Assembly (NCBI GenBank): GCA_913055615.1
Contig: CAJXKK010000005.1
Span: 55,207 to 119,206 of the forward strand
Direction: 5' to 3'
DNA: 64,000 nt
DNA from: an uncultured Ectothiorhodospiraceae bacterium
GTDB taxonomy: Bacteria > Pseudomonadota > Gammaproteobacteria > XJ16 > Halofilaceae
Part shown: in pieces, positions 1 through 64,000 of the stretch
How positions within the stretch are numbered: position 1 is the first letter of the stretch
Layout of the letters: each line of letters starts with the position of its first letter
Notes under the pieces: model-generated
The model's database searches: none
The model's input: only the letters and a program-made list of their open reading frames with translations
What the model was told of the DNA's origin: nothing
Made by a program: the position numbers and the translations under genes

Positions 1-1084
1 AATGCCGCGCCACGCGCTCGAAGCCCTCGGGCCCCATGATCGACATGTACAGCGTGGCGGCCGTTACCATCAGCCCCTGGTTGGTGCAGATGTTCGAGGT
101 CGCCTTCGAGCGGCGGATGTCCTGTTCGCGCGCCCGCAGGGTCATGACGTAACCGGTCTTGCCATCGGCGTCGACCGTGCGCCCGACCACGCGGCCCGGC
201 ATCTGGCGGGCGAGGTTCTTACGCGTGCAGAGGAAACCGACATACGGCCCGCCCGCCGACAGCGGGATGCCCAGTGGCTGGCCCTCACCGACGACGACAT
301 CGACGCCTTTTTCACCCCACTGCCCGGGCGGCGTCAGCAACGCGAGCGCGGTGGGATTGGCGACGGCGATGACCTGGGCGCCGCGTTCATGGGCGCGGTC
401 GGTCAGCGCGTCGACGTCCTCCAGACGACCGAAAAAGTTGGGCTGCGGGATCACCACCGCGGCGACCGGATCGTCCCCGAGCACGGCATCGAGCTGTTCC
501 AGCGGCGTCGTACCGGTCTTCGGGTCGAAATCCAGCGCGACCAGTTCGATCCCCTGGTTGCGCACGATCGTGCGCGTCGCGTCGCGATAATGCGGATGCA
601 CCGCACGCGGCACGATCACGCGCTTCGACTTGGCCTTGCGGTTGCCGCGCACGGCCATGAGGATCGCCTCGGCGAGCGCCGAGCCGCCGTCATATAGCGA
701 GGCGTTGGACACCTCCATGCCCGTGAGTTCGGCCATCATGGACTGGAACTCGTAGGTCACCTGAAGCGTGCCCTGGCTCGCCTCCGCCTGATACGGCGTG
801 TAGGCGCTGTAGAACTCGCCGCGGGTGGTGAGCTGCCAGATGGCCTGCGGGATGTGGTGCGGGTAGGCGCCGGCGCCCAGAAAACACAGCGGCCGGCCTT
901 CCTGCGCCGCACGGCGTTCCATCAGCCGGTTGACCGCCATCTCCGGCATGCCTTCGGGCACGCCCTCGAGTTCGCCGGCGCGCAGTCCACCCGCGATCTC
1001 ATCGAACAGACCGTCGATATCGTCGACGCCGATGGCGTCGAGCATGCCGCGGACATCGGTCTCGGTATGGGGAATAAAAGGCAC
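1..1084 (-). CDS. gcvPA: Glycine dehydrogenase (decarboxylating) subunit 1, 3' end missing
   Basis: N-terminal subunit of a split glycine decarboxylase (P protein), the PLP-dependent first step of the glycine cleavage system. About 361 of the roughly 450 residues usual for the subunit are visible; the C-terminus runs off the left edge. The protein begins [10 protein letters not shown] and contains the family segments [10 protein letters not shown] and [14 protein letters not shown]. The start is GTG at 1084, chosen because the family N-terminus begins there and a GAGGAGG Shine-Dalgarno lies about 11 bases upstream. It follows gcvH by 16 bases and gcvT, so this is a T-H-PA operon with gcvPB expected just beyond the edge. 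Confident from the sequence match and context. Confidence 0.93.
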
Positions 1085-1100
1085 GTCGGCTGTCGCCTCC

Positions 1101-1496
1101 TCAGTCTTCTTCGGACTCCGCGAAGGCCTCGTAATCGGCCGCGCTCATCAACTCGTCCAAAGCGTCCGGATTCTCGACGCGCAACTGGTAGATCCAGCCC
1201 TCGCCGAACGGATCGTTGTTGACCAGTTCGGGGTTCTCGTCGAGCTGCTCGTTGGCTCCGACCACCTCGCCGGCAACCGGCGCATAGACGTCCGATGCCG
1301 CCTTGACCGATTCCACCACGGCGGCGGCGTCGCCGGCCCCCAGGCTGGACCCGGCCTCCGGCACCTCGACGAACACCAGATCGCCCAGTTGCGCCTGGGC
1401 GTGGTCGGTGATGCCGATGGTCACCACGGCGTCGTCCTCGACACGGACCCACTCGTGGGCAGTGGTATATTTGAGATCGCTCGGTACTTCGCTCAT
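1101..1496 (-). CDS. gcvH: Glycine cleavage system H protein
   Basis: Lipoyl carrier protein of 131 residues that shuttles the aminomethyl group between the P, T and L proteins. The lipoylation site is Lys65 in the motif ESVKAAS, and the C-terminal segment [13 protein letters not shown]-like region (NNDPFGEGW) is typical. The frame is open 12 codons further upstream, but the start MSEVPSDL is preferred because it has an AGGGAG Shine-Dalgarno eight bases away and matches the family N-terminus. It lies between gcvT and gcvPA on the same strand with gaps of 32 and 16 bases, so the three genes are very probably co-transcribed. Confidence 0.96.
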
Positions 1497-1528
1497 GGAC
1501 TGGTCTCCCTCTGACGGGGTTGCCGCGC

Positions 1529-2620
1529 TCACACGGCGGGCTTGCCTTTACGAACGAACGGGTAGTCGACGACCTGGGCCGGCACCCGCCGCTTGCGAAT
1601 CTCGATCTCGCAGTCGCCACCGGAGCCGGCGGGCACCCGGGCCAGCGCAATCGGCCGCTCCAGGGTCGGCGCGAAACCGCCGCTGGTGACGATGCCCTCG
1701 CCGGCATCGGTGTGCACCACCTGTCCTTCACGCGGGACCGCGCGGCCTTCCGGTAACAGCCCCACCAGGACCCGGTCGGCGCCCGCCTCGCGCTGTTCCG
1801 AGAGCGTTTCGCGGCCGATGAAGTCGCGCTCGGGGGGCTCCCAGGCGACGGTCCAGCCAAGCCCCGCCTCGAGAGGGGTCGTGTCTTCGTCCATCTCATG
1901 CCCGTACAGCGCGAGCCCGGCCTCGAGCCGCAGCGTGTCGCGTGCCCCGAGACCGGCCGGCGTGACGCCGGCCTCAATCAGGGCGTCCCAGAGGGCCGGC
2001 GCCTTGTCCTTGGGCAGCATGACCTCGTAGCCGTCTTCGCCGGTATAGCCGGTCCGGGCCACACGGCTGCGCTCTGGCGTCGTGACATGGAACCGGCGCA
2101 GACCATCCGCCGCGGTGGCGATCTCCTGGCCCAGTACCTGCGCGATCGGCCCGCGCGCCCGCTCGCGCGCCTCTGGCCCCTGGATCGCGATCATGCTCAG
2201 ATCGCAGCGCTCCCAGGGCTCGACATGATAATCCTCGGCCAGTCCGCGCAGCCAATCCAAGTCTTTCGCGCGCGTGGCCGAATTGATCACGAGCCGGTAA
2301 TGCCCGGCCTGGAATCGATACATGATGCCATCATCGATGACGCCGGCGCGGCGATTCAGCAGGCAGGTATAGATGGCGCCGCCGTCGCCCAGACGCGCCG
2401 CGTCGTTGGCGCAGACGTAGCGCAGGAAGTCCTCGGCGTCGTCGGCATCGAGATCGACCTGGGTCATGTGCGAGACGTCGAACATGCCCGCGCATTCACG
2501 TACAGCCCGATGCTCGGCGAGCTGGGAGCCATAGTGCAGCGGCATCTCCCAGCCGGCGAAATCGACCATTTTCGCGCCGGCATGGCCGTGATGCCCGAAG
2601 AGTGCTGTGCGTTTCGCCAT
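1529..2620 (-). CDS. gcvT: Aminomethyltransferase (glycine cleavage T protein)
   Basis: Tetrahydrofolate-dependent T protein, 363 residues, close to the family length. It takes the methylamine group from H protein, releasing ammonia and forming methylene-THF. Family motifs include FAGWEMPLHYG near the N-terminus, MFDVSHMTQ near residue 46, and GYTGEDGYEV in the middle; the C-terminal barrel includes FIGRETL. It is the first gene of the gcvT-gcvH-gcvPA operon. I searched the 112 bases upstream for a glycine riboswitch and saw none, only short GC hairpins. Confidence 0.96.
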   Translation of the reverse strand: MAKRTALFGHHGHAGAKMVDFAGWEMPLHYGSQLAEHRAVRECAGMFDVSHMTQVDLDADDAEDFLRYVCANDAARLGDGGAIYTCLLNRRAGVIDDGIMYRFQAGHYRLVINSATRAKDLDWLRGLAEDYHVEPWERCDLSMIAIQGPEARERARGPIAQVLGQEIATAADGLRRFHVTTPERSRVARTGYTGEDGYEVMLPKDKAPALWDALIEAGVTPAGLGARDTLRLEAGLALYGHEMDEDTTPLEAGLGWTVAWEPPERDFIGRETLSEQREAGADRVLVGLLPEGRAVPREGQVVHTDAGEGIVTSGGFAPTLERPIALARVPAGSGGDCEIEIRKRRVPAQVVDYPFVRKGKPAV

Positions 2621-2732
2621 GATGCTCCCGCTTACCGATACCTATCGGGCCACAGCCCGCAGGGCCCACGATCAGGTACTTTGAACCGATTCAACTCCGG
2701 CTGTCCATGCCACGCAACCCGCCCTGCGTCAT

Positions 2733-3971
2733 TCATGGGCCGATCCCATAGCCTCCGACCTGCCGCGCGCTGCGCGGCAGGTCCCCCGCAAGACCGGCGC
2801 CGTGGCGCAGGATCAGCCGTTTGGCCCACCCGGCGCGATCCGCCGCCGCAAGGCCAAGGCCACGCAGGGGCCCGAGCAGTGCCCCGGCCACGGGAGCCGG
2901 TTGCGCAAAGCCGCGATGGAACACGTCCATTGCGTGCATGACCGCCGTATTGTGCCCGCGCCGCCAGCGCGCATAGTAACGCAGAATGCGATCCGTTCCC
3001 GGATCACTGCCCCGACCGATCGCCTCGGCCAGCGCGGCGGCGTCCATGAGACCGAGGTTCAGCCCCTGACCCGCCTGGGGATGGATGGTATGTGCCGCAT
3101 CGCCGACCAGCGCGAAGCGCTCGGCGACATACCGCACCGCATGCCGGCGGACGATCGGGAACGCGCGTCGCCGGGTCGCGGCCGTCACGGCGCCAAGGGC
3201 GTAATCGGTCGCCTCCGACAGGGCTTCGTTGAACGCCGCATCGTCGAGTTCGACCAGACGCTCGGCCTCGGCCTCGGGCCGGAACCACGCCAGCGAACAG
3301 CGCCCGTCGGCCAGCGGCAGCATCGCGACGGGGCCACCCTGCATGAAGCGCTGGCGGGCAATGGCGTCGTGTCGGCGCTCCGTCGCGAAGTTGCAGACGA
3401 TCGCGCGCTGGTCATAGTCGAAGCGCTCGACGCCGATATCGGCCAGCTGGCGCATCGCGGAACGACCGCCGTCGGCACCGATCACCAGACCGGCGTTGAT
3501 CGTGGTCGCGTCGTCGAGCGCCAGCCGGGCCCCGTCGTGTGCGACGCGCAGGCCGGTGGCGCGCCGGCCCCAGAGCCGGGACACACCGGGGTACTCCGCG
3601 AGCGCCTCGTGCAGGCGTGCTTCCAGCAGTGCCGACTCGACGAAACAGCCAAGCGCCGGCTCGCCCACCTCGACGCTGTCAAAACGCGTCGCGCCGGAGC
3701 CGCCCTCGTCCCACAGGGTCATGCCGCCATACGGGCTCACGCGACTGGCATGGATCGCCGGCCAGACACCGATCGCGCGCAGGAAGGCAATGCTGGCGAG
3801 ATTGAGGGAGACGACGAATTCGCCGTACTCTTCGCCCGGCGCCGCCGCCGGACCGGAGCGGCCGTCAACAATGGTGACGGCATGGCCGGCGCGGGCGAGC
3901 GCGAGCGCAAGGGCCGCGCCCACGGCACCGGCGCCGACGATAGCGATTTCACGGGTATCACGCGCAATCAC
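2733..3971 (-). CDS. UbiH/UbiF/UbiI-family FAD-dependent hydroxylase
   Basis: Flavoprotein monooxygenase of 412 residues predicted to hydroxylate the ring of a ubiquinone precursor. Visible parts are the N-terminal FAD-binding GAGAVG motif, the GADGGRSA (DG) motif in the middle and the C-terminal LVGDAAHTIHPQAGQG segment. The reading GQGLNLGLMDAAAL is closer to UbiF/UbiI/COQ6-type enzymes than to UbiH. The start is GTG at 3971; its bases overlap the ubiH stop codon (GTGA), so the two are translationally coupled. The exact ring position acted on cannot be told from sequence alone; UbiI, UbiF and UbiM remain possible. Confidence 0.9.
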   Translation of the reverse strand: MIARDTREIAIVGAGAVGAALALALARAGHAVTIVDGRSGPAAAPGEEYGEFVVSLNLASIAFLRAIGVWPAIHASRVSPYGGMTLWDEGGSGATRFDSVEVGEPALGCFVESALLEARLHEALAEYPGVSRLWGRRATGLRVAHDGARLALDDATTINAGLVIGADGGRSAMRQLADIGVERFDYDQRAIVCNFATERRHDAIARQRFMQGGPVAMLPLADGRCSLAWFRPEAEAERLVELDDAAFNEALSEATDYALGAVTAATRRRAFPIVRRHAVRYVAERFALVGDAAHTIHPQAGQGLNLGLMDAAALAEAIGRGSDPGTDRILRYYARWRRGHNTAVMHAMDVFHRGFAQPAPVAGALLGPLRGLGLAAADRAGWAKRLILRHGAGLAGDLPRSARQVGGYGIGP

Positions 3972-5179
3972 GGGCGCCGCTCCAGATGCCAGTTGCCAAC
4001 CCGAGGCAGGCCGCCGAGGAGCCCCATGGTCTGTGCGGCCAGCCCGTCGCGGGCGATGCTGCAGGAATCCAGACCGAGCAGGGCCCCGGCGCGCACGGCG
4101 CCGAGCCCCTGCCCGCCGCGGACGAATCCACGCGCCAGCACGTCGGTGAACAGCCGTGTCCGCCAGCGATCCGCCTGGCGGGCGCACGACCAGGCCGTGA
4201 GCGTCTCGGCGTCGCCGGGATCACGGGCGTGCCCGAGTACGGCCGCCAGCCCGCAGACGTCGCGCAGCGCGAGATTGAAGCCCTGGGCGCCGACCGGATG
4301 CAGGGTGCGCGCGGCATTGCCGAGCAGCGCGACGCGCCCGTCGTGGCCGCGTTCGGCCTCGACGCGGCGCAGCGGCCAGGCCACGGGTGGGCCATGCGGG
4401 ACGATCGGGCCGAAACTGCGGCCCAGCCGCGCCGCGATCCGCCCGGCGATCCGCTCCAGGGTCAGTGCGGCCATGGCCTCGGCCTGGTCGGGCGGCAGGG
4501 TCCAGATCAGCGTCCGCCGCCCGCCGCCGGCCGGGAGCAGCGCCATCGGCCCCTCGCTCGTAAAGCGCTCGTAGCCCGTATGCGGATCGCCGCCGGTCTC
4601 CAGCGGCAGCAGCAGGGCGGTCTGGCCGTAGTCGTATTCGCGCACGCCGGTACCGAGGCGCTCGCGCAGGGGCGAGCGCGTGCCGTCGGCGGCGACGGCG
4701 AGACGCGCCCGCCTCTCGTTATGGCCGTCGGGGCCATCGATCGCGAGACTAACGCCATCGGCGTCCTGATCGATCCCCGCGACGGTCGCCGGGGCCAGCC
4801 ATTCGACTCCAGGTGCGCCCCGCGCGTGCTCTGCCAGCCCGCGCGCCAGGGCATCGTAGGCGACGACCTGGCCGAGCGCGCGCACGCCCTGGTCCTGAGC
4901 GCGCATCCGCGTGCGGCCGTAGTGGCCCTGCTGCGATACCTCGACCGTATGGATCGCCACCGCATCACCTGCGAGTTCCGGCCAGACCCCGAGTGCATCG
5001 AGCAGCCGCACCGAACTCTCGGACAGCGCGGTCGCGCGCGTATCCCCGACAGGGGGGCGGGCCTGCGCCTCGATCACGGTGATCGCGCGCGCGCCATCAG
5101 CCAGCGCGAGCGCCAGCGCGGCGCCGACCGGTCCGCCGCCGACGATGACGAGATCCGTACTGGCGTGCGGTTCAGCCAC
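3968..5179 (-). CDS. ubiH: 2-octaprenyl-6-methoxyphenol hydroxylase
   Basis: FAD-dependent monooxygenase of 403 residues in ubiquinone synthesis. The N-terminus carries the dinucleotide-binding VIVGGGPVGAALALA; the UbiH-type stretch RALGQVVAYDAL lies near residue 105, ADGTRSPLRE in the middle and LLGNAARTLHPVGAQGF near residue 300. It overlaps pepP upstream by 8 bases and the second hydroxylase downstream by 4 bases, giving a tight pepP-ubiH-hydroxylase operon. This order is conserved in gammaproteobacteria (pepP-ubiH-ubiI in E. coli), which strengthens the assignment. Confidence 0.94.
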   Translation of the reverse strand: MAEPHASTDLVIVGGGPVGAALALALADGARAITVIEAQARPPVGDTRATALSESSVRLLDALGVWPELAGDAVAIHTVEVSQQGHYGRTRMRAQDQGVRALGQVVAYDALARGLAEHARGAPGVEWLAPATVAGIDQDADGVSLAIDGPDGHNERRARLAVAADGTRSPLRERLGTGVREYDYGQTALLLPLETGGDPHTGYERFTSEGPMALLPAGGGRRTLIWTLPPDQAEAMAALTLERIAGRIAARLGRSFGPIVPHGPPVAWPLRRVEAERGHDGRVALLGNAARTLHPVGAQGFNLALRDVCGLAAVLGHARDPGDAETLTAWSCARQADRWRTRLFTDVLARGFVRGGQGLGAVRAGALLGLDSCSIARDGLAAQTMGLLGGLPRVGNWHLERRP

Positions 5180-6473
5180 GCATCATCGCCTCGATGTCGT
5201 CCGCGGCCTTCGGCAGGCCGTCGGTCAGGTTCTCGCTGCCGTCCTTCGTGATGAGCAAGTCATCCTCGATGCGTACGCCGATGTCGTGCAGATGAACCGG
5301 TACGTCATCGGCGGCCGGGATATAAAGACCGGGCTCGATGGTAAGGCACATGCCCGGCTCGAGTTCACGCCAGTCCCCGTCCACCTTGTAGTCGCCGACG
5401 TCGTGCACATCCATCCCCAGCCAGTGCCCGGTACGGTGCATGAAAAAGCGCTTGTAGCTCTCGTCCTCGATGCGCGCATCGGCCGGGCCCGCGAGCAGCC
5501 CGAGGTCGACCATGCCCTGCGTGAGCACACGCAGCGCCGCCTCGTGCGGTTGATTCCAGTGGCGCCCCGGCTCGCAGCGCGCAAGCGCCGCGCGCTGTGC
5601 CTCCAGCACGATATCGTAGACGGCACGCTGGGCATCGGTGAAGCGGCCGTTGACCGGGAAGGTGCGGGTGATGTCGGCGGCATAGCCGTCGCTCTCGCAG
5701 CCGGCGTCGATCAGGACCAGATCGCCATCGCGCAGCGTGTCGGCGTTCTCGACGTAGTGCAGCACACAGGCGTTGCGCCCACCGCCGACGATCAGCCCAT
5801 ATGCGGGTTCCGCGCCGTTGCGCCGGAACTCGTGCCAGAACTCGGCCTCGAGCGCGTATTCCGGCAGCCCGGGGCGGCAGGTCTTGAGCGCACGCTCGTG
5901 CGCGGTCATGGAGATCTTCGCGGCGCGGCGCATCGCGCGCAGTTCATCGCGGCTTTTGAACAGCCGCATGTCATGGAGGAAGTAGTCGAGGGCGATGAAT
6001 TCGTTCGGTGCGTGACCGCCCGAACGGGCACGGCCGCGCACGTCGTTGACCCACTGCATCACGCGCCGGTCGAAATCCGCGTAGCGCCCCATCGTGCAGA
6101 ACACGCGCGAGCGGCCCTCGATCAGGCCGGGCAGGATGTCGTCGATATCACCGATCGGGAAGGCGTCGTCCGTCCCCCACCGCTCGATCGCGCCGTCGAT
6201 GCCGGCGCGCCGGCCGTTCCATACCTCGCGCTCGGGATCACGCTCGCGCGTGAACAGCACGAACTCGCCGTGGTCGCGGCCCGGGACCAGTACCGCTACC
6301 GCCTCAGGCTCGGGGAAGCCGGTCAGGTACAGCAGATCGGAATCCTGCCGGTACGGGTACTCGACATCGCGGTTGCGCACGGCATGGGGCGCGGCAGGGA
6401 GGATGGCGATCGCATCCTCTCCCATCATCCGCATCAGTGCCCGGCGGCGGCGGGCGTACTCCTGGGTATCCAT
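5172..6473 (-). CDS. pepP: Xaa-Pro aminopeptidase P
   Basis: Dimetal (pita-bread fold) aminopeptidase of 433 residues that removes N-terminal residues before proline. Metal ligands are visible in order: Asp in LIDAGCESDGYAADITRTF (two Asp), His in HRTGHWLGMDVHD, Glu in LTIEPGLY, and Glu in RIEDDLL. The first 170 residues form the non-catalytic N-terminal domain. The start MDTQEYARRR matches the family. Its stop overlaps the ubiH start by 8 bases. Upstream, 90 bases away, is a transposase-derived gene on the same strand. Confidence 0.96.
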   Translation of the reverse strand: MDTQEYARRRRALMRMMGEDAIAILPAAPHAVRNRDVEYPYRQDSDLLYLTGFPEPEAVAVLVPGRDHGEFVLFTRERDPEREVWNGRRAGIDGAIERWGTDDAFPIGDIDDILPGLIEGRSRVFCTMGRYADFDRRVMQWVNDVRGRARSGGHAPNEFIALDYFLHDMRLFKSRDELRAMRRAAKISMTAHERALKTCRPGLPEYALEAEFWHEFRRNGAEPAYGLIVGGGRNACVLHYVENADTLRDGDLVLIDAGCESDGYAADITRTFPVNGRFTDAQRAVYDIVLEAQRAALARCEPGRHWNQPHEAALRVLTQGMVDLGLLAGPADARIEDESYKRFFMHRTGHWLGMDVHDVGDYKVDGDWRELEPGMCLTIEPGLYIPAADDVPVHLHDIGVRIEDDLLITKDGSENLTDGLPKAADDIEAMMRG

Positions 6474-6563
6474 CCGGGACCTCGAAATCGGTTGATGCGT
6501 GGGCGCGCGGGCGGCGCGGCCCGCCGAGCAGCTACCGCGCCCGGGACGCGGCGACGGGCCCGC

Positions 6564-7349
6564 TCAGGCGCCGGCGCGCTGCGACATCCAGCCCTTGATC
6601 TGGCGGCCGTTGGGCTGTAGCCGCTCGCTCGAAAAGAGCTTGTGGCGGCCACCCTCGACCACCACACGGTCGAAGAACGCGCGCCCGGCCGGACTGGCCA
6701 GCGCGTCCTGACGATCGGCCGCGAAGGCCTCGGCATCGAAATCCGCCTGGGCGGCGGAGACGCCGAGAAACCAGGTGAACAGCGTGTTGTATCGGAGCAA
6801 GTCACAGAAAACCCGATCGGAGGTGATGGAATACAGGCCGATGAGCAGGCTGGCCTTCACGAGCACGGCGAAGGATGCGCCAGTGCGGGAACCGGCATAG
6901 CCTTCACCGGATTCGGCCAGGGCCGCATCGGCGATTCGCCGGAATCCCTGCAGCGGGTGGTCCGCCGGCAGGTCCACGGCGGCCGACCGGGAGCCAACGC
7001 CTGCCGCATCACGACCGATGCCGGCGGCGCGGGCCGCATCCTGGGCGGACTGGCTCAGGTCCTCCGCCCCCGTCGTCCCGTGGGACTCCGGCGGCGGCTC
7101 CGGCGCGGCCGCCGGATCGGGTTCGGCATCGGCCGCGGCCATGAGATCGGCGATGTCGACATCCATCTCCCCCGCGATCTCCGCGATCCGCGCGAGGCGG
7201 CCGGGGTCATCCGGCGTGTCGTACTCGAAGCGCTGCGGATCGAAACCCTGCAGCACGAGGCGCGTCTCGACGGTCAGTGCGACAACCGAATTGCCGGACG
7301 AGCGTTGATCCTTGATCCGGTCGATGATCCTGCGCACGGTTCCAGGCAT
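6564..7349 (-). CDS. Protein built on a transposase N-terminal (DUF772/IS5-like) domain without a catalytic domain
   Basis: Protein of 261 residues. Residues about 1-80 are acidic and of unknown fold, followed by a Pro/Glu-rich linker. The C-terminal 95 residues read like the N-terminal domain of IS5/IS1182-group transposases: LLIGLYSITSDRVFCDLL, then LRYNTLFTWFLGVS, then a final LFSSERLQPNGRQIKGWMS. In transposases the equivalent of the last segment carries the first catalytic Asp (typically VDGT..EAW); here that position is Asn (PNGRQIKGW), and the rest of the DDE domain is absent. It sits undisturbed between pepP and ygfB with its own GGGTGAG ribosome site, so it looks like a domesticated DNA-binding or dimerisation module rather than debris. 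Family recognition is by eye; function is unknown. Confidence 0.7.
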   Translation of the reverse strand: MPGTVRRIIDRIKDQRSSGNSVVALTVETRLVLQGFDPQRFEYDTPDDPGRLARIAEIAGEMDVDIADLMAAADAEPDPAAAPEPPPESHGTTGAEDLSQSAQDAARAAGIGRDAAGVGSRSAAVDLPADHPLQGFRRIADAALAESGEGYAGSRTGASFAVLVKASLLIGLYSITSDRVFCDLLRYNTLFTWFLGVSAAQADFDAEAFAADRQDALASPAGRAFFDRVVVEGGRHKLFSSERLQPNGRQIKGWMSQRAGA

Positions 7350-7457
7350 GTGAGCTCACCCGGTGAAAAGTGTGAACCGGTCACCGGGCGCAGTGGCGCC
7401 CGGCGTCGGTGGGCCGATCATAACGGAATCGGCTCGTCGGCGGCAGTCGAGCGGTTT

Positions 7458-8021
7458 TTACCCGTCATTTTCGTCGGGGCCATCCGGGTGGTCGGAACCT
7501 TCGGCATCGGCCGACGCGCGGCCGGACCGGCACTCGGTGCGCGCCAGCAGCGTGCCTGCACGCAGATATTCGACCACCTCGGCGTAGTCCGCTTCGTCGC
7601 CCTCATCTTCATCCCCGTCGGTCAGTGCCGCCACCTCGGCCGCGTCACGGACGAACTCGGCCACCTCGGACGGCAGATCCTCCGGGGCGCGTCCCGCGCA
7701 GGCGATCCCGAAGGTAAATCCGCCCGCCCAGTCGGCCAGTGCGCGCGTACGCTCGGCGAGATCCGCCTCGTCGTCGTCCGGCAACAGCAGATCGAGCCCG
7801 AATTCCGGATCGTCCAGCTGCTGCAGCGTAGTCTCGTACAGTTCATCGATCCCGGCGCCCGGCGCTTCCTCCCCGACCGTCTCCGCCAGCCAGGTCTCGC
7901 GGGCATCCGCATCACCGACCGCGAGCAGCCCGCAGAGCACCCCGTGGCACTGTGAGGCCGAGGCGGTCGCGCCCAGCGCCCGCAGGCGCTGTTCGGTTTC
8001 GTTGCATGCCGGCAGGGTCAT
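7458..8021 (-). CDS. ygfB: UPF0149 family protein YgfB
   Basis: Acidic protein of 187 residues with the YgfB/YecA-type helical fold. The N-terminal segment SASQCHGVLCGLLA and the middle segment LADWAGGFTFGIA are characteristic. The tail after about residue 150 is acidic and poorly conserved. In E. coli and Pseudomonas ygfB lies next to pepP and opposite zapA, as here; in P. aeruginosa YgfB has been linked to control of the ampC regulators through AlpA, but that role cannot be transferred from sequence alone. It is divergent from the coiled-coil/zapA pair, with 185 bases between the starts. Confidence 0.9.
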   Translation of the reverse strand: MTLPACNETEQRLRALGATASASQCHGVLCGLLAVGDADARETWLAETVGEEAPGAGIDELYETTLQQLDDPEFGLDLLLPDDDEADLAERTRALADWAGGFTFGIACAGRAPEDLPSEVAEFVRDAAEVAALTDGDEDEGDEADYAEVVEYLRAGTLLARTECRSGRASADAEGSDHPDGPDENDG

Positions 8022-8170
8022 GATCGACGGGCCTCATCGGGATAACTGCGGGAGAGGAATTCTAGCACTCCAGAGGCCTGCAGTGAGGGGCGCGGCCCGC
8101 ATGCACGCATCGCGCCGGCCCCCGGCGCATCAGGCCGGCGCAGCGACGTGCGCGGGGCGCGCAAAGGTAT

Positions 8171-8199
8171 TTGACCACCACGGGGGCGGAGCCTAGTAT
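8171..8199 (+). promoter_or_regulatory. Sigma-70 promoter placing the start site at the AUG of the next gene
   Basis: The -35 box TTGACC (8171-8176) and -10 box TAGTAT (8194-8199) are separated by exactly 17 bases. The expected transcription start is about 8206, at or one base before the ATG at 8207. No Shine-Dalgarno lies at a usable distance from that ATG, so the messenger may be leaderless. Confidence 0.65.
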
Positions 8200-8206
8200 T
8201 CTCGGC

Positions 8207-8434
8207 ATGAGTCAGGAGGTCGCCCGGGACGCGGAAGCCCGCGTGAGTGAGCTTGCGCGCCAGATCGAGGATCTCGCGGCGCTGTGCGATCGGCTGCGCA
8301 CGGAGAACCAGTCCCTGCGCCGTCAGCAGGAGTCGCTGTCGAGCGAGCGCGCGCAGCTGATCGAGAAAAACGAACAGGCGCGCGCCCGCGTCGAGGCGAT
8401 GATCTCCCGGCTCAAGGCGATGGAGAACTCCTGA
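8207..8434 (+). CDS. Short coiled-coil protein, TIGR02449 type
   Basis: Protein of 75 residues, almost entirely one predicted coiled coil rich in Arg, Glu and Leu (for example LARQIEDLAALCDRLR then LIEKNEQARARVEAMI). It matches the small TIGR02449-like family found immediately upstream of zapA in many gammaproteobacteria. The start ATG at 8207 is chosen because the family begins MS..VA and the promoter overlaps any earlier start. Its stop overlaps the zapA start (TGATG), so the two are coupled. A role with ZapA in division is plausible from context but not shown. Confidence 0.85.
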   Translation: MSQEVARDAEARVSELARQIEDLAALCDRLRTENQSLRRQQESLSSERAQLIEKNEQARARVEAMISRLKAMENS

Positions 8435-8739
8435 TGGCGGGTGAAGCCGTGCAGGTCACGGTCAAGATCCTCGACCGTGAGTACCAGATCGCCTGCAAAG
8501 AGGAAGAGCGTGACGATCTGCTGGCCGCGGCCGGGATCGTGAATGAGCGGATGAAGGAAATCCGCGGCCGAGGCAACGTGATCGGGACCGACCGGATCGC
8601 CGTCATGACGGCCCTGAACATGGCCCATGAGCTGCTTGAGCTCAGAGAGACGCAGGAGGCCTGTGAGCGCGTGCGCGACCAGATCGCCACCCTGCAGGAT
8701 CGCGTCGGCGCTGCTCTGGATGGGCATGGCGAGGGCTGA
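8434..8739 (+). CDS. zapA: Cell division protein ZapA
   Basis: FtsZ-ring stabilising protein of 101 residues. The N-terminal globular part contains VTVKILDREYQIAC and the motif DRIAVMTALNMAHELL leads into a C-terminal coiled coil used for dimerisation and tetramerisation. Start ATG at 8434 overlaps the stop of the preceding coiled-coil gene. It lies directly upstream of 6S RNA and ygfA, the standard gammaproteobacterial arrangement. Confidence 0.94.
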   Translation: MAGEAVQVTVKILDREYQIACKEEERDDLLAAAGIVNERMKEIRGRGNVIGTDRIAVMTALNMAHELLELRETQEACERVRDQIATLQDRVGAALDGHGEG

Positions 8740-8742
8740 GCG

Positions 8743-8797
8743 CTCCGAATAAACGGAGTCCCTGGTCGAGCGCCGCGGGCGCGGTGTTCCACCAGGG
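8743..8797. terminator. Two stem-loops between zapA and 6S RNA
   Basis: CTCCG (8743-8747) pairs with CGGAG (8754-8758) around an A-rich loop. CCCTGGT (8760-8766) pairs with ACCAGGG (8791-8797), with an inner CGCC/GGCG stem. No long T-run follows, so they may act as RNA-processing or end-protecting stems rather than classical terminators. Confidence 0.4.
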
Positions 8798-8810
8798 GTT
8801 TCAGGAGTTG

Positions 8811-9002
8811 GGGCACTTTCTGCGATGTACGTGAGTTCGCCGGGTTATACCCTTGAACCTAAGCAACACCCCGGGGATTTGTTTGGCAGCGGTTGTTGAG
8901 CATGTCCGCCGATGTGCGGAAAGCCTGATTCCCTCCAGCCCTCCCCACTTGAACCGCTGGTTCAAGGTCAAAGGCGGACAACGGCATGCGCGGTTTGTGC
9001 CC
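8811..9002 (+). ncRNA. ssrS: 6S RNA
   Basis: About 190 bases between zapA and ygfA, the conserved location of 6S RNA, which binds the sigma-70 holoenzyme and mimics an open promoter. Close matches to the E. coli RNA are visible: GGTTGTTGAGCATG followed by GCGGAAAGCCTGA in the central region, and CACTTGAACCGCTGGTTCAA in the 3' arm. The ends pair as a terminal stem (GGGCAC near 8811 with GTGCCC near 8997-9002). The exact 5' and 3' ends are estimates. Confidence 0.88.
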
Positions 9003-9038
9003 ACTTTTACATAGACGTCCCAGTAGACGAGGACTGCA

Positions 9039-9674
9039 ATGAAACAGGACATCGACCAGCAACGCGAAGTACTGCGCCAGTACGTGATCGAGCAGCGTAA
9101 TGCGCTGTCCCGGCACCAGCTGCGCGCCGCCGCACGCGACATGACGCTGCTTCTCGAATCGACGCCGGAGTTCCACCACGCGCTCCACATCGCCGCCTAC
9201 TGGCCGGTGAAGGGCGAGATGGATACCCGTGCGGTGATCGATCAGGCGGTTCGATACAACAAGCATGTCTATCTGCCGGTGATCGTCGAGGGCGACAGCA
9301 TGATGTTCGCGCCCTACGAGAAAGACATGCCGATGAAGAACAACCGCTTCGGCATCCCTGAACCCGATGTGGCGGCGGATCAGCTCGTCTCGCCGCGCGA
9401 TATGGACATCGTGATCGTGCCGCTCGTCGTCTTCGACAGCAACGGCCACCGCCTGGGCATGGGCGGCGGTTTCTACGATCGCACGTTCTCCTTCCTCAAC
9501 GAGGATCCGGATGCGGCCAAGCCCTGCCTCGTCGGTGCGGCCCACGAATTCCAGCACACCAGCGAGATCCCGGCGCATCCCTGGGATGTCCCGACCCGCA
9601 TGGTCGCGACGGAAGAGCGGGTCTGGCGCCGGTACCACGCCCTGCATGCGCAGGAGCAGGCCGAGACCGGCTGA
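9039..9674 (+). CDS. ygfA: 5-formyltetrahydrofolate cyclo-ligase
   Basis: ATP-dependent enzyme of 211 residues that converts 5-formyl-THF to methenyl-THF. It has an N-terminal helical region with REVLRQYVIEQRNALS, the phosphate-binding GMGGGFYDRTF near residue 142, and a C-terminal VPTRMVATEERVW segment. It directly follows 6S RNA and is probably read through from it, as in E. coli. Its product joins the same one-carbon pool as the glycine cleavage genes at the left edge. Confidence 0.95.
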   Translation: MKQDIDQQREVLRQYVIEQRNALSRHQLRAAARDMTLLLESTPEFHHALHIAAYWPVKGEMDTRAVIDQAVRYNKHVYLPVIVEGDSMMFAPYEKDMPMKNNRFGIPEPDVAADQLVSPRDMDIVIVPLVVFDSNGHRLGMGGGFYDRTFSFLNEDPDAAKPCLVGAAHEFQHTSEIPAHPWDVPTRMVATEERVWRRYHALHAQEQAETG

Positions 9675-9751
9675 ACAGCCCGGTGCACACCGCGGCGGCC
9701 GTTCCCCCGGGCGGTCGTCGCGTATTCCTTACCCCGTAGAAGGCAGACCCG

Positions 9752-10219
9752 ATGACGTGCTGGCTGTTCAAATCGGAACCCGATGTATTCGGGATCGACG
9801 ACCTCGCGGCCCAGCCCGGGCAGACCGATCACTGGGACGGCGTGCGCAACTACCAGGCACGCAATTTCATGCGCGACCGCATGAAAAAAGGCGAACTCGG
9901 GTTCTTCTACCACTCGAACACGAAAGTGCCCGGCATCGTGGGCATCGTCGAAATCGCCCGCGAGGGATACCCCGATCACACGGCCTTCGACCCCGAAGAC
10001 CCGCATTACGACCCGAAGAGCGATCCGGACAATCCGCGCTGGATCATGGTGGACGTGAAGCTCGTGCGCAAACTCGAGCGCACGATCACCCTGACCGAAC
10101 TCAAGGAGCTGGCCGGGCGGCCGGAGCTTGCCGAATTCCCGCTTGTGCGCAAGGGGAATCGGTTGTCGGTGATGCCGGTTACCGAGGAGCAGTGGGAGTT
10201 CGTTCTCGGGCTGGAGTAG
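9752..10219 (+). CDS. EVE domain-containing protein
   Basis: Protein of 155 residues consisting of one EVE domain (PUA-related fold). Typical segments are WLFKSEPDVFGIDDL at the N-terminus, DGVRNYQARNFMRDRM, GELGFFYHSN and GIVGIVEIAREGYPD. EVE proteins bind modified nucleotides in some systems, but this single-domain form is a widespread housekeeping protein often near ygfA. It is the last gene of this run; 77 bases separate it from ygfA. Confidence 0.92.
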   Translation: MTCWLFKSEPDVFGIDDLAAQPGQTDHWDGVRNYQARNFMRDRMKKGELGFFYHSNTKVPGIVGIVEIAREGYPDHTAFDPEDPHYDPKSDPDNPRWIMVDVKLVRKLERTITLTELKELAGRPELAEFPLVRKGNRLSVMPVTEEQWEFVLGLE

Positions 10220-10290
10220 TTCTTCCGGCCGATCGGCTGGCCGGTCTCATTTGGTCGCTCGTTTTATCGTTGAGTTCTCGTCGCATGCAG

Positions 10291-10308
10291 GTCGGGTTTG
10301 AACCCGAC
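10291..10308. repeat. REP-like hairpin, GTCGGGTTT family
   Basis: An 18-base palindrome, GTCGGGTTT followed by GAACCCGAC, of the same family as the two outer arms of the large palindrome that begins 22 bases further on. Confidence 0.6.
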
Positions 10309-10330
10309 TCCCCCGGCGGTTCCCCCCACC

Positions 10331-10563
10331 GTAGGTCGGGTTTTAACCCGACACCGGCGTGTCGGTTTCCAGGGCGTGTCCTTTCAGTCGACGCGTTTCG
10401 GTATGGGTTTTCCATTCTGGATATGTGGTCCGGGTTTCGCCCGCTGTCCGCGGGCGAAACCCACGCCACATATCCGAACCGAAAACACGGACACCGAACG
10501 ACACGGGCCAAAAGGACAGGTGCAAGACGCAGACACGCAGTGTCGGGTTAAAACCCGACCTAC
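10331..10563. repeat. 233-bp imperfect palindrome with REP-like ends
   Basis: The stretch is symmetrical about 10447. The outer arms are GTAGGTCGGGTTTTAACCCG at 10331 and its near-perfect inverse ending at 10563. The innermost arms are GGATATGTGG..GGGTTTCGCCCGC (10419-10444) and the inverse (10450-10476), with a 5-base loop. Between them the arms still match at roughly 70 percent. It fills the gap between the EVE gene and ilvA (10220-10669), and no gene is seen there. It resembles a MITE or a mosaic of REP units. Confidence 0.75.
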
Positions 10564-10669
10564 GAAGCGGTAAACGCGGATGTTTACGGGTACGGAAACC
10601 CCACGTCCCGGCGGACCAGACACCGGGATATCAATCGCACAGCGCCGGCGACGGGCCAGCGATTACGGA

Positions 10670-12184
10670 TCAGCGCAGAAAAGTCCGGTACGCCGCGTTA
10701 TCCGACTCCTCTTCCCAGAAATACCCCAGATCATCGAGGAATTTCCGGAACGCCTTGCCGTCTTCATCAGGCACCTGCATCCCGGCCAGAACCCGACCAT
10801 AGGCGGCGCCATGGTTGCGGTAGTGGAACAGCGATATGTTCCAGCCGCGCCCCATGCCGTCGAGGAAGTTCTGCAGCGCACCGGGCCGCTCGGGGAATTC
10901 GAACCGCAGGACGCGCTCGTTGGGCACCAGCCCGTTCGTATGCCCGCCGACGAGATAGCGTATATGGAGCTTCGCCATCTCGTTGTCGGTCAGGTCGAGG
11001 ATCTCGTAACCCTTGCCGCGCAGGTCATCGAGGATCGCCTTGCGTTCGTCCTCGCCACCACGGGTCTGCACACCGACAAAGACATGGGCCCGTTCGGTGT
11101 CGGCGTAGCGGTAATTGAACTCGGTGACCGAGCGCTTGCCGAGCGCGTTGCAGAATTTGCGGAAGGCGCCGGGGCGCTCGGGCAGCGTGGCCGCGAACAG
11201 CACCTCGCGGTGCTCGCCCAGCTCCGCGCGTTCGGCGACATGGCGCAGGCGGTCGAAATTGATATTGGCACCGCAGATGACCGGGATCATGTTCGCTTCG
11301 GTCAGACCTTCGCGCTCGACATAGCGCTTCATGCCCGCGACACCCAGCGCGCCGGCCGGCTCCGTCAGCGTGCGCGTATCGCCGAACACGTCCTTGATCG
11401 CCGCGCAGATCTCATCGGTGGTGACGGTCACGATCTCGTCCACGTATTTGCGGGCGAGCCGGAACGTCTCCTTGCCGGGACAGGCCACGGCAACACCATC
11501 GGCGAAGATCCCGACGTGCTTGAGGCGGGTACGGCGCCCCCGCTCGAGCGACACGGACATCGAGGCGGCATCCTCCGGCTCGACGCCGATGATCTTCGTC
11601 TCCGGGCGCAGATACTTCATGAACGCCGCAATACCGGTGATCAGGCCGCCGCCGCCGACCGGCACGAACACGGCGTGGAGGTTGTCGCCGAACTGGCGGC
11701 AGAGCTCCATGCCGACCGTCCCCTGCCCGGCGATCGTGTCGGGGTGGTCGTAGGGGTGGATGAACGGATAGCCGTGTTCCTCCTCGATCTCACGGGCGTG
11801 CGCGTAGGCCTGGTCGTAGGCATCGCCATGCAGGATCGCCCGCCCGCCCAGCGCCTTCACGGCATCGACCTTGATCTGCGGGGTCGTGCGTGGCATCACG
11901 ATCATGGCCTTGAGCCCGAGCTTCTTCGCGGCCAGCGCGACGCCCTGGGCATGATTGCCCGCGGACGAACAGGTCACCCCTTCGAGTTTCTGCTGCCGGC
12001 TCAGTTGCCAGATCCGGTTATAGGCGCCCCGCAGCTTGAACGAGAAGATGCTCTGCTGGTCCTCGCGCTTGAGCAGAATGCGATTACCCAGGCGGCGCGA
12101 GAGCGCGGGGGCTTCGTCGAGAGGGGATTCGATCGCGACATCGTAGACGCGCGCGGAGAGGATTCTTTCGATGTACTTATCCAT
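10670..12184 (-). CDS. ilvA: Threonine ammonia-lyase, biosynthetic
   Basis: PLP enzyme of 504 residues making 2-oxobutanoate from threonine, the first step of isoleucine synthesis. The PLP lysine lies in SFKLRGAYN near residue 48, the phosphate-binding loop is PVGGGGL near residue 176, and two ACT-like regulatory repeats follow (FAATLPERPGAF and LRFEFPERPGAL), as in the isoleucine-inhibited biosynthetic form. Divergent from rpiA, the conserved gammaproteobacterial pair. Confidence 0.97.
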   Translation of the reverse strand: MDKYIERILSARVYDVAIESPLDEAPALSRRLGNRILLKREDQQSIFSFKLRGAYNRIWQLSRQQKLEGVTCSSAGNHAQGVALAAKKLGLKAMIVMPRTTPQIKVDAVKALGGRAILHGDAYDQAYAHAREIEEEHGYPFIHPYDHPDTIAGQGTVGMELCRQFGDNLHAVFVPVGGGGLITGIAAFMKYLRPETKIIGVEPEDAASMSVSLERGRRTRLKHVGIFADGVAVACPGKETFRLARKYVDEIVTVTTDEICAAIKDVFGDTRTLTEPAGALGVAGMKRYVEREGLTEANMIPVICGANINFDRLRHVAERAELGEHREVLFAATLPERPGAFRKFCNALGKRSVTEFNYRYADTERAHVFVGVQTRGGEDERKAILDDLRGKGYEILDLTDNEMAKLHIRYLVGGHTNGLVPNERVLRFEFPERPGALQNFLDGMGRGWNISLFHYRNHGAAYGRVLAGMQVPDEDGKAFRKFLDDLGYFWEEESDNAAYRTFLR

Positions 12185-12291
12185 AAGCCCGCCAAGGTAG
12201 CAACCTGGATGGAGATTGAACAGGGTCGCGGGGTTTGCTGCCCCGCGGGTGACGGCTACACTTACTACCCCGAACAGCGGAGAGTCGCTCG

Positions 12292-12948
12292 ATGTCCCAG
12301 GACGATGCCAAACGCCAGGCGGCCGAGGCCGCGCTGGAGTTCGTGACCGACGACATGATCGTCGGCGTCGGTACCGGCTCGACGGTCAACCATTTCATCG
12401 ATGCGCTGGCCGGTATGGCCGCCCGGATCGAGGGCGCCGTCGCCAGTTCCGAGGCCAGCGCCGAGCGCCTGCGCCGTCACCGGATCCCGGTACTCGAACT
12501 CAACGATACGGGCGACCTGCCGCTGTACGTCGACGGGGCCGACGAGTTCACCACGCACCGCGCCCTGATCAAGGGCGGCGGTGGCGCGCTCACGCGCGAG
12601 AAGATCGTGGCCGGCGCCAGCCGCCATTTCGTGTGCATCGTCGACCAGAGCAAACGCGTCGACTGGCTGGGCGGCTTCCCGCTGCCGGTGGAGGTTATCC
12701 CGATGGCACGCTCATTCGTCGCCCGCCACCTGACGCGCCTGGGCGGGCAACCCGAACTGCGCAGCGGCGTCACGACCGACAACGGCAACGCGATCCTCGA
12801 TGTCCACAATCTCCAGATCATGGAACCGATCGAGTTCGAACGCCGCATCAACGACATCCCCGGCGTCGTCTGCAACGGCATCTTCGCCCTGCGCCCCGCC
12901 GACGAAATCCTCATCGCCGGCCCCGACGGCATCGAACGCATCCGCTGA
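12292..12948 (+). CDS. rpiA: Ribose-5-phosphate isomerase A
   Basis: Isomerase of 218 residues interconverting ribose 5-phosphate and ribulose 5-phosphate. Motifs in order are [16 protein letters not shown] near residue 24, YVDGADEF near 79, [11 protein letters not shown] near 93 and ITGxxG-like [13 protein letters not shown] near the C-terminus. The start MSQDDAKRQ is preceded by GGAG. It works with rpe and tkt, also in this window, in the non-oxidative pentose phosphate pathway. Confidence 0.96.
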
Positions 12949-12969
12949 CGTCGATCCGCGGGTTCGGAA

Positions 12970-13257
12970 GAACCACAGATGGACACAGATAAACACAGAG
13001 GGGCGTCGGGGTGGCCCGGTTCTTCTGGAGCTTGGCTGAGAGGGTGTGCCAGTGGACGTGAAAATCAGAACCACGAGATAAACACAAAATAGCTCAGTGC
13101 CCCGCGCACGCCAGATTCAGGCCTTAAGGCCATTTTGTCTCCATTTCGTGGTTCTTCACGCCACCGCGTACGCTCGACAGACCGGTCAGCGAAGCTCCAC
13201 AACCCGGTCGGCTTCCGCCCACGCCCCTCTGTGTTCATCTGTGTCTATCCGTGGTTC
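12970..13257. repeat. 288-bp imperfect palindrome, ACCACAGATGGACACAGAT family
   Basis: The outer arms (12970-13006 and 13221-13257) are 37-base inverted repeats with about three mismatches. Inner arms built on GAACCACGAGATAAACACAA (13067-13090) and its inverse (about 13134-13158) share nearly the same centre, and the palindrome GGCCTTAAGGCC lies at 13121-13132. It occupies the space between rpiA and tRNA-Gln; no gene is seen in it. Confidence 0.75.
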
Positions 13258-13291
13258 CCGCCCTACTCTCACACCGCGCCGCCTTCAAACG

Positions 13292-13328
13292 AAAAACGCC
13301 GCGCCCGGCAGGCCGGGCGCGGCGTTTT
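13292..13328. terminator. Bidirectional rho-independent terminator
   Basis: A 12-base perfect stem, CGCCGCGCCCGG.. with its inverse, is flanked by AAAAA on one side and TTTT on the other. It lies immediately downstream of tRNA-Gln (minus strand) and can end transcripts from both sides. Confidence 0.85.
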
Positions 13329-13335
13329 CGCGGTA

Positions 13336-13409
13336 TGGCTGGGGGACCAGGATTCGAACCTGGGTTGACGGAGTCAGAGTCCGTAGTCCTACCGCTAGAC
13401 GATCCCCCA
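13336..13409 (-). tRNA. tRNA-Gln (anticodon CTG)
   Basis: A 74-base cloverleaf with encoded CCA. The acceptor TGGGGGA pairs with TCCCCCA, followed by discriminator G. The anticodon stem ACGGA/TCCGT encloses the loop CTCTGAC, giving CTG. The T arm has GGTTCGAATCC. It lies downstream of the rplM-rpsI operon on the same strand. Confidence 0.95.
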
Positions 13410-13464
13410 GTTGTCTGGACCCATACCCTACGAAATCCCGCAGGGCATGGGCAACCGGCCGACC

Positions 13465-13854
13465 TCAGCGCTTGGAGTACTGGGTCGCGCGGCGGGCCTT
13501 GCGCAGGCCGATCTTCTTGCGCTCGACCTTACGGTCATCGCGCGTCAGATAGCCGCCCTGGCGGAGCACGCCGCGCAGCTCTTCCTCGTAGGAGACCAGC
13601 GCGCGGGCCACACCCATGCGGATGGCGCCGGCCTGACCGCTGCCACCACCGCCCTCGACGGTGATATGGAAGTCGAAGCGGCTCTGGACCTCGGCGGCCT
13701 CGAGCGGCTGGCGCACGATCATTCGGGCCGTCTCGCGGCCGAAGAATTCGTCCACCGGGCGGCCGTTGACCGTGATGTCACCGGAGCCGGGGCGCATGAA
13801 GACGCGTGCGCTGGAGGTCTTGCGCCGGCCCGTGCCGTAGTACTGCTGCTGCAT
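13465..13854 (-). CDS. rpsI: 30S ribosomal protein S9
   Basis: Ribosomal protein of 129 residues. It begins [19 protein letters not shown] and ends in the conserved basic tail [12 protein letters not shown], whose last residues reach the ribosomal P site. It is the second gene of the rplM-rpsI operon, 32 bases after rplM. Confidence 0.98.
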
Positions 13855-13886
13855 GCTGATGCTTCCTCGTTGGCTGACCGTGGCGC

Positions 13887-14315
13887 TCAGATATCGAGCG
13901 GCTGCGGTTGCTGGGCCTGGTGGCGGTGCTCGGGGCCCGGGTACACCTTGAGCTTGCCGAACATCGAGCGGCCGAGCGGGTTGCGCGGAAGCATCCCCTT
14001 GACCGCGTACTCGATGATGCGCTCCGGCTTGCGCTGGCGCAGCTTGTTAAGCGGCTCGGACTTGAGGTTACCGACGTAACCGGTCCACCGGTGGTAGTAC
14101 TTGTCGGATTCCTTGTTGCCGCTGACGTGCACCTTGTCGGCATTGACGACCACGATGTAGTCGCCGGTATCGACGTGCGGCGTGTATTCGGGCTTGTGCT
14201 TGCCGCGCAGGCGCCGGGCGATCTCGGTCGCGAGCCGGCCCAGCGTCTTGCCGCTGGCATCGACCACGTACCAGTCCCGCCGGACTTCCTCGGGCTTCGC
14301 GCTGAAGGTCTTCAT
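13887..14315 (-). CDS. rplM: 50S ribosomal protein L13
   Basis: Ribosomal protein of 142 residues. Hallmarks are [15 protein letters not shown] near residue 15, [11 protein letters not shown] near 49, and [11 protein letters not shown] near 105. It is the first gene of the operon with rpsI. In E. coli L13 represses its own operon through the leader; the leader here (14316-14400) shows no obvious structure that I can assign. Confidence 0.98.
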
Positions 14316-14609
14316 CGACGACTCCGGACGATCTTGCGGGGCGGTGCCGGATCCCGGCCCGCCGAAAGGGGCGCGATTTTACCCAGGAGCGCCGCCCCAT
14401 ACAAGCGCCACCCGAAATTTGCATCCCCGCCGCGGGCTTGCTACAACGAGCGCCATTCGGCGCCTCCGGGACGGGCACAGCCGGAGCGGCGCACCGGCCA
14501 GGGCGGGGATCCATGATCCGGCGCACCCGGCGGCGCCCCAACGGACAACAACAACAATAAACAATAAGCGCGTCAGCGACGCGATACACAACCATAAAAA
14601 GATTGCGGA

Positions 14610-14633
14610 GGGGGCCTCGGCCCCCGAATTTTT
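14610..14633. terminator. Hairpin terminator between speD and rplM
   Basis: The stem GGGGGCC-TC-GGCCCCC (14610-14625) is followed on the plus strand by GAATTTTT; on the minus strand the T-run lies about 10 bases beyond the stem. It probably ends speD transcripts. The rest of 14316-14649 is the rplM leader and contains no visible gene. Confidence 0.55.
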
Positions 14634-14649
14634 CTCCGGGGCCGGGCGC

Positions 14650-15468
14650 TCAGAGCCTGAGGCTGCGCCCGAGATTTCGCCCGTAGAAGATCTCGGCCAT
14701 CTCCCGGCGCACCTGCTGCTCCACCTTCCGCAGCTCCTTCGGCGGTAAATCCTCCTTCCCGGCGCCGAACAGGTAATCGTTCAGATCGAACTCGCTCAGG
14801 ACCATCTTCGTGTGGAACAGGTTCTCCTGGTACACGTTGACGTCGAACATCTGATACCGCTCCCTGGTATCGCGGGACATATAGTTCTGGATCGAGTTGA
14901 TTTTGTGGTCGATGAAGTGCTTCTTGCCCTTCACGTCCCGGGTGAAGCCGCGGACCCGGTAATCGACGATCACGATATCGGACTCGAAGCTGTGGATCAG
15001 GTAATTCAGCGCCTTCAGCGGCGAGATCCGGCCGCAGGTGGAGACGTCGATATCGGCCCGGAAGGTGCTGATCCCGCCATCCGGGTGGCTCTCCGGATAC
15101 GTGTGGACCGTGATATGGCTCTTGTCGAGGTGGCCGGCGACGGCATCCGGCAGCGGTCCCGGGGATTCCGCGTTCGAGATCCCCTCGGAGGCGACCGGTT
15201 CCTCGGAGATCAGCAGCGTGACGCTGGCGCCCTGGGGATCATAGTTCTGGCGCGCGACATTGAGGATATTGGCGCCGATCAGGGCCGCGACATCCTCCAG
15301 GATGCCGGTCAGGCGCTCGGCGTTGTATTCCTCATCGATATACTCGATGTATTCGCGGCGATGCTGTTCGCTCTGCGCGTAGCAGATATCGTGGATATTG
15401 AAGCTCAGCGTCTTCGTGAGGTTATTGAAACCGTGAAGCCTGATATTGCGCTTGAGCGTCTGAGACAA
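14650..15468 (-). CDS. speD: S-adenosylmethionine decarboxylase proenzyme
   Basis: Pyruvoyl enzyme of 272 residues (E. coli SpeD has 264) giving decarboxylated SAM for spermidine synthesis. Self-cleavage is expected before the Ser in [16 protein letters not shown], which becomes the pyruvoyl group. Other conserved stretches are [20 protein letters not shown] and [12 protein letters not shown]. The start is TTG at 15468 (MSQTLKRNI), set by alignment to the family and a GGGGG ribosome site seven bases away; the frame is open further upstream but reads as low-complexity. Confidence 0.95.
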
Positions 15469-15729
15469 GATTACGCCCCCGGCTACGGGTCCCCGGCGAG
15501 ACGCCTTCGACCGACCATGATACCCCCGGCGGCGTACGCCCCCGGCCCAGCCCCTCAGCGGTACCTCCGGCCTGCCGCGACAACCGCGTAGCGCGATCGA
15601 AGGCCCCGCAACCCGCTGATCGGCTTGCATGGAACCGGTGCGGCACCGGTCGGCATCGCGACCGCTTCGGGAAAGCGGACGATACTAACAGAACGCGAGG
15701 CACGCCCACGATACCGGGCGTGGAAGGGA

Positions 15730-16149
15730 TCACGCCTCGGGGCGCAGCTCCCAGTCATGGGTAATGGCGGCGGTCGACGCCAGCATCCGGGCGACCGAAC
15801 AGTATTTCTCCGCGGACAGTTCAACGGCCCGGGCCACGCGGTCTTCGCCGAGACCGTCGCCGCTGATGACGAAGTGCATATGGATTGCCGTAAAGACCTT
15901 CGGGTCCGCGCCTGCGCGCTCGGCCTCGATTTCCACGTGACAGGCGGCCACGGTGCGGCGTGATCGTCGCAGGATGTGCACCACGTCGAAGGCGCTGCAG
16001 CCGCCAAGACCGAGCAGCACCATCTCCATCGGGCGCGCCCCCTGGTTGCGGCCGCCGGCATCGGGCGGGCCGTCCATGACGACCGCGTGGCCGCTGTCGG
16101 TCCGTCCGAGGAAACGGGCCTCGCCCTGCCAGGCTACACTTACCTGCAT
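15730..16149 (-). CDS. OsmC family protein (YhfA-like)
   Basis: Protein of 139 residues with the OsmC/Ohr fold. It has RPMEMVLLGLGGCSAFDVV in the middle, where the Cys is the conserved OsmC cysteine, and ISGDGLGEDRVARAVELS near the C-terminus. The start is the ATG preceded by GAGGAG. The YhfA subgroup sits opposite crp in many gammaproteobacteria, as here. Its substrate is not known, though OsmC proteins often reduce peroxides. Confidence 0.88.
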   Translation of the reverse strand: MQVSVAWQGEARFLGRTDSGHAVVMDGPPDAGGRNQGARPMEMVLLGLGGCSAFDVVHILRRSRRTVAACHVEIEAERAGADPKVFTAIHMHFVISGDGLGEDRVARAVELSAEKYCSVARMLASTAAITHDWELRPEA

Positions 16150-16204
16150 CTCCCACACTCCTCTGTCTTTGACAGTCAGGCCAAAGGCGGTAAAGAATCC
16201 CACT

Positions 16205-16843
16205 ATGGCATTGCACTCATCAGGCAAGTCGGAACCGGACTGGCTCCCGGTCCTGCTGGAGCACAGCCACCGCCATTCTTATCCGGCGCGCGCCACCATC
16301 ATCCAGGGCGGCGCGGACTCGGACGTACTCTATTACATACTCAGCGGGTCGGTCAGTGTCAGCATCGAGGATGCCGAGGGCCACGAGATTATCCTCGCGT
16401 ACCTCAACGAAGGCGAGTTCTTCGGCGAGATGGGCATGTTCGACAAGGACACCCAGCGCAGTGCCTGGGTGACCGCGCGCACCGAGTGCACGCTCGCCGA
16501 GGCCGACTACGATCAGTTCCGCGCGATGTCACAGCACACGCCCGACGTGCTGTTCGCGGTCGCCGGTCAGATGGCGGATCGCCTGCGCCGCACCAGCGCC
16601 AAGGTCCATGACCTCGCCTTCCTGGATGTCGCCGGGCGCGTGGCGCGTACGCTGCTGGACCTTGCCCGCGAGCCGGATGCGATGACGCACCCGGACGGCA
16701 TGCAGATCAAGATTACCCGCCAGGAGATCGCACGGATCGTCGGCTGCTCCCGCGAGATGGTCGGCCGGGTGCTCAAGGATCTCGAGGACAGCGGCCTGAT
16801 CGAGGCCCACGGCAAGACGATGGTGGTCCACGGGACGCGTTGA
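16205..16843 (+). CDS. crp: cAMP-activated transcriptional regulator CRP
   Basis: Regulator of 212 residues (E. coli CRP 210). The cyclic nucleotide domain has GEFFGEMGMFDKDTQRSAW with the Arg-Ser pair that contacts cAMP phosphate, then a long dimer helix, then the winged helix with RQEIARIVGCSREMVGRVLK, the recognition helix matching the CRP consensus. It is divergent from the OsmC gene, with starts 55 bases apart. It is probably a global regulator of carbon use, possibly including the glycogen cluster here. Confidence 0.93.
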   Translation: MALHSSGKSEPDWLPVLLEHSHRHSYPARATIIQGGADSDVLYYILSGSVSVSIEDAEGHEIILAYLNEGEFFGEMGMFDKDTQRSAWVTARTECTLAEADYDQFRAMSQHTPDVLFAVAGQMADRLRRTSAKVHDLAFLDVAGRVARTLLDLAREPDAMTHPDGMQIKITRQEIARIVGCSREMVGRVLKDLEDSGLIEAHGKTMVVHGTR

Positions 16844-16950
16844 AGGCGCACTGCTGGTCCGATACCGCCTTCGCACGCAATCCTGCGTGCGGGCTCCGGC
16901 ACACCCTCTTCGGGGGTCTCGCCAGACCGCGAAGGAACGCAAAGCACGCC

Positions 16951-17111
16951 TGTAGCAGCGGGCTTGCCCGCGAACCGTTGTCCGCAGCCACCGGGGTGGA
17001 GCAATCGTTTCGACCCGGGTCGGGCCGGGCGAGACCATCACGGGGAAGCGCTGAGCAGGACGAGCCGCGTTTCACCCCACAAACCGGTTCGCGGGCAAGC
17101 CCGCTCCTACA
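16951..17111. repeat. Paired REP-like arms, TGTAGGAGCGGGCTTGCCCG family
   Basis: TGTAGCAGCGGGCTTGCCCG with CGAACCG (16951-16977) is repeated inverted at 17085-17111. The gap 16844-17174 holds only this element and shorter GC-rich palindromes; no gene is seen. A related single copy lies after glgA. Confidence 0.65.
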
Positions 17112-17174
17112 AAACCATCGTATCCCTGGCGTCCTTCGGACCTTGTCCCCGGGACAGCGCCGCAGCCGATCGGG

Positions 17175-18008
17175 TTAACGCGGCGGCCCATCGGTCCCGA
17201 ACAGTTCCGCCAGACGCGCGCCCGGATCGGGAGCGGTCATGAAGGCCTCGCCCACCAGGAAGGCATGTACGCCGTTGGCCCGCATTCCGGCCACGCCCTC
17301 GCTCGTGTGGATACCGCTCTCGGTCACCAGCAGGACATCATCGGGCACCCGTTCCCGCAGGCGGGTCGTGGTGGCGACGTCGGTCTCAAAGGTACGCAGG
17401 TCGCGGTTGTTGATACCAACCAGGTCCGGCTCCAGGGCCAATACCCGCTCCAGTTCGTCGCCGTCGTGCACCTCGACCAGCGTATCCATGCCGAGGTGGG
17501 CGGCCAGATCCCGCAGTTCGCGCATGGCGGCGTCGCCCAGCGCCGCGGCGATCAGCAGGATCGCGTCCGCGCTCATCGCGCGCGCCTCGTAGACCTGGTA
17601 GGGGTCGATCATGAAGTCCTTGCGCAGTACCGGCAGGCCGCTGGCCTCGCGCGCGGCGGACAGATGCGCCGGATCGCCCTGGAAGAAGTCGCGATCGGTC
17701 AGCACCGACAGCGCGGCGGCACCACCCGCGGCGTAGGAGCGACCGATCGCGGCCGGGTCGAAGTCCGCCCGAAGCACGCCCCGGCTCGGGCTCGCCTTCT
17801 TCACCTCCGCGATCACGGCCGCGTCGCCGGCCTCGACGCGACCCGCCAGCGCGGCCCGCAGGCCGCGCGGGGCATCCGCGTCCGCCGCCCGGCGGGCAAG
17901 CGCCGACAGCGGCTCCCGCTCAGCGGCCGCAGCAATCTCCTCGACCTTGCGCGCGAGAATGCGGCGAAGGATATCCGGCGTATCGGCGATCGGCGTGTCA
18001 AAACTCAT
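17175..18008 (-). CDS. trpC: Indole-3-glycerol phosphate synthase
   Basis: TIM-barrel enzyme of 277 residues in tryptophan synthesis. Motifs include [14 protein letters not shown] near residue 89, [16 protein letters not shown] near 148, [10 protein letters not shown] near 211 and VTESGIHT near 238. The start ATG at 18008 overlaps the trpD end by 11 bases; it is not fused to trpF. It is the last gene of the trpE-(GxxExxY)-trpG-trpD-trpC operon. Confidence 0.96.
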
Positions 18009-19014
18009 TGGATACCCGCACCAGTTCGTCCAGATTGATCCGGGCGGCGCCGTTCGCCATCGCGGTACGGGCCTGCTCGACGCCCTCGTGCAGGGTCGGC
18101 GCGACACCGGCGACGTAGATCGCGGCGCCGGCATTCAGGGCGACGATGTCACGCGCCGGGCCCTCCTCGTTGTCGAGACACGCCTGGACCATGCGCAGGC
18201 TCTCGTCACGCGTCCCGACCCGGATCCGGGCGATATTCGCACGCTCCAGGCCGAAGTCCTCCGGCTTGATGGTGTACGTCGAGAGATCGCCCTCGCGGAA
18301 TTCCGCCACCTTCGTTTGCGCACCGATACTGATCTCATCGAGGCCGTCGGCCGCGTGCACGACCATGACGTGGCGGCTGCCGAGCTCGCCCAGCACCCGT
18401 GCCAGATGCTCAGCCCAATGTTCCGAGAACACGCCGATGACCTGATTGAGCGCACCGGCCGGGTTCGTCAGGGGGCCCAGGACGTTGAACAGGGTGCGGA
18501 CCGCCATCTCCTTGCGGGGGCCGACCGCGTAACGCATGGCCTTGTGATGCGCTGGCGCGAACAGGAACCCGATCCCGACGCGCTCGATGCACTGACCCAC
18601 CTGCTCCGGCGTCAGATCGAGATTGACCCCGGCGGCCTCGAGCACGTCGGCGCTGCCGGAGGCGCTGGAGACCGAACGGTTGCCGTGCTTGGCGACGTTG
18701 GCGCCGCCGGCGGCGGCGACCAGCGCGGCGGCGGTCGAGATGTTGAAGGTCCCGGACGCGTCGCCGCCGGTACCGCAGGTATCGACCAGGTGCTCAACGT
18801 GGGCCGTCACCCGGCTCGACAGTTCGCGCATCACGGTGGCGGCGCCGACCACCTCATCGACGGTCTCGCCCTTCATGCGCAGCCCGATCAGGAAACCGCC
18901 GATCTGGGCGTCGGTCGCCTCGCCGGTCATGATCTGGCGCATGACCGCGACCATCTCGTCGGAGCCGAGATCGCGCCCCTCGGTGACCGCCTTGATCGCT
19001 TGCTGGACGTTCAT
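17998..19014 (-). CDS. trpD: Anthranilate phosphoribosyltransferase
   Basis: Enzyme of 338 residues adding the phosphoribosyl group to anthranilate. The PRPP-binding motif [18 protein letters not shown] lies near residue 77, [10 protein letters not shown] near 105, and [14 protein letters not shown] near 165. The start ATG overlaps the trpG stop (ATGA, 4 bases) and the end overlaps trpC by 11 bases, so translation is coupled. Confidence 0.97.
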
Positions 19015-19622
19015 GCGGGTGCCTCCTCCGGTTGCCGCTCGGCCGAGCGGCCGAGGAAGTTCTGCAGCAGATCGTGGCCGTTGCGCGTCAGGATGGACTC
19101 GGGGTGGAACTGCACGCCCTCGATCGCGAGTTCACGATGGCGCAGGCCCATGATCTCATCCATCGATCCGTCCGGATTTTCGGTCCAGGCGGTGATCTCC
19201 AGGCAGTCCGGCAGCCCCTCACGCGCGACCACCAGCGAATGATACCGCGTCGCCTCGAACGGGTTGGGCAGGCCGGCGAAAACGCCCTCGCCGATGTGAT
19301 GGATCAGCGAGGTCTTGCCGTGCATGATCTCGCGCGCATGGACGACCCGCCCGCCGTACGCCTGACCGATGCTCTGGTGCCCGAGACACACCCCGAGGAT
19401 CGGGATCCACCCGGCAAAATGGCGCACGGAATCGACCGAAATCCCGGCCTCATTGGGCGTACATGGCCCTGGCGAGATCATCAGCAACTCCGGCTCCAGC
19501 GCCGCGAGCTCCTCGACGCTCAACTCGTCGTTGCGATACACCGCCACCTCGGCCCCCAGCTCGCCCAGATACTGCACCAGGTTCCAGGTGAACGAATCGT
19601 AGTTGTCGATCATTACAAGCAT
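19011..19622 (-). CDS. trpG: Anthranilate synthase glutamine amidotransferase component
   Basis: Class I amidotransferase of 203 residues supplying ammonia to TrpE. The catalytic Cys is in [12 protein letters not shown] and His-Glu in [29 protein letters not shown] is the typical N-terminus. The start ATG at 19622 was chosen at this N-terminus; upstream sequence in frame belongs to the inverted-repeat arm of the inserted element. A 502-base insertion separates it from trpE, which it normally follows directly. Confidence 0.97.
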
Positions 19623-19648
19623 GGTTGGTTCCTTCGCCGTAAAGGCAA

Positions 19649-20108
19649 TCTCTCGCCAAGACGCCAAGCGCGCCAAGGATTCAGGGCACTTCTTCCGCGC
19701 CATTTGCCAAACGGACAATGCCGTCTTTCATCAACGCCCTGTTGAAATTCAACAAATAGCCGAGTCGCCGCCCCGTGAGCCGAAGGTACGTCAGTACCTG
19801 CTTCCTGCGAGAATTATTCAGGCTCTCGACGCACTTCAACTCCACGATCACCCGCGACTGAACAAAAAGGTCCATCCGAAAGCCTTCCTCGAACTCGACG
19901 CCGCGATATCGCAACGGAACCGGGACCTGTCTCGCAACGATGAGGCCGCGTTCGCGCAGTTCATGGGCCATAACGGCTTCATAAACCGTTTCCAATAACC
20001 CCGGCCCCAACTCACGATTCACGCCAATCGCCGCGTCAACCACAATACGGCCAATATCATCATCCTTCATACAGCCTTCCTTGGCGTGCTCTGCGTCTTG
20101 GCGAGAGA
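19649..20108. mobile_element. Inverted-repeat cassette carrying a GxxExxY gene, inserted in the trp operon
   Basis: Two 31-base inverted arms, TCTCTCGCCAAGACGC.. at 19649-19679 and its inverse at 20078-20108, differ at about three positions. They frame a single gene whose stop lies 1 base inside the left arm and whose start lies 7 bases from the right arm. The right arm supplies the gene's ribosome site. The same arms occur without a gene at 38299-38416 and 42664-42821. No transposase is present, so mobility would need another enzyme. This is inference from structure. Confidence 0.7.
19681..20070 (-). CDS. GxxExxY family PD-(D/E)XK-like protein
   Basis: Protein of 129 residues with the family signature [15 protein letters not shown] near residue 24, and the nuclease-fold residues [19 protein letters not shown] (Asp, then Glu-x-Lys) near residues 64-82, ending [14 protein letters not shown]. 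It is named for the motif GxxExxY; its biochemical role is not established. The ribosome site AAGGAAGG is contributed by the flanking repeat. It is oriented with the trp genes and so is probably transcribed with them. Confidence 0.88.
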
Positions 20109-20124
20109 CCGGTTTTTTTCCAGG

Positions 20125-21624
20125 TCAGCGCTCCGGAACTCCATCCGCCGCATCGAGTCCTTTCTCGGCGAGTTCGACCGCGCGGATCATGCCGCGGGCC
20201 TTGTTCATGGTCTCTTCCCATTCGGCCTGGGGCTCGGAGTCGTGGACGATGCCGCCACCCGCCTGGACGTGGAGTTGGCCGTCCTTGATCACGGCGGTGC
20301 GGATTGCGATGGCCGTGTCCATGTCGCCCGACCACGCGAGATAGCCGACCGCGCCGGAATAGACCCCGCGCCGTACCGGCTCCAGTTCGTCGATGATCTC
20401 GAGCGCGCGGATCTTGGGCGCGCCCGAGAGCGTGCCGGCCGGGAACGTCGCACGCAGCACGTCGAGCGCCGAGAGGCCCGGGCGCAACCTTCCCACCACA
20501 TTCGACACGATGTGCATGACGTGCGAGTAGCGCTCGACCGCCATGTTGTCGGTGAGCTCGACCGAGCCGATCTCCGCGATGCGGCCGACGTCGTTGCGGC
20601 CGAGGTCGATCAGCATCAAATGCTCCGCCCGCTCCTTCGGGTCGGCGAGCAGCTCGGCTTCCAGCGCGCGGTCCTCCGCGTCGTCGCGGCCGCGCCGGCG
20701 GGTCCCCGCGATCGGCCGCACCGTCACCTCGCCGTCCTCGACCCGGGTCAGGATCTCCGGCGAGGCGCCGACGACCTGGAAGTCTCCAAAATCCAGCAGG
20801 TACATATAGGGCGAGGGATTGAGGCAGCGCAGGGCCCGGTACAGATCGATCGGGCGGGCCGCGAACGGCACCGTCATGCGCTGGGAGGGCACCACCTGCA
20901 TGACGTCGCCATCGACGATGTAGCGCTTGATCCGCTCAACGGCATCCTTGTAGCCCGCCTCGGTGAAGCCGGAGACGAAGTCCTTCTCCGTGACGTCGAA
21001 CGCGCGCGTCGGCGTCGGGTAACCGGTGCCCGGCCCGCGCAGGTCGCCCATCAGATTGTCGATGCGCGCCTCGCCGGCGACGCGGGCCTCTTCGGCCGGT
21101 TCGACGAAGACGATGAATCGGGCGGTGCCGCGCAGGTTGTCGAAGACGACTACCTCATCCGAGAGCATCAACAGGATCGTGGGTGTGCCGAGCGGATCGG
21201 GCTTGTCCTGCGGCACATCGAGCCGCGGCTCGATGTAACGGATAGTGTCGTAGCCGAAATACCCGACCAGACCGCCCTGCACGCGCGGCAGTCCATCGAC
21301 ATCGGGCACCCGGAAGCGGGCGCGGTAGTCCTCGATCCAGGCCAGTGGATCGGCCACGTCGGCCTGCTCAACGACCTCGCCCTCCGTCGTGACCGTGATC
21401 GTGCGCTCTTCGACCCGGACAACCGTGCTGCACGGCAGACCGATGACGGAGTAACGCCCCCATTTCTCGCCGCCGTGCACGGACTCGAACAGATAGGAAT
21501 ACGGCCCATCGACGAGCTTCGACCAGGTGGACAGCGGGGTATCGAAATCCGCGAGGATCTCGCGGGAGAGCGGAATGCGGTTATAGCCCGCGCGGGCGTA
21601 TTCGTGGAACTGCTCTGGTGTCAT
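20125..21624 (-). CDS. trpE: Anthranilate synthase component I
   Basis: Chorismate-using enzyme of 499 residues, first committed step to tryptophan. The feedback-site region reads [20 protein letters not shown], close to the usual LLES motif, so feedback inhibition is likely kept. The catalytic domain has [28 protein letters not shown] and [15 protein letters not shown]. It is the first structural gene of the operon, with its own promoter and a candidate leader peptide upstream. Confidence 0.97.
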
Positions 21625-21664
21625 GGGGTGTCAACTCCGGAAGTATCGGGACAGCGCTCGGTCT

Positions 21665-21733
21665 TCAGCCCGCGCGCCACCATCGCCGCGAATGCGACGC
21701 CGACCCTTTCCGGTTGCTGGACACCATCGTCAT
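21665..21733 (-). CDS. Candidate trp leader peptide (22 residues, tandem Trp)
   Basis: A short frame begins about 21 bases downstream of the predicted transcription start and ends 40 bases before trpE. It starts MTMVSSNRKGS and ends SRRWWRAG, with two adjacent TGG codons four residues from the stop. No hairpin plus U-run is visible between it and trpE, so classical terminator attenuation is not supported. GGTGTC in the leader codons can pair with GACACC just before the trpE ATG, which could hide the trpE ribosome site GGAG. The tandem Trp could be chance; promoter position and spacing favour a real leader. Confidence 0.45.
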   Translation of the reverse strand: MTMVSSNRKGSASHSRRWWRAG

Positions 21734-21760
21734 GACATCGGCCCTGCAGAACGAATCGCC

Positions 21761-21789
21761 ATTAAAACGACCCGCCCGCCCCCCGTCAA
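21761..21789 (-). promoter_or_regulatory. Sigma-70 promoter of the trp operon
   Basis: On the minus strand TTGACG (21789-21784) and TTTAAT (21766-21761) are separated by exactly 17 bases. The predicted start is about 21754. It lies between the gph stop and trpE, so the trp genes need not depend on gph transcription. Confidence 0.65.
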
Positions 21790-21805
21790 GCGCGACCCCG
21801 GCGAT

Positions 21806-22480
21806 TCACTCGCCACCCGCGGTCAGGGCGGCGGCGAGTTCATCCAAGCGGTCGAAAACCCGATCGGGACCGCTGTCTTCCAACCGCGCACCCCGGTTGT
21901 AGCCGGATCGCACGCACCACGCCGGGCAGCCGGCCGCCCGGGCCGCGGCGACATCGATCGCCGAGTCACCTACCATGACGCAATCCCCGATCGCGACGCC
22001 CAGCTTACGCGCCGCCGCTTCCAGTGGCCCCGCCGCGGGTTTGGTGCCATGACCGCTGTCGGCAGCGATGACTTTGTCGAAACGGTCGGCGATGCCGACC
22101 GCCCCCAAAAGACCGACCGCGAAAACACGCGCCTTGTTCGTGATGCAGGCGGTGGACCATCCAGCCGCCCGTACGGCGTCCAGACCCTCGACCACGCCGG
22201 GACACAACGGCGCCATCGTCCCCAGCAACTCGGCGTACGCCGTATCGAAACTCACCCGGATACGGCGCATGTCCATGGCGTCCGGTACTTCCCCGGTCGC
22301 CTCCGTCAGCGCGCGCTCAAGCAGCCGATCGATCCCGTCGCCGACCCAGTCGCGCACCTGTTCGGTCCCGACAGGCCCATGCCCTTCCCCGATCAACACC
22401 CGATCAACAGCCGCCGTCAATTCGGGTGTACTGTCGACCAGCGTACCGTCCAGATCGATCAGCACGGCGCGTGGATTCAT
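21806..22480 (-). CDS. gph: Phosphoglycolate phosphatase
   Basis: HAD-superfamily hydrolase of 224 residues. Motif I is LIDLDGTLVDS at the N-terminus, motif II is ACITNKA in the middle, and the last motifs are KPAAGPLEAAARKL and CVMVGDSAIDVAAARAAGC. It clears 2-phosphoglycolate, for example from DNA repair. The start is the ATG with GAGGGA six bases upstream. It follows rpe by 88 bases; rpe-gph-trpE is a common gammaproteobacterial order. Confidence 0.93.
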   Translation of the reverse strand: MNPRAVLIDLDGTLVDSTPELTAAVDRVLIGEGHGPVGTEQVRDWVGDGIDRLLERALTEATGEVPDAMDMRRIRVSFDTAYAELLGTMAPLCPGVVEGLDAVRAAGWSTACITNKARVFAVGLLGAVGIADRFDKVIAADSGHGTKPAAGPLEAAARKLGVAIGDCVMVGDSAIDVAAARAAGCPAWCVRSGYNRGARLEDSGPDRVFDRLDELAAALTAGGE

Positions 22481-22568
22481 CGTCAATCCCTCAAAGCTGT
22501 TGTCCGTGTGCGATGCGCCCGGCAAGTCGCCGACAACGCGTGCCGTATCCCTCCACCCGCACCCGGCG

Positions 22569-23258
22569 TCAAGAGGAGTGTCGGCTACCGCTGGCGATTT
22601 CGGTGCGCATGTCGCCGATCACCTGGGCGTAATCCGGCGCGCTGAAGATGGCGGAGCCGGCGACGAAGGTGTCGGCGCCAGCGGCGGCGACTTCGCCGAT
22701 GTTGGCGGTCTTGATGCCGCCGTCGACTTCCAGGCGGGCGTCGCTGCCGAGTTCATCCAGCAGTGCGCGGGCCTCGCGCAGTTTATCTAGGGTGCGGGGG
22801 ATGAATTTCTGGCCGCCGAAGCCGGGATTGACCGACATCAGCAGGACCATGTCGACCTTGTCGGCGACGTAGCGCAGGACATCGAGCGGGGTCGCGGGGT
22901 TGAACACGAGGCCGGTTTTACAGCCCTGCTCGCGCGCCAGCGCCAGCGAGCGGTCGACGTGCTCGCTGGCCTCGGGATGGAAGGTGATCCAGTCGGCGCC
23001 GGCGCTGGCGAAGTCCGGGATCAGGCGGTCGACGGGTTTGACCATCAGGTGGACGTCGATCGGCGCCGTGATGCCGTAGTTGCGCAGGGCCTCGCAGACC
23101 AGCGGGCCGATGGTCAGGTTGGGGACGTAGTGGTTGTCCATGACGTCGAAGTGGACCATATCGGCGCCGGCGTTGAGGACGTTCTCGACCTCCTCGCCCA
23201 GGCGGGCGAAATCGGCGGCGAGGATGGAGGGTGCGATCAGGACATCGTGGGCGGGCAT
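22569..23258 (-). CDS. rpe: Ribulose-phosphate 3-epimerase
   Basis: TIM-barrel epimerase of 229 residues interconverting ribulose and xylulose 5-phosphate. Motifs are [16 protein letters not shown] near residue 7, [19 protein letters not shown] near 34, [15 protein letters not shown] near 69, [11 protein letters not shown] near 143 and [12 protein letters not shown] near 176. Metal-binding His and Asp residues are present in these motifs. First gene of the rpe-gph pair. Confidence 0.97.
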
Positions 23259-23354
23259 GGCGGCGATCCGGATGGGCTGCGTGACGGCAGCGCGAGCCTA
23301 GCCGACCCGGCACCGCGCGACAAGCGCTGCCCCGGGCCGACGCCGCGTGGCCCA

Positions 23355-24014
23355 CTAGAACCGATACAGCATGCCCAGCTGCAGGACTGGATAGGTGTCG
23401 TATCCCGACAGATCGTCCTCGACTTCGCGGGCCTCCCGGTCGAGAGCGTCCTGCCCGACGCCGCTCGTCTCGCCCCCGCTCAGTTCGACCTCCGGCGATC
23501 CCTGCGCCAACACACCGACATCCAGACTGAATGAAAGCCCGCGGTTGGCGGGTCGGGAACTCCAGCCGATGCCCAGGTAGGGTGAGGTGTCGTCGAATGA
23601 TATATCGGCGCCGATCCGCCCGCTGTCGTTCACGGTTTCGCCGCCTATTTCATCGCCGGACTCGAAGTTGGCGCCACCCTCGACCCGGTTGTCATTGGAT
23701 AGCAGGCCGCCCGTGACGCGGAACACGCCGCCGAACGGATGCCAGTCGAGCAGCGCGTGGATGCTGTCGAGTTCGAGATCGGCGTCGTAATCGAGGTCGC
23801 CTTCGGTGAAGTCGTCGCTGATGCTGAATCGATTGAAACCGACGCGGGCGCCGACGTTGTCGCTCAGCCCGATATCGAGGCCGGCTCCGGCCCCGAGCGT
23901 GCCGCCGTGGACTTCGATACCGAAGTCGGCGGCGGCAGCGCCGGGCGCGGCACATGCGAGCAGGATGCCGAATGCCATGGCGGGTACACCCGCATTGATT
24001 CGCTTATGGTTCAT
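23355..24014 (-). CDS. Outer-membrane beta-barrel protein
   Basis: Protein of 219 residues. It has a signal peptide of about 27 residues (GILLACAAPGAAAA), then alternating beta-strand-like segments such as DFGIEVHGGTLGAGAGLDIG and GARVGFNRFSI, an acidic loop and a C-terminal Phe (LQLGMLYRF) as expected for BAM-assembled barrels. The start ATG at 24014 follows GAGGTGG. I do not recognise a function; it may be a small porin-like or adhesion protein. The next gene upstream is a truncated relative. Confidence 0.75.
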   Translation of the reverse strand: MNHKRINAGVPAMAFGILLACAAPGAAAADFGIEVHGGTLGAGAGLDIGLSDNVGARVGFNRFSISDDFTEGDLDYDADLELDSIHALLDWHPFGGVFRVTGGLLSNDNRVEGGANFESGDEIGGETVNDSGRIGADISFDDTSPYLGIGWSSRPANRGLSFSLDVGVLAQGSPEVELSGGETSGVGQDALDREAREVEDDLSGYDTYPVLQLGMLYRF

Positions 24015-24127
24015 GAGCCACCTCTGGTGTGATCGGATCAGCGCCGTACAGATCCGCCGACGAGGACGGCGGCGCAACGTTAACGCATGATTATTCCCGT
24101 ACGGGAGGGGCGCGTCTGCGATGACGG

Positions 24128-24493
24128 TCACGAACTCCGCTCACACCCCTGCGCGCGGAGACGGCCGTGGACACTGTAGAAATCGATGCCGGCCTCATAC
24201 TCGAGATCGTCTTCCTCCCAGTCGCTGCCGGTCTTGAAGCGGTTGAAACCGAAGCGGAACCCCGTATAAGGACTGACCCGGGCATCGATCCCCAGACCCA
24301 GGCCGAGGATGCCGAAGTGGAAATCCACGTCGGTTCCTCCGGTATGGACCTGCGGTATGGCAACCAGACTCAAGACCAGGAGTACGCCCGGGCGGCGCGC
24401 GCTGCGCGCAACGGACCGGGTTCGCCATAGTGGCTTTCCGGACGTCTTCAACGCGCACCCCGGTTTGCCCGTAGAGGCTCGGTGAGTGGTCAT
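24128..24493 (-). CDS. Truncated paralogue of the downstream outer-membrane protein
   Basis: Protein of 121 residues. Its second half, DVDFHFGILGLGLGIDARVS and FGFNRFKTGSDWEEDDLEYE, parallels DFGIEVHGGTLGAG.. and GFNRFSISDDFTEGDLDYD of the gene at 23355-24014. It then ends at GRLRAQGCERSS, about where the remaining beta strands should begin. The start ATG overlaps the stop of the subtilase gene (ATGA) with AGGAG eight bases upstream, so it is still translatable. Most likely a degenerate tandem duplicate; a short secreted product is possible. Confidence 0.6.
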   Translation of the reverse strand: MTTHRASTGKPGCALKTSGKPLWRTRSVARSARRPGVLLVLSLVAIPQVHTGGTDVDFHFGILGLGLGIDARVSPYTGFRFGFNRFKTGSDWEEDDLEYEAGIDFYSVHGRLRAQGCERSS

Positions 24494-26922
24494 CCCTGTT
24501 CTCCTGTCGACACGACAACAGTTGGCCCGGTGTGCTGCCACCGGTCGCGGAGGCCACGCCCGATCGCGGCCAGGATCGCCAGAAACAGGACCGAAGTGCC
24601 GAGACTGCCGCTGCCACCACTGTCGGCGCTAGCGGCGCTGGTACGCACGACGACACGGTCCGCGTCGGAAAGGCAGGCGGCGTCCTTGACCCGGAGTTCG
24701 AAAACGAGCCTGGAATCGGCATCGGGCGCTTCGAAATCGGTGCTCACCGCTTCGGGGCTGTTCAGATCCACGCGGTGGCCGGCGACCTGGCGCCAGCGCC
24801 AGGTATCGACGAAATTGTTGTCGGCACTGCCATTGCCGTCGAGCGTGACGGTCGCGCCCGCATCGGCGGACTGATCCCCGCCGGCATCGGCGATCGGCGC
24901 GCGGTCGGTCGCAAAGAGCGCCGCGTCGGCATCAACCAGGCCGCTGCCGGTGACCGGATCGCAGCCGATCGCGGCGTTGCGGCCGGTGACGTCGATCGCG
25001 CCCGCCTGCAGCCTGGCGGCGATCGCGTCCGGGGCCGCCGTCGGGTCGTCCTGCAGCAGGAGTGCCGCGACAGCCGCGGCATCGGGGGCCGCGGCGGAAG
25101 TCCCGAAGAAATTGGGGAAATCTTTCGGTTCGTCCGGTTCGCCCGCTTCATCCTCGAGCCCCGTCTCCCCCCACTGCGTTCCGAAGAACGTCGTGTTGTT
25201 GCCGTCGACGGCCGCGATCGCCGGCTGGGGCGGCTGCGTGGCGCGACGAAAGCGGCCATCCGGCCGGAAGTGGCGCTCCAGCGCGCCGCCCAGGGCGCTG
25301 TAGGAGGCCGGGTCGATCCGATCGGTGGGACCGGTATTGCCGCCGGGGAACGCCGGTGCATCGAACCAGGGCACGGCGCCGACCGCCTGCACGCCGGACG
25401 CGGTGTTGTGGCCGTACATGGTCGCCACGCTGGCCGGCCCGCCGGCGCTGTCGAGATACTCGATCTCGATGCCGTTGCCGTTCTCGAAGAACACGAGACG
25501 GAATTCCAGACGGGTGCCGTCATCCTGCGGGATCCGCTGCTGGGCACCGGCCCAGTGATCGACGGCCAGATAATACGTGGCGCCGCCGGCGAGCTCCACG
25601 AGTTCGACCGGGTCCTGCCCGGCGCTCGCGGTGTCGGCACGCTGGTTAGCGTAACTGCTGACGCCCTCCAGTACGCTGAAGCGCGAGGGGCTGGAAAAGG
25701 CGAGCAGGTCCAGATCGATCAGGGGGCCGTTGTCGCGGTTCCCGGGCACGGACAGCGCCGGCTGATTCCACTGGAGGACGGCGGCGACAGGCTGCCCGGC
25801 AGGGACGTCGACGCGCAGGTACGGATCGCCGCCGCTCCAGTCGTGAAAATCGCGCTCCGCCGGTGGAAACAGGGAAGAACGCCCATCGTCATCGTCGCGC
25901 GGGACCAGGTCGTCGAAGCGTTCGCGGAAACCGCGACTGCCGGTGTTGCCGGCTGCCGAGAAAAACGGGACACCCGCGGCGACGCATCCCTCCGCGGCCC
26001 GGCTGATCGGATCACGCTGGTACATCAGTTCGGCCAGGAAGCCGATATCGTCGACCACGACATCCACACCGGCGCCCGGCGCGCAGAGGGCGTCGATCGC
26101 ATCGGCGAAGCCCGCGATACCGCCGGCGGTGGCGGTATGGAAAACCAGGCCGGCATCCGGCGCGATGTCATGGATGAGCTCAGCCATGGCGGCGCCCTCA
26201 TCCGTATTGTCGCCGCCGGCGTCGTCGCGCAGGATCTCTACGGTCGCCGGGAGGTCTCCGCTTTGCTGCGGGCCACTCGTGCTCATCGTGGTCGGCGAGG
26301 ATTTCGGGCTGATGTCCCCGTCTTCGCCGGGATCGAATACCGTATCGGCATCCACGACACTGTCGGTGCGGGAGATGCTGTCGGACAGGATGCCGATGGT
26401 TACGTCGGTGCCAGTGAGATCGCCAGCCGTGCCTCCGTTGATCGAATCGACCCGCAACGCCTCGACCGCACGGCTCGTCACCGCACCCGCCCGCAACCGG
26501 TAGCCGTAATCCGGGGCAATCATCCGTACGCCCGCCATACTGGCGAGCCGTTCGAGCGCGGCCGAGTCCGGCACGACGACGGTCGCGCGCCCGTCCCGTC
26601 GGGACATACCGACAACCCTCACACCGGTGGCCTCGAAATCGGCCCGGTCCAGTCCAGCTTCCGGATCGATGACGACATCGGCCCGTACCGCCCGCTCGCC
26701 ACCGCCATCCGCCTGTCGCCCCGTCAGCGCGGGCGCCCGCTCGCGGTCCGGGAAACGGCGTTCCAGGTTGCTGTTCACGCCACCATCGCCTGCCTTCGCG
26801 GCCGTTTTGGCGTCGGCCAGTGATTGTGCCGGCGCAATACACGCCAGTGCCAACGGCATCGCGACGGCTCCCCACCAGCGGGAGCCAAAGGCTGACGCGC
26901 ATGCGTGTCCGCATCCCAGCAT
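24490..26922 (-). CDS. Subtilase-fold (S8-like) peptidase with PKD-like domain and GlyGly-CTERM-type anchor
   Basis: Protein of 810 residues. Parts in order: signal peptide; a propeptide-like region ending GVRMIAPDYGYRL near residue 139; peptidase domain with Asp in GILSDSIS (about 181), Asn of the oxyanion hole in FFSAAGN (about 326) and Ser in FFGTSAAAPDAAA (about 609); a PKD-like region (APIADAGGDQSADAGATVTL); and a C-terminal GGSGSLGTSVLFLAIL segment plus Arg, like GlyGly-CTERM sorting signals. Where the catalytic His is expected (DxHGT) the sequence reads TDEGAAMAEL, with Glu, as in sedolisin-like chemistry. The start ATG overlaps the preceding stop (TGATG). Confidence 0.85.
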   Translation of the reverse strand: MLGCGHACASAFGSRWWGAVAMPLALACIAPAQSLADAKTAAKAGDGGVNSNLERRFPDRERAPALTGRQADGGGERAVRADVVIDPEAGLDRADFEATGVRVVGMSRRDGRATVVVPDSAALERLASMAGVRMIAPDYGYRLRAGAVTSRAVEALRVDSINGGTAGDLTGTDVTIGILSDSISRTDSVVDADTVFDPGEDGDISPKSSPTTMSTSGPQQSGDLPATVEILRDDAGGDNTDEGAAMAELIHDIAPDAGLVFHTATAGGIAGFADAIDALCAPGAGVDVVVDDIGFLAELMYQRDPISRAAEGCVAAGVPFFSAAGNTGSRGFRERFDDLVPRDDDDGRSSLFPPAERDFHDWSGGDPYLRVDVPAGQPVAAVLQWNQPALSVPGNRDNGPLIDLDLLAFSSPSRFSVLEGVSSYANQRADTASAGQDPVELVELAGGATYYLAVDHWAGAQQRIPQDDGTRLEFRLVFFENGNGIEIEYLDSAGGPASVATMYGHNTASGVQAVGAVPWFDAPAFPGGNTGPTDRIDPASYSALGGALERHFRPDGRFRRATQPPQPAIAAVDGNNTTFFGTQWGETGLEDEAGEPDEPKDFPNFFGTSAAAPDAAAVAALLLQDDPTAAPDAIAARLQAGAIDVTGRNAAIGCDPVTGSGLVDADAALFATDRAPIADAGGDQSADAGATVTLDGNGSADNNFVDTWRWRQVAGHRVDLNSPEAVSTDFEAPDADSRLVFELRVKDAACLSDADRVVVRTSAASADSGGSGSLGTSVLFLAILAAIGRGLRDRWQHTGPTVVVSTGEQG

Positions 26923-27347
26923 CAATATGCGGTCCCGTCACCGGAACCGTCTCTGGCGCCATATTCCGGTGCGATCATCCGTACGACGCCGATATCGACA
27001 AGCCGATGCAGCGCGGAGAGATCGCGCACGCTGGCGGATACGCGTTCGTAGCGGATGGAGAAATGCCGGATCGCGACCCCCTCCAGATCAAAACTGGGGC
27101 GGTCATCGCTAGTGAGCCCCTGCGTCTGGATATCGACCAGAATCCCGTGGTCGTCGGTACGCAATCCGGCCTCACGGGCACGCCGCACCGCCTCGGCGGT
27201 GTCCGCGGCATCCCGGAAGGCGGCCAGCAGGCGCTGCTGGACAACGCCGCCATCCTTGCCCTTGCCGGTCGGGGCATCGCTGCCCGCGACACAGCCGACA
27301 GTAAGGGCAAGCGCTGCAGCGCAAAGGATGGGGAAACGGTGGATCAT
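26922..27347 (-). CDS. Small putative lipoprotein resembling the subtilase propeptide
   Basis: Protein of 141 residues. The N-terminus MIHRFPILCAAALALTVGC looks like a lipoprotein signal with Cys19. The C-terminal 60 residues, ending LHRLVDIGVVRMIAPEYGAR, resemble the propeptide end of the subtilase encoded next (LERLASMAGVRMIAPDYGYR). Its stop overlaps the subtilase start (TGATG), so the two are made together. A stand-alone propeptide could act as a chaperone or inhibitor, as known for subtilisin propeptides; this is inference. Confidence 0.65.
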   Translation of the reverse strand: MIHRFPILCAAALALTVGCVAGSDAPTGKGKDGGVVQQRLLAAFRDAADTAEAVRRAREAGLRTDDHGILVDIQTQGLTSDDRPSFDLEGVAIRHFSIRYERVSASVRDLSALHRLVDIGVVRMIAPEYGARDGSGDGTAY

Positions 27348-27450
27348 GCCAGCCTCGAGGGTGGGTGGCCGCATTCCGGCGACCGCTGATTGCACTGTAC
27401 CGATCGACCGAAGCCGGTCAATCCGGATCCCCTGGTTTGAGACAGCCTCA

Positions 27451-28470
27451 TCATTCCCATCGGAACAGGGCGGCGCCGATCGCGAGAAACACGCCGGCCA
27501 TCGCGAGCAGCAGGCCGAGCTGCGGGGCGATCGCGGCCAGGCCGGCGCCGTCGATCATCACGGCGCGCGCCGCGTCGATCACATGCGTCAGCGGTAATCC
27601 GTGGGCGACGATCTGCAGCCACGGGTGCAGGCCCTCGACGGAGAACCAGACCCCGGACAGGAACATCATCGGCCAGCTGAACAGGTTCAGGAGCCCGCCG
27701 GCGAGTTCCTCGCTGGCGGTACGTGCGGCCACGATCAGGCCGAGCGAGATCAGGCAGATGCCACCGGCGATCAGGACCAGCAGCAGGCCGAGGGGGTTGC
27801 CCTGGATCGGGAAATCGAGGATGGCGTGGCTGCCGACGAAGATGGCGCTGGTGATCACGACGATGATCATCAGGCGCGAACCGAGCTGGGCGATCAGATA
27901 CTCGGCCGGGCGCAGCGGCGTCGCCTTGAAGCGTTTCAGCACGCCGTTCTTGCGATAGCGCACGATCACGAAACCGACTCCGAACAGGGCCGTGAACATC
28001 ATGTTCATCGCCAGCAGCCCCGGCACCAGCCAATCGACATAGCGGATCACACGCCCGGGTACGGATTCGCGGCTGTACACGCGCTCGTCGACGTTCAGCC
28101 CGCGCAGGACGCGCTCGAGCATGTAGCCCTTGGGCGAGGCGTCGCTCACCCAGTAGCGCTGCTCGCGCGCGTCGATCAGCAGGTCGAGTTCGTGCTGGCG
28201 CACCTGCTCGACGCCGCGCGAGCGGTCGCGCACGCGGGCGTAGTCGACGTGCTCAATCCCGAGGGTCCGCTCGGCCGCCGCCGGATCGCCGAGGACGCCG
28301 ATGGTGTAGCGCTCCGGCGCGCTGCCCGAGAAAGCGAAGGCGAACCCGAACACGATCGCGACCGGCAGCAGTACGCTCCAGGCGAGCGTCGCCCGATCGC
28401 GGAAGAACTCGCGGTTGCGCGCGACGAACACGGCACGGATGCGACGCGGATCCAGGCGCGGGCGCATCAT
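27451..28470 (-). CDS. ABC-2 type transporter permease
   Basis: Membrane protein of 339 residues. It has one N-terminal transmembrane helix after RNREFFRDRATLAWSVLL, a periplasmic domain to about residue 145, then five further helices (for example GLLAMNMMFTALFGVGFVIV and LLLVLIAGGICLISLGLI). This is the layout of ABC-2 drug, polysaccharide or lipid exporters. Its start overlaps the ATPase stop by 4 bases. The substrate is unknown. Confidence 0.9.
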   Translation of the reverse strand: MMRPRLDPRRIRAVFVARNREFFRDRATLAWSVLLPVAIVFGFAFAFSGSAPERYTIGVLGDPAAAERTLGIEHVDYARVRDRSRGVEQVRQHELDLLIDAREQRYWVSDASPKGYMLERVLRGLNVDERVYSRESVPGRVIRYVDWLVPGLLAMNMMFTALFGVGFVIVRYRKNGVLKRFKATPLRPAEYLIAQLGSRLMIIVVITSAIFVGSHAILDFPIQGNPLGLLLVLIAGGICLISLGLIVAARTASEELAGGLLNLFSWPMMFLSGVWFSVEGLHPWLQIVAHGLPLTHVIDAARAVMIDGAGLAAIAPQLGLLLAMAGVFLAIGAALFRWE

Positions 28471-29348
28471 GCGCGCATCGTCCGGCCGGTGAGTTCGAGG
28501 AACAGATCCTCCAGCGTGCGCTCGCGGATGCGCAGCCGCTCCAGCGGGACACCACGGTCGATCAGCGCGGCGATGGTATCGGCGACGTCGCGGGTCAGCA
28601 GTTCAACGCGATCACCGGCGTCGACGGCCGTGGCCGGCAGCCCGCCCGGATCGCCGAGGTCGGCGCGCGGCAGTTCAAGCACGGTCTCGCCAAAGTGCTC
28701 GGACAGCAGTTCCCCCGGGGCGCCGCGGGCGATGATCCGGCCATGATCGACGATCGCGATCTCGCTGCACAGGCGGGCGGCCTCTTCCATGTAGTGCGTG
28801 GTCAGCAGGACCGTCTTGCCGCGCGCGCGGATCCGTTCGATCAGCGACCAGAAGTTGCGCCGCGCCTGGGGATCGAGTCCGGTCGTCGGCTCATCCAGAA
28901 AGACGATATCGGGATCATTCACGAGCGCGATCGCCAGCAGCAGGCGCTGGCGCTGACCGCCGGAGATCCGGTTGCAGTACTGCCCGAGAAAACCCTCCAG
29001 CGCGCACAGATCGATCAGCTCGTCGAGGGCCAGCGTGTGCGGGTAGAGGCTCGCGAACAGTTCGAGCGCCTCACGTACCGCCATGTAGTCTGGCAGCGCC
29101 GTGTTCTGGAACTGGATACCGGCGCGGGCGCGGAAGGCGTCCCCCCGCGGCGCGCCGCGGAAGCGGATCGTGCCGGCGGTGGGTTCAGTGAGGCCCTCGA
29201 GCATCTCCACGGTCGTGGTCTTGCCGGCCCCATTCGGTCCGAGCAGGCCGAAGCACGCGCCCGGCTGCAGGCCGAAACTCACACCATCGACGGCGCGCAG
29301 GTCACCGTAGTGTTTGACGAGTTCGTCGGCCTCGAGGAGGTAGTCCAT
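28467..29348 (-). CDS. ABC transporter ATP-binding protein
   Basis: ATPase of 293 residues partnering the permease that follows. Walker A is LLGPNGAGKTTT near residue 40, the signature is ISGGQRQRL near 133, Walker B is DIVFLDEPTTGLDP near 153 and the switch His is in VLLTTHYMEEA. A C-terminal extension of about 80 residues follows, as in CcmA/NodI-like exporters. The start MDYLLEADELV is preceded by GGGAG. Confidence 0.93.
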   Translation of the reverse strand: MDYLLEADELVKHYGDLRAVDGVSFGLQPGACFGLLGPNGAGKTTTVEMLEGLTEPTAGTIRFRGAPRGDAFRARAGIQFQNTALPDYMAVREALELFASLYPHTLALDELIDLCALEGFLGQYCNRISGGQRQRLLLAIALVNDPDIVFLDEPTTGLDPQARRNFWSLIERIRARGKTVLLTTHYMEEAARLCSEIAIVDHGRIIARGAPGELLSEHFGETVLELPRADLGDPGGLPATAVDAGDRVELLTRDVADTIAALIDRGVPLERLRIRERTLEDLFLELTGRTMRA

Positions 29349-29454
29349 GATCGCTCCCTTCCGGCCGCGGCAGCCGGATCCCCGGATGGTAGCCTGGCCG
29401 GGGCCCGTGACGATGGGCTTGTGGAGCGTAATAGCCTGCGCGGGCAGCTCCGGC

Positions 29455-30600
29455 TCAGGGAGCGGCGAGTTCGGCGTGGAGCGCCCGCGCACGTTCGAGG
29501 GCCGTCGACGCGTCCGCCGCCAGCACGTTGATGTGCCCCATCTTGCGCCCGGGCCGCGGCTCGCGTTTACCGTAGAGATGCAGATAGGCCCCCGGGGTGG
29601 CGAACACCCGCGACCAGTCGGGATCACCGTTGCGCCACAGGTCCCCGAGCAGATTCACCATCGCCACCGGCGACAGCAGATCGGTGGATCCAGGACCGAA
29701 GCCGCAAAGCAGGCGCACCTGCTGCTCGAACTGCGTGGTCGCGGCGGCATCCAGCGTGTAGTGCCCCGAGTTGTGCGGCCGTGGCGCCAGTTCGTTCACC
29801 AGGATCTCGTCGTCGCCGGTAACGAACAGCTCGACGCCGAGCACCCCGACATAGCCGAGCGCCTCGGCCGTCGCGGCGGCCACCGTCCGGGCGCGCGCGG
29901 TCATGCCGGCATCGATCGCGGCCGGCAGGGTCGTCGTTGAGAGGATACCGTCGACATGGACATTCTGGCCCGGCGCGTAACACGCGACCGTACCGTCCAC
30001 CGCACGGCAGACGATGACCGAGAGTTCCAGCGCCAGCGTCACCCGTCGTTCAAGGATGCATTCGGCCTCGCCGAGCGCGGCGAAGGCGTCGGCGGCGCCA
30101 TCGGGCGAGTCGACCAGCGCCTGGCCCTTGCCGTCGTAGCCGCCGGCGGCATGCTTCAGCAGCGACGGCGTCCCCACGGCGGCCAACGCCGACTTGAGAT
30201 CGGCCGGCGTCGAGACGGCGGCCCAGGGCACGGTCGGCAGACCATGCCGGTCGAAGAAGGCCTTCTCGCGCAGCCGGTTCTGGGTCGGAGACACCGCGTC
30301 GCCGGCCGGTCGGACGATGCAGTTCCGGGCCAGCCGCGCCAACGCCTCGGCGGGCACGTTCTCGAATTCGGTCGATACCGCGACGCATTCACCGGCCAGG
30401 CGATCCAGCGCGGCGGTATCGAGGTAACCGGCGTGCACATGTTCGTCGGCCATGGCGCCCGCCGGGCTGTGCGGGTCCGGATCGAGCACGAGGACCCGAT
30501 AGCCCATCGTGCGCGCGGCGACGGTGAACATACGCCCGAGCTGGCCACCGCCGAGCATCCCCAGCGTGGCCCCCGGCATGATCGGACGGGGTGTGACCAT
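29455..30600 (-). CDS. purK: 5-(carboxyamino)imidazole ribonucleotide synthase
   Basis: ATP-grasp enzyme of 381 residues that carboxylates AIR on nitrogen in purine synthesis. The N-terminal GMLGGGQLGRMFTVAARTMG is characteristic, SPTQNRLREKAFF lies in the middle and ELAPRPHNSGHYTLDAA near residue 260 is the conserved substrate loop. It follows purE with a 5-base gap, so both are one operon. Confidence 0.97.
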   Translation of the reverse strand: MVTPRPIMPGATLGMLGGGQLGRMFTVAARTMGYRVLVLDPDPHSPAGAMADEHVHAGYLDTAALDRLAGECVAVSTEFENVPAEALARLARNCIVRPAGDAVSPTQNRLREKAFFDRHGLPTVPWAAVSTPADLKSALAAVGTPSLLKHAAGGYDGKGQALVDSPDGAADAFAALGEAECILERRVTLALELSVIVCRAVDGTVACYAPGQNVHVDGILSTTTLPAAIDAGMTARARTVAAATAEALGYVGVLGVELFVTGDDEILVNELAPRPHNSGHYTLDAAATTQFEQQVRLLCGFGPGSTDLLSPVAMVNLLGDLWRNGDPDWSRVFATPGAYLHLYGKREPRPGRKMGHINVLAADASTALERARALHAELAAP

Positions 30601-30605
30601 CGCGC

Positions 30606-31100
30606 TTACTCCTCCGGCGGCACCCGCATCGCCAGTGCCCGGTCGCGTTGCTGTTCACGGAAGTCGGCGAGCCTGCGTCCCAGCGCCGGATCGCCGTTGG
30701 CGATCAGCGCGGCCGCGAAGAGGCCGGCGTTCGCGGCCCCGGACTCGCCGATCGCGAAGGTCGCCACCGGCACGCCCTTCGGCATCTGCACGATCGAGTA
30801 GAGCGAATCCTGACCGGAGAGATAACGCGAAGGTACGGGCACGCCGAGTACGGGCAGTGTGGTCTTGGCCGCGAGCATCCCGGGCAGATGCGCGGCTCCG
30901 CCGGCGCCCGCGATGACGCAGTGCAGGCCGCGCCCGGCCGCCTGCTCCGCGTATTCGAACATGAGGTCCGGGGTGCGATGGGCGGAAACGACGCGTGCTT
31001 CAACGGGTACGCCGAGGCCTTCGAGCTGCTCCACCGCATGGCGCATGACGGGCCAGTCGCTGTCGCTGCCCATGACCACGCCGGCTTTCGGCTGGGACAT
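30606..31100 (-). CDS. purE: N5-carboxyaminoimidazole ribonucleotide mutase
   Basis: Mutase of 164 residues acting on the PurK product. Conserved parts are [15 protein letters not shown] at the N-terminus, the catalytic His in [15 protein letters not shown] near residue 45, and [15 protein letters not shown] near 74. The start MSQPKAG has GGGAGG seven bases upstream. First gene of purE-purK. Confidence 0.97.
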
Positions 31101-31264
31101 GGCGAGCCCTCCCTTGGGCCGCGGAAAACCGGGCATTATGGCGAAGGCGAAGGCGCGGTGCTACCCGGCGTATGGAGGTCCCGACCCTGGACCGGTCGCG
31201 CCGCCACTATGTCCATGTCGATCCCGGCCGGAATGGTGGCCGGAACGCCGGATGGAAATCCCTG

Positions 31265-31281
31265 TTGCGAATCATTCGCAA
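31265..31281. promoter_or_regulatory. Fur-box-like palindrome upstream of bfd
   Basis: A perfect 17-base palindrome, TTGCGAATCATTCGCAA, lies 54 bases before the bfd start. It resembles the GCGAATCATTCGC core of GC-rich Fur boxes. Iron control of bfd by Fur is common in gammaproteobacteria. Confidence 0.6.
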
Positions 31282-31335
31282 CCGCACGTACACTGTATTG
31301 GCGGTTTGTTCAATCCACCTGCGCGCGGAGGTCCA

Positions 31336-31554
31336 ATGTACGTCTGCATCTGCAATTCGGTCACTGATCACGCCATCCGCCGCGCGGTGCGCCAGGGAAC
31401 GCTAAGCTTCGAGCAGCTCCGCTTCGAATTGGGCGTTTCGCGCAGCTGCGGCCGCTGCGAGGAGCATGCCCGCTCGGTCATGGCCGAGGCGATGAGCAAC
31501 GAATTGCCCGGATTGCCGGCCGGCGTCGTCCTGCCGGACGGTCTGCCCGCCTGA
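31336..31554 (+). CDS. bfd: Bacterioferritin-associated ferredoxin
   Basis: Protein of 72 residues binding a [2Fe-2S] cluster and releasing iron from bacterioferritin by reducing it. The four cysteines are in MYVCICNSVTD and SCGRCEEHA. The start ATG is preceded by GGAGG. It is followed 118 bases later by bfr on the same strand, with palindromic operator-like sites before each gene. Confidence 0.95.
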   Translation: MYVCICNSVTDHAIRRAVRQGTLSFEQLRFELGVSRSCGRCEEHARSVMAEAMSNELPGLPAGVVLPDGLPA

Positions 31555-31604
31555 CCCCGTTCGATGCCGCTGGTCTGGCGGCATGTCGTGCGCTACCATT
31601 TTTC

Positions 31605-31621
31605 TTTAGACTCGGTCTAAA
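31605..31621. promoter_or_regulatory. 17-bp perfect palindrome upstream of bfr
   Basis: TTTAGAC-TCG-GTCTAAA lies 51 bases before the bfr start. It differs from the Fur-type palindrome upstream of bfd. The general shape recalls Irr/Fur-superfamily boxes (TTTAGAA..TTCTAAA), but I cannot assign a regulator. Confidence 0.5.
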
Positions 31622-31672
31622 TAAGGCGGCGACCAGTGCCGCCATCCGCCGCGAACTCAAGGGGCTGCCACC

Positions 31673-32137
31673 ATGCAGGGTGATGCCAAAGTCATCGAAT
31701 ATCTCAACCGCGCGCTCAAGCACGAGCTGACGGCCATCAACCAGTTCTTTCTGCACGCGCGCATGCTGGAGGACTGGGGACTCGATAAGTACAACGAGAA
31801 GGAATACAACGAGTCCATCGAGGAGATGCAGCACGCGGACAAGCTGATCAAGCGCATCCTGTTCCTCGAGGGGCTGCCCAACCTGCAGGATCTCGGCAAG
31901 CTGCTGATCGGCGAGAACGTTGAAGAGATCATCCGCAACGATCGCCAGATCGAGATCGACGCGCTCGAGCTCTACCGCGAAGCGGTCGGCTACTGCGAAC
32001 AGGTACAGGACTACGCCTCGCGCGATCTGTTCTCCACGCTGCTCGCCGAGGAAGAGGAACACCTCGACTGGCTCGATACCCAGCTCGAACGCTATCAGTC
32101 CATGGGCCGCGAGAACTTCATCCAGTACTGGACGTAA
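31673..32137 (+). CDS. bfr: Bacterioferritin
   Basis: Iron-storage ferritin of 154 residues with haem between subunits. The start MQGDAKVIEYLNRALKHELTAINQFF carries the first ferroxidase Glu; EEMQHADKLIKRILFLEG holds the haem-ligand Met with Glu and His ligands; and EEEEHLDWLDTQ gives the C-terminal Glu and His. Partner of bfd immediately upstream. Confidence 0.96.
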   Translation: MQGDAKVIEYLNRALKHELTAINQFFLHARMLEDWGLDKYNEKEYNESIEEMQHADKLIKRILFLEGLPNLQDLGKLLIGENVEEIIRNDRQIEIDALELYREAVGYCEQVQDYASRDLFSTLLAEEEEHLDWLDTQLERYQSMGRENFIQYWT

Positions 32138-32161
32138 GCTTCTGCGTCATCGGCGGGACTT

Positions 32162-32290
32162 CCCGGATTCCGGCTTCGCCTGCATCCGGGCTACGGATCT
32201 GCAGGTCAAAGGCGGCCTTTGAATTTTTGAGTGATCCTGCGTGACACCCGGCCCGTCGTAGCCCGGATGGAGCCATAGGCGTAATCCGGG
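32162..32290. repeat. Paired REP-like arms, GTAGCCCGGAT family
   Basis: CCCGGATTCCGGCTTCGCCT..GGGCTACG (32162-32194) is repeated inverted as GTAGCCCGGATGGAGC..ATCCGGG (32268-32290). It lies between bfr and a convergent small gene. Confidence 0.65.
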
Positions 32291-32303
32291 GGCTCCAAAC
32301 GCG

Positions 32304-32540
32304 TCAGAAAAGGGCAGGCAGCCAGAGCAGCAGGATAGCGGTCGCGCCGACCGCGCCAAGCGTCGCCCAGAGTACGGAGCGCATTTCCGCGCACCACCAG
32401 CCGGATTCGCCCGGCCTCGCGCCGCCCGAATGCCGGCGCCGATGACGCGTTCCCCGCGCGATGCCCCATTGCCCGGTGCCTGCGGGCGTTGCCACGGTTC
32501 GGACGCTGCTTGAATCGAACGACGGCCCCGCGGTCAGCAT
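32304..32540 (-). CDS. Small membrane protein, possibly iron-regulated
   Basis: Protein of 78 residues of unknown function. It is basic and Ser/Arg/Gly-rich for the first 50 residues, then has a single transmembrane helix at the C-terminus (VLWATLGAVGATAILLLWLP). Two ATG codons lie six bases apart; the second (32540) has AGGGAG eight bases upstream and is preferred. A Fur-box-like site lies 28-46 bases upstream. The combination supports a real gene, but there is no recognised family. Confidence 0.45.
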   Translation of the reverse strand: MLTAGPSFDSSSVRTVATPAGTGQWGIARGTRHRRRHSGGARPGESGWWCAEMRSVLWATLGAVGATAILLLWLPALF

Positions 32541-32567
32541 GGTCATGTCTCCCTGATCTTGTTCACT

Positions 32568-32586
32568 AATGATAACGAGTCTCATT
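32568..32586. promoter_or_regulatory. Fur-box-like site
   Basis: AATGATAACGAGTCTCATT closely follows the Fur consensus built from GATAAT hexamers. It lies upstream of the small membrane protein gene (minus strand) and 94 bases upstream of purC (plus strand); the former is the likelier target. Confidence 0.6.
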
Positions 32587-32679
32587 CGTAATGCAATGCC
32601 GATACAGTGATGCTCTGCCCATGGACGCCGACGCCGCGAACGTCGACAATCCCCGATCCACCAAGCCTGCGCACACGCC

Positions 32680-33576
32680 ATGCCCGCCGAAGACACGCTT
32701 TTCCGCCCGCGAATCGATTCGCTGGAGCACCTGCACAGCGGCAAGGTCCGCGAGCTCTATGCCATCGACGATGAGCGCATGCTGATCGTCGCCACGGACC
32801 GGCTGTCCGCGTTCGACGTGATCCTGCCGACACCGATCCCGGGCAAGGGACGCCTGCTGACTACGCTGTCCAATTTCTGGTTTGCGCGTCTCGGCCACGT
32901 CATCGGTAACCACCTGCTCGATGTGGATCTCGCGGAGGTGCTGCCGGACCCCGCCGAACGCGACCAGGTCGAGGGGCGCGCCGTGGTCGCGCGCCGGCTG
33001 CGGCCGCTGCCGGTCGAGGCCATCGTGCGCGGGTATCTGATCGGCTCCGGCCTGCGCGATTACGAGGCAAGCGGCACCATCGGCGGCATCCCCCTGCCCG
33101 ACGGCCTGCGACGCGCGGACCGTCTGCCTGGACCGATGTTCACGCCGTCGACGAAGGCCTCCGTCGGCGATCATGACGAGAACATCGACCTCGAACGCAT
33201 GGCGGAACTGGCCGGTGCGGAGTACGCCGAGCGGATCCGCACGGCGAGCCTGGGCCTGTACGCGGAAGCGGCGGAATATGCAGCCGGGCGCGGGCTGATC
33301 ATCGCGGACACGAAGTTCGAATTCGGGGTCGCGCCGGACGGCGAGCTGGTACTGATCGACGAACTGCTGACGCCGGACTCCTCGCGCTTCTGGCCCGCCG
33401 ACGGCTGGCGCCCCGGAGAGAATCCGCCGTCATTCGACAAGCAGTTCATCCGCGACTGGCTGGACACCCTGGACTGGGACAAGACCGATCCGGGTCCGCA
33501 AGTCCCGCCCTCGATCGCCCGGGAAACGGCCGACAAATACCGGGAAGCGGTCGAACGGCTGACCGGCATGCCGTAG
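32680..33576 (+). CDS. purC: Phosphoribosylaminoimidazole-succinocarboxamide synthase
   Basis: SAICAR synthetase of 298 residues, the longer form that includes GYLIGSGLRDYEASGTIGG and MFTPSTKASVGDHDENI rather than the short E. coli form. Conserved nucleotide-binding parts are HSGKVRELYAID near residue 20 and DTKFEFGV near 208, with IDELLTPDSSRFWPA near 227. It joins purE-purK in this window but is transcribed the other way. Confidence 0.96.
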   Translation: MPAEDTLFRPRIDSLEHLHSGKVRELYAIDDERMLIVATDRLSAFDVILPTPIPGKGRLLTTLSNFWFARLGHVIGNHLLDVDLAEVLPDPAERDQVEGRAVVARRLRPLPVEAIVRGYLIGSGLRDYEASGTIGGIPLPDGLRRADRLPGPMFTPSTKASVGDHDENIDLERMAELAGAEYAERIRTASLGLYAEAAEYAAGRGLIIADTKFEFGVAPDGELVLIDELLTPDSSRFWPADGWRPGENPPSFDKQFIRDWLDTLDWDKTDPGPQVPPSIARETADKYREAVERLTGMP

Positions 33577-33685
33577 CGGATCGCTCCCACCGCGATCATC
33601 AATACGGTTACCGTGAACCAGTGGGCAATGCGGGCGTGCTCGTGACGGCGCCACCCACGAAGAGAGCAGTGAGGCGGGAATCGGC

Positions 33686-34366
33686 ATGAACGGGGTATTC
33701 ATCACGGGGACCGACACGGGCGTCGGCAAAACGGTCGTGGCCTGTGCATTGACGCGGGGACTCACCCGTGGAGGCCATGCCGTGGCGGTACGCAAACCGG
33801 TGGAATCGGGCTGCGCCCGGCGCGCGGGTCAGCTGGAGCCCGCTGACGGCAGCGCGCTCGCACGGGCGGCCGGCAACCGCGAGCCGCTGGAGACGGTCAC
33901 GCCCATGCGCCTGGCGCACGCGCTGTCGCCCGAGCGGGCCGCATATCTCGAGGGGGTTTCTTTGGGCCTGTACGACCTGATCGCGGCGGCCCGCATCGGC
34001 GATGCATCGGATTTCTTCGTCGTCGAGGGAGCCGGCGGGTTCCTGTCGCCGCTGGCGAGCGACGCCCTCAACGCGGATCTCGCCCTCGCGCTGGGGCTGC
34101 CGGTGCTGGTGGTGGCGGAAGACCGGCTCGGTTCGATCAATCACACATTGCTGACGGTCGAGGCGATAGAGCGGCGCGGCCTGCGCCTGGCCGGCATTGT
34201 CCTCAACGCGCGCGAGCCCGAGGGCGGTCACGACATGGCGAACCGGGACGATCTGGTGAGTCGCCTTGGCGGGCACGTAATCCCGTTCCCGCACGGACGC
34301 GAAGACCGCGAGACCGTGGACATGCTCGTCGGCCTCGCCACGCAGGGCCTCGAACCAACCGCCTGA
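33686..34366 (+). CDS. bioD: ATP-dependent dethiobiotin synthetase
   Basis: Enzyme of 226 residues closing the ureido ring in biotin synthesis. The P-loop is FITGTDTGVGKTVVACAL at the N-terminus, the substrate Lys is in VRKPVESGC, and EGAGGFLSPL near residue 115 is the second ATP-binding motif. It stands alone here without other bio genes and is convergent with pyk. Confidence 0.94.
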   Translation: MNGVFITGTDTGVGKTVVACALTRGLTRGGHAVAVRKPVESGCARRAGQLEPADGSALARAAGNREPLETVTPMRLAHALSPERAAYLEGVSLGLYDLIAAARIGDASDFFVVEGAGGFLSPLASDALNADLALALGLPVLVVAEDRLGSINHTLLTVEAIERRGLRLAGIVLNAREPEGGHDMANRDDLVSRLGGHVIPFPHGREDRETVDMLVGLATQGLEPTA

Positions 34367-34477
34367 ATCGGCGCGGATCGGGACTTTTCAGGGAAGATCG
34401 GCGAGGATAACCGCTTAGAGCAGATCGTAGTGCGCCCGCATTCCGGGCGCCCGAAGTCGTTGACCTGGAGTCGCCAG

Positions 34478-35938
34478 TTACTCGGTGATATCCGGCGGCA
34501 GATCGATTTTGCCTCCCGGCCCCACCTCGATGATTTTCATCGAATTGGTCCCGCCGTGGACCCCCATCAGATCGCCCTTGGTCACGATCACGCGGTCGCC
34601 GGCCGCAACGGCGTCGCGCGTGTACAGCACGGCGATCGCCTCCTGGTTCGCCTCGGCCGGATTGACCTGGATGACCGGATAGGCGACCGGGTACACACCC
34701 CGATAAAGGGCGACCTTGCGCCGTGTCCGCTCGTGGCGCGTGAGCGCGTAGACGGGGATGCCGGAACTGATCCGGGACATCCACAGCGTGGTATCCCCGG
34801 ATTCGGTGAGCGCGGCGATCGCGCGCAGACCAAGATGGTTGGCCGTGTACATCGTGGCCATGGCGATGGCCTCGTCCGTGCGCTGGAACTGCCCGTCCAT
34901 GCGCCGGTCCCCGGCCTGTGAGCCCGGGTGGCGTTCGGCGCCGAGGCAGATGCGCGACATCGAAGCGACCACCTCGACCGGATAATCGCCGGTGGCGGTC
35001 TCGGCCGAGAGCATGACGGCGTCAGTGCCATCGAGGACGGCGTTGGCGACATCGAAGACCTCGGCCCGCGTCGGCAGGGGGCTCGTGATCATCGACTCCA
35101 TCATCTGGGTCGCGGTGATCACCGGCAGATTCGCCATGCGCGCGGAGCGGATCAGCGACTTCTGCACGGCGGGCAGCTCCGCATCGCCGATCTCCACGCC
35201 CAGATCGCCGCGCGCGATCATCACCGCGTCGGTGGCGGCGAAGATCTCATCGATCGCCTCCAGCGCCTCCGCGCGCTCGATCTTGGCGACGATACCGCCC
35301 TGCCCGCCGGCCTCGGTGAACAGCTTGCGCGCGAAGTTCAGTTCCTCGGCGCTGCGGGGGAACGAGACGGCGAGGTAATCGACGTCGATCCCGGCCGCCA
35401 GCACGACGTCCTCACGATCTTTCTCCGTGATCGCCGGCGCCGACAGTCCGCCGCCCTGGCGGTTGATCCCCTTGTTGTTCGACAGGGTGCCGCCGACGCT
35501 CACGCGCGTATGGATGCGCGTGCCCTCGACCGACTCGACCTCGAGCACCAGACGGCCATCATCGAGCAGCAGCGTATCGCCGGCGTGGACATCGCAGGGC
35601 AGATCCGTATACGACACGCCGACCGCGGTTGCGTCGCCGGCATCCTCGGCGAGGGCCGTGTCGAGCGCGAAGGCCACCCCCTCGTCGAGTTCAACCTCGT
35701 CGTCGGCGAACCGCTCGATCCGGATCTTCGGCCCCTGCAGGTCGCCGAGGATGGCGACATCGCGCCCGACCCGCGCCGCGATCTCCCGCACACGCCGCGC
35801 CTTATTCCGGTGCTCGTCGTGGGTGCCGTGCGAGAAGTTCAGACGCACGACATCCACGCCGCCGGCGATCAGTCGCTCGAGGACATCAGGGCCATCACAG
35901 GCGGGGCCCAGGGTGGCGACGATCTTGGTACGGCGCAT
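34478..35938 (-). CDS. pyk: Pyruvate kinase
   Basis: Glycolytic enzyme of 486 residues forming ATP and pyruvate. Conserved segments are RRTKIVATLGPACD at the N-terminus, RLNFSHGTHDEH near residue 30, GIVAKIERAEALEAIDEI near 215 and MIARGDLGVEIG near 240, with the active-site ITATQMMESMI near 280. The frame is open 24 codons further upstream into the pgk end; the ATG at MRRTKIV is preferred by family alignment, although its ribosome site is weak. Last gene of tkt-gap-pgk-pyk. Confidence 0.95.
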   Translation of the reverse strand: MRRTKIVATLGPACDGPDVLERLIAGGVDVVRLNFSHGTHDEHRNKARRVREIAARVGRDVAILGDLQGPKIRIERFADDEVELDEGVAFALDTALAEDAGDATAVGVSYTDLPCDVHAGDTLLLDDGRLVLEVESVEGTRIHTRVSVGGTLSNNKGINRQGGGLSAPAITEKDREDVVLAAGIDVDYLAVSFPRSAEELNFARKLFTEAGGQGGIVAKIERAEALEAIDEIFAATDAVMIARGDLGVEIGDAELPAVQKSLIRSARMANLPVITATQMMESMITSPLPTRAEVFDVANAVLDGTDAVMLSAETATGDYPVEVVASMSRICLGAERHPGSQAGDRRMDGQFQRTDEAIAMATMYTANHLGLRAIAALTESGDTTLWMSRISSGIPVYALTRHERTRRKVALYRGVYPVAYPVIQVNPAEANQEAIAVLYTRDAVAAGDRVIVTKGDLMGVHGGTNSMKIIEVGPGGKIDLPPDITE

Positions 35939-35984
35939 GGCCGGCCCGCGGCCGAGCTCCTCGAGCTCAACCGGGGCATTGGTA

Positions 35985-37163
35985 TTACTTTTCGTGGGCG
36001 CGTTGTTCAAGGATATCCACTGCGGGCAGATGCCCGTGCTCGACGAATTCGAGGAATGCGCCCCCGCCGGTACAGATATAGTCCATGCGATCGGTCATCA
36101 CGAACTGGCGCAGGGCCGCAAGCGTATCGCCGCCACCGGCGATGGAGTAGGCCCCGGAGGCTGCGACCGCTTCCGCGAGCGCGCGCGTGCCACCGGCGAA
36201 CTGGTCGATCTCGAACATGCCAACGGGGCCGTTCCAGAAGATCGTACCGGCGTCCGCAAGCAGGCCGGCGTAGCGCGACCGGGTCTCGGGGCCGACGTCC
36301 AGGATCATGTCGTCTTCATCGACCTCGGCCACCGGCTTGATGGCGATCATCGCGTCCGAATGGGCGTAGGGGGCAACCACCACGTCGGTGGGGATCGGGA
36401 TGGCAGCGTCCCGCTCCTCGGCCTTCACGATGAGCCGCTTCGCGGCCTCCAGCAGCTCCGGCTCATAGAGGGACTTGCCGACCGGATAGCCCTCGGCCGC
36501 GATGAAGGTGTTGGCGATGCCGCCACCGACGATCAGGCGATCGACCTTGTCCAGCAGGGCATCGAGCACGCCCAGCTTGGTCGAAACCTTGGAGCCGCCG
36601 ACGATCGCGGTCAGCGGCCGGCGCGGGTTCTCGAGCACATGGTTGAGCGTATCGACCTCGCGCGCGAGCAGCGGACCGGCGCATGCCACGGGTGCATACT
36701 GCGCCACGCCATGCGTCGACGCCTGGGCGCGGTGGGCCACGCCGAAGGCGTCCATGACGTAGACGTCGCACAGCGCCGCCATCTTCTTCGCCAGCGCCGG
36801 ATCGTTGGCCTTCTCGCCCTCAAGCCAGCGCACGTTCTCGCACAGGACCATGTGGCCCGGTTCGATCTCCGCCAGGCCGTCGATCCAGTCGCGGACCAGC
36901 TCCACCGGCTTGCCCAGCAGCGCCGAGAGGTGGTCGGCCACCGGCCTGAGCGAGGAGGCCTCGTCGGGCTGACCCTCCTTCGGCCTGCCGAGATGGGCCA
37001 TAACCGCCAGGCGGGCGCCGGCATCGAGTGCCGCCTGGATGGTCGGCAGCGACGCCTGGATGCGTTCATCGCTGGTGACGCGCCCGTCGGCAACCGGGGA
37101 ATTCAGGTCCTCACGGATGAGCACCCGCTTGCCCGCGAGGTCGATATCCTCCATGCGCAGCAT
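35985..37163 (-). CDS. pgk: Phosphoglycerate kinase
   Basis: Two-domain kinase of 392 residues. The N-terminal domain has [14 protein letters not shown] and AHLGRPKEG, the middle has [15 protein letters not shown] near residue 189, and the C-terminal nucleotide domain has [10 protein letters not shown] near 315 and [11 protein letters not shown] near 346. The start ATG has GAGGAG seven bases upstream. It follows gap by 10 bases. Confidence 0.97.
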
Positions 37164-37173
37164 CGACCGCTCC

Positions 37174-38184
37174 TCAGCTCTTCGCCCAGGCGATCGCGAC
37201 GTCGAGCATGCGGTTCGAGAAACCCCACTCGTTGTCGTACCAGGCGACCGCCTTAACCAGCGTGCCGTCGGTCACCAGCGTCTGCGTGGAATCGAAGGTC
37301 GAGGACGCCGGATCGTGGTTGAAGTCGACCGATACCAGCGGCTGATCGTTGTACGCCAGCACGCCCTTGAGCGGACCGGCGGCCGCCTTGCGGCAGGCCT
37401 CGTTGATCTCTTCGATCGTGGTCTCGCGGCTGGCGATGAAACTGAAGTCCACCAGCGACACGTTGATCGTCGGCACCCGGACCGAGTAGCCCTGCAGCTT
37501 GCCCGCGAGTTCCGGCAGCACGAGGCCGACGGCCTTGGCCGCCCCGGTCGAGGTCGGGATCATCGAATGCGTCGCCGAGCGCGCGCGGCGCAGATCGCTG
37601 TGATAGACGTCGGTCAGCACCTGGTCATTGGTGTAGCTGTGGACCGTCGTCATCTGGCCGCAGCGCACGCCCACGGTCTCGTTCAGCGCCTTGACCAGCG
37701 GCGCGAGGCAGTTGGTCGTGCAGGAGGCGTTGGAGACCACGGTCATGTCCTGCGTCAGGATCTCGTGGTTCACGCCGTAGCAGACGGTCGCATCGACATT
37801 GCCCTTGGCGGGTGCCGAGATCAGCACCTTTTTCGCGCCCGCGGTGACGTGGGCCCGCGCCTTGTCGGCCTCAGTGAACAGGCCGGTGCATTCGAGCACG
37901 ACGTCGACGCCCAGCTCGCCCCAGGGCAGCTTCGACGGATCGCGCTCGGCGCAGACGCGGATGCGATCGCCGTTGACGACCATCGCGTCCTGCTCCACCG
38001 CGACCTCGCCCGGGAACCGCCCGTGGGCGGTATCGAAGCGGGTCAGATGGGCGTTGGTCTCGGCGTCGCCGAGATCGTTGATGGCGACGATCCGGATTTC
38101 GTCGGTCCGCCCGTACTCGTACAGCGAGCGCAGTACATTACGCCCGATACGCCCGTAGCCGTTGATCGCAACCTTCGTGGCCAT
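37174..38184 (-). CDS. gap: Type I glyceraldehyde-3-phosphate dehydrogenase
   Basis: Enzyme of 336 residues. The NAD-binding motif is [15 protein letters not shown] at the N-terminus, the catalytic Cys is in [13 protein letters not shown] near residue 155 and His in VHSYTNDQ near 182; [12 protein letters not shown] is near the C-terminus. The residue after beta-strand 2 (INDLGD) suggests use of NAD. Co-directional with pgk and pyk downstream and tkt upstream. Confidence 0.97.
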
Positions 38185-38298
38185 GGCCAGTTATCCTCCT
38201 GGGTGTCAGGTAATGAGGGGCGCCCGTGGGCGCCCCGCCAGCAGTGAATCTGTTTCACGGAATCCGGCTCGGTGCCCGTGGACCCGTGGTTTTTGGGT

Positions 38299-38416
38299 TC
38301 TCGCCAAGTGCGCCAAGGAACAAAAAACCGGGTGCGAACTGCCGGCATTGGCCTTCGGCCAAAGCCGGCCTACGATGTACTTTGCATTCCTTGGCGTGCT
38401 TGGCGTCTTGGCGAGA
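38299..38416. repeat. Gene-free inverted-repeat element, TCTCGCCAAGACGCC family
   Basis: The left arm (38299-38319) reads TCTCGCCAAGTGCGCCAAGG with an internal deletion relative to the right arm (38388-38416), which is the full inverse form. Inside is the REP-like pair GCCGGC..GGCC/GGCC..GCCGGC (38341-38371). It occupies most of the 240-base gap between tkt and gap. Arms are of the same family as those framing the GxxExxY gene. Confidence 0.7.
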
Positions 38417-38424
38417 GACCCCTT

Positions 38425-40443
38425 TTAAGCGTTCTCGGCCGTCCGGGTCTCGCCGACCACTTCGCGGGCGGTCTCGACGACGTGCTCGACGGTGAAACCG
38501 AAATGCGCCATCACGTCGCCCGACGGCGCGGACTCGCCGAAGGTGTCGATACCGACCACGGCGCCGTCCGGACCGACCAGCCCGCGCCAGCCACCGGTCA
38601 CGCCGGCCTCGATCGCAACCCGGCGACCGGCGCGCGGCAGCACGGCGTCCTGCCAGGCGCGGTCCTGGGCCTCGAAACGATCGAGGCAAGGCATGGAAAC
38701 CACACGCGCCTGGACGCCATCCGCGGCCAGCCGCTCGGCCGCGCCCGTCGCCAGGTGCACCTCGGAACCGGTCGCGATCAGCGTGACATCGGGGTCGCCC
38801 TCGCAGTCCATGAGTACATAACCGCCGCGCCCGATCGCCGCCTTCTGGTTGGCATCACGCTGCTGCGCCGGCAGCCCCTGACGCGAGAAAGCGAGGGCGC
38901 ACGGACCATCGGTGCGTTCGAGCGCGCGCTGCCACGCGGCGACGGTCTCGACCGCATCACAGGGCCGCCAGACCTCCATCCGGGGTATCAGGCGCAGCGT
39001 GGCGAGCTGCTCCACCGCCTGGTGCGTCGGGCCGTCCTCACCGAGACCGATCGAGTCATGCGTATAAACGAATATGCTCGGGATCTTCATCAGCGCGGCC
39101 ATGCGCACGGCGTTGCGGGCGTATTCCGAGAACATCAGGAACGTGCCGCCGAACGGCTTGAAGCCGCCGTGCAGGACGATACCGTTGACGATCGCCGACA
39201 TGGCGAACTCGCGTACCCCGTAATAGAGATAGCCGCCGTCGGCCTGCTCGCGGTTGATGTCCGTCGCGCCCTTCCAGCGGGTGTTGTTGGATCCGGTCAG
39301 ATCCGCCGAACCGCCGAGCAGTTCCGGCAGGGCGTCGGCGAAACCGCCGATCGCCGCCTGCGAGGCCTTGCGCGTCGCCACTTTCTCGGCCGCCGCGTCG
39401 GTCTGCTCAATCAGTTGCTCGGCGTGCGCCGCCCAGCCCTTCGGTAATTCGCCGGCCAGGCGCCGATCCAGCTCCGCGGCCAGTTCCGGGCAGGCCTCGC
39501 GGTAGGCGGCCATGCGCCGTTCCCAATCGGCCTCGCGCTCGGCACCCGTGGTACGCGCATCCCAACCCGCATAGACCTCCTGCGGGACCTCGAACGGCGC
39601 ATGCGGCCAGCCGATGGTCTCGCGCACCAGGGCGATCTCGTCGTCGCCCAGCGCGGCACCGTGCGACTCTTCCTTGCCCTGCCTGTTCGGGGAGCCCCAC
39701 CCGATCACGGTCTTGCAGCAGATGATCGACGGGCGGTCGGTCTCGGCCCGGGCGGCCTCGATCGCGGCGCGCACCGCGGCCGGATCGTGGCCATCGACAT
39801 CGGGTACGACATGCCAGTTATAGGCGGCGAAGCGGCTCGGGGTATCGTCCGTGAACCAGCCCTCGACCGGTCCGTCGATCGAGATCCCGTTGTCGTCGTA
39901 GAACACGACCAGCTTGCCGAGGCCGAGGGTGCCGGCCAGCGAGCAGGCCTCGTGGGAAATGCCCTCCATCAGGCAGCCATCGCCCGCGAAGGTGTACGTC
40001 CAGTGGCCGATCACCTCATGATCGTCGCGGTTGAAGCGGGCCGCCAGCGTCTTCTCGGCGAGCGCCATGCCGACGGCATTGGCAAGGCCCTGACCGAGCG
40101 GCCCGGTGGTCGTCTCGACGCCGGGCGTGTAGCCGTATTCGGGGTGCCCGGGCGTCATCGAGTGCAGCTGGCGGAAGCGCTTGATCTCATCCAGCGGCAG
40201 CGCGTAGCCGCTCAGGTGCAGCAGCGAGTACAACAGCATGGAGCCGTGGCCGTTGGAGAGCACGAAGCGGTCGCGATCGGGCCAGTCGGGATTGGCGGGG
40301 TTGTGCCGGAGGTAGTCGTTCCAGAGCACCTCGGCGATGTCCGCCATACCCATGGGCATGCCGGGGTGGCCGGAATTGGCCTGCTGTACCGCGTCCATGG
40401 ACAGCGCGCGGATGGCGTTGGCGAGATCGCGACGCGCGGGCAT
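38425..40443 (-). CDS. tkt: Transketolase
   Basis: Thiamine diphosphate enzyme of 672 residues transferring two-carbon units. Conserved parts are [19 protein letters not shown] near residue 24, [17 protein letters not shown] near 57, [13 protein letters not shown] near 153 (ThDP/Mg site), [15 protein letters not shown] near 465 and [10 protein letters not shown] near the C-terminus. The start [12 protein letters not shown] has GGGAG eight bases upstream. It leads a tkt-gap-pgk-pyk series. No phosphoribulokinase or true RuBisCO is nearby, so it most likely serves glycolysis and the pentose phosphate pathway. Confidence 0.96.
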
Positions 40444-40764
40444 ACTGGGAACTCCCGGGGTATTGCAGTATCGAACAAGGAACAGGCGTGGGCCGGCGCG
40501 GCGGAAACGCGGCGCGGGCCTTGCACAGCCGCGGCGCCGCCCCCACTTCACGGTGAGGCGGAAGGCGGTGAGTCACCGGCCTTCAGGTCGTACCGACACG
40601 CCGCGACCAGACGCGGCGAGGCGCGATTGTCGCCTACCCGGCGGTTGACAGCAAGCCGGAAGGGGCGCACGCCCGTGCATGCAGTGTCTGGAATGGCCAG
40701 CAGTCGGCTGTTATACTGGAAGATTACCTTCGCTGTCTGAAATGCCGCCCGGCATCCGGAGATT
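40444..40764. promoter_or_regulatory. Divergent tkt/rpoD promoter region
   Basis: A stretch of 321 bases without a gene. TATACT at 40712-40717 is a good -10 box for rpoD with a weak -35; GGAG precedes the rpoD ATG. Several short GC palindromes are present near 40650-40685. No riboswitch was recognised. Confidence 0.45.
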
Positions 40765-42585
<1,821 letters not shown>

Positions 42586-42611
42586 TCCGGCGCCAGCGCC
42601 CCACCGACAAG

Positions 42612-42644
42612 GCCGCATCCGGTTAGCCTGGTGCGGCTTTTTTT
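42612..42644 (+). terminator. Rho-independent terminator of rpoD
   Basis: The stem GCCGCA(T)C / G(G)TGCGGC is followed by seven T residues (42638-42644), 27 bases after the rpoD stop. Confidence 0.85.
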
Positions 42645-42663
42645 GTGTTTGGGGCTCCCCAAC

Positions 42664-42821
42664 AAAACCGGTATCTCGCCAAGACGCCAGGCGCGCCAAG
42701 GAGAGCAGAAAAAGGTCGTGCTCACTCGCACGACATGTCATGCGGGAGACGGGACCTCAAGCATTTATCCATCTTTTGACCTTCCTTGGCGCGCCTGGCG
42801 TCTTGGCGAGATACCGGTTTT
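42664..42821. repeat. Gene-free element with perfect 39-bp inverted repeats
   Basis: The arms 42664-42702 and 42783-42821 are perfect inverse copies of 39 bases (beginning AAAACCGGTATCTCGCCAAG) with an 80-base spacer. The spacer has no gene but contains a small GGTCGTGC/GCACGAC hairpin. It is the best preserved copy of the family that also frames the GxxExxY gene. The remaining bases to glgP hold only the glgP leader. Confidence 0.8.
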
Positions 42822-42935
42822 TCCCTGATCACGACACCCGATGCCCCGCCCTGTGGCAAGCTGCGCCGCAACAGGCTATAACACCATCGCGGGCCCCGGA
42901 TCTCCGGGGCCCGTGTCCATCCCGAGGAGATGCCC

Positions 42936-45488
42936 ATGGCGGGCAAACGCTACCCGCTCGAAGTCCGGCCCGTGATCCCGGAGGCGCTCGCGCGCCTGCA
43001 CGATCTTTCCGGCAACCTGATCTATTCCTGGGACCGCCGCGTGCGCGGTCTGTTCCGGCGTATCGACAGCGAACTCTGGGACCGCTGCGACCATAACCCC
43101 AAGGTGTTCCTGCGGCGCGTGCCGCAGGAGCGGTTCGAAACGCTCGCGGCCGACACGGACTTCCTCGCCGAGTACGAAGCGGCGCTGATGGCGTTCGATC
43201 AGTATCACGAGGCGACCAATCCGAGGATCCGGCGGGTCGACGGCCTCGATCCCGACGCGGATTCCATCGCCTATTTCTGCATGGAGTACGGCCTGCATGA
43301 GAGCCTGCATCTGTATTCGGGCGGGCTCGGCATCCTCGCCGGCGATCACTGCAAGGCGGCGGCGGATATCGGGCTGCCCTTTACCGCCGTGGGCCTGATG
43401 TACCGGCAGGGCTATTTCACGCAGACAGTGGATGCCGAGGGCTGGCAGCAGGCCCATTACCTGCCGGTCGAGCTGGCGGATGAACCGATCACGCCCGCGG
43501 TGGACGCCGACGGCAATGATCTGCGGATCACCGTGGCGTTCCCGGAACGTGATGTCCATGTGCGTGTCTGGCAGGCGATGGTCGGCCATGTCCGTATCCT
43601 GCTGCTGGATACCGAACTCGACGACAACGCCACCGAAGACCGCGCGATCACGTATCAGCTGTACGGCGGCGACAGCGGCACGCGGATCGCCCAGGAGATC
43701 GTTCTCGGCATCGGCGGCGTGCGCGCCCTGCGTGCGCTCGGTCTCGCCCCGAGCGTGTGGCACATCAACGAGGGCCACCCCGCGTTCTCGATCCTCGAGC
43801 GCTGCCGCGAGCAGGTTGCCGCCGGACTCGACTTCGAGGCCGCGCTGGAGGCCGTCGCCGCGGCGACCGTGTTCACCACGCACACGCCGGTGCCGGCGGG
43901 CCACGATCTGTTCGCGCACGACCTGATGAGCACGCATTTCCAGGCCTTCGTCGAGGCGCTCGGCATCAGCCTGGAGCGTTTCCTCGACCTCGGTGATTCG
44001 CCCCAGGACGATGCGCACTTCAATATGACCGCCCTCGCCCTGCGGGGCTCGCGGCGGCATAACGGCGTAAGCCGGATCCACGGCGGCGTCGCGTCGACCA
44101 TGGAGCGCTACCTCTGGCCCGAGGTGCCGCCATCCGAGAACCCGATCACGTACGTCACCAACGGCGTCCACATCCCCACGTTCCTCGCGCGTGACTGGGC
44201 CGACCTGTTCGACGGCGTCATGCCCGGCTGGCGCAGCCATCTGTGCGACGAACCGTTATGGCGCGAGGGAATCGAGTCCATCCCGAGCCAACGGTTCTGG
44301 TCAGTGCGCCAGGTGCTCAAAAGTCACCTCATGACGGCGCTGTCGGAGCGCCTGACCGCGGATTACACCCGGCGCCACGTCAGCCGCGCCCGGATCCGCT
44401 CGATGCAGCAGACCCTTGCGCCCGAGAACACCCGGACTCTGATCATCGGCTTCGCGCGCCGCTTCGCGACCTACAAACGGGCGCTGCTGCTGTTCCGCGA
44501 CCCGGAGCGGCTCGCGCGCCTGCTGGGTGACCCCGAGCGCCCGGTCGTGATCCTGTTCGCCGGCAAGGCTCACCCGAAGGACGAACCCGGCCAGGCGTTG
44601 ATCCACGAGATCGTCCAGCGCAGCGCCGAACCAGCTTTCCGCGACCGGGTATTCTTTGTCGAGGGCTACGGCATGGCGTTGGCGCGTCACCTGGTGACCG
44701 GCGTCGATGTGTGGCTCAACAACCCCGAGTACCCATTGGAGGCCAGCGGCACATCCGGACAGAAGGCCGCCGCCAACGGCGTGCTCAATCTGAGCGTGCT
44801 CGACGGCTGGTGGGCGGAGGGCTTCAACGGCGACAACGGTTGGGCCATCGAACCGCACGCCGCCGGCATCGATCCCGAGGAACGCGATGAAGTCGAGGCC
44901 GAGGAACTGCTTGACCTGCTCGAGTACGAGGTGATCCCGAGCTGGTTCAGCGGCGACGGTGGCGTACCGGAGGACTGGATCGCACGCTGCCGCGCGTCGA
45001 TGACCAGCATCCTGCCGCGCTTCAACGCCGAGCGGATGGTGTTCGAATACGCGCACCGCCTCTACCGCCCGGCCGCCGAGCACGGCCGCCGGCTCACGTC
45101 GGGCGGCGGCGAGCGCGCCCAGGCGCTGGGGCAGTGGAAACGCCGGGTCCATGAGTGCTGGCAGGAGGTCGGCCTGCACTGGACGCAGACGCCGCCGGGC
45201 GCGGCGCGCACCGGTGAAACCGTCCGGCTTGCGGTCGCGGTACACCTCGGCGATCTCGCCGTTGACGATATCCGCGTGGAATGCGTGCTGGACCTGTCAC
45301 ACGACGGTGCGGATCACGACCCGCGTATCGAGCGGTTCACGCCCACCACGGACGCAGGCCAGCAAGCGCGATTCGAACTCGAACTCGACGACCTGCCGAA
45401 CGGCCTGCTGCACATGCGCGTGCGCGCGTATCCCTGGCATGAAGACCTCGCCCATCCGTTCGAGACGGGGTTGATGAGCGGGCTTTAG
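42936..45488 (+). CDS. glgP: Alpha-glucan family phosphorylase (GT35)
   Basis: Phosphorylase of 850 residues releasing glucose 1-phosphate from glycogen or maltodextrin. It is the shorter, AlgP-like bacterial/archaeal type: AYFCMEYGLHESLHLYSGGL near residue 112, HINEGHPAFSILE near 275, and the PLP-binding GTSGQKAAANGVLNLSVLDG near 612. Two ATG codons are possible; the second (42936) has GAGGAG six bases upstream and is preferred. With malQ it would degrade glycogen. Confidence 0.92.
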   Translation: MAGKRYPLEVRPVIPEALARLHDLSGNLIYSWDRRVRGLFRRIDSELWDRCDHNPKVFLRRVPQERFETLAADTDFLAEYEAALMAFDQYHEATNPRIRRVDGLDPDADSIAYFCMEYGLHESLHLYSGGLGILAGDHCKAAADIGLPFTAVGLMYRQGYFTQTVDAEGWQQAHYLPVELADEPITPAVDADGNDLRITVAFPERDVHVRVWQAMVGHVRILLLDTELDDNATEDRAITYQLYGGDSGTRIAQEIVLGIGGVRALRALGLAPSVWHINEGHPAFSILERCREQVAAGLDFEAALEAVAAATVFTTHTPVPAGHDLFAHDLMSTHFQAFVEALGISLERFLDLGDSPQDDAHFNMTALALRGSRRHNGVSRIHGGVASTMERYLWPEVPPSENPITYVTNGVHIPTFLARDWADLFDGVMPGWRSHLCDEPLWREGIESIPSQRFWSVRQVLKSHLMTALSERLTADYTRRHVSRARIRSMQQTLAPENTRTLIIGFARRFATYKRALLLFRDPERLARLLGDPERPVVILFAGKAHPKDEPGQALIHEIVQRSAEPAFRDRVFFVEGYGMALARHLVTGVDVWLNNPEYPLEASGTSGQKAAANGVLNLSVLDGWWAEGFNGDNGWAIEPHAAGIDPEERDEVEAEELLDLLEYEVIPSWFSGDGGVPEDWIARCRASMTSILPRFNAERMVFEYAHRLYRPAAEHGRRLTSGGGERAQALGQWKRRVHECWQEVGLHWTQTPPGAARTGETVRLAVAVHLGDLAVDDIRVECVLDLSHDGADHDPRIERFTPTTDAGQQARFELELDDLPNGLLHMRVRAYPWHEDLAHPFETGLMSGL

Positions 45489-45507
45489 GCCGGGAAAGAA
45501 TATTTCC

Positions 45508-45994
45508 CGCAGAGGCGCGGAGACCGCACAGAAGGCAAGGGAGGTCGGGAAAACAACATGCCGCTTCTGCGTTTCTGCGCCCCTCGGAGAACCGCTCCAG
45601 CAGCTAGTGGGCCATGCGGATATTTCGGTAACGCGGTGAGGCGGCAGGCGGCAGGCGGCAGGCGGCAGGCGGCAGGATCGTAGGCCGGCTTTCCTCGGCG
45701 TCCGGAACCCGTCCGATGTGCATCGCCATTGGCCGCCGGGGAATGACGGCATTGCGCGGTGAGATGTACCGGCCCGTATCCATCGGCGCGGACCGCACAA
45801 AGCCGGCCTACGTCGGTCCGGGTGACATGCCGAGTGCCTGTGCAGGCCACGGCTTGTCCGGGGTGCGCAGCGGTAAGGGCGGCGGGCGTAGTCCGGCCTA
45901 CGTGGGTTGGGGAGCATTCCAGGTATCGATTTGCAGGTTACGCAGGCGCGCGTGGTCGAACCCCTGCGTGCTCTGCGGCTCAACGCCTCTGCGA
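45508..45994. repeat. Repeat-rich intergenic region with CGCAGAGGCGCGGAG arms
   Basis: The gap 45489-46013 contains no recognisable gene. CGCAGAGGCGCGGAG (45508-45522) has a weaker inverse at 45551-45597 and another (CGCCTCTGCGAGAA) near 45983-45996. Between them lie a heptamer repeat and three copies of a GTAGGCCGG-type unit (45680, inverse ones at 45797 and 45895). It looks like nested insertions of small palindromic elements. Confidence 0.6.
45640..45674. repeat. Tandem heptamer, five copies
   Basis: The unit GGCGGCA is repeated five times without error. It is a short, slippage-prone array in a non-coding gap, not a CRISPR array. Confidence 0.85.
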
Positions 45995-46013
45995 GAACCC
46001 CGGGAAAAGCGCC

Positions 46014-47387
46014 TCAGCCCACGCGGCCGAACCGAGCGAGGCGCGCGCGCCATGACGCCGAATCAAGCGCCGCCAGGTCATCCATCTCGAAGCGCCACAT
46101 CCAGTTGCCCTGGCAGCTACCCGGGACATTCATACGGGCCTCGCTGCCGCGAGCGAGGAGATCCTGGAACGGGATGATGGCGAGCCGGGCCCGGGATCCG
46201 AGGGCGGCATCAATGAGCGGTGCCGGCATGGTCACGCCGGTCATCTCCAGCGCCCACCGCACTGCATCGCGTTCGTCTTCGTCGAGGCTGCGCCACCAGC
46301 CCAGCGTCGTATCGTTGTCGTGGGTGCCGGTGTAGGCGACGGACCATTCGGGATGGTGCTCCGGGCGGTGCGGATTGTCCGGCCCGCCGTCGAAGGCGAA
46401 CTGGAGCACCCGCATGCCGGGCACTCCGAGGCCGTCGCGCAGTGCGTGCACGTCGTCGGTGATCACGCCGAGATCCTCGGCCACCAGCGGCAGGTGACCG
46501 AGCTGCGCGCGGATCGCGTCGAACGGGACCCGGCCGGGCCCAGGCACCCAGCGCCCGTCCCGCGCAGCGGCCGCCCCCGCCGGGATCGACCAGGCGGCGG
46601 CGAAGCCACGGAAGTGATCTATACGCAGCAGATCGAAACAGCCGGCCTGAACCCGCAAGCGCCGCGACCACCAGCGCCAGCCATCGGCGGCGTGGGCCTC
46701 CCAGTCGTGCAGGGGCTGGCCCCAGTGCTGACCGGTCTCGGAGAACGCATCCGGCGGAACGCCGGCCTCGCCGGTGACGGTACCGTCGGCATCGACGGTG
46801 AACAGGTGCGGTTCAACCCAGACGTCGGCGCTGTCAAGCGCGCAGTAGATCGGCACGTCGCCGAACAGCCCAACCCCGCGTGCATGGGCGTAGGTACGCA
46901 GGCACCGCCACTGGTGCGCGAACCGCCACTGGGCCACCCGCTCGGCGTGGATCGCCCCGGCGAGTTCGCGGCGGGCATCGGCGAGCGCGTCCGGCGCGCG
47001 TTCGCGCACAGCCGCGGGCCACTTCGGCCAAGGGCGTGCGAACCTCGCGCGCAGGGCCGCGAACAGGGCCCAGTCCTCGAGCCAATCGCGCTCGGTGCGG
47101 ACAAAGGCCTCCAACGCCTCGTCCGAGGGCTCCGCACAGTCGCCCGGATCCAGCAGGTGGGTTCCGCCGGCACAGGTCGAAGGCGGCTGGTAGGGACAGT
47201 CCGTATCATCAACCGGTCCCACCGGCAGCATTTGCCAGTAGCGGAATCCGGCCGACGCCAGCCAGTCGATGAAACGGTACGCAGAGGTGTCCAGGCGCCC
47301 GTTCGGGCCCGGACCTGGCAGCGACGTAGGGTGCAGCAGCACACCGGCCGAGCGGGGACCGAGCGCCGGCTCATCGGATAAAGACAT
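46014..47387 (-). CDS. malQ: 4-alpha-glucanotransferase (amylomaltase, GH77)
   Basis: Enzyme of 457 residues that disproportionates maltodextrins. Conserved stretches are SAGVLLHPTSLPG at the N-terminus, WQMLPVGPVDDTDCPYQ near residue 50, DLLRIDHFRGFAAAW near 255 (nucleophile Asp), LVAEDLGVITDDV near 303 (acid/base Glu) and YTGTHDNDTTLGWW near 355. The start MSLSDEPALG is set by family alignment; its ribosome site is weak. Co-directional with the small membrane gene and the GH57 gene upstream. Confidence 0.95.
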   Translation of the reverse strand: MSLSDEPALGPRSAGVLLHPTSLPGPGPNGRLDTSAYRFIDWLASAGFRYWQMLPVGPVDDTDCPYQPPSTCAGGTHLLDPGDCAEPSDEALEAFVRTERDWLEDWALFAALRARFARPWPKWPAAVRERAPDALADARRELAGAIHAERVAQWRFAHQWRCLRTYAHARGVGLFGDVPIYCALDSADVWVEPHLFTVDADGTVTGEAGVPPDAFSETGQHWGQPLHDWEAHAADGWRWWSRRLRVQAGCFDLLRIDHFRGFAAAWSIPAGAAAARDGRWVPGPGRVPFDAIRAQLGHLPLVAEDLGVITDDVHALRDGLGVPGMRVLQFAFDGGPDNPHRPEHHPEWSVAYTGTHDNDTTLGWWRSLDEDERDAVRWALEMTGVTMPAPLIDAALGSRARLAIIPFQDLLARGSEARMNVPGSCQGNWMWRFEMDDLAALDSASWRARLARFGRVG

Positions 47388-47439
47388 ATTGCCCGCCGTA
47401 TTCACGATCCGGCCGTCATCCACCGCGGCGACGGGGCGA

Positions 47440-47847
47440 TCAACGCGACCCGATCCGTCGCAGGCCATTCAGCAGACACAGCGTACCCAGACCCCAGACG
47501 CCATTGAGTAACAACCCCACCGGGACCCTGCCGAGGTCGAAATCGACCCCCTTGAGCGGGAACACGATCAGCAGGGCGACGGCGGTCGGGCCGATTGCCC
47601 CCACCACGGCGGCCCAGATCCAGCGCTTGAGCCCATGGTTCGCCCGCACCAGCAGCCAGAGCACGATGCCCCAGACACCGCCCCAGAACGCGAGCGAAAT
47701 CACCGCCGGGATCCCGAGCGGTTCCGTCGGCGACAGGTTGTAGGCGCTGGCACCGATCACGCCGGTGGCGGCAAGCAGGGCCAGCAGGCCCTGATGAAAA
47801 ATCAGCGTCGCGAGGAAACCGGCGATAAATGATTTCAGATGGATCAT
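47440..47847 (-). CDS. Small integral membrane protein, unknown function
   Basis: Protein of 135 residues with four predicted transmembrane helices: FIAGFLATLIFHQGLLALLA, AVISLAFWGGVWGIVLWLLV, WAAVVGAIGPTAVALLIVF and VGLLLNGVWGLGTLCLLNGL. Gly-rich helices and the order resemble small conserved inner-membrane proteins of unknown role. The start MIHLKSF is preferred; the open frame before it runs through a dispersed repeat arm. It lies 52 bases upstream of malQ. Confidence 0.7.
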   Translation of the reverse strand: MIHLKSFIAGFLATLIFHQGLLALLAATGVIGASAYNLSPTEPLGIPAVISLAFWGGVWGIVLWLLVRANHGLKRWIWAAVVGAIGPTAVALLIVFPLKGVDFDLGRVPVGLLLNGVWGLGTLCLLNGLRRIGSR

Positions 47848-47890
47848 CGGGTTATTCCCGTTTGTATTCAAAGTCAAAAAGGCGGCCTCA

Positions 47891-47910
47891 CGCAGAGGCG
47901 CGGAGCACGC
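47891..47910. repeat. Single arm of the CGCAGAGGCGCGGAG family
   Basis: CGCAGAGGCGCGGAGCACGC without a visible partner, just upstream of the small membrane protein gene. The nearby 48000-48040 stretch has imperfect CCCTTGG/CCCTCAG heptamer-like repeats. Confidence 0.6.
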
Positions 47911-48045
47911 AAAGAAAAGGAAAAAAGCCAACCAGTAGCCGCTCTTCGCCATGTCCAGAAACGCAGGCCGGCCCAAGAGTCACCCCACAACAACCATCCT
48001 CCCTCAGCCCTCAGCCCTTGGCCCTTGGCCCTGCCGCCTGCCATC

Positions 48046-49731
48046 TCAGCCTCCACCCCCTCCGCGCATGACACCGCCGGCGGCCGGCCGGCCGCTGCCG
48101 TGGGCGAAGGCGTGGGCGAGTTCTTCCGGCGGCTCGAGGCCGACGGCGGTATAGAGGCCGGCGAGCTGACGCCGGTAGAGGGCGTCGAAGGACGCGACCG
48201 ACTCTTGGGGGTTGTATTCGCCCGGCCACCAGAACCAGTCCGAGCCCTCGCAGACGGCGAGCCGGCGCTCCAGGTCCTGCGTGCGCTCGGCACCGTCGGC
48301 CAGGGCGGCGTCGAGCGCCGCGCGCGCGTGCAGCAGCAGCTCCCAGGCGCTGTTCTTCTGCGGATCGCCGATCCAGGTGTTGAAGTCGCCATGGACCCAG
48401 GAGCCCGCCACCACGTGATCCAGTGCCGGCATGTCATCCCCCTGCCCATCCAGGCAATCGCTGAACGTGCACAGGTGCAGCCGCGGATGCTCGTCCAGCA
48501 TGCGATACAGGGCCTCAAGGAAGTACCAGCCATTTACAGGGTAGTACTCCCACGCGTTCTCGCCATCGAGGATGATCGAGACGACGCGGCCGGGTTCGGC
48601 GTCCGGATCATCGGCGATGGCCTCGAGATGCGCCACGAAATCGGCGGCGGCATCGTCAGCGTGCCAGTCCTGATAGACGAAGCCGATACGGTCGGAGAGC
48701 GCGTCGTCGCGGAAGAACGTTGGCAGCCCGCGCTCCCCGGTCCGGTACGGTCGGTGGCAGGCGTCGCCCGTCGGCTCATCGTCACCCAGGCTGTGGCGCA
48801 GGACCTGCTGCCCCGTTGCCGCCCAGGCAAAGCCGGCGTCGGCGATCGCGTCGAGTGCCGCGTCGGAGACCGCGCCCTCCGACGGCCAGCAGCCGGCGGG
48901 TGGCTGACCGAACCGCTCGGCGTGTGTCTCCTGCGCGCGCGCCAGATGCCAGCGGGCGCGCTCCGCTCCGTCGGGGTAACCGCCGTCAGCCGGGAGGGCC
49001 GTGTCGGGCCGCGCCTCCTGGGCGCTCTCGAAATCGATGAGCAAGGGCAGGATCGGGTGCGCGTAGGGATTACAGGCCAGCTCTACCCGCCCGCTTTGCG
49101 CGAGGGCACGCCAGCGCGGCACGATACCCGCCAGCGTATCGCGCACGACTTCCAGCAGTTCGCGGCGGTCGGCCCCCGCGAGCCCATCGGTACATTCACG
49201 CAGGCGGGCGGCACGTGGATCGCTGTCGACCACGCTCTCGCCCAGCCAGGCCAGCAGATACCAGGCGACGAGGTCGGCAAGAAAGCCCCCCGTCAGCCAG
49301 GCCTCGGCGCCCGGGCGTTCGACCACGGCGCGCGCCAGCGCGCTCAGGCGCGCGAGCGGCGGATGACGCGAGACCATGTGAATGGGATGGGCGCGCAGAC
49401 AGGCCTGCAGCAGGGCCTGCTTTCCGTGCCGGCCCTCGGGGGCCCCGTCCGGGCACAGCGCCGCGAGCAGTGGATCGGCCGGCGGCGGGCCGCCGTCGAG
49501 ATGCGCGTCCAGCTGATCCACCAGCGCCCCGAGCTGATCCAGTACCAGCGGCGAGAAGTTGACCACACCCGCCGCCCCGGGAAGCCGCTCCAGATGCGCC
49601 GCCATGTCTGTGTAGTCCTTGAGGGCGTGCAGCAGCAGCCACGGTTCGACGAACGTGCCGTCACGTGGATCACGGTACTCGGGCTGATGCATGTGCCAGC
49701 ACAGCACCACGCGCAGGGTGTCATCGCTCAT
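48046..49731 (-). CDS. GH57 family glycoside hydrolase (amylase/amylopullulanase-like)
   Basis: Protein of 561 residues. GH57 motifs are VLCWHMHQPEYRD at the N-terminus, HPILPLL near residue 230, GCWPSEGAVSD near 284 with the likely nucleophile Glu, and ILDGENAWEYYP near 390 with the likely acid/base Asp. In this glycogen cluster no glgX or pullulanase is seen, so it may debranch or trim glycogen. The Gly-rich C-terminus is unusual. Placed between malQ and glgC on the same strand as both. Confidence 0.88.
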   Translation of the reverse strand: MSDDTLRVVLCWHMHQPEYRDPRDGTFVEPWLLLHALKDYTDMAAHLERLPGAAGVVNFSPLVLDQLGALVDQLDAHLDGGPPPADPLLAALCPDGAPEGRHGKQALLQACLRAHPIHMVSRHPPLARLSALARAVVERPGAEAWLTGGFLADLVAWYLLAWLGESVVDSDPRAARLRECTDGLAGADRRELLEVVRDTLAGIVPRWRALAQSGRVELACNPYAHPILPLLIDFESAQEARPDTALPADGGYPDGAERARWHLARAQETHAERFGQPPAGCWPSEGAVSDAALDAIADAGFAWAATGQQVLRHSLGDDEPTGDACHRPYRTGERGLPTFFRDDALSDRIGFVYQDWHADDAAADFVAHLEAIADDPDAEPGRVVSIILDGENAWEYYPVNGWYFLEALYRMLDEHPRLHLCTFSDCLDGQGDDMPALDHVVAGSWVHGDFNTWIGDPQKNSAWELLLHARAALDAALADGAERTQDLERRLAVCEGSDWFWWPGEYNPQESVASFDALYRRQLAGLYTAVGLEPPEELAHAFAHGSGRPAAGGVMRGGGGG

Positions 49732-49764
49732 GGGCTCGGGGGTCTTATCCGGTGGGTTTGCGTA

Positions 49765-51066
49765 TCACGCGTGGCGCGGGCGCTGACGCCGATCCTGGCC
49801 GAGGTGCTCGCGCGTCACCAGGACCACGCCGCCACGGCTGACATCGAAGCGCTCGGCATCGGCCGCGGGATCCTCGCCGATGACCGTGCCGTCGTCGATC
49901 CGGCAATTGGCGTCGATGATCGCGCGCCGGATGCGGCAGTCGCGACTGATGCGTACATTGGGCAGTGCGAGAGTGTCTGCGATCGTCGTGCGCTCGCCGA
50001 CCCATACGTTGCTGAACAGCAGCGAGTGGTGGACCCTGGCACCGGCGACGATACAGCCCCCAGAGACCATCGAGTCGATCGCCATACCACGACGGCCGGC
50101 CTCATCGAACACGAATTTGGCGGGCGGCCACTGTTCCTGGTACGTCCAGATCGGCCATTGTTGGTCATAGAGATTCAGTTCGGGCGTCACGCCGATGAGC
50201 TCGAGGTTGGCCGACCAGTACGAATCGATATCGCCCACATCGCGCCAGTACCCCGGCCTGTCATCGCCCGGATCACGAAACGGGAAACCGTAGACCGCAC
50301 AGCCCTCGGCGACCGCGCCAGGCAGGATATCCCGGCCGAAATCGTGGGCCGAGGTCTCATCGAGCGCATCGCCCCGCAGGCGATCAAGCAGCCATTCCGT
50401 GCGGAAGATGTAGATCCCCATCGATGCCAGCGCCATATCGGGCTGCCCCGGCATGGGCGGCGGGTCGGCCGGCTTCTCCACGAAGGCGTTGACGCGGCCT
50501 GTGTCACTGACATCGAGCACGCCGAACCCGGTCGCCTGCCCGCGAGGCACCGGCATGCAGCCGACCGTGACGTCGGACTCGTGCTCGACGTGGAAGCCGA
50601 GCATGGTGCCGTAGTCCATCTTGTAGACATGATCGCCGCCGAGAACGAGCACGTATTCCGGCTCGTGCATCTCGACGATATCGGCGTTCTGGTAGACGGC
50701 ATCCGCGGTCCCCTGGTACCAGATCTCCCCGACCCGCTGCTGCGCCGGCAGCAGTTCGACGAACTCGCCGAACTCGCCGCGGAAGGAACCCCAGCCGTGC
50801 TGTATGTGCTGGATCAGTTCATGGGCCATGTACTGGGTCAGTACGCCGATCTGGCGGATACCCGAGTTCACGCAGTTCGACAGGGCGAAGTCGATGATCC
50901 GGAATTTGCCCCCGAACGGCACCGCGGGCTTCACCCGATCGGTCGTCAGACCGCCCAGCCGGGTGCCCCGCCCACCGGCCAACACCAGTGCCAGCGTCTC
51001 CCGCGTGATACGGCTGACAAAACGCTCCGGCTTGCGCGGCCACATACTCCCTCCGGGCGACGGCAT
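49765..51066 (-). CDS. glgC: Glucose-1-phosphate adenylyltransferase
   Basis: ADP-glucose pyrophosphorylase of 433 residues, first step of glycogen synthesis. The nucleotide motif is LVLAGGRGTRLGGLTTDRVK near residue 25, FGGKFRIIDFALSNC follows, DHVYKMDY near 150 is the catalytic Asp region, and FVEKPADPP near 205 is the glucose-1-P site. The C-terminal half has the left-handed beta-helix repeats. The start ATG at 51066 has GGAG seven bases upstream; an ATG at 51045 is also possible. Confidence 0.95.
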   Translation of the reverse strand: MPSPGGSMWPRKPERFVSRITRETLALVLAGGRGTRLGGLTTDRVKPAVPFGGKFRIIDFALSNCVNSGIRQIGVLTQYMAHELIQHIQHGWGSFRGEFGEFVELLPAQQRVGEIWYQGTADAVYQNADIVEMHEPEYVLVLGGDHVYKMDYGTMLGFHVEHESDVTVGCMPVPRGQATGFGVLDVSDTGRVNAFVEKPADPPPMPGQPDMALASMGIYIFRTEWLLDRLRGDALDETSAHDFGRDILPGAVAEGCAVYGFPFRDPGDDRPGYWRDVGDIDSYWSANLELIGVTPELNLYDQQWPIWTYQEQWPPAKFVFDEAGRRGMAIDSMVSGGCIVAGARVHHSLLFSNVWVGERTTIADTLALPNVRISRDCRIRRAIIDANCRIDDGTVIGEDPAADAERFDVSRGGVVLVTREHLGQDRRQRPRHA

Positions 51067-51129
51067 TCTCCCACTCCAAGCATAGCTGACAGGGCGGGTG
51101 ACGCCTATCGGACGCAGAAAAATCGTTTT

Positions 51130-51273
51130 CTCGCGGAGGCGCGGAGTACGCCGAGAAAACAATAACTCACCCTGCGTCATTGCGGTACGCGGCCCCATAG
51201 ACAGTGATCCCGGCCTCAACCAGAACACTATTCTTTCTTCGCTTTACTGCGCGTACTCCGCGCCTCTGCGAGA
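51130..51273. repeat. Inverted-repeat element, CGCAGAGGCGCGGAG family
   Basis: The left arm TCTCGCGGAGGCGCGGAGTA (from 51130) and its inverse ending at 51273 enclose about 100 bases with no gene. It lies in the divergent glgC/glgB gap (51067-51392) and may affect both promoters. Confidence 0.7.
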
Positions 51274-51392
51274 GGCAGGTTTTCCCAGCATAAGGATCCC
51301 CTCCACGTTTCCATTGACCCCGAGCGTTTCACAAGCGCGCCGCACGCACTATGCTGTTGCGCAGCCGGTAATGGATCGGCCAGGGAGTACAT

Positions 51393-53549
51393 TTGAGCGA
51401 CCCGCTGGAACAGATCGCCGACGGTCGCCATCCGCGGCCACAGGACATCCTCGGACGCCAGGCAGCGGACGGCCGCGAGCGCATCCGTGCATGGCGCCCG
51501 GATGCCATCGCGGCGCGGTTCGTGCCGGATGGTCCCGCGCTGCAGCCGACCCGGGTCGCGGGCGTCTTCGAATGGACCGGCGCGAGCGCCATCGTGCGCC
51601 AGCCCTGGGCGATCGAGTGGCGCTTCGCCGACGGCGCCACCCATACGGCGATCGACTTCGCCGCCTTCGCGCCGGAACTCGACGCGGGTGAACGCACCGC
51701 CTTCCACTCCGGCGAGCACACCAGCGCGTGGCGCATGCTCGGCGCCCATGCGCGCCACCGGGAAGGGACCGACGGCATCCGTTTTGCGCTCTGGGCGCCG
51801 AACGCGCAGCGGGTCAGCGTGGTCGGCGAGTTCAACGCCTGGGACGGCCGCCGCCATCCGCTGACCCGTCACAAAGAGGGCATCTGGGAGGCCTTCATCC
51901 CCGAGGCCGGCATCGGCGATCTGTACAAGTTCGAACTGCTCGACGCCTCCGGGGTCCTGCGGACCAAATCCGACCCCTTCGCCCGCTCGACCCAGACACG
52001 CCCCGAAACGGCCTCACGGATCACGCCGGAAACGGTCTACCCCTGGGCCGACAGTCACTGGATGGAGGCACGGCCCGACTGGCGTGAAGGCCCGATGTCG
52101 GTCTACGAGGTCCATCTCGGATCCTGGCTGCGCGATGCCGACGGCGGCTTCCTCGGCTACCGTGACATCGGGGCGCGGCTGGCGACCTACGTCGGCGCAC
52201 TCGGGTTTACCCATATCGAACTGCTGCCGGTGATGGAACACCCATTTGACGGATCCTGGGGCTATCAGTGCACCGGCTGGTACGCGCCGACCCGCCGCTT
52301 CGGCTCGCCCGACGATTTCCGCGCCTTCGTCGATACGCTGCACCGCCACGGCATCGGGGTGATCCTCGACTGGATCCCCGGCCATTTCCCGCGCGATGAG
52401 CACGGCCTCGCCTGGTTCGACGGCACCGCCCTCTACGAACCGGCCGACCCGCAACGCGCGAGCATGCCCGACTGGGGCACCCTCGCGTTCGATCTCGGCC
52501 GGCCAGAGGTGCGCAGCTTTCTCATCTCCAGCGCGCTCTACTGGCTGCACGAATTCCACATCGACGGGCTGCGCGTGGACGCCGTCGCCTCGATCCTCTA
52601 TCTCGATTACGGCCGCGCCGCGGGCGAGTGGACCCCGAACCACCACGGGGGGCGCGAGAGCCTGGAGGCTGTCGATTTCCTCCAGCAGCTCAACGTCGCC
52701 ACCCACGGCGAATGCCCCGACAGCTTCACCATCGCCGAGGAGTCCACCTCGTGGCCAGGCGTGACGCGGCCCACGGAAGTCGGCGGCCTCGGCTTCTCCA
52801 TGAAATGGAACATGGGATGGATGCACGATTCCCTGACCTACATGCGCCACGACCCGATCCATCGCCGCTTCCACCATGAACACCTGACCTTCGGGCTCGT
52901 CTATGCCTTCAGCGAGAATTACGTGCTGCCGCTGTCGCATGACGAAGTCGTACACGAGAAGGGATCGCTGCTCGGCAAGATGCCCGGCGATGCCTGGCAG
53001 CGGCGCGCCAACCTGCGGCTGCTGCTTTTGTGGCAGTTCACGTACCCCGGCCACAAACTGCTGTTCATGGGCGACGAGTTCGGCCAGCCGAGCGAGTGGG
53101 ATCACGACGGAGCGCTCGACTGGGGCTGCCTGCAGCACCCCGGCCATACGGGTATCCTGCGACTGACCGCCGATCTCGCGCGGCTGTACCGGGACACGCC
53201 CGCGCTGCACGCGCGCGATTTCCACCCGGACGGTTTCGCCTGGATCGACTGCGATGACGCCGAACACTCGACCCTGGTCTTCCGGCGCCTGGACACCCAC
53301 GGCGAGGTGGTCATCGCGCTCAACTTCACCCCGGTGGTCCTCAGCGGGTTCCTGATCGGCCTGCCGGCGGCCGGCGCCTGGCGGGAGTGCATGAACACGG
53401 ACAGCGGGTACTACGGCGGCAGCGGCCAGGGTAACCTCGGGCGCGTCGAGGCTGCGATCGGCGCCCATCAAGGGCAGCCCGCATCGGCGACCATCACCCT
53501 GCCGCCGCTGGGCGGCGTCATCCTCGAGCGCGAGTCCGACGATGCCTGA
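51393..53549 (+). CDS. glgB: 1,4-alpha-glucan branching enzyme (GH13)
   Basis: Branching enzyme of 718 residues. It has an N-terminal beta domain, a CBM48 domain with FALWAPNAQRVSVVGEFNAW near residue 131, then the catalytic barrel with ELLPVMEHPFDGSWGYQ near 277, GLRVDAVASILY near 393 (nucleophile Asp), AEESTSWPGV near 448 (acid Glu) and LPLSHDEVVHEKGSLL near 515. The start is TTG at 51393 with CAGGGAG five bases upstream. Its end overlaps glgA by 8 bases. Confidence 0.96.
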   Translation: MSDPLEQIADGRHPRPQDILGRQAADGRERIRAWRPDAIAARFVPDGPALQPTRVAGVFEWTGASAIVRQPWAIEWRFADGATHTAIDFAAFAPELDAGERTAFHSGEHTSAWRMLGAHARHREGTDGIRFALWAPNAQRVSVVGEFNAWDGRRHPLTRHKEGIWEAFIPEAGIGDLYKFELLDASGVLRTKSDPFARSTQTRPETASRITPETVYPWADSHWMEARPDWREGPMSVYEVHLGSWLRDADGGFLGYRDIGARLATYVGALGFTHIELLPVMEHPFDGSWGYQCTGWYAPTRRFGSPDDFRAFVDTLHRHGIGVILDWIPGHFPRDEHGLAWFDGTALYEPADPQRASMPDWGTLAFDLGRPEVRSFLISSALYWLHEFHIDGLRVDAVASILYLDYGRAAGEWTPNHHGGRESLEAVDFLQQLNVATHGECPDSFTIAEESTSWPGVTRPTEVGGLGFSMKWNMGWMHDSLTYMRHDPIHRRFHHEHLTFGLVYAFSENYVLPLSHDEVVHEKGSLLGKMPGDAWQRRANLRLLLLWQFTYPGHKLLFMGDEFGQPSEWDHDGALDWGCLQHPGHTGILRLTADLARLYRDTPALHARDFHPDGFAWIDCDDAEHSTLVFRRLDTHGEVVIALNFTPVVLSGFLIGLPAAGAWRECMNTDSGYYGGSGQGNLGRVEAAIGAHQGQPASATITLPPLGGVILERESDDA

Positions 53550-55017
53550 CAACCATCGCGTGCTGCATGTGGCCGCGGAAGTCCAGCCACTGATCAAGAC
53601 CGGGGGCCTGGCCGACGTGGCCGGCGCCCTGCCCGATGCGCTGCACACCCTCGGTGAAGACGTCCGCATCCTCGTGCCCGGCTATGGCGGGGCGATCGAG
53701 CGCGCCCGTGCGACCGCCCGCCTGCACGCCATTGCCGAGTGGCCCGACACCCGCCTGCTCGAGACGCAACTGCCCGGGGGCTGCCGCATCTGGCTCTACG
53801 AGACGGCCGCGTTCAGGCGCCGCGCCGGCCATCCCTACGAGGACCCGGAAGGCGCACCCTGGCCGGACAACGCGGAACGCTTCGACGAATTCGCCCGCTT
53901 GGCCACGGCGGTCGCCGACGACGCCCTCGGGCTCGAGTGGCGCCCCGACATCGTGCACGCGCACGACTGGCACACCGGCCTCGTTCCGGTGCACATGCAG
54001 CTCGCGCGCGTGCCCGCGGCGACCGTGTTCACCATCCACAACCTGGCCTATCAGGGCCTGTTCGCCCTCACCACGCGGCAAACGCTCGGCCTGCCCGGCT
54101 GGCTGGACCACTGGGAGGCGCTCGAGTTCGACCGCCACATGTCGTTCATCAAAGGCGGCATCGGCTTCGCCGACCGGGTCACCACCGTAAGCGAGACCTA
54201 CGCGCGGGAGATCACGACCCCCGAAGTCGGAGCCGGACTCGAGGGCCTGCTGGCCTGGCGCGGCTCCGATCTGGTCGGTATCGCGAACGGCATCGACACC
54301 CGGCGCTGGAACCCGGCCCGGGATCCCGCGTTGCCCGCGGCATACGACGCGGACCAGCCGGAGGGAAAGCGCGAGGCACGCAGCGCGCTGTTGCGCGAGA
54401 CCGGCCTGCAGGCCGAGGAGACGATGCCGGTCATCGCCTACATCGGCCGACTCGCCGAACAGAAGGGTGTGGATCTGCTCGTCGAGGCGCTGGCGCGCAT
54501 CATCGCCCAGCCCGCCGTCGTGGTCGTCCTCGGCAGCGGCGACCCGGTGCTGCGGGACGCGCTCAGGCGCGCCGGCAAGGCGCGGCCCGATCGCGTGTAC
54601 GCGCGGTTCGATTTCGACGAGGCGTTCGCGCACCGCATTTACGGGGGCGCCGACATGCTCCTCATGCCCTCACGCTTCGAGCCCTGCGGGCTGTCCCAGC
54701 TCAACGCCATGCGCTACGGCACCATCCCGATCGTGCGCCGGACCGGCGGCCTCGCCGAAACGGTCGTGGACACGGACGACGCGACCCTGGCCGACGGCAG
54801 CGCAACCGGTTTCCAGTTCGATGGCGACGACGCGGACGCCCTCGGGGAGACCGTCCAACGCGCCTGCGACCACTTCGCCCAACTGGAGACCTGGCGCGCC
54901 CTCATCGATCACGCCATGCGCCGGGATTCCAGCTGGGTGCGCAGCGCAAAGGCCTACCGCACCCTCTACCACGACGCCTTCGACGCCCGGCAGCGCTACC
55001 TCCCACCGCACCTGTAG
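53542..55017 (+). CDS. glgA: Glycogen synthase (GT5)
   Basis: ADP-glucose-dependent glycogen synthase of 491 residues. The substrate loop KTGGLADVAGALP is near residue 19, VHAHDWHTGLVPVHM near 139, FTIHNLAYQGLF near 160, YIGRLAEQKGVDLL near 299 and PSRFEPCGLSQLNAMRYG near 375. Translationally coupled to glgB. With glgC it completes the synthesis branch. Confidence 0.97.
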   Translation: MPDNHRVLHVAAEVQPLIKTGGLADVAGALPDALHTLGEDVRILVPGYGGAIERARATARLHAIAEWPDTRLLETQLPGGCRIWLYETAAFRRRAGHPYEDPEGAPWPDNAERFDEFARLATAVADDALGLEWRPDIVHAHDWHTGLVPVHMQLARVPAATVFTIHNLAYQGLFALTTRQTLGLPGWLDHWEALEFDRHMSFIKGGIGFADRVTTVSETYAREITTPEVGAGLEGLLAWRGSDLVGIANGIDTRRWNPARDPALPAAYDADQPEGKREARSALLRETGLQAEETMPVIAYIGRLAEQKGVDLLVEALARIIAQPAVVVVLGSGDPVLRDALRRAGKARPDRVYARFDFDEAFAHRIYGGADMLLMPSRFEPCGLSQLNAMRYGTIPIVRRTGGLAETVVDTDDATLADGSATGFQFDGDDADALGETVQRACDHFAQLETWRALIDHAMRRDSSWVRSAKAYRTLYHDAFDARQRYLPPHL

Positions 55018-55037
55018 GAGCGATCTTGCTCGCGAAT
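55014..55037. repeat. REP-like unit, TGTAGGAGCG family
   Basis: TGTAGGAGCGATCTTGCTCG followed by CGAA overlaps the glgA stop region. It is related to the paired arms at 16951-17111. Confidence 0.55.
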
Positions 55038-55086
55038 CCCGGGCTTTCCCCGACCGGGCCCAGCCGGTCGGGGCGCGGCGGCGGCT

Positions 55087-55506
55087 TCACAGCCGGTACG
55101 GGAGGTGTCCGCGGATCCCCTCGGGCTGCTCGCGGACGACGTCCTTGGCGTAACTGGCCACGACGCAATTGGCCGTGGGTGGATCCATCACGTGGCGCAG
55201 CGCCCCCAGGAAATTCGGCGCCGCCAGCACGTACAGGCGGGCGAATTCGCCACCGGCGCGCGCCTTGCGGAGCACATCGGCGATCTGCTTGGCGAAGCGG
55301 TTGGCGTAATGGGCCTTGGTGCCGGTATCGCCGCCCATGGCGTAGTGGCCGCCGCGGCCGGGGGCATCGGTCTCGAGATCCTGCTCGCGCAGGCGGTCGG
55401 CGGGATTGACGTAATCGGAATGCTCAGCCAGCGGGCCCCGCGGGCGATCCACCTTGAACAGGCGGGCACGGGCGCTGTCAGCCACGAGAATCCAGGTCGG
55501 TTCCAT
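55087..55506 (-). CDS. Host attachment family protein
   Basis: Protein of 139 residues of the family named after a Rhizobium protein required for attachment to host cells. Typical segments are WILVADSARARLF at the N-terminus, FAKQIADVLRKARAGGEF in the middle and LYVLAAPNFLGALR near residue 95, with a fold related to eRF1 domain 1-like (baeRF) proteins. Actual function is unknown. It is convergent with glgA and is the last gene before the tRNA-linked island. Confidence 0.85.
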   Translation of the reverse strand: MEPTWILVADSARARLFKVDRPRGPLAEHSDYVNPADRLREQDLETDAPGRGGHYAMGGDTGTKAHYANRFAKQIADVLRKARAGGEFARLYVLAAPNFLGALRHVMDPPTANCVVASYAKDVVREQPEGIRGHLPYRL

Positions 55507-55651
55507 CGCAGCCCTCCACAGAGGATTGGTGGCGCGTCCCGGCGCCGGGGAATGGCGTCCTCCCCGGAGTGTAGGCAGCCATCCCCGCTCCCTCTACGCC
55601 ATCCGGCGCCCATCCGACCGGCGGTAGCAACCAATCGTCCGCGCGCAACCC

Positions 55652-55681
55652 GTGACGCCGGCCCACCGCCGCCGCTATAGT
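55652..55681 (+). promoter_or_regulatory. Candidate promoter of tRNA-Met
   Basis: GTGACG (55652-55657) and TATAGT (55676-55681) are 18 bases apart. The predicted start falls at about 55688, the base of a 31-bp hairpin, so the precursor RNA would begin with that hairpin. Confidence 0.5.
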
Positions 55682-55684
55682 ACG

Positions 55685-55751
55685 CGGTGCCTGCCCGGGC
55701 GCTTGGCGCCGCCGCGACACGCGGCGGCGCCAAGCGCCCGGGCAGGCACCG
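55685..55751. repeat. Perfect 31-bp inverted repeat with 5-base loop
   Basis: The arms 55685-55715 and 55721-55751 are exact inverses (starting CGGTGCCTGCCCGGGCGCTT) around the loop GACAC. There is no T-run. It is 28 bases upstream of tRNA-Met. This is the strongest hairpin in the window. Confidence 0.9.
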
Positions 55752-55779
55752 GGGCCGCAGGGCCCGATCGACCCCCGCC

Positions 55780-55855
55780 GGGCCCGTAGCTCAGTGGTTA
55801 GAGCAGGGAACTCATAATTCCTTGGTCGCTGGTTCGAATCCAGCCGGGCCTACCA
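55780..55855 (+). tRNA. tRNA-Met (elongator, anticodon CAT)
   Basis: A 76-base cloverleaf with encoded CCA. The D arm is GCTCAGTGGTTAGAGC, the anticodon loop ACTCATAAT gives CAT, and the T arm is GCTGGTTCGAATCCAGC. The acceptor has a G-U at its first pair. It marks the left boundary of the low-GC island. tRNA-Ile2 (lysidine-modified CAU) is less likely from the body sequence. Confidence 0.9.
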
Positions 55856-56094
55856 TTAATCAACAAGTTACGACGGCATACATATCGCTGCTCAAGCAAT
55901 GTAGACAGCGTGTAGACGCTACGAGGCACAACGCTTCGCCGCAGCGCCTCGACATCGTCGTACACGATCCGCTACCGACTTTCATGAAGCCACGGTTTGT
56001 GGGCATAGTGCGGTAGCGGAGCACCGACCACCAAGGTTGTGGCCTAAATGATGTAATCCGCGATGCCTTGCTCGTCAGCAAAGGAGCTATCAGA

Positions 56095-57712
56095 TTGGCC
56101 ATCCACATGCTGTTGCTCGACGAGAAATGGTTTGACCCCGTTCGAAGCGGGCGCAAAACCTCCACAATCCGAAGCGGTCACCGGGACCTCAAGTCAGACA
56201 GCTATCTCCTGTTCGTCGCCGCGGTCGACGGGTCTCCAACGTCCCCCCCCCGACAAGCAGCCAGTACGCGTGCGACGCTGCGAACACCTTAAGGTAGCCG
56301 ACCTTTCGGCCGATCATGCTCGTTGCGAGGGGAAACCTGACGTCAACGCTACGCGTGCCGAGCTCGCTGAAATTTACCCCGGGCTTGCGGACGATGACGC
56401 CATTACATTCGTTGAGTTTGACGTCATATTTCCGACGGAAGACATCCACGTACGATACGAGAACATCTCCCCAGACCACTTCGATGCTGCATTACAGGAG
56501 CTAGAACGCGACTTTGGTTGGGCTTCATGGACGACCGACCTCCATGCGATTTGGCAGGCTTTACCATCGCTCGATGCCGCCACTATGCATGATCGGGTGC
56601 CTGTCAGCACCCAAGACCCCGACCCGGAAAGCGGACGAGTCACAGTTTCCTTTCCCGGCACGTTCTTGGATTGGTCATACAATGCCATACCAAGCTTTTT
56701 CGCTCTAATAGCCGGAGACGTACTCGGCGCTCCCAATATGGGACGTAAAGCGGTAGTGGCGTCTTGTACGCTACCTAAATCTGTCAAGGCGCATTTTCTT
56801 GGCCCCCGCCTCGGCATTACTGGCCTCCGCAGTCTCCTTAACGTTCATGATCGGCCCATCGTAGCCTACTCTGTGAAGCCGCGATTTGGACTCAGCACGC
56901 CCGAGTTCGCCACGATATGCAAGATTGCCTCGCAGAGTGGGATCGACATTATTGAAGATGATGAACGGATGTCGAACCAACCCCGTTCACGACTCATCGA
57001 CCGCGCCAAAGCCGCCCTCGATGCTACCGCGGGCACCCATACCATTTACTCAGCGAACATAACAGGACGCGCGGACCATATCGTTAAGGTAGCGGACCAA
57101 CTGATAGATATCGGCGTTCAATGCCTGAAAATCGACGTTCTACCTGCGGGATTCGCCGCACTCCAAGGCGTATCGGAACTGATCCACCACCGCGGCAGTA
57201 ATGTCGCTATTACTGTTTATCCGGCAATGAAGACGCTCTATGAACGGGGCATGCCACGCTCTCTTATTCTCGAGCTCTGCCGCTTGTGTGGCGCAGATGT
57301 CGTGTATGCGGGTGTTCCGCCGATTCCTGAATCCGGTCGCCATCATGATCCCGCGCCGTTTCAACAAGCCGCCAGCCATCACGCGGCCCTAAAGCGCTCT
57401 TCGGAGCTACACAACCCCGTCCTACCGACAATTTCTACGAGTATCACGCCTCTGAACATAGGGGCCTACACCCAGATTGCAGGCCCCAACGTCGGATTCT
57501 TCGTAGGAGGAGGCATTCCCGCGTACCGGGGAACCCTCGCCGACGCATGCACCCTTATCATGCGAGCGCTACGGGATCCAGAGTTTGCGAAGAACATGAA
57601 GGCGGACGAGCAACAGATTCTCGAAGAGTCTTTTGGCGGAAATAGAGTCCTGGATTCCGAGGCATTCCCCGATCAGGCATGGGGCGCGTTTGAGCAGGCA
57701 CGAAGCATATGA
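56095..57712 (+). CDS. ASCH domain fused to a RuBisCO-like protein, interrupted by a frameshift at a C9 run
   Basis: The N-terminal part starts at TTG 56095, eight bases after AAAGGAG, and reads FDPVRSGRKTSTIRSG, a YqfB-like ASCH domain (AGRKTITIR in E. coli YqfB). The frame ends at 56292. From the C run (56243-56251) the next frame continues the same domain (HLKVADLSADHARCEG, RAELAEIYPGL, FVEFDVI) and runs without a start codon into a RuBisCO-superfamily protein: FLGPRLGITGLR, AYSVKPRFGLS, IIEDDERMSNQP, FFVGGGIP. One C fewer joins the parts into one protein of about 538 residues. The Lys of KPxxGLS is kept (56876-56878), but the carbamylated Lys of KDDE is Glu (56954-56956), so CO2 fixation is not expected. 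The stop overlaps the next gene (ATGA). Confidence 0.8.
56243..56251 (+). repeat. Poly-C tract (nine C) at the ASCH-RLP frameshift
   Basis: Nine C residues inside the ASCH coding part. With nine the two frames are out of register; with eight they are in register. This is a slippage-prone site, or a sequencing or assembly error. Confidence 0.9.
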
Positions 57713-58158
57713 GCACTGAGGTAGCGAGTGTTTTACTTCAGATCTCCGCGGCGATCCTAGCCGCGCATGTCGCCGTGGCGACACTTCTCCCGCATGTCAT
57801 CAAGAAACTTTCGGAAGCAGGCGAACAGTACACCGGCACAGGCTCTTCAGAAGCTCGCTTTCTCGAGCGCTATCACAAACCCGTCCGTATCTTCACGTTT
57901 CTTGCACAGGGATTCTGGATAAGTTACATCCTTTCTGGAGCAAGCGCCCTAACGCTAGCAATACATATCGGATTTTCAGATATACCCTGCACTTCATTTA
58001 CGTGCCATATTCTGTGGGCCCCATATATTGCGGCGGTTTTAGTCGCCTCCGCATTGACAACGTTGTTAGCTATAACCTGTGTGGCGTTGTATGTACTTTC
58101 ACTTGCAAGTCGTGACCTGATGCATGATCTGCTTGATGAAAAGCGCGGGAATCAGTAA
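57709..58158 (+). CDS. Island membrane protein with three transmembrane helices
   Basis: Protein of 149 residues, unknown family. Helix 1 spans about 5-30 (LLQISAAILAAHVAVATLLP), helix 2 about 62-88 (FLAQGFWISYILSGASALTL) and helix 3 about 102-132 (APYIAAVLVASALTTLLAIT). The tail is charged (LMHDLLDEKRGNQ). Its ATG overlaps the stop of the RuBisCO-like gene by 4 bases, so the two are coupled and the product may anchor or partner it. Codon use is unlike the GC-rich core. Confidence 0.75.
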   Translation: MSTEVASVLLQISAAILAAHVAVATLLPHVIKKLSEAGEQYTGTGSSEARFLERYHKPVRIFTFLAQGFWISYILSGASALTLAIHIGFSDIPCTSFTCHILWAPYIAAVLVASALTTLLAITCVALYVLSLASRDLMHDLLDEKRGNQ

Positions 58159-58171
58159 GGCTATATAAACC

Positions 58172-58915
58172 ATGTTTAGACAACACACGCCGGTTTCCGG
58201 TACTTCGTATCGCCTATACAGGGACGCTGAGGGGACGGTTATCATCCCCCCGGGATACAACATCCGGGATAATGACTCGGTTTACCGCTCCCAAACGGCC
58301 GTACAACTCGATCGACAGAGCGGGACTGCACGACTAAAGGATGGGGTCGTTCATGTGCCGGGCGGAACTGCGGTACTGCATCCCTATTTCCATACAACAT
58401 GGCTGGACCGGAACAGCGAAAAACTCGATTTGCACATAGCCGTCGATCTATCCATGAGACTGGAATGTGCAGCAGTATTGCGTAGATCTCACTACCTTGG
58501 TGACTCGCCCGGCGTCTATATCTATGCTCGCAGGAATCACGGGATCATTGGTGTTGTGGCCCTTTCACGCCTTCCTCCTCACATGAGGCCCGCAGATCGC
58601 AAGGCAATCGAACGTGATCGAGGTGGTTATATCGAAGCACTGTGGCTGAGGCGGGTCTGCGTAGTACCCGAGGAAGTAGGCACGGGTGTTGGTACTGCGC
58701 TTGTCCAGGCTTCGTTAGAATTCGCCCAAGATCGCTGGGTACCCAAGCCTGCCATAGCGGAACTTATCGCGACGGATCCGAATCATAGTTTTCTCCTCAA
58801 GGCGGGCTTTAGCAAGGCCCCAGAGGGTCGCCGCGGAAGGTTAGGTTTTGTAGAGTCGGATGGCAGCCGAGTCTACAAACAGGCGAATAAGTACTATTAC
58901 TGGCGCGATCTCTAG
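58172..58915 (+). CDS. GNAT-fold acetyltransferase
   Basis: Protein of 247 residues. The N-terminal 85 residues are unassigned. The GNAT core has LRRSHYLGDSPGVYIYARR near residue 103, the acceptor-strand region ALWLRRVCVVPEEVGTGVGT near 151 with the acetyl-CoA pyrophosphate loop (EEVGTGVGTAL), and SFLLKAGFSKA near 209. The RxSHYLG motif recalls GNAT domains found with ASCH or ATPase partners in mobile DNA. The substrate is unknown. It lies 13 bases after the membrane gene and 13 before an ASCH gene. Confidence 0.8.
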   Translation: MFRQHTPVSGTSYRLYRDAEGTVIIPPGYNIRDNDSVYRSQTAVQLDRQSGTARLKDGVVHVPGGTAVLHPYFHTTWLDRNSEKLDLHIAVDLSMRLECAAVLRRSHYLGDSPGVYIYARRNHGIIGVVALSRLPPHMRPADRKAIERDRGGYIEALWLRRVCVVPEEVGTGVGTALVQASLEFAQDRWVPKPAIAELIATDPNHSFLLKAGFSKAPEGRRGRLGFVESDGSRVYKQANKYYYWRDL

Positions 58916-58928
58916 CATCGCAGCGCTT

Positions 58929-59291
58929 ATGGCGAAAGAAATGAGTACACGAGTTTTCGTACCGCTTACGACTCGCGCATATGAGTGGTTCATGTCAGGG
59001 TCGAAGGAGTACGAGTTGCGCCGGGCGCGACGACAATTCCGCCCGGAGAATCTTCGTCGCGGACGCGACGTAGAGTTGAGGCGAGGATACTCGGGCGCAA
59101 GCATATGGGGTTCTGTAGGCGATGTGGTGGTTGCCGACGACCTCGGAAGCATTTTTGCCTCGATCGAGTACACGCGAGTCGTCCCCGATGCCTCATCTAT
59201 GGAGGACGCTATCCAGACGGCAATACAGTTCGTTGGTGAAAACGGGCCGTATGTAGCCTTCGAAGTTCAGCAAAACCGCTCTCAACAATGA
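58929..59291 (+). CDS. ASCH domain-containing protein
   Basis: Protein of 120 residues made of one ASCH domain (PUA-like fold). It has VPLTTRAYEWFMSGSKEYEL followed by RR, the typical GxKxxELRR element, then RRGRDVELRRGYSG and a C-terminal strand YVAFEVQQN. ASCH domains bind or process nucleosides and RNA; E. coli YqfB is an N4-acetylcytidine amidohydrolase. The ATG at 58929 is chosen because earlier starts lie inside the GNAT gene; an ATG at 58941 is also possible. No strong ribosome site is seen, so translation may be coupled. Confidence 0.75.
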   Translation: MAKEMSTRVFVPLTTRAYEWFMSGSKEYELRRARRQFRPENLRRGRDVELRRGYSGASIWGSVGDVVVADDLGSIFASIEYTRVVPDASSMEDAIQTAIQFVGENGPYVAFEVQQNRSQQ

Positions 59292-59333
59292 ACATCGTAC
59301 AGTTATTGACAGCACTCCAAGAAAAAGATCTTT

Positions 59334-60149
59334 ATGGGTATAGAAAACAGCAATGATCTTTTTACTTTGCATCCGGGCGCTCGCATCCCCAAGAGCGAAC
59401 TTTATGATCTGATCCAATATTCAAAAGTGGAAGGTTCTTCGCAATGGCTAGGAGAGGCGTCTTCGATCGGCAATACTCCCCAACAGGGAATTAACTGGAT
59501 CGGGTCTGCAGAATCTCCAAAGGGTGTAATCATAAAGACCAGTCCCGGACGGTACCCACAAGATGGGTGGATCGGATCTGCCGGCGAGTATTACCGATAC
59601 TCGTTCAAGGCGATCAAGGGAAAGGTCAGTCTTCAACACAAGCCGAATCAGGTTCTCGTTCAACAACCACGGCTACAGTATCCGGTTTTCCTTTTTATCC
59701 AAGACAAGGGCCAGTGGCTGTTCGAGGGCTTTTACACGGTCCATACGGTCGAGGACTCGTCGGTCATTTTGAACCGCGTTCCTATCCTGAACGCCCAAGA
59801 AAGTTCACCGCATGGGGAACCGACGGGTAAATCCGAGGGTACTCGGCGGTATGTGACGCACATTGTGGCGGAGCGAAACAAGAGTCTTGTTAAGGCGGTC
59901 AAGGAAGCTCGTGAATGGGTATGCGATATCTGTGGCACCGACTTTAAGACGGTATATGGAACCCCTTATATCGAAGCCCATCACAAGGTCCCGGTTTCCC
60001 AGCTTCCGGAAGCCCACGAATCGCGGCCCGAGGATTTCGCGCTGCTCTGCCCAAACTGTCACACGGCCGTTCATATCCGGATGCGTCAAGCGGAAGAGAA
60101 CTACGCCGAGAGCAAGGAGGCATTGCGCTCACGGTGGTATGAAACCTAG
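59334..60149 (+). CDS. HNH endonuclease, McrA-like, with N-terminal recognition domain
   Basis: Protein of 271 residues. The C-terminal HNH domain has WVCDICGTDFK near residue 199, IEAHHKVPVSQL near 218 and FALLCPNCHTAVH near 238: two CxxC zinc pairs plus the catalytic His. The first 150 residues (QQGINWIGSAESPKGV.., EYYRYSFKAIKGKVSLQHKP, WLFEGFYTVHTV) look like the base-recognition domains of McrA-type modification-dependent nucleases, though I cannot name the domain with certainty. It ends the co-directional module. A modification-dependent restriction role is likely but unproven. Confidence 0.8.
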   Translation: MGIENSNDLFTLHPGARIPKSELYDLIQYSKVEGSSQWLGEASSIGNTPQQGINWIGSAESPKGVIIKTSPGRYPQDGWIGSAGEYYRYSFKAIKGKVSLQHKPNQVLVQQPRLQYPVFLFIQDKGQWLFEGFYTVHTVEDSSVILNRVPILNAQESSPHGEPTGKSEGTRRYVTHIVAERNKSLVKAVKEAREWVCDICGTDFKTVYGTPYIEAHHKVPVSQLPEAHESRPEDFALLCPNCHTAVHIRMRQAEENYAESKEALRSRWYET

Positions 60150-60349
60150 GCGGTGCCGGCGATGCCCCAGGTTAACGGATCCGTGATGGATACGGGCGGT
60201 CATAGGGACCCAATAGCGCAAGCAATGTCAGGCATTGTCGCCAGCGCGCACACCTTTGGGGCAGGTCTGCCCTAGTCATCGGGCGGGACAGCCGGGGCAG
60301 TTGGGACACAGTGCCTGTTTTCAAGGGGTTGCGCTTCTACACCCCGGAT

Positions 60350-60402
60350 GGGACGGCTGGGGTAGGAGGGACTTGTCTGTCCCAAGTGTCCCAGCCACCC
60401 CG
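60350..60402. repeat. Nested stem-loops in the convergent HNH/DUF927 gap
   Basis: GGCTGGG pairs with CCCAGCC around an inner GGGAC-TTGTCT-GTCCC hairpin. A related GGGACAGCCGGGGCAG unit lies at 60286-60301. No T-runs follow, so it may be a terminator substitute, an origin-like or a phage-type regulatory structure. The rest of 60150-60472 shows no gene. Confidence 0.5.
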
Positions 60403-60472
60403 ATCCGACCGTATTGTGGTAACTCCCTGATAATATTGGCTTCGTCCCGCATGCCCCGGTGTCCCGCGCGGG

Positions 60473-62278
60473 TTAGCCAACGCCGTCCTCAGCTTCCACG
60501 ATTCCCATCCGCACCGCGTAGAACCGGATCCGCATGTCGCCCTTGGCCGGTATGGACCGCTTGCTCGTATGCCTTCCGCCCTCATTTGTCGCCAATAACC
60601 CACGCTCCTTGAGCGCGGTGCTGACCTGTCGTGGATCCATGCCCTGGCACGCCTCCGCGAACCCTTCCGGCGTGAACAGGTACAGTTGGTATCGTTTGTC
60701 GATGTAGCCCACGAGGTCACGCACGTCCGGGCCGCCGCTGTCGCTGGCGTCGGCAAACCGACTGCCGTGGCGAAGAATAAAGTCACGGACCGTCATGACG
60801 CCCCGCTCGCCCTCGGCGATATGGCCACCGTCTGCGAGCCAACCGCGCCGCACAAAGTCGACGGCGTTTCCGATTTCCGCGGGCTCAAGCGGCACGATGC
60901 CCGCTTCCGCGGCCCATTCACCGGCAACCAGAACCAGAGCGAGGCGATCCAGTGCTCGGACCGCCTCAGCCGGTAGACCGGATACCGCGAGCCGTGTCCA
61001 TGCTTCCTCAAGTCGGTTCCGGACAGCCTCCGATAACGCTGCCTCCGTCGAGTATCCGCCAATCAGCGCCTCCAGGAATGCCGGCCCGGCGGTTCCGTAA
61101 CAGTCGGCACAGGCGCTTTTAAGGGCCTGCGCGTAGGCAGCTGGGTCACTCCCAGGGGCGGGCGCGGTTATCACGCTGCCACCAGCGGGAAGATCCATGA
61201 AGCGGACACGCTGCCCGGCGCGGGGTTGCCGCCCACCGTCCTGCCGGACACGCTGGGCAACGGATATCTCGCCCGTAGACAGAACCAGACTCCGCCACGA
61301 GCGCACCTGCCTGAGCGCACGCTCGCTGTTCATGGCCGCCTTGCCCTGTCCACCCATCAGGTCGTACACGAGGCGGCCGAAATCCTGCGTGCCGGAGGTC
61401 CCGATCTCGTCGAGCACCAGCAACCCGTCATTGTGCGCGGCGGCCAGGCCCTCAAGGGCATTGGCTGTCGTGTTCCATCGGCGGATATACGCTTTATCGG
61501 ACTCCGCCCCCGGATCGGCTCCACAGCCCCACACGCTCGCGGCAACCTGCGCGGCCGTGGTTTTCCCATGCGAGGAACGGCCATAAAGGTGGAAGCCGCC
61601 GGCCTCGAGCCGGGCGGGCTTCAGCAAAGGCGCGGCGAACGACACCGACAACGCGAACACCAGGAACGGATTGCCGGCGAGCGGCGAGGCTACTTTATGC
61701 TGCCACGCCTCAAGCGTGCCCTGGGTCCGCATGGTGTCCGCGGAAGGGCTGTGGCGTTCCGGCTGGAAATGGATGGGCTCCGCGTTGTCTCCTCCGATCA
61801 CCTGCGCGGGCAGCACATACGCCATGCCCGTGCCGAAGGTGGACTCGGCCAGCCAACCGACCCGGTCCACGCTGCGTACCCGCTCCCTCGGCTCAAAAGT
61901 GCCCAGGTAGGTCATCAGCGCGCGTTCCTTACCCGGCACGACTGCGAGCCCCAGGTCCGCGAGGTCCTGGACAAGTGTTCCGCTGCTTTCGTGCAGCCGT
62001 GACCTCGCGATCGCCAGCTGGCGGCGGTGGCCGTCCGAATCGAGCCACTCCAGTAGCAGGCCCCAGTTGCGACCTTCCCCGCTCCGCGCCTGAGCTGTCA
62101 CCCACACCGGACCAGCGATCAGAACCGGTGAGCCTTTGGGGCCGGTCGGTTCCAGAAACACCCCGCGGTCCGAAAGCGTGTAGCCGGGCGGCGTCTCGAT
62201 CCCGCTCCACGCATCATCGGCGGCCGAGGGAAAGTTCGTGACCGTGGCTGTGGAGATCTCGTCAGGATGTTCACTCAT
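60473..62278 (-). CDS. DUF927 domain-containing ATPase
   Basis: Protein of 601 residues. The N-terminal 200 residues contain YLGTFEPRERVRSVDRVGWL; the P-loop is HLYGRSSHGKTTAAQVAASV near residue 229, followed by RRWNTTANALEGLAAAHNDG and Walker B LLVLDEIG near 287. The C-terminal part ends with a small winged-helix-like region (MDPRQVSTALKERGLL). DUF927 proteins occur in phages and integrative elements next to AlpA regulators and are thought to be replication helicases. GC content is high, unlike the module to its left. Confidence 0.88.
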   Translation of the reverse strand: MSEHPDEISTATVTNFPSAADDAWSGIETPPGYTLSDRGVFLEPTGPKGSPVLIAGPVWVTAQARSGEGRNWGLLLEWLDSDGHRRQLAIARSRLHESSGTLVQDLADLGLAVVPGKERALMTYLGTFEPRERVRSVDRVGWLAESTFGTGMAYVLPAQVIGGDNAEPIHFQPERHSPSADTMRTQGTLEAWQHKVASPLAGNPFLVFALSVSFAAPLLKPARLEAGGFHLYGRSSHGKTTAAQVAASVWGCGADPGAESDKAYIRRWNTTANALEGLAAAHNDGLLVLDEIGTSGTQDFGRLVYDLMGGQGKAAMNSERALRQVRSWRSLVLSTGEISVAQRVRQDGGRQPRAGQRVRFMDLPAGGSVITAPAPGSDPAAYAQALKSACADCYGTAGPAFLEALIGGYSTEAALSEAVRNRLEEAWTRLAVSGLPAEAVRALDRLALVLVAGEWAAEAGIVPLEPAEIGNAVDFVRRGWLADGGHIAEGERGVMTVRDFILRHGSRFADASDSGGPDVRDLVGYIDKRYQLYLFTPEGFAEACQGMDPRQVSTALKERGLLATNEGGRHTSKRSIPAKGDMRIRFYAVRMGIVEAEDGVG

Positions 62279-62427
62279 GCTTCGCCCCCTTTAGCATCGC
62301 TGTCCGCCCGGTTCGACGCCCTATAGGGGCGTTTTCCCCCTATAGGGCCTTCCGGAAACCGCGGCCGCCCGAAAGTCACTCGCACGGCCAGCGCCGCCGC
62401 CAGCAACAACCCTTTAGCGGCATACAT
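62275..62427 (-). CDS. Short ORF linking AlpA and DUF927 genes
   Basis: A frame of 50 residues starts with an ATG inside the last codons of the AlpA gene and ends overlapping the DUF927 start (ATGA). It begins MYAAKGLLLAAALAVRV, a possible short hydrophobic helix, then is basic and polar (GGKRPYRASNRADSDAKGGE). The two overlaps suggest it is translated, but a chance frame in GC-rich DNA cannot be excluded. It contains the TATAGGG palindrome. Confidence 0.4.
   Translation of the reverse strand: MYAAKGLLLAAALAVRVTFGRPRFPEGPIGGKRPYRASNRADSDAKGGEA
62318..62348. promoter_or_regulatory. Perfect 12-bp inverted repeat GCCCTATAGGGG
   Basis: GCCCTATAGGGG (62318-62329) and its exact inverse (62337-62348) are separated by 7 bases, just upstream of the DUF927 gene and inside the short ORF. 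Each arm is itself nearly palindromic (CCCTATAGGG). A repressor site or RNA hairpin controlling the replication gene is possible. Confidence 0.5.
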
Positions 62428-62632
62428 GGCTAAAGCTCCCGTCATCGCTGGTGGACCGCCGGACCTGACCGGCCAGATAACGATCGAGTTCTTCGGCCCG
62501 ATAGCGGACGGCGCGGGAACCTACCCGAACAAAGGGAATCCGGGCTCCCGCCCAACGGTCCCGCTCAAGGAAAGACTTGCTCATGCCGATATATTCGGCG
62601 GCTTCTTCAGTCGTAAGTAGGGCTGGTTTCAT
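62414..62632 (-). CDS. AlpA-type helix-turn-helix regulator/excisionase
   Basis: Protein of 72 residues. The MerR-like winged helix reads LLTTEEAAEYIGMSKSFLER, then IPFVRVGSRAVRYRAEELDR, as in AlpA/excisionase proteins that control integrase genes or excision of P4-like elements. The start ATG at 62632 has GGAG six bases upstream. It precedes the short ORF and DUF927 gene in one operon. Confidence 0.88.
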   Translation of the reverse strand: MKPALLTTEEAAEYIGMSKSFLERDRWAGARIPFVRVGSRAVRYRAEELDRYLAGQVRRSTSDDGSFSHVCR

Positions 62633-62784
62633 CTTGCTCTCCGTTTGCTGTCGTAAGACACAACGGAGAATGCGGAGACGCAGGGCGACAAAGAATTGCT
62701 CGAGCCACCCGGGGTATACCGCGAGCGGCCACGGGTATACTTCCGGCGGGCCGAGGGATACCCGGTGTCGATTGGTCGTTAGAG

Positions 62785-63540
62785 TTACGCTTGGCTCTGG
62801 CGGCGGTGTCGCCCGATCCACTTGGCTATCTGATGCACTGGATCATCAGTGGTCAGGACGCCGTCCACCTCATCCTGAAAGAGCTGATACAGGCGCTTAG
62901 CGGCACCACGGTCTGAACGTCGACCACCAGCCATCTGGGCGTCGTAGTGCGTCAATAATCGTCTGCGAAGCTCATCAAATGGGCGCATCGCCGCCTGTTT
63001 CCCCCGCCCTCCTCGCTGTCGCTGCGTATCGAGATACGCCGCGTAACAGACCGCCTCAAGGGCTTCCATAGCAGTTCCCCACCGGCGCCAATCGTGCCGC
63101 TGCTGCTCCTCGTGCAGGTCGAGTTCCGAGACCAAAGCACTTCCGTGGATTTCTTCCCAGGACTGACCTTCGTAATACAACTCCTCCCCAACAGAGGCGA
63201 GCGCGAGGAGCGCAAAGTAGTCAGGCCATGTTGCACGAGGGAAACCCGTCTGACCCTTAAGATCGAACACCGGGATCAATCGGCTTAATGCCTTGGCGCG
63301 GTTCATGAATACGGCCTCGCCGTGTTCACCCCCACGAATTTCGGCCATGAATCGTTGGCCACCTTGCCCCAGCAGCCAATGGAGCGAGTCAAGCCCGTTT
63401 TCGATTTGCTCGTAAGAGCGTCCAGACAGGACAATTCGAGCCCGCGCGAGTTGATCGCCAAACTGGAATGCCAGAGCGCCGTCCAATTCTGTGTCGAAAT
63501 AGTCGAAGTGTTCACTACGCTCGTACAGAACAAATTCCAT
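62785..63540 (-). CDS. Island protein of unknown function
   Basis: Protein of 251 residues beginning MEFVLYERSEHFDYFDTELD. It is soluble, rich in Trp, Arg and Glu, with helical segments such as WRRWGTAMEALEAVCYAAYL and a basic C-terminus (KWIGRHRRQSQA). I do not recognise a family. The N-terminal third could be a small recognition domain and the rest helical. Located between AlpA and the HIT gene, all on the minus strand. Confidence 0.6.
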   Translation of the reverse strand: MEFVLYERSEHFDYFDTELDGALAFQFGDQLARARIVLSGRSYEQIENGLDSLHWLLGQGGQRFMAEIRGGEHGEAVFMNRAKALSRLIPVFDLKGQTGFPRATWPDYFALLALASVGEELYYEGQSWEEIHGSALVSELDLHEEQQRHDWRRWGTAMEALEAVCYAAYLDTQRQRGGRGKQAAMRPFDELRRRLLTHYDAQMAGGRRSDRGAAKRLYQLFQDEVDGVLTTDDPVHQIAKWIGRHRRQSQA

Positions 63541-63597
63541 GTCGGGTCACTCCCGTCTGACAAGACGTCATCGTCGGCCTCCATGAAGGCGTGTGGT

Positions 63598-64000
63598 TCA
63601 TGTCCCTTCCTGGTAATCGCCTTTATCCGGGATCGTGTGGCGCACACCCCCACGAGGGCTCGTGACGTCACCGTTGCGGCGGGGAATCAGGTGCACGTGA
63701 CAGTGAAACACCGTTTGCCCCGCCGATGCCCCGATATTCACGCCAATGTTGAAACCAGAGACCTCCGGATCGCGCTCTTCGATTTTATGACGTGCCTCGG
63801 TGATAAGCGCATTCACCGCATTGACTTCCGACTGAAAGAGGCTGAAGTAATCGGCCTGATGACGTTTAGGGATTACGAGGGCGTGCAGTGGCGTTACCGG
63901 GTAGCCATCCAACAGCGCGTACGCCAGTTCGTTCTCGGCAATTTGGCGATCGGCCGGCGGCGCGCAGAAGACACAGTCAGCCTCTCGGTGCTCAAAGGAC
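63598..64000 (-). CDS. HIT family protein, N-terminus beyond window
   Basis: Histidine triad protein, 133 residues visible, still open at the right edge. The active-site motif is GQTVFHCHVHLIPRR near the C-terminal end. A CxxC pair (DCVFCAPP) near the edge is the zinc site typical of bacterial HIT proteins. The segment HALVIPKRHQADYFSL is characteristic. Such proteins hydrolyse nucleoside phosphoramidates or dinucleoside polyphosphates. An internal ATG at 63912 is not the real start because the upstream frame keeps the family sequence. Confidence 0.9.
   Translation of the reverse strand, partial: SFEHREADCVFCAPPADRQIAENELAYALLDGYPVTPLHALVIPKRHQADYFSLFQSEVNAVNALITEARHKIEERDPEVSGFNIGVNIGASAGQTVFHCHVHLIPRRNGDVTSPRGGVRHTIPDKGDYQEGT

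Follow-up and report, generated by a model that had tools for sequence, protein, structure and literature searches.

Where MITEs have an autonomous partner, one element with a gene and many short ones that lack it carry the same inverted ends; RAYTs, for their part, are relatives of the HUH/Y1 transposases. REPIN-RAYT systems, in the accessible part of their description (PMC3116915), have one resident gene per flavour, flanked by short palindromic repeats that are also dispersed gene-free as inverted pairs; a genome has several flavours, and the gene is stable and largely vertically inherited. The IVS of 23S rRNA, in the accessible part of PMC4990558, are ~430-460 nt long with a ~30-bp terminal stem and one S23 four-helix-bundle ORF of ~130 amino acids, and are inserted at a hairpin tip (helix 45); the same part of that source describes the Coxiella IVS (428 nt, 28-bp terminal stem, one ORF) as excised by RNase III. 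The GxxExxY elements described below are likened to REPIN-RAYT systems in the first set of traits and to the IVS in size, stem, single ORF and insertion at hairpin tips. The name GxxExxY is met with in passing in the accessible part of PMC8934634 and is also mentioned in that of PMC12085832; the heptamer G-rich repeats treated in the accessible part of PMC4692102 are not the GxxExxY arm repeats. In 5.39 million open-access papers searched, no description of a GxxExxY palindrome system was found, and the arm strings do not occur there as text.

The window (the whole analysed stretch of DNA, 64,000 nt) carries such an element as an insert in trpEG, at 19649-20108:

19649-19679: left arm (3' arm of the gene), units CGCCAAG three times
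19681-20070, minus strand: GxxExxY gene, PD-(D/E)XK nuclease-like, 129 amino acids, with E27, D67, E77-x-K79 and Q91xxxY95
20075-20082, minus strand: putative Shine-Dalgarno-like element AAGGAAGG, read from the sequence, overlapping the inner end of the right arm
20078-20108: right arm (5' arm of the gene), units CGCCAAG/CGCAGAG/CGCCAAG

The two 31-nt arms are 90% complementary and lie 398 nt apart. The ORF, which is co-oriented with trpE (ending at 20125) and trpG (starting at 19622), ends 1 nt from the left arm and starts 7 nt from the right one. The trpE-trpG spacing is 0-36 nt in six of the seven related genomes in which both genes could be placed, and 130 nt in the seventh; the extra DNA in the window is thus essentially the arm-gene-arm unit. 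An earlier note, made without database searches, had claimed as much: that a single unit fills the intergenic space beyond its normal size, that the gene fills the unit to within a few bases, and that its ribosome site lies in an arm. The observation is confirmed, and the accompanying hunch was of the right sort, in that gene and arms belong to a single unit to which the gene-free copies are related. The arrangement is also exceptional among ORFs at large. When 972 ORFs of 100-180 amino acids, taken in any frame from 760 kb of the same genome and one congener, were scored for inverted repeats in their flanks, only four reached a score of at least 35, and the top score, 47, belongs to the trpEG GxxExxY gene.

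By profile, the protein is a full member of its family, matching TIGR04256 (GxxExxY) at 4.4e-38 (130.2 bits, curated cut-off 35 bits) and PF13366 (PDDEXK_3) at 6e-39 (133.5 bits, curated cut-off 22 bits). All 42 sequences compared have E77, K79 and Q91, and at least 90% of them have D67 and Y95. The structure model (pLDDT 92, pTM 0.86) has SSO0001, which we take to be Cas4, as its top structural match (Z 10.0 over 103 residues, 4.5 A), in agreement with the PD-(D/E)XK-like fold proposed in the earlier note; nucleases of the restriction type and of Holliday junctions score lower, at Z 6-9, in which range values below 8 may mean only a common arrangement. Foldseek alone gave no match at E <= 0.001, and the best hit of a sequence search of the PDB had an E value of only 0.24. 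The D, E-x-K and QxxxY residues, a set that we take to mark the RecB/Cas4 group, lie within the predicted fold, and the model thus supports a RecB/Cas4-type PD-(D/E)XK nuclease-like assignment. The gene has dN 0.085 and dS 0.773 (dN/dS ~0.11), with dN 0.038 and dS 0.460 for trpG, values that indicate purifying selection on the protein.

The arm is not confined to trpEG. With up to 3 mismatches allowed, TTGGCGTCTTGGCGAGAGA has 49 matches in the genome and its reversal 7. Gene-free copies matching the arm thus do exist in the same genome, contrary to the second outcome that the earlier note had named as counting against it; most of the matches form facing pairs, 70-280 nt from end to end, whose enclosed sequences are for the most part unrelated. 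A second GxxExxY gene of this genome (G000) lies downstream of parE, inside a 31-nt inverted repeat (97%) whose arm, CCACAGATGGACACGGATGAACACAGAT, differs from that at trpEG and has 104 matches genome-wide against none for its reversal. Between G000 and its congener G002 both arms of the parE site have changed flavour together (CACAGAT in G000, CACGAAT in G002); the site is flanked by orthologous genes, and its GxxExxY proteins have strongly diverged. A general three-unit pattern matches 256 times in G000 and 407 times in G002, with 3 and 0 matches for the backward control. Within the window, the other palindromes are these:

12970-13257: nested element; outer CACAGAT arms at 12970-13009 and 13218-13257, inner arms at 13067-13093 and 13129-13155, near the centre
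38299-38418: gene-free CGCCAAG palindrome, also present in G002
42672-42813: gene-free CGCCAAG palindrome; G002 has at the same site a CGCCAAG palindrome with an unrelated loop
45504-45997: weak CGCAGAG arm pair (19 nt, 84%); counterpart not seen in G002
51129-51273: gene-free CGCGGAG palindrome; G002 has a CGCCAAG palindrome at the same site

At the last of these (C5:106338) both arms have switched flavour together. A perfect 17-nt inverted repeat with a 2-nt loop and a TTTT end, terminator-like, adjoins the nested element at 13293-13328. The palindromes at 38299-38418 and 42672-42813 bear out the statement that arms of the trpEG family occur elsewhere in the window without a gene. The picture of a full-length element with non-autonomous derivatives survives in part: gene-free relatives exist, and yet it is too simple, since the gene-free copies form a class of their own, whose loops are short and for the most part unrelated, as in REPIN-RAYT systems. 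Several CGCCAAG palindromes of this genome (L042, L047, L053, L057, L059) have REP-like doublets, GTAGGAGCGAGCTTGCTCGCGA, in their loops, which suggests that palindrome centres may attract other repeat families too.

With a gene flanked by a repeat of which the same genome also has scattered gene-free copies, the locus has the repeat side of a REPIN-RAYT system. It differs in its enzyme, PDDEXK_3 instead of an HUH/Y1 RAYT, in its arm of three 7-nt units, and in having whole elements nested at palindrome centres. A REPIN-RAYT system with a nuclease replacing the RAYT is accordingly the closest working model; membership fails on the enzyme.

The arms follow a common plan across loci: three units of the form C[AG]C[ACG][AG]A[AGT], their starts 8-11 nt apart, reading inward from both ends, with the particular 7-nt sequence within this code (the flavour) varying between elements. 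At 86 of 113 GxxExxY loci (the 113 being what remained of 125 after 12 with short flanks were dropped) at least one flank has a coded inward arm no more than 250 nt from the gene, and at 40 both flanks do; none of 94 controls displaced by 1 kb has such arms on both sides. For the genome and its relatives the counts are 11/14 (at least one side) and 8/14 (both), for the set from the same phylum 26/28 and 9/28, and for other phyla 49/71 and 23/71. The remaining 27 of the 113 loci have no coded inward arm, and L062, L065 and L069 are examples of GxxExxY genes without arms. Outward-reading arms number 11 on the left and 16 on the right among the 71 loci of other phyla, where they exceed the control, 4 and 1 among the 28, and none among the 14; neighbouring elements would be expected to produce this pattern. 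By alignment alone, 70 of 114 GxxExxY loci have a flank inverted repeat score of at least 35, against 0 of 96 displaced controls, so that unrelated flanks in most genomes, which the earlier note had named as one outcome that would count against it, are not what is found. A control with mispaired flanks, which places 26 of 72 loci above its 99th percentile, was not kept as the main one, since it is inflated by the relatedness of arms at different loci. Searches of phages returned no match and of plasmids five records. At L161:708-911, a tandem glycine riboswitch lies upstream of a GxxExxY locus.

One might suppose that matching arms are a by-product of palindrome-templated mutation or slippage, with the link to the gene arising from a shared intergenic location. 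Such a process fits the finding that the two arms of one element are closer to each other than to those of other elements, and the switching of all units together; we nevertheless give it very little credence, in view of the unit code common to different phyla, the absence of strong flanking repeats from all 96 displaced controls, and their rarity at ordinary ORFs (four of the background set, one of them the trpEG gene itself).

The code appears to be particular to the gene family. TIGR02436, the four-helix-bundle family of IVS elements, has no match in the genome analysed here; at 29 of its loci elsewhere (L283-L312) no GxxExxY-coded arm was found, so the arm code travels with the gene family. 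These loci have inverted flanks of their own (15 of 29, against 0 of 28 displaced controls), in which 7-bp units (GTGAGGA or GTAGGCA, for example) stand in tandem, and, judged by sequence, TIGR02436 genes would constitute a parallel system with another code. Among GxxExxY loci, the arm flavour is the same in the nearest protein in 47 of 91 cases, against 10.8 when shuffled, and the agreement vanishes for proteins of less than 60% identity (9 of 91): arm and gene are inherited together. The flavour of the gene's arms is also among the commonest of its genome in all seven genomes that can be compared:

G000: gene flavours CGCCAAG and CACAGAT, among the commonest of the genome in the matches listed
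G001: CACGAAA; its trpEG element, split over two contigs, carries CGCCAAG
G002: CACGAAT and CGCCAAG, within the examined parts of the genome
G010: CACGGAG, among the matches listed
G017: CGCAGAG, among the matches listed
G027: CGCAGAT, among the matches listed
G037: CACAGAG, among the matches listed

Copy number follows the gene as well. In one family of 74 genomes, the median number of arm matches is 29 with the gene (n=45) and 7 without it (n=29; p 2.9e-6), or 21 and 7 net of control (p 5e-6), the p values being uncorrected for relatedness. For 12 loci from other phyla, each genome has arm matches, 22-348 against 0-30 for the reversed pattern.

These associations bear on whether the gene is the driver of the system or its cargo, a choice that the earlier note had left standing. 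If cargo, GxxExxY genes would be passengers settled in the loops of palindromes that some other, unlinked activity moves. Arms do persist without the gene: nine genomes (G023, G204, G188, G315, G276, G157, G059, G208, G011) have arms and no GxxExxY gene even at E <= 1, among them G023, listed as 100% complete, with 42 arm matches (CACGAAA, CACAGAG), and G059 with 20; G034 has the gene and no arm anywhere in its genome. The gene-free loops, too, vary and contain DNA of other kinds, REP-like doublets among it. We consider this reading unlikely all the same. Gene and genome agree in flavour, protein and flavour pass on together, and the four-helix-bundle genes never have the GxxExxY code. Nor was any other gene found filling a loop: in 1.31 Mb, a sample biased toward loci collected for the gene, every palindrome loop of at least 375 nt holds GxxExxY except for one 797-nt case, which is two neighbouring elements. 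We infer that the nuclease is the driver of the palindrome system, with association backing driver over cargo.

The evidence for movement comes from nesting. Elements of the GAACC family have sharp ends and are nested, the inner element centred in the outer. Nesting is found in both orders (CACGAAT outside CACAGAT, the reverse at L083, and others), and the mean asymmetry of nine nested pairs is 0.05 where 0.5 would be expected of uniform placement (KS p 2e-6), although five of the nine pair CACGAAT with CACAGAT and may all be copies of a single composite, leaving about four independent classes. Elements centred in other elements, in both orders, mean that insertion has happened. The composites L081, L084 and L085, at different loci, share their interior over 420-434 nt at 70-71% (pairs L081-L085 and L081-L084). 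Outside the arms of the GAACC family no signal of a palindromic target was seen (p 0.61); in the TCTCGCC family symmetry extends beyond the arms (p 0.004), and the TCTCGCC element is probably longer than its arms.

Elements are present in both G000 and G002 at 13 of 15 sites compared by eye, so that recent movement is not seen between them; no clean empty site emerged from this comparison, most sites being shared and neutral sequence too diverged for boundaries. The empty trpEG site that had been anticipated in close relatives is likewise missing: both congeners carry the unit, which is common to three species, and the gaps of the distant relatives are not alignable at base level. Target-site duplications, also anticipated, did not materialize, with no exact duplication of at least 3 nt at any of 40 elements, though old copies could have lost them. 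The trpEG copy is old, which, along with the missing duplications and the missing clean empty site, is against simple transposition. From MITEs the GxxExxY system differs in lacking a transposase, in these absent duplications, and in loops that are mostly unrelated between copies. Unrelated loops were at one point taken as proof of replacement, an argument that was dropped: at dS 0.5-0.8 neutral loops are unalignable anyway.

Old sites shared between congeners, together with purifying selection, are also what one would expect if nothing moved, with GxxExxY a genome-maintenance or regulatory nuclease that binds many inverted triple sites, selection keeping the arms and flavour changing with the protein; the coordinated switch at the parE site, where the protein has much diverged, fits this too. 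Binding sites, however, would not be centred in one another in both orders, nor would they share interiors at different loci as L081, L084 and L085 do, and we regard a purely non-mobile role as quite improbable.

At the RNA level, the minus-strand transcript of the trpEG unit folds better than 100 of 100 shuffles (z -6.4), and the arms close one predicted stem that takes in the ribosome site. By analogy with the Coxiella IVS, RNase III might excise the unit from its transcript. Taken further, the arms would act as RNA, in RNase III hairpin excision, and the protein would act on RNA or in an RNA-borne spread. The identical anatomy of the Coxiella element, the strength of the fold and the TIGR02436 genes with inverted arms of their own speak for such an element; the ORF, however, is not a four-helix-bundle S23, the site is trpEG and not 23S rRNA, and no rRNA lies near the 20 GxxExxY loci tested. 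The elements differ from the IVS further in arm code and in their many gene-free copies between genes, and fold match and motif are of the DNA-nuclease type. An IVS-like RNA element is, on this evidence, highly unlikely.

The best reading, then, is of palindromes that a RecB/Cas4-type nuclease serves, in a system like REPIN-RAYT or like the IVS. A genome would hold one or two resident GxxExxY genes, each within a palindrome (here at trpEG and downstream of parE), and tens to hundreds of gene-free palindromes with the resident gene's unit, scattered between genes. The nuclease would recognize the triple unit and cut extruded or single-stranded palindromes; in this way it might copy or insert gene-free elements in trans, with a preference for the hairpin tips at the centres of palindromes already present. 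The gene would itself seldom move, with selection keeping it, as with RAYT genes; in an operon, the arms may keep the insert quiet by folding into a single RNA stem with the ribosome site hidden inside it. That the trpEG unit is the gene-bearing member of such a selfish palindrome family, spread by the nuclease included, is an explanation toward which we lean, if modestly.

A gene-and-hairpin design with a common end code across many phyla points to a little-noticed mobile palindrome family. More tentatively, as something quite possible though short of probable, GxxExxY proteins may be the enzymes of a pan-bacterial palindromic mobile DNA without transposase, in which a RecB/Cas4-like nuclease reads the triple 7-nt code, palindromes insert at hairpin tips and so come to lie stacked one within another, the hundreds of palindromes of a genome take their code from the resident gene and can have it changed by that gene, and the four-helix-bundle genes of TIGR02436 stand at the head of a parallel class whose code is a 7-bp tandem unit. 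Because the unit code is visible, recognition is directly testable by a flavour swap. The link between GxxExxY and palindromes gives the abundant, unexplained TIGR04256 family a testable function and offers an origin for the unnamed intergenic palindromes that abound in many phyla; if true, it would place a second enzyme type, beside the RAYTs, among the resident genes that maintain miniature repeats.

Follow-up and report, generated by a model that had tools for sequence, protein, structure and literature searches.

What does a RuBisCO-like protein (RLP) do in a group of genes carried beside a tRNA gene? The question is raised by a locus in the 64-kb window (the whole stretch of DNA analysed, 64,000 nucleotides), for which the original prediction proposed a single ASCH–RLP protein in a tRNA-linked island. 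The new result, judged from sequence comparison, is a conserved five-module cassette comprising a GNAT-family protein, two ASCH modules (ASCH-A and ASCH-B), the RLP and a small membrane protein. The ASCH–RLP pair proved too narrow a unit, as the cassette also takes in the membrane protein, the GNAT and the second ASCH module (57709-59291).

The RLP itself is a member of the RuBisCO superfamily, as predicted. Its frame (56063-57712, P0001) contains all the landmarks cited earlier (GPRLGITG, VKPRFGLS, EDDERMSNQP and VGGGIP) and matches Pfam RuBisCO_large over residues 251-417 (E 2e-20, 73.5 bits). The RLPs of the three cassettes described below are all above the cut-off of that model, 30.1 bits (73.5 in the window, 75.9 and 38.2 in the others). 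A sequence search of the PDB with the window RLP matches RuBisCOs and RLPs with E down to 2e-24. Its NCBIfam scores are far under the curated cut-offs, both for rubisco_III (122.4 bits, cut-off 497) and for the MtnW models TIGR03332 (65.6 bits, cut-off 513.6) and PRK09549 (91.1 bits, cut-off 409), in agreement with the view that the protein falls outside both RuBisCO and the MtnW enolases. At the three cassette loci, neither the ORFs nor the annotations include a recognisable methionine-salvage neighbour. AlphaFold predicts the RLP part with a mean pLDDT of 49.8, higher in the core; its N-terminal domain is not reliably modelled. With this model, the best 50 Foldseek matches are RuBisCO/RLP entries (E down to 1e-13), one of them, 8uhi, being titled for another protein, and VIA-align against RuBisCO/RLP structures gives Z 24.5 over ~300 residues. 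A RuBisCO-type (beta/alpha)8 barrel, the fold expected earlier for the C-terminal part, is predicted for the window RLP.

In RuBisCO, the active-site carboxylate is a carbamate formed on Lys201 from CO2. The site of the cassette RLPs was read in spinach numbering from alignments of the three proteins with one another and with ordinary RuBisCOs and RLPs, at positions that we take to be correctly assigned by motif matching. All three retain Lys175, Asp203 and the GG phosphate loop (Gly403-Gly404). They also have in common the replacements Lys201 to Glu, Lys177 to Arg, Asn205 to Arg, Asn123 to Asp, His294-Arg295 to Tyr-Pro and His327 to Tyr, together with the loss of the loop-6 Lys334. The RuBisCO hallmarks of forms I-III (Lys201, Lys334, His294-Arg295 and His327) are therefore all absent. 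The alignments agree with what had been read in the window (Glu at the position of the carbamylated Lys, VYP in the H294/R295 region and AGVPPIP, devoid of Lys, in loop 6), and extend the Glu to all three proteins. The sole difference among the three sites concerns Glu204, one of the residues whose roles in RuBisCO are confirmed, along with K201 and D203 (PMC8920986). It is retained in two of the three and is Thr in the Salinibacter RLP (L020:8654-10063), where metal binding is therefore doubtful and the site may be incomplete. The RLPs of the two relatives are 21-30% identical to that of the window, yet have the altered site in common. Glu at 201 occurs in none of the ordinary RuBisCO and RLP sequences compared, which have Lys there, and a literature search without most subscription journals found no published RLP with a Lys201-to-Glu change. 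As far as alignments tell, the site is a coherent alteration, not decay.

The organisation of the cassette emerges from its relatives. In Anaerobacterium chartisolvens (L016), the order is GNAT-like protein, 234-aa double-ASCH protein, 449-aa RLP and membrane protein, and the same order is found on the Salinibacter ruber plasmid pSR67 (L020), located with the Anaerobacterium double-ASCH protein. The window order (ASCH-B/RLP, membrane protein, GNAT, ASCH-A) is a circular permutation of that of the relatives, broken between ASCH-A and ASCH-B. In the Anaerobacterium double-ASCH protein, the N-terminal half corresponds to the window ASCH-A gene (36% identity, E 4e-26) and the C-terminal half to the window ASCH at 56095 (E 1e-7). 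Both complete relatives encode the RLP separately, so the ASCH–RLP fusion is specific to the window locus and does not hold as a general trait. Homologues with separate ASCH and RLP genes had been named in advance as evidence against the fusion; both relatives are of this kind, and in the window the two are joined. On a Piscirickettsia salmonis plasmid (L036:5806-6908), a C-terminal RLP remnant with a membrane protein directly behind it sits among transposases/insertion sequences and an integrase. Each of the four loci seen thus has a membrane protein behind the RLP; these proteins have no clear sequence similarity among cassettes and are therefore linked by position alone. The GNAT proteins (247-343 aa) are weakly similar (23-24% identity), with a GxGxGT motif in common.

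Table 1. Features of the island and its cassette (window coordinates unless prefixed L043).
Feature	Position	Strand	Evidence or remark
tRNA-Met (CAT)	55780..55855	+	ARAGORN
attL of the island (3' part of tRNA-Met)	55814-55856	+	43-bp perfect repeat
Shine-Dalgarno (AAAGGAG) and TTG start (56095) of the ASCH-B/RLP gene	56079..56097	+	Sequence
ASCH-B, N-terminal half, in a frame other than that of the RLP	56095..56251	+	Pfam ASCH profile 3-35
C9 run separating the frames of the ASCH halves, which a run of eight Cs would unite	56243..56251	+	Sequence
ASCH-B, C-terminal half, in the RLP frame	56252..56428	+	Pfam ASCH profile 48-102
RLP with altered active site	56405..57712	+	Pfam, NCBIfam, PDB sequence search, alignments, Foldseek, VIA-align
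RLP site codons (GG loop retained)	E201 56954; YP 57218; Y327 57305	+	Alignment
Small membrane protein, starting inside the RLP stop (ATGA overlap)	57709..58158	+	ORF, hydropathy
GNAT-family acetyltransferase-like protein	58172..58915	+	Pfam Acetyltransf_1 9e-6; BLASTP to Anaerobacterium GNAT-like protein 3e-5
ASCH-A module (K-E-x-E-L-R type), likely start ATG 58929	58929..59291	+	36% identity, E 4e-26
HNH endonuclease, island cargo, absent from the other two cassettes	59334..60149	+	Pfam HNH 8e-8
DUF927/Cch primase-helicase of the island	60473..62278	-	Pfam DUF927 6e-67; PHROG DNA primase
AlpA-like HTH_17 regulator	62414..62821	-	Pfam HTH_17 7e-10
HNH-HIT protein	63598-64000 and L043:3-812	-	HNH nuclease domain, then HIT domain
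attR (43-bp perfect repeat)	L043:2753-2795 (~66546 in window coordinates)		Adjoins tyrosine integrase

Three complete cassettes were found, in three phyla, each close to defence genes or on mobile DNA. When 84,980 species genomes were scanned with a pattern, a search that reaches close relatives only, a single relative emerged, Anaerobacterium chartisolvens. In the phylum of the window, the cassette is present in 1 of 398 and 1 of 329 sampled genomes, the window's own both times. Searches with RLP profiles in 398 genomes of this phylum and 391 of the Anaerobacterium class, and with a three-member RLP profile in the Anaerobacterium phylum and the window's class, recovered the seed cassettes only, and no cassette relatives were found in phage records, nor in viral contigs with five different queries. 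Of the further profile matches, those with the motif read out are ordinary RuBisCOs or RLPs with KDDE. A 595-aa frame in another locus (L003), considered as an ASCH fusion, is actually an RLP of MtnW-like type that carries an additional aldolase-like part at its C-terminus. There (L003:1219-2988) the MtnW-type RLP and the aldolase-like part form one 589-aa frame that adjoins an acireductone-dioxygenase-like gene; in L002 they are separate genes. To judge from the genomes sampled, the cassette is rare and horizontally moving. In a tree, the three cassette RLPs form one group (100/97 support), but their branches are very long, and joins of such branches may be false according to a warning of the tree program. 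Comparison of a profile of the window and Anaerobacterium RLPs with the Salinibacter RLP gives 98.3% probability (1e-14). The site residues and neighbours that the three have in common are stronger evidence of common descent than the tree.

In the window, the cassette belongs to a 10.7-kb island inserted in tRNA-Met. The tRNA linkage predicted earlier is substantiated by the 43-bp att repeats and by a tyrosine integrase next to attR, with Arm-DNA-bind_3 and Phage_integrase domains. Between the repeats lie the cassette, the HNH gene, the DUF927 primase-helicase, the AlpA-like regulator, an uncharacterised gene and the HNH-HIT protein, and over the cassette the GC content drops from ~69% to 53%. 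The N-terminal ~160 residues of the HNH endonuclease are free of any assigned domain, and the HNH-HIT protein is a possible further cargo gene. In a relative of the same genus (G002), the tRNA region is present at 90% identity without the island genes; this relative also lacks another ~5 kb on the far side of attR, and the empty site is therefore not perfectly clean. This stretch, from L043 ~2795 to a UvrD-like gene at 8066, encodes a KaiC-like ATPase and GGDEF-type proteins. The Anaerobacterium cassette has an Mrr-type nuclease and a WYL regulator as neighbours, and that of pSR67 has HsdM-N and RAMA/DUF4357 fragments and a Cas4-like protein. Such surroundings suggest a part in defence. PADLOC 2023 (later systems being outside its coverage) gives no convincing match for the RLP, ASCH, GNAT or membrane proteins; its weak matches link the Anaerobacterium GNAT-like protein with methyltransferase models and one membrane protein with ThsA.

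A hint to the compound on which the cassette may act comes from ASCH-B. By profile, it is nearest to the N4-acetylcytidine amidohydrolase YqfB (1te7 and 9kyf), in a weak match (E 0.005). The catalytic residues of YqfB are Lys21, Thr24, Arg26 and Glu74 (PMC6972931). The G-x-K-x-x-T-x-R motif reads GRKTSTIR in the window, GKKKSTIR in Anaerobacterium and GEKVTTVR in Salinibacter, with Lys, Thr and Arg in all three; the equivalent of Glu74, placed by eye, is Glu in the window and Asp in the other two. Because of this proximity to YqfB and of the Lys, Thr and Arg residues, ASCH-B is a candidate for binding a modified nucleoside or removing its acyl group. For the double-ASCH protein, AlphaFold gives a poor model (pLDDT 44.5), for which Foldseek yields only hints of ASCH structures.

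The best reading of the whole, which we hold tentatively, is a mobile conflict or defence cassette acting on a modified nucleotide. The ASCH modules would recognise or deacylate a modified nucleoside or nucleotide, and the RLP would act on the sugar-phosphate side of the same compound. Glu201 would permanently provide the carboxylate that RuBisCO makes from CO2; standing in place of the CO2-derived carbamate, it would free the RLP from the need for CO2 activation. Both the groups that surround the second phosphate and the loop-6 Lys are gone, which speaks for a monophosphate enolase or isomerase rather than a carboxylase of bisphosphates. The RLP would thus be an enolase or isomerase that depends on a metal but not on CO2 and works on a singly phosphorylated compound. 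The GNAT and the membrane protein may modify and execute or transport. The permutation in the window joined ASCH-B to the RLP instead of to ASCH-A; because two genomes have ASCH-B fused to ASCH-A and the third has it fused to the RLP, these proteins may well share one substrate or complex. Conflict with phages or other mobile DNA is the most likely role because the cassette is cargo adjoining restriction genes. As the defence reading draws on company and mobility alone, confidence in it is modest. The more specific proposal of a new mobile anti-phage or anti-plasmid system, in which the Glu201 RLP, two ASCH modules, acetyltransferase and membrane protein would detect and process a modified nucleotide of the invader, is possible, with greater doubt attached.

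Acetyl transfer, ASCH modules and a sugar-phosphate enzyme would suit a salvage operon too. Here ASCH-B would deacylate N-acylated cytidine-type nucleosides, the GNAT would acylate or sense them, the RLP would isomerise the leftover sugar phosphate and the membrane protein would be a transporter, mobility being incidental to nucleoside salvage or detoxification. The YqfB-type Lys-Thr-Arg and acidic residue of ASCH-B fit this scheme, known RLPs work in sugar-phosphate and methionine salvage (PMC6302742), and no known system is found among the neighbours of the window cassette. It is nevertheless rather unlikely: no kinase, phosphorylase or phosphatase salvage genes are recognised at the three cassette loci, all three cassettes adjoin restriction/defence or mobile genes, and their rarity is unlike that of a useful salvage path. 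Far less probable still is a toxin-antitoxin type module with the GNAT as toxin, the ASCH proteins reversing or neutralising its action and the RLP and membrane protein as accessories. A small mobile cassette in which an acetyltransferase-like gene adjoins ASCH genes at all three loci is consistent with it; against it stand the size and strong divergence of the GNATs, the lack of a match of the window GNAT to any known GNAT toxin family in Pfam and NCBIfam, and the five modules, a large number for such a role.

Other alternatives concern the window copy itself. The ASCH C-terminal half (residues 68-122 of frame 56063-57712, Pfam profile 48-102 of 103) is in frame with the RLP, and no ATG, GTG or TTG separates the two in this frame, as the original prediction had noted. 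The last upstream start, GTG 56270, lies inside ASCH, and the next ATG (56585) is well inside the RLP. The N-terminal half is one frame off, via the C9 run, so that a single ASCH–RLP protein is upheld for one half of the domain and not for the other. Because the halves meet at C9, the whole fusion depends on one homopolymer base. The deposited frame contains half an ASCH domain (21.5 bits, cut-off 21.2, PF04266); with eight Cs, the ASCH domain ahead of the RLP is complete (43.9 bits over profile 3-102). An 'eight-C version' is mentioned in the original prediction, which implies that the frameshift was known, but its title and reasoning are silent on it. No paper with both 'RuBisCO-like protein' and 'ASCH domain' was found, again without most subscription journals. 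The extra C may stem from a sequencing error or a real mutation, or it may reflect a phase switch or recoding. If it were a fixed frameshift, the window copy would be a decaying pseudogene that makes no ASCH–RLP protein, as could be argued from the TTG and Shine-Dalgarno, which sit in a frame ending at 56292, and from the RLP frame, which has no good start of its own. This is distinctly unlikely: the remainder of the gene and the adjoining cassette genes are intact, every clade-specific active-site residue is retained, and the sole lesion is a single base that falls in the window's longest homopolymer, of a kind prone to assembly errors, slippage and phase variation. Alternatively, C9 could be a working switch, with slipped-strand phase variation between eight and nine Cs or ribosomal frameshifting setting the amount of full-length ASCH–RLP. 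No other C or G run in the 64-kb window reaches a length of 7, frames run on both sides and a one-base shift yields a complete ASCH domain. The idea is improbable all the same, as the GC-rich 3.0-Mb genome has 22 overlapping matches to C9-or-longer tracts (~18 distinct), no such run is found at the corresponding place in the stretches read of the two relatives, and the locus is known from one sequence.

The preferred reading, a conflict or defence cassette, would extend the range of the superfamily. RLPs with known function in the literature found belong to carbon or sulfur metabolism. If the reading is true, the Glu201 clade, on mobile elements that adjoin restriction genes, would be a first sign of the RuBisCO fold in inter-genome conflict and would probe the reach of the superfamily when CO2 activation is absent. 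That ASCH-B has moved between ASCH-A and the RLP is a concrete hint as to which proteins cooperate. Collectively, this suggests that a RuBisCO-type enzyme was recruited for a task outside ordinary metabolism.

Parallels with known systems exist at each level. P4-like satellites are defence hotspots (PMC9122126); the island is likewise tRNA-integrated, with tyrosine integrase, AlpA-like regulator, primase-helicase and variable cargo, but its cargo matches no listed defence system. BapA, a glucosyl hydrolase of the Brig3 anti-phage operon, has an ASCH fold of two beta-barrels (PMC13160076). The cassette likewise has two ASCH-type barrels in one protein and a defence setting, a likeness drawn by description only, whereas no DNA glycosylase gene is recognised in it. 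With YqfB-type amidohydrolases, its nearest relatives by profile, ASCH-B shares G-x-K-x-x-T-x-R; it differs in being part of a double-ASCH protein or fused to the RLP, and in the acidic residue, which is Asp in two members. With form IV RLPs (MtnW enolase, Chlorobium RLP 1tel), the cassette RLPs have in common the superfamily, the barrel fold, Lys175, Asp203, the GG phosphate loop and the absence of the loop-6 Lys. This absence is expected of non-carboxylases. They depart from form IV in Glu201, where the compared RuBisCO and RLP sequences have Lys, in their linkage to ASCH, GNAT and membrane proteins instead of salvage genes, and in their position as a separate clade on long branches.

What the first reader, a model, noticed from the sequence alone, without database searches (positions are those of the whole stretch)
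56095..60149. Compact ASCH-RLP / membrane / GNAT / ASCH / HNH module
Five genes on one strand with overlaps or short gaps (4-base overlap, then 13, 13 and 42 bases) combine two ASCH domains, an acetyltransferase, a RuBisCO-fold protein, a membrane protein and an McrA-like nuclease. One ASCH domain resembles YqfB, an N4-acetylcytidine amidohydrolase. A testable idea is a nucleoside acetylation/deacetylation system tied to modification-dependent restriction or defence. The link between RLP chemistry (five-carbon sugar phosphates) and nucleosides fits but is speculative.
Basis: inference. Interest (0 to 1): 0.82.

Follow-up and report, generated by a model that had tools for sequence, protein, structure and literature searches.

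The report
Mobile gene cassette with RuBisCO-like protein
A small set of genes built round a relative of the carbon-fixing enzyme RuBisCO, but with an altered active site, has moved as a unit between very different bacteria on mobile DNA, next to defence genes in one case, and may be an undescribed defence or nucleoside-chemistry system.

Summary
It occurs complete in Anaerobacterium chartisolvens (Bacillota) and on a Salinibacter ruber plasmid (Rhodothermota), in the order GNAT-ASCH2/ASCH1-RLP-membrane, a rotation of the window's order. A truncated RLP-membrane remnant lies on a Piscirickettsia plasmid. The HNH gene is not part of the core. In the window the module is cargo of a 10.7-kb integrative element in tRNA-Met that a sister species lacks at this site. 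The Anaerobacterium copy adjoins a row of defence genes. The RLPs carry Glu where 48 of 49 compared RuBisCO/RLP rows have the carbamylated Lys, so they are not RuBisCOs. ASCH1 keeps YqfB's catalytic Lys, Thr and Arg. No description was found in the library searched. Best guess, unproven: a defence or element-competition cassette acting on an acylated, nucleoside-like metabolite, with the membrane protein as partner or effector. GNAT and membrane-protein homology rests mainly on position.

The parts
56095..56242 (+). ASCH1, N-terminal half (TTG start after AAAGGAG); its frame ends at a stop at 56292
   Evidence: Pfam ASCH profile 3-36, E 0.0017; aligns with ASCH1 of L032 and L055
56243..56251 (+). 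run of nine C at the frameshift inside ASCH1
   Evidence: only run of 8 or more C/G in the window; 22 overlapping C9 hits in the 3.0-Mb genome
56255..56434 (+). ASCH1, C-terminal half, in one frame with the RLP
   Evidence: Pfam ASCH profile 48-102, E 4e-4; alignment with L032 and L055
56435..57712 (+). RuBisCO-like protein (RLP) fused to ASCH1
   Evidence: RuBisCO_large E 2.2e-20; 30% identity to L032 RLP; two-relative profile E 1.3e-31 among 510 ORFs
57709..58158 (+). small membrane protein, three predicted TM segments, 4-base overlap with RLP
   Evidence: hydropathy; same position and segment number in L032 and L055; no sequence-level homology shown
58172..58915 (+). GNAT-fold acyltransferase
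   Evidence: Acetyltransf_1 E 8.8e-6; HYL, GxGxGT and FLxKAG motifs shared with L032 and L055; first of 510 ORFs with their profile but E 0.12
58929..59291 (+). ASCH2 (KxxExR type)
   Evidence: 37% identity to the N-terminal half of the L032 tandem ASCH protein; E 1e-29 with profile of relatives
59334..60149 (+). McrA-like HNH endonuclease; neighbour, not part of the conserved core
   Evidence: HNH E 7.7e-8; McrA 6ghc E 5e-6 in the HNH part; absent from L032 and L055
55780..55855 (+). tRNA-Met gene, attachment site
   Evidence: ARAGORN
55814..55856 (+). left copy of a 43-bp direct repeat; right copy at window-scale 66546-66588, beyond the window
60473..62278 (-). DUF927 primase/helicase-like gene of the element
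   Evidence: Pfam DUF927 E 5.7e-67
62414..62821 (-). excisionase-type HTH of the element
   Evidence: HTH_17 E 6.6e-10; NCBIfam excise E 2.8e-8
62785..63540 (-). unknown gene of the element
   Evidence: no Pfam family
63598..64000 (-). HNH-HIT protein gene of the element (runs on to window-scale 64605)
   Evidence: HIT E 1.1e-17, HNH E 1.1e-12

Best explanation
The core (GNAT, ASCH2, ASCH1, RLP, membrane protein) is one functional unit spread horizontally by mobile elements. Shown: conserved linkage, domain fusions, mobile setting, and loss of RuBisCO catalytic residues. Inferred: it is a defence or element-competition cassette. The GNAT adds an acyl group to an amine on a nucleobase, nucleoside or similar metabolite; ASCH1, which keeps YqfB's catalytic residues, can remove it; ASCH2 (a PUA-like fold) binds the modified molecule; the RLP, with Glu in place of the carbamylated Lys, carries out an enolase- or aldolase-like step on a phosphorylated pentose part; and the membrane protein, made next to the RLP, is the output (membrane damage or export). 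Whether the net effect is a signal, a poison or a cure is open.
For: Linkage: ASCH2 of the window and GNAT of L032, used as separate queries, each matched exactly one of 72,556 plasmid records, and it was the same one, which also encodes ASCH1, RLP and a TM protein. Fusions: ASCH1-RLP in the window, ASCH2-ASCH1 in L032 and L055. RLP-membrane junction: 4-base overlap in window and L032, 3-base gap in L055, 4-base overlap in the Piscirickettsia remnant. Mobility: element with 43-bp repeats, integrase, excisionase and primase, not present at this site in sister species G002; plasmids in L055 and L079. Defence neighbours in L067: DUF1016/YhcG (PDC-S02, E 1.4e-127), PDC-S13 (3.9e-138), PDC-S60 (8e-26), Mrr-type nuclease, WYL. 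ASCH1 residues. RLP residues: K201 to E in 3 of 3 module against 0 of 49 others; K177 to R, T173 to S, H327 to Y likewise 3 of 3 against 0 of 49; K175 and D203 kept.
Against: Nothing here shows an activity or a phage phenotype. No component reached a convincing PADLOC family. GNAT homology between window and relatives is weak (E 0.12); Pfam does not name the L055 protein and scores the L032 one below cut-off. The membrane proteins cannot be linked by sequence. Only L032 lies beside a clear row of defence genes; the plasmid copies do not prove defence. L055 has lost E204, so metal binding may differ. The window copy has a broken ASCH1 gene. Both structure models were of low confidence.
Confidence: 0.4

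Rival explanations
1. Resistance to, or salvage of, a toxic N-acylated nucleoside or nucleoside antibiotic: ASCH1 deacylates, GNAT re-acylates or detoxifies, RLP breaks down the sugar phosphate, the membrane protein exports or imports.
For: ASCH1 keeps YqfB catalytic residues; cargo on mobile elements is common for resistance (recalled).
Against: The membrane protein is short, with three predicted TM segments, small for a transporter; no transporter, kinase or nucleosidase travels with it.
Confidence: 0.22
2. DNA or RNA base hypermodification (Mom-like): GNAT modifies a base, RLP makes the donor, ASCH domains read or edit the mark, and a nuclease such as the HNH protein restricts.
For: GNAT and Mom share an H-Y dipeptide ahead of the acyl-CoA-binding region; ASCH domains are proposed DNA-mark readers in print (passages of PMC11037411).
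Against: hhalign finds no relation to Mu Mom (probability 0.1%); the membrane protein has no place in it; HNH is absent from two of three intact loci.
Confidence: 0.12
3. A toxin-antitoxin pair (GNAT toxin on aminoacyl-tRNA, ASCH as reverser) with accessory genes, kept for element maintenance.
For: Mobile setting; GNAT and ASCH2 genes adjacent or overlapping in 3 of 3 intact loci.
Against: The GNAT proteins (247-343 aa) are longer than GNAT toxins of TA pairs (recalled, about 150-180 aa), and no DNA-binding antitoxin is present.
Confidence: 0.1
4. No system: unrelated cargo genes that landed together.
For: The window's HNH is such a passenger.
Against: Same components adjacent in three loci, of which the named two are of different phyla, with shared fusions.
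Confidence: 0.03

Closest known systems
Form IV RuBisCO-like proteins (MtnW/DK-MTP-1P enolase, DeepYkr-type, OiaX)
   Same: Same catalytic barrel; K175 and D203 kept; part of the phosphate-binding glycines kept
   Different: K201 is Glu, K177 Arg, H327 Tyr in 3 of 3; far below the NCBIfam cut-offs for MtnW and OiaX; genetic setting unlike any RLP pathway known to me
YqfB N4-acetylcytidine amidohydrolase (ASCH)
   Same: Lys21, Thr24, Arg26, a Glu/Asp at 74 and Tyr89 match in ASCH1
   Different: Profile match weak (E 0.004 to 1te7; 15.7 bits against a cut-off of 93); Asp27 not kept; fused to RLP or to a second ASCH
Phage Mu Mom (GNAT-fold DNA base modifier)
   Same: H-Y dipeptide ahead of the acyl-CoA-binding region
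   Different: No profile similarity; GNAT of the module keeps the acyl-CoA GxGxGT loop
Phage-satellite and tRNA-targeted islands carrying defence cargo
   Same: Integrase, excisionase-type HTH, primase/helicase, tRNA attachment repeats, cargo at the far end
   Different: No capsid-hijacking genes recognised; the cargo is not a listed defence system

Membership tests
RuBisCO (carboxylase) | carbamylated Lys201 with Asp203 and Glu204 (spinach numbering, recalled) | tested here: not met
   Glu at 201 in 3 of 3; Asp203 3 of 3; Glu204 2 of 3
RuBisCO (carboxylase) | Lys334 of loop 6 (recalled) | tested here: not met
   R, R, A in the module
RuBisCO superfamily, form IV-like | RuBisCO_large barrel above the Pfam cut-off | tested here: met
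   73.5, 75.9 and 38.2 bits against 30.1
MtnW / OiaX | NCBIfam equivalog cut-off | tested here: not met
   at most 65.6 of 513.6 and 61.5 of 700 bits
YqfB-type amidohydrolase | Lys21, Thr24, Arg26 essential; Glu74 strongly needed (passages of PMC6972931) | tested here: met
   K, T, R in 3 of 3; E, D, D at 74
YqfB-type amidohydrolase | NCBIfam NF003443 cut-off | tested here: not met
   15.7 against 93 bits
YqfB-type amidohydrolase | hydrolysis of N4-acylcytidine | not testable with these tools
   needs an enzyme assay
GNAT acyltransferase | Acetyltransf profile above cut-off and acyl-CoA loop | tested here: inconclusive
   window above cut-off; L032 below, L055 none; GxGxGT in 3 of 3
Mom DNA-modifying family | profile similarity to Mu Mom | tested here: not met
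   hhalign probability 0.1%
Known anti-phage defence systems | core components match PADLOC models | tested here: not met
   no hit for the window core genes; for the L032 GNAT and RLP only methyltransferase models at 13-19 bits, taken as chance

The most novel reading that the evidence does not exclude
A new immune system in which a RuBisCO-fold enzyme, altered by a Lys-to-Glu change that could remove its need for CO2 activation, works with an acyltransferase and an acylnucleoside-hydrolysing ASCH enzyme on a nucleotide-derived signal or poison, with a three-segment membrane protein as effector; the C9 run may make it phase-variable in the window's genome.
Probability: 0.2. Interest if true: 0.92.

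Novelty: categorically new. Interest (0 to 1): 0.72.

Why it matters
A RuBisCO-fold protein joined to ASCH domains in a horizontally moving cassette has no counterpart in the library searched. If it is a defence system, it would bring RuBisCO-type chemistry into bacterial immunity; if metabolic, it defines an unassigned RuBisCO-like subfamily with a natural Lys-to-Glu replacement at the activating lysine, directly useful for asking what that lysine is needed for.

Tried and rejected
Mom kinship of the GNAT: rejected at profile level. The HNH gene as part of the core: rejected. Ordinary RuBisCO or known RLP: rejected. Viral carriage: seven scans of viral contigs with RLP, GNAT and ASCH queries found none. 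In phage records the RLP and GNAT found none; the tandem ASCH protein found 16 records, none covering more than 41% of it. Window GNAT against plasmids found none. Streptomyces plasmid ASCH hits: two neighbourhoods of seven such records read, no RLP. Structure prediction: mean pLDDT 37.5 and 41.9, so no fold search was run. Phase variation at the C9 run: kept only as a possibility, since C9 runs occur elsewhere in the genome (22 overlapping hits) and a sequencing error fits as well.

The RLP tree (52 rows) sets the three module RLPs apart from the other 49 with support 98/90, but all three branches are long, and the tool warns that such joins may be false. Before the tree, rows that repeat the window or L032 sequence were dropped (L001, L002, L033, L059, L065, L070, L073).
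Full report
WHAT IS THERE. The one error is the first gene: the frame from TTG 56095 ends at 56292, and the rest of ASCH1 with the RLP is in another frame. The break falls at a C9 run (56243-56251), the only run of 8 or more C or G in 64 kb. C9 runs gave 22 overlapping hits in the 3.0-Mb genome, so the run is uncommon but not unique. A sequencing error, a real mutation and phase variation all fit.

IT TRAVELS AS A UNIT. One pattern scan of the species-genome collection (84,980 species by the tool's description) with the RLP matched 71 stretches, of which one encodes a relative: Anaerobacterium chartisolvens, L032. Beside it lie a GNAT-like gene (8355-9308), a tandem ASCH2-ASCH1 protein (9298-10014), the RLP (9992-11341) and a membrane protein (11338-11859), overlapping in that order. 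ASCH2 of the window then found exactly one of 72,556 plasmid records, Salinibacter ruber pSR67, and the L032 GNAT as a separate query found the same single record. That plasmid has GNAT, tandem ASCH, RLP and an unlisted 141-aa membrane ORF in the same order. A search with the Salinibacter RLP found 114 plasmid records, mostly weak RuBisCO-like matches, but one, a Piscirickettsia salmonis plasmid, holds a C-terminal RLP fragment (34% identity, E 4e-15) overlapped by 4 bases by a 172-aa membrane protein, between an IS30 element and an integrase gene.

IT IS RARE. In samples of whole genomes, which overlap one another, only the source genome matched strongly: 1 of 143 relatives (61 further genomes matched the RLP at E 3.6e-21 or weaker), 1 of 391 in the class of L032 (18 others at E 2.3e-26 or weaker), 1 of 398, 1 of 348 (five more with only an ASCH1-like match at E 8.4e-8 or weaker), 1 of 58, 1 of 321 and 1 of 329 at E 1e-30. 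Neither of the two same-genus genomes (G001, G002) had an RLP or ASCH match. The pattern scan finds close relatives only, so more distant copies are surely missed.

HOW GOOD IS EACH HOMOLOGY. A profile made only from L032 and L055 was run on 510 ORFs of the window and its right-hand extension. RLP: E 1.3e-31. ASCH2: 1e-29. ASCH1 N-half: 5.4e-6. GNAT: first of 510, but E 0.12, so it rests on shared motifs (HYL, GxGxGT, FLxKAG) and its place beside ASCH2. Membrane protein: not detected; it rests on place, size and three hydrophobic segments in each of the three intact loci; the Piscirickettsia one shows four.

SETTING. The tRNA-Met 3' half (55814-55856) is repeated, 43 bp exact, at window-scale 66546-66588, next to a tyrosine integrase (65131-66360, -). 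Between lie DUF927 primase/helicase, an excisionase-type HTH, an unknown gene and an HNH-HIT protein. In sister species G002 the tRNA is followed within about 54 bp by sequence that in the window's genome begins at 71857, so G002 lacks both the element and 5 kb more. L032's upstream neighbours include DUF1016/YhcG, a Bro-N protein, a STAND-type ATPase, a DUF4062 protein, an Mrr-type nuclease and WYL regulators, several with strong PADLOC candidate-defence matches; the STAND match (8.4e-10) and the Mrr matches are weak. The Salinibacter copy adjoins DUF4357 pieces, one with an HsdM N-terminus, and a DUF2779 protein.

ACTIVE SITES. On a 52-row alignment (RuBisCO residue numbers recalled) the module RLPs have E at 201 (others 48 K, 1 R), R at 177 (0 of 49), S at 173 (0 of 49) and Y at 327 (0 of 49); K175 and D203 are kept in all. 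E204 is kept in 2 of 3, H294 in 1 of 3, and K334 is lost in 3 of 3. So it is not a carboxylase of the known type; a Glu could stand in for the carbamate. ASCH1 matches YqfB structures 1te7 and 9kyf weakly (E 0.004 and 0.011), yet keeps K, T and R of the catalytic set, with E, D, D at position 74 and Tyr at 89. The passages of PMC6972931 that I read report K21A, T24A and R26A inactive and E74A with a turnover about 1000-fold lower on N4-acetylcytidine. ASCH2 has KxxExR in place of KxxTxR.

WHAT IT PROBABLY DOES. Fusions (ASCH1-RLP; ASCH2-ASCH1) and fixed neighbours (GNAT-ASCH2, ASCH1-RLP and RLP-membrane in 3 of 3 intact loci) argue for one pathway or complex. Chemistry is inferred: acyl transfer, amide hydrolysis on a cytidine-like substrate, and a pentose-phosphate step. 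A defence role is inferred from setting only. HNH is a passenger, since neither other intact locus has it, and its best full-length plasmid relative (43% identity) stands beside a Z1, AIPR and PD-(D/E)XK cluster.

IN PRINT. Six full-text searches of the open-access library (listings only) gave no paper on such a module. Passages of PMC12707154 and PMC11037411 discuss ASCH as a PUA-like domain and possible reader of modified bases. Subscription journals and preprints were not searched.

Noticed in passing
55814-66588 (window scale; right end beyond the window): 10.7-kb integrative element in tRNA-Met with integrase, excisionase-type HTH and DUF927 primase; resembles small satellite-like islands.
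   Followed up: partly
63598-64605 (window scale): HNH-HIT two-domain protein in the same element; the HIT part weakly matches the PADLOC model ThsC2 (E 1.3e-8).
   Followed up: no
56243-56251: C9 run exactly at the ASCH1 frameshift, a possible slippage site or an assembly error.
   Followed up: partly
55685-55751: Long perfect inverted repeat just upstream of tRNA-Met, partly kept in sister species G002.
   Followed up: no
66589-71857 (window scale, beyond the window): Further stretch absent from G002 at this site, with a GGDEF-EAL-GAF protein.
   Followed up: no
L079:7971-8908: Truncated RLP plus membrane protein on a Piscirickettsia plasmid, apparently a decayed copy of the module.
   Followed up: partly
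   Followed up: no
Pasteurella phage Pmp13 OR544130.1 25900-26043: Short ASCH2-like match (41.7% over 48 aa, E 1e-3), the only one of 16 phage records matching the ASCH2 half of the query.
   Followed up: no
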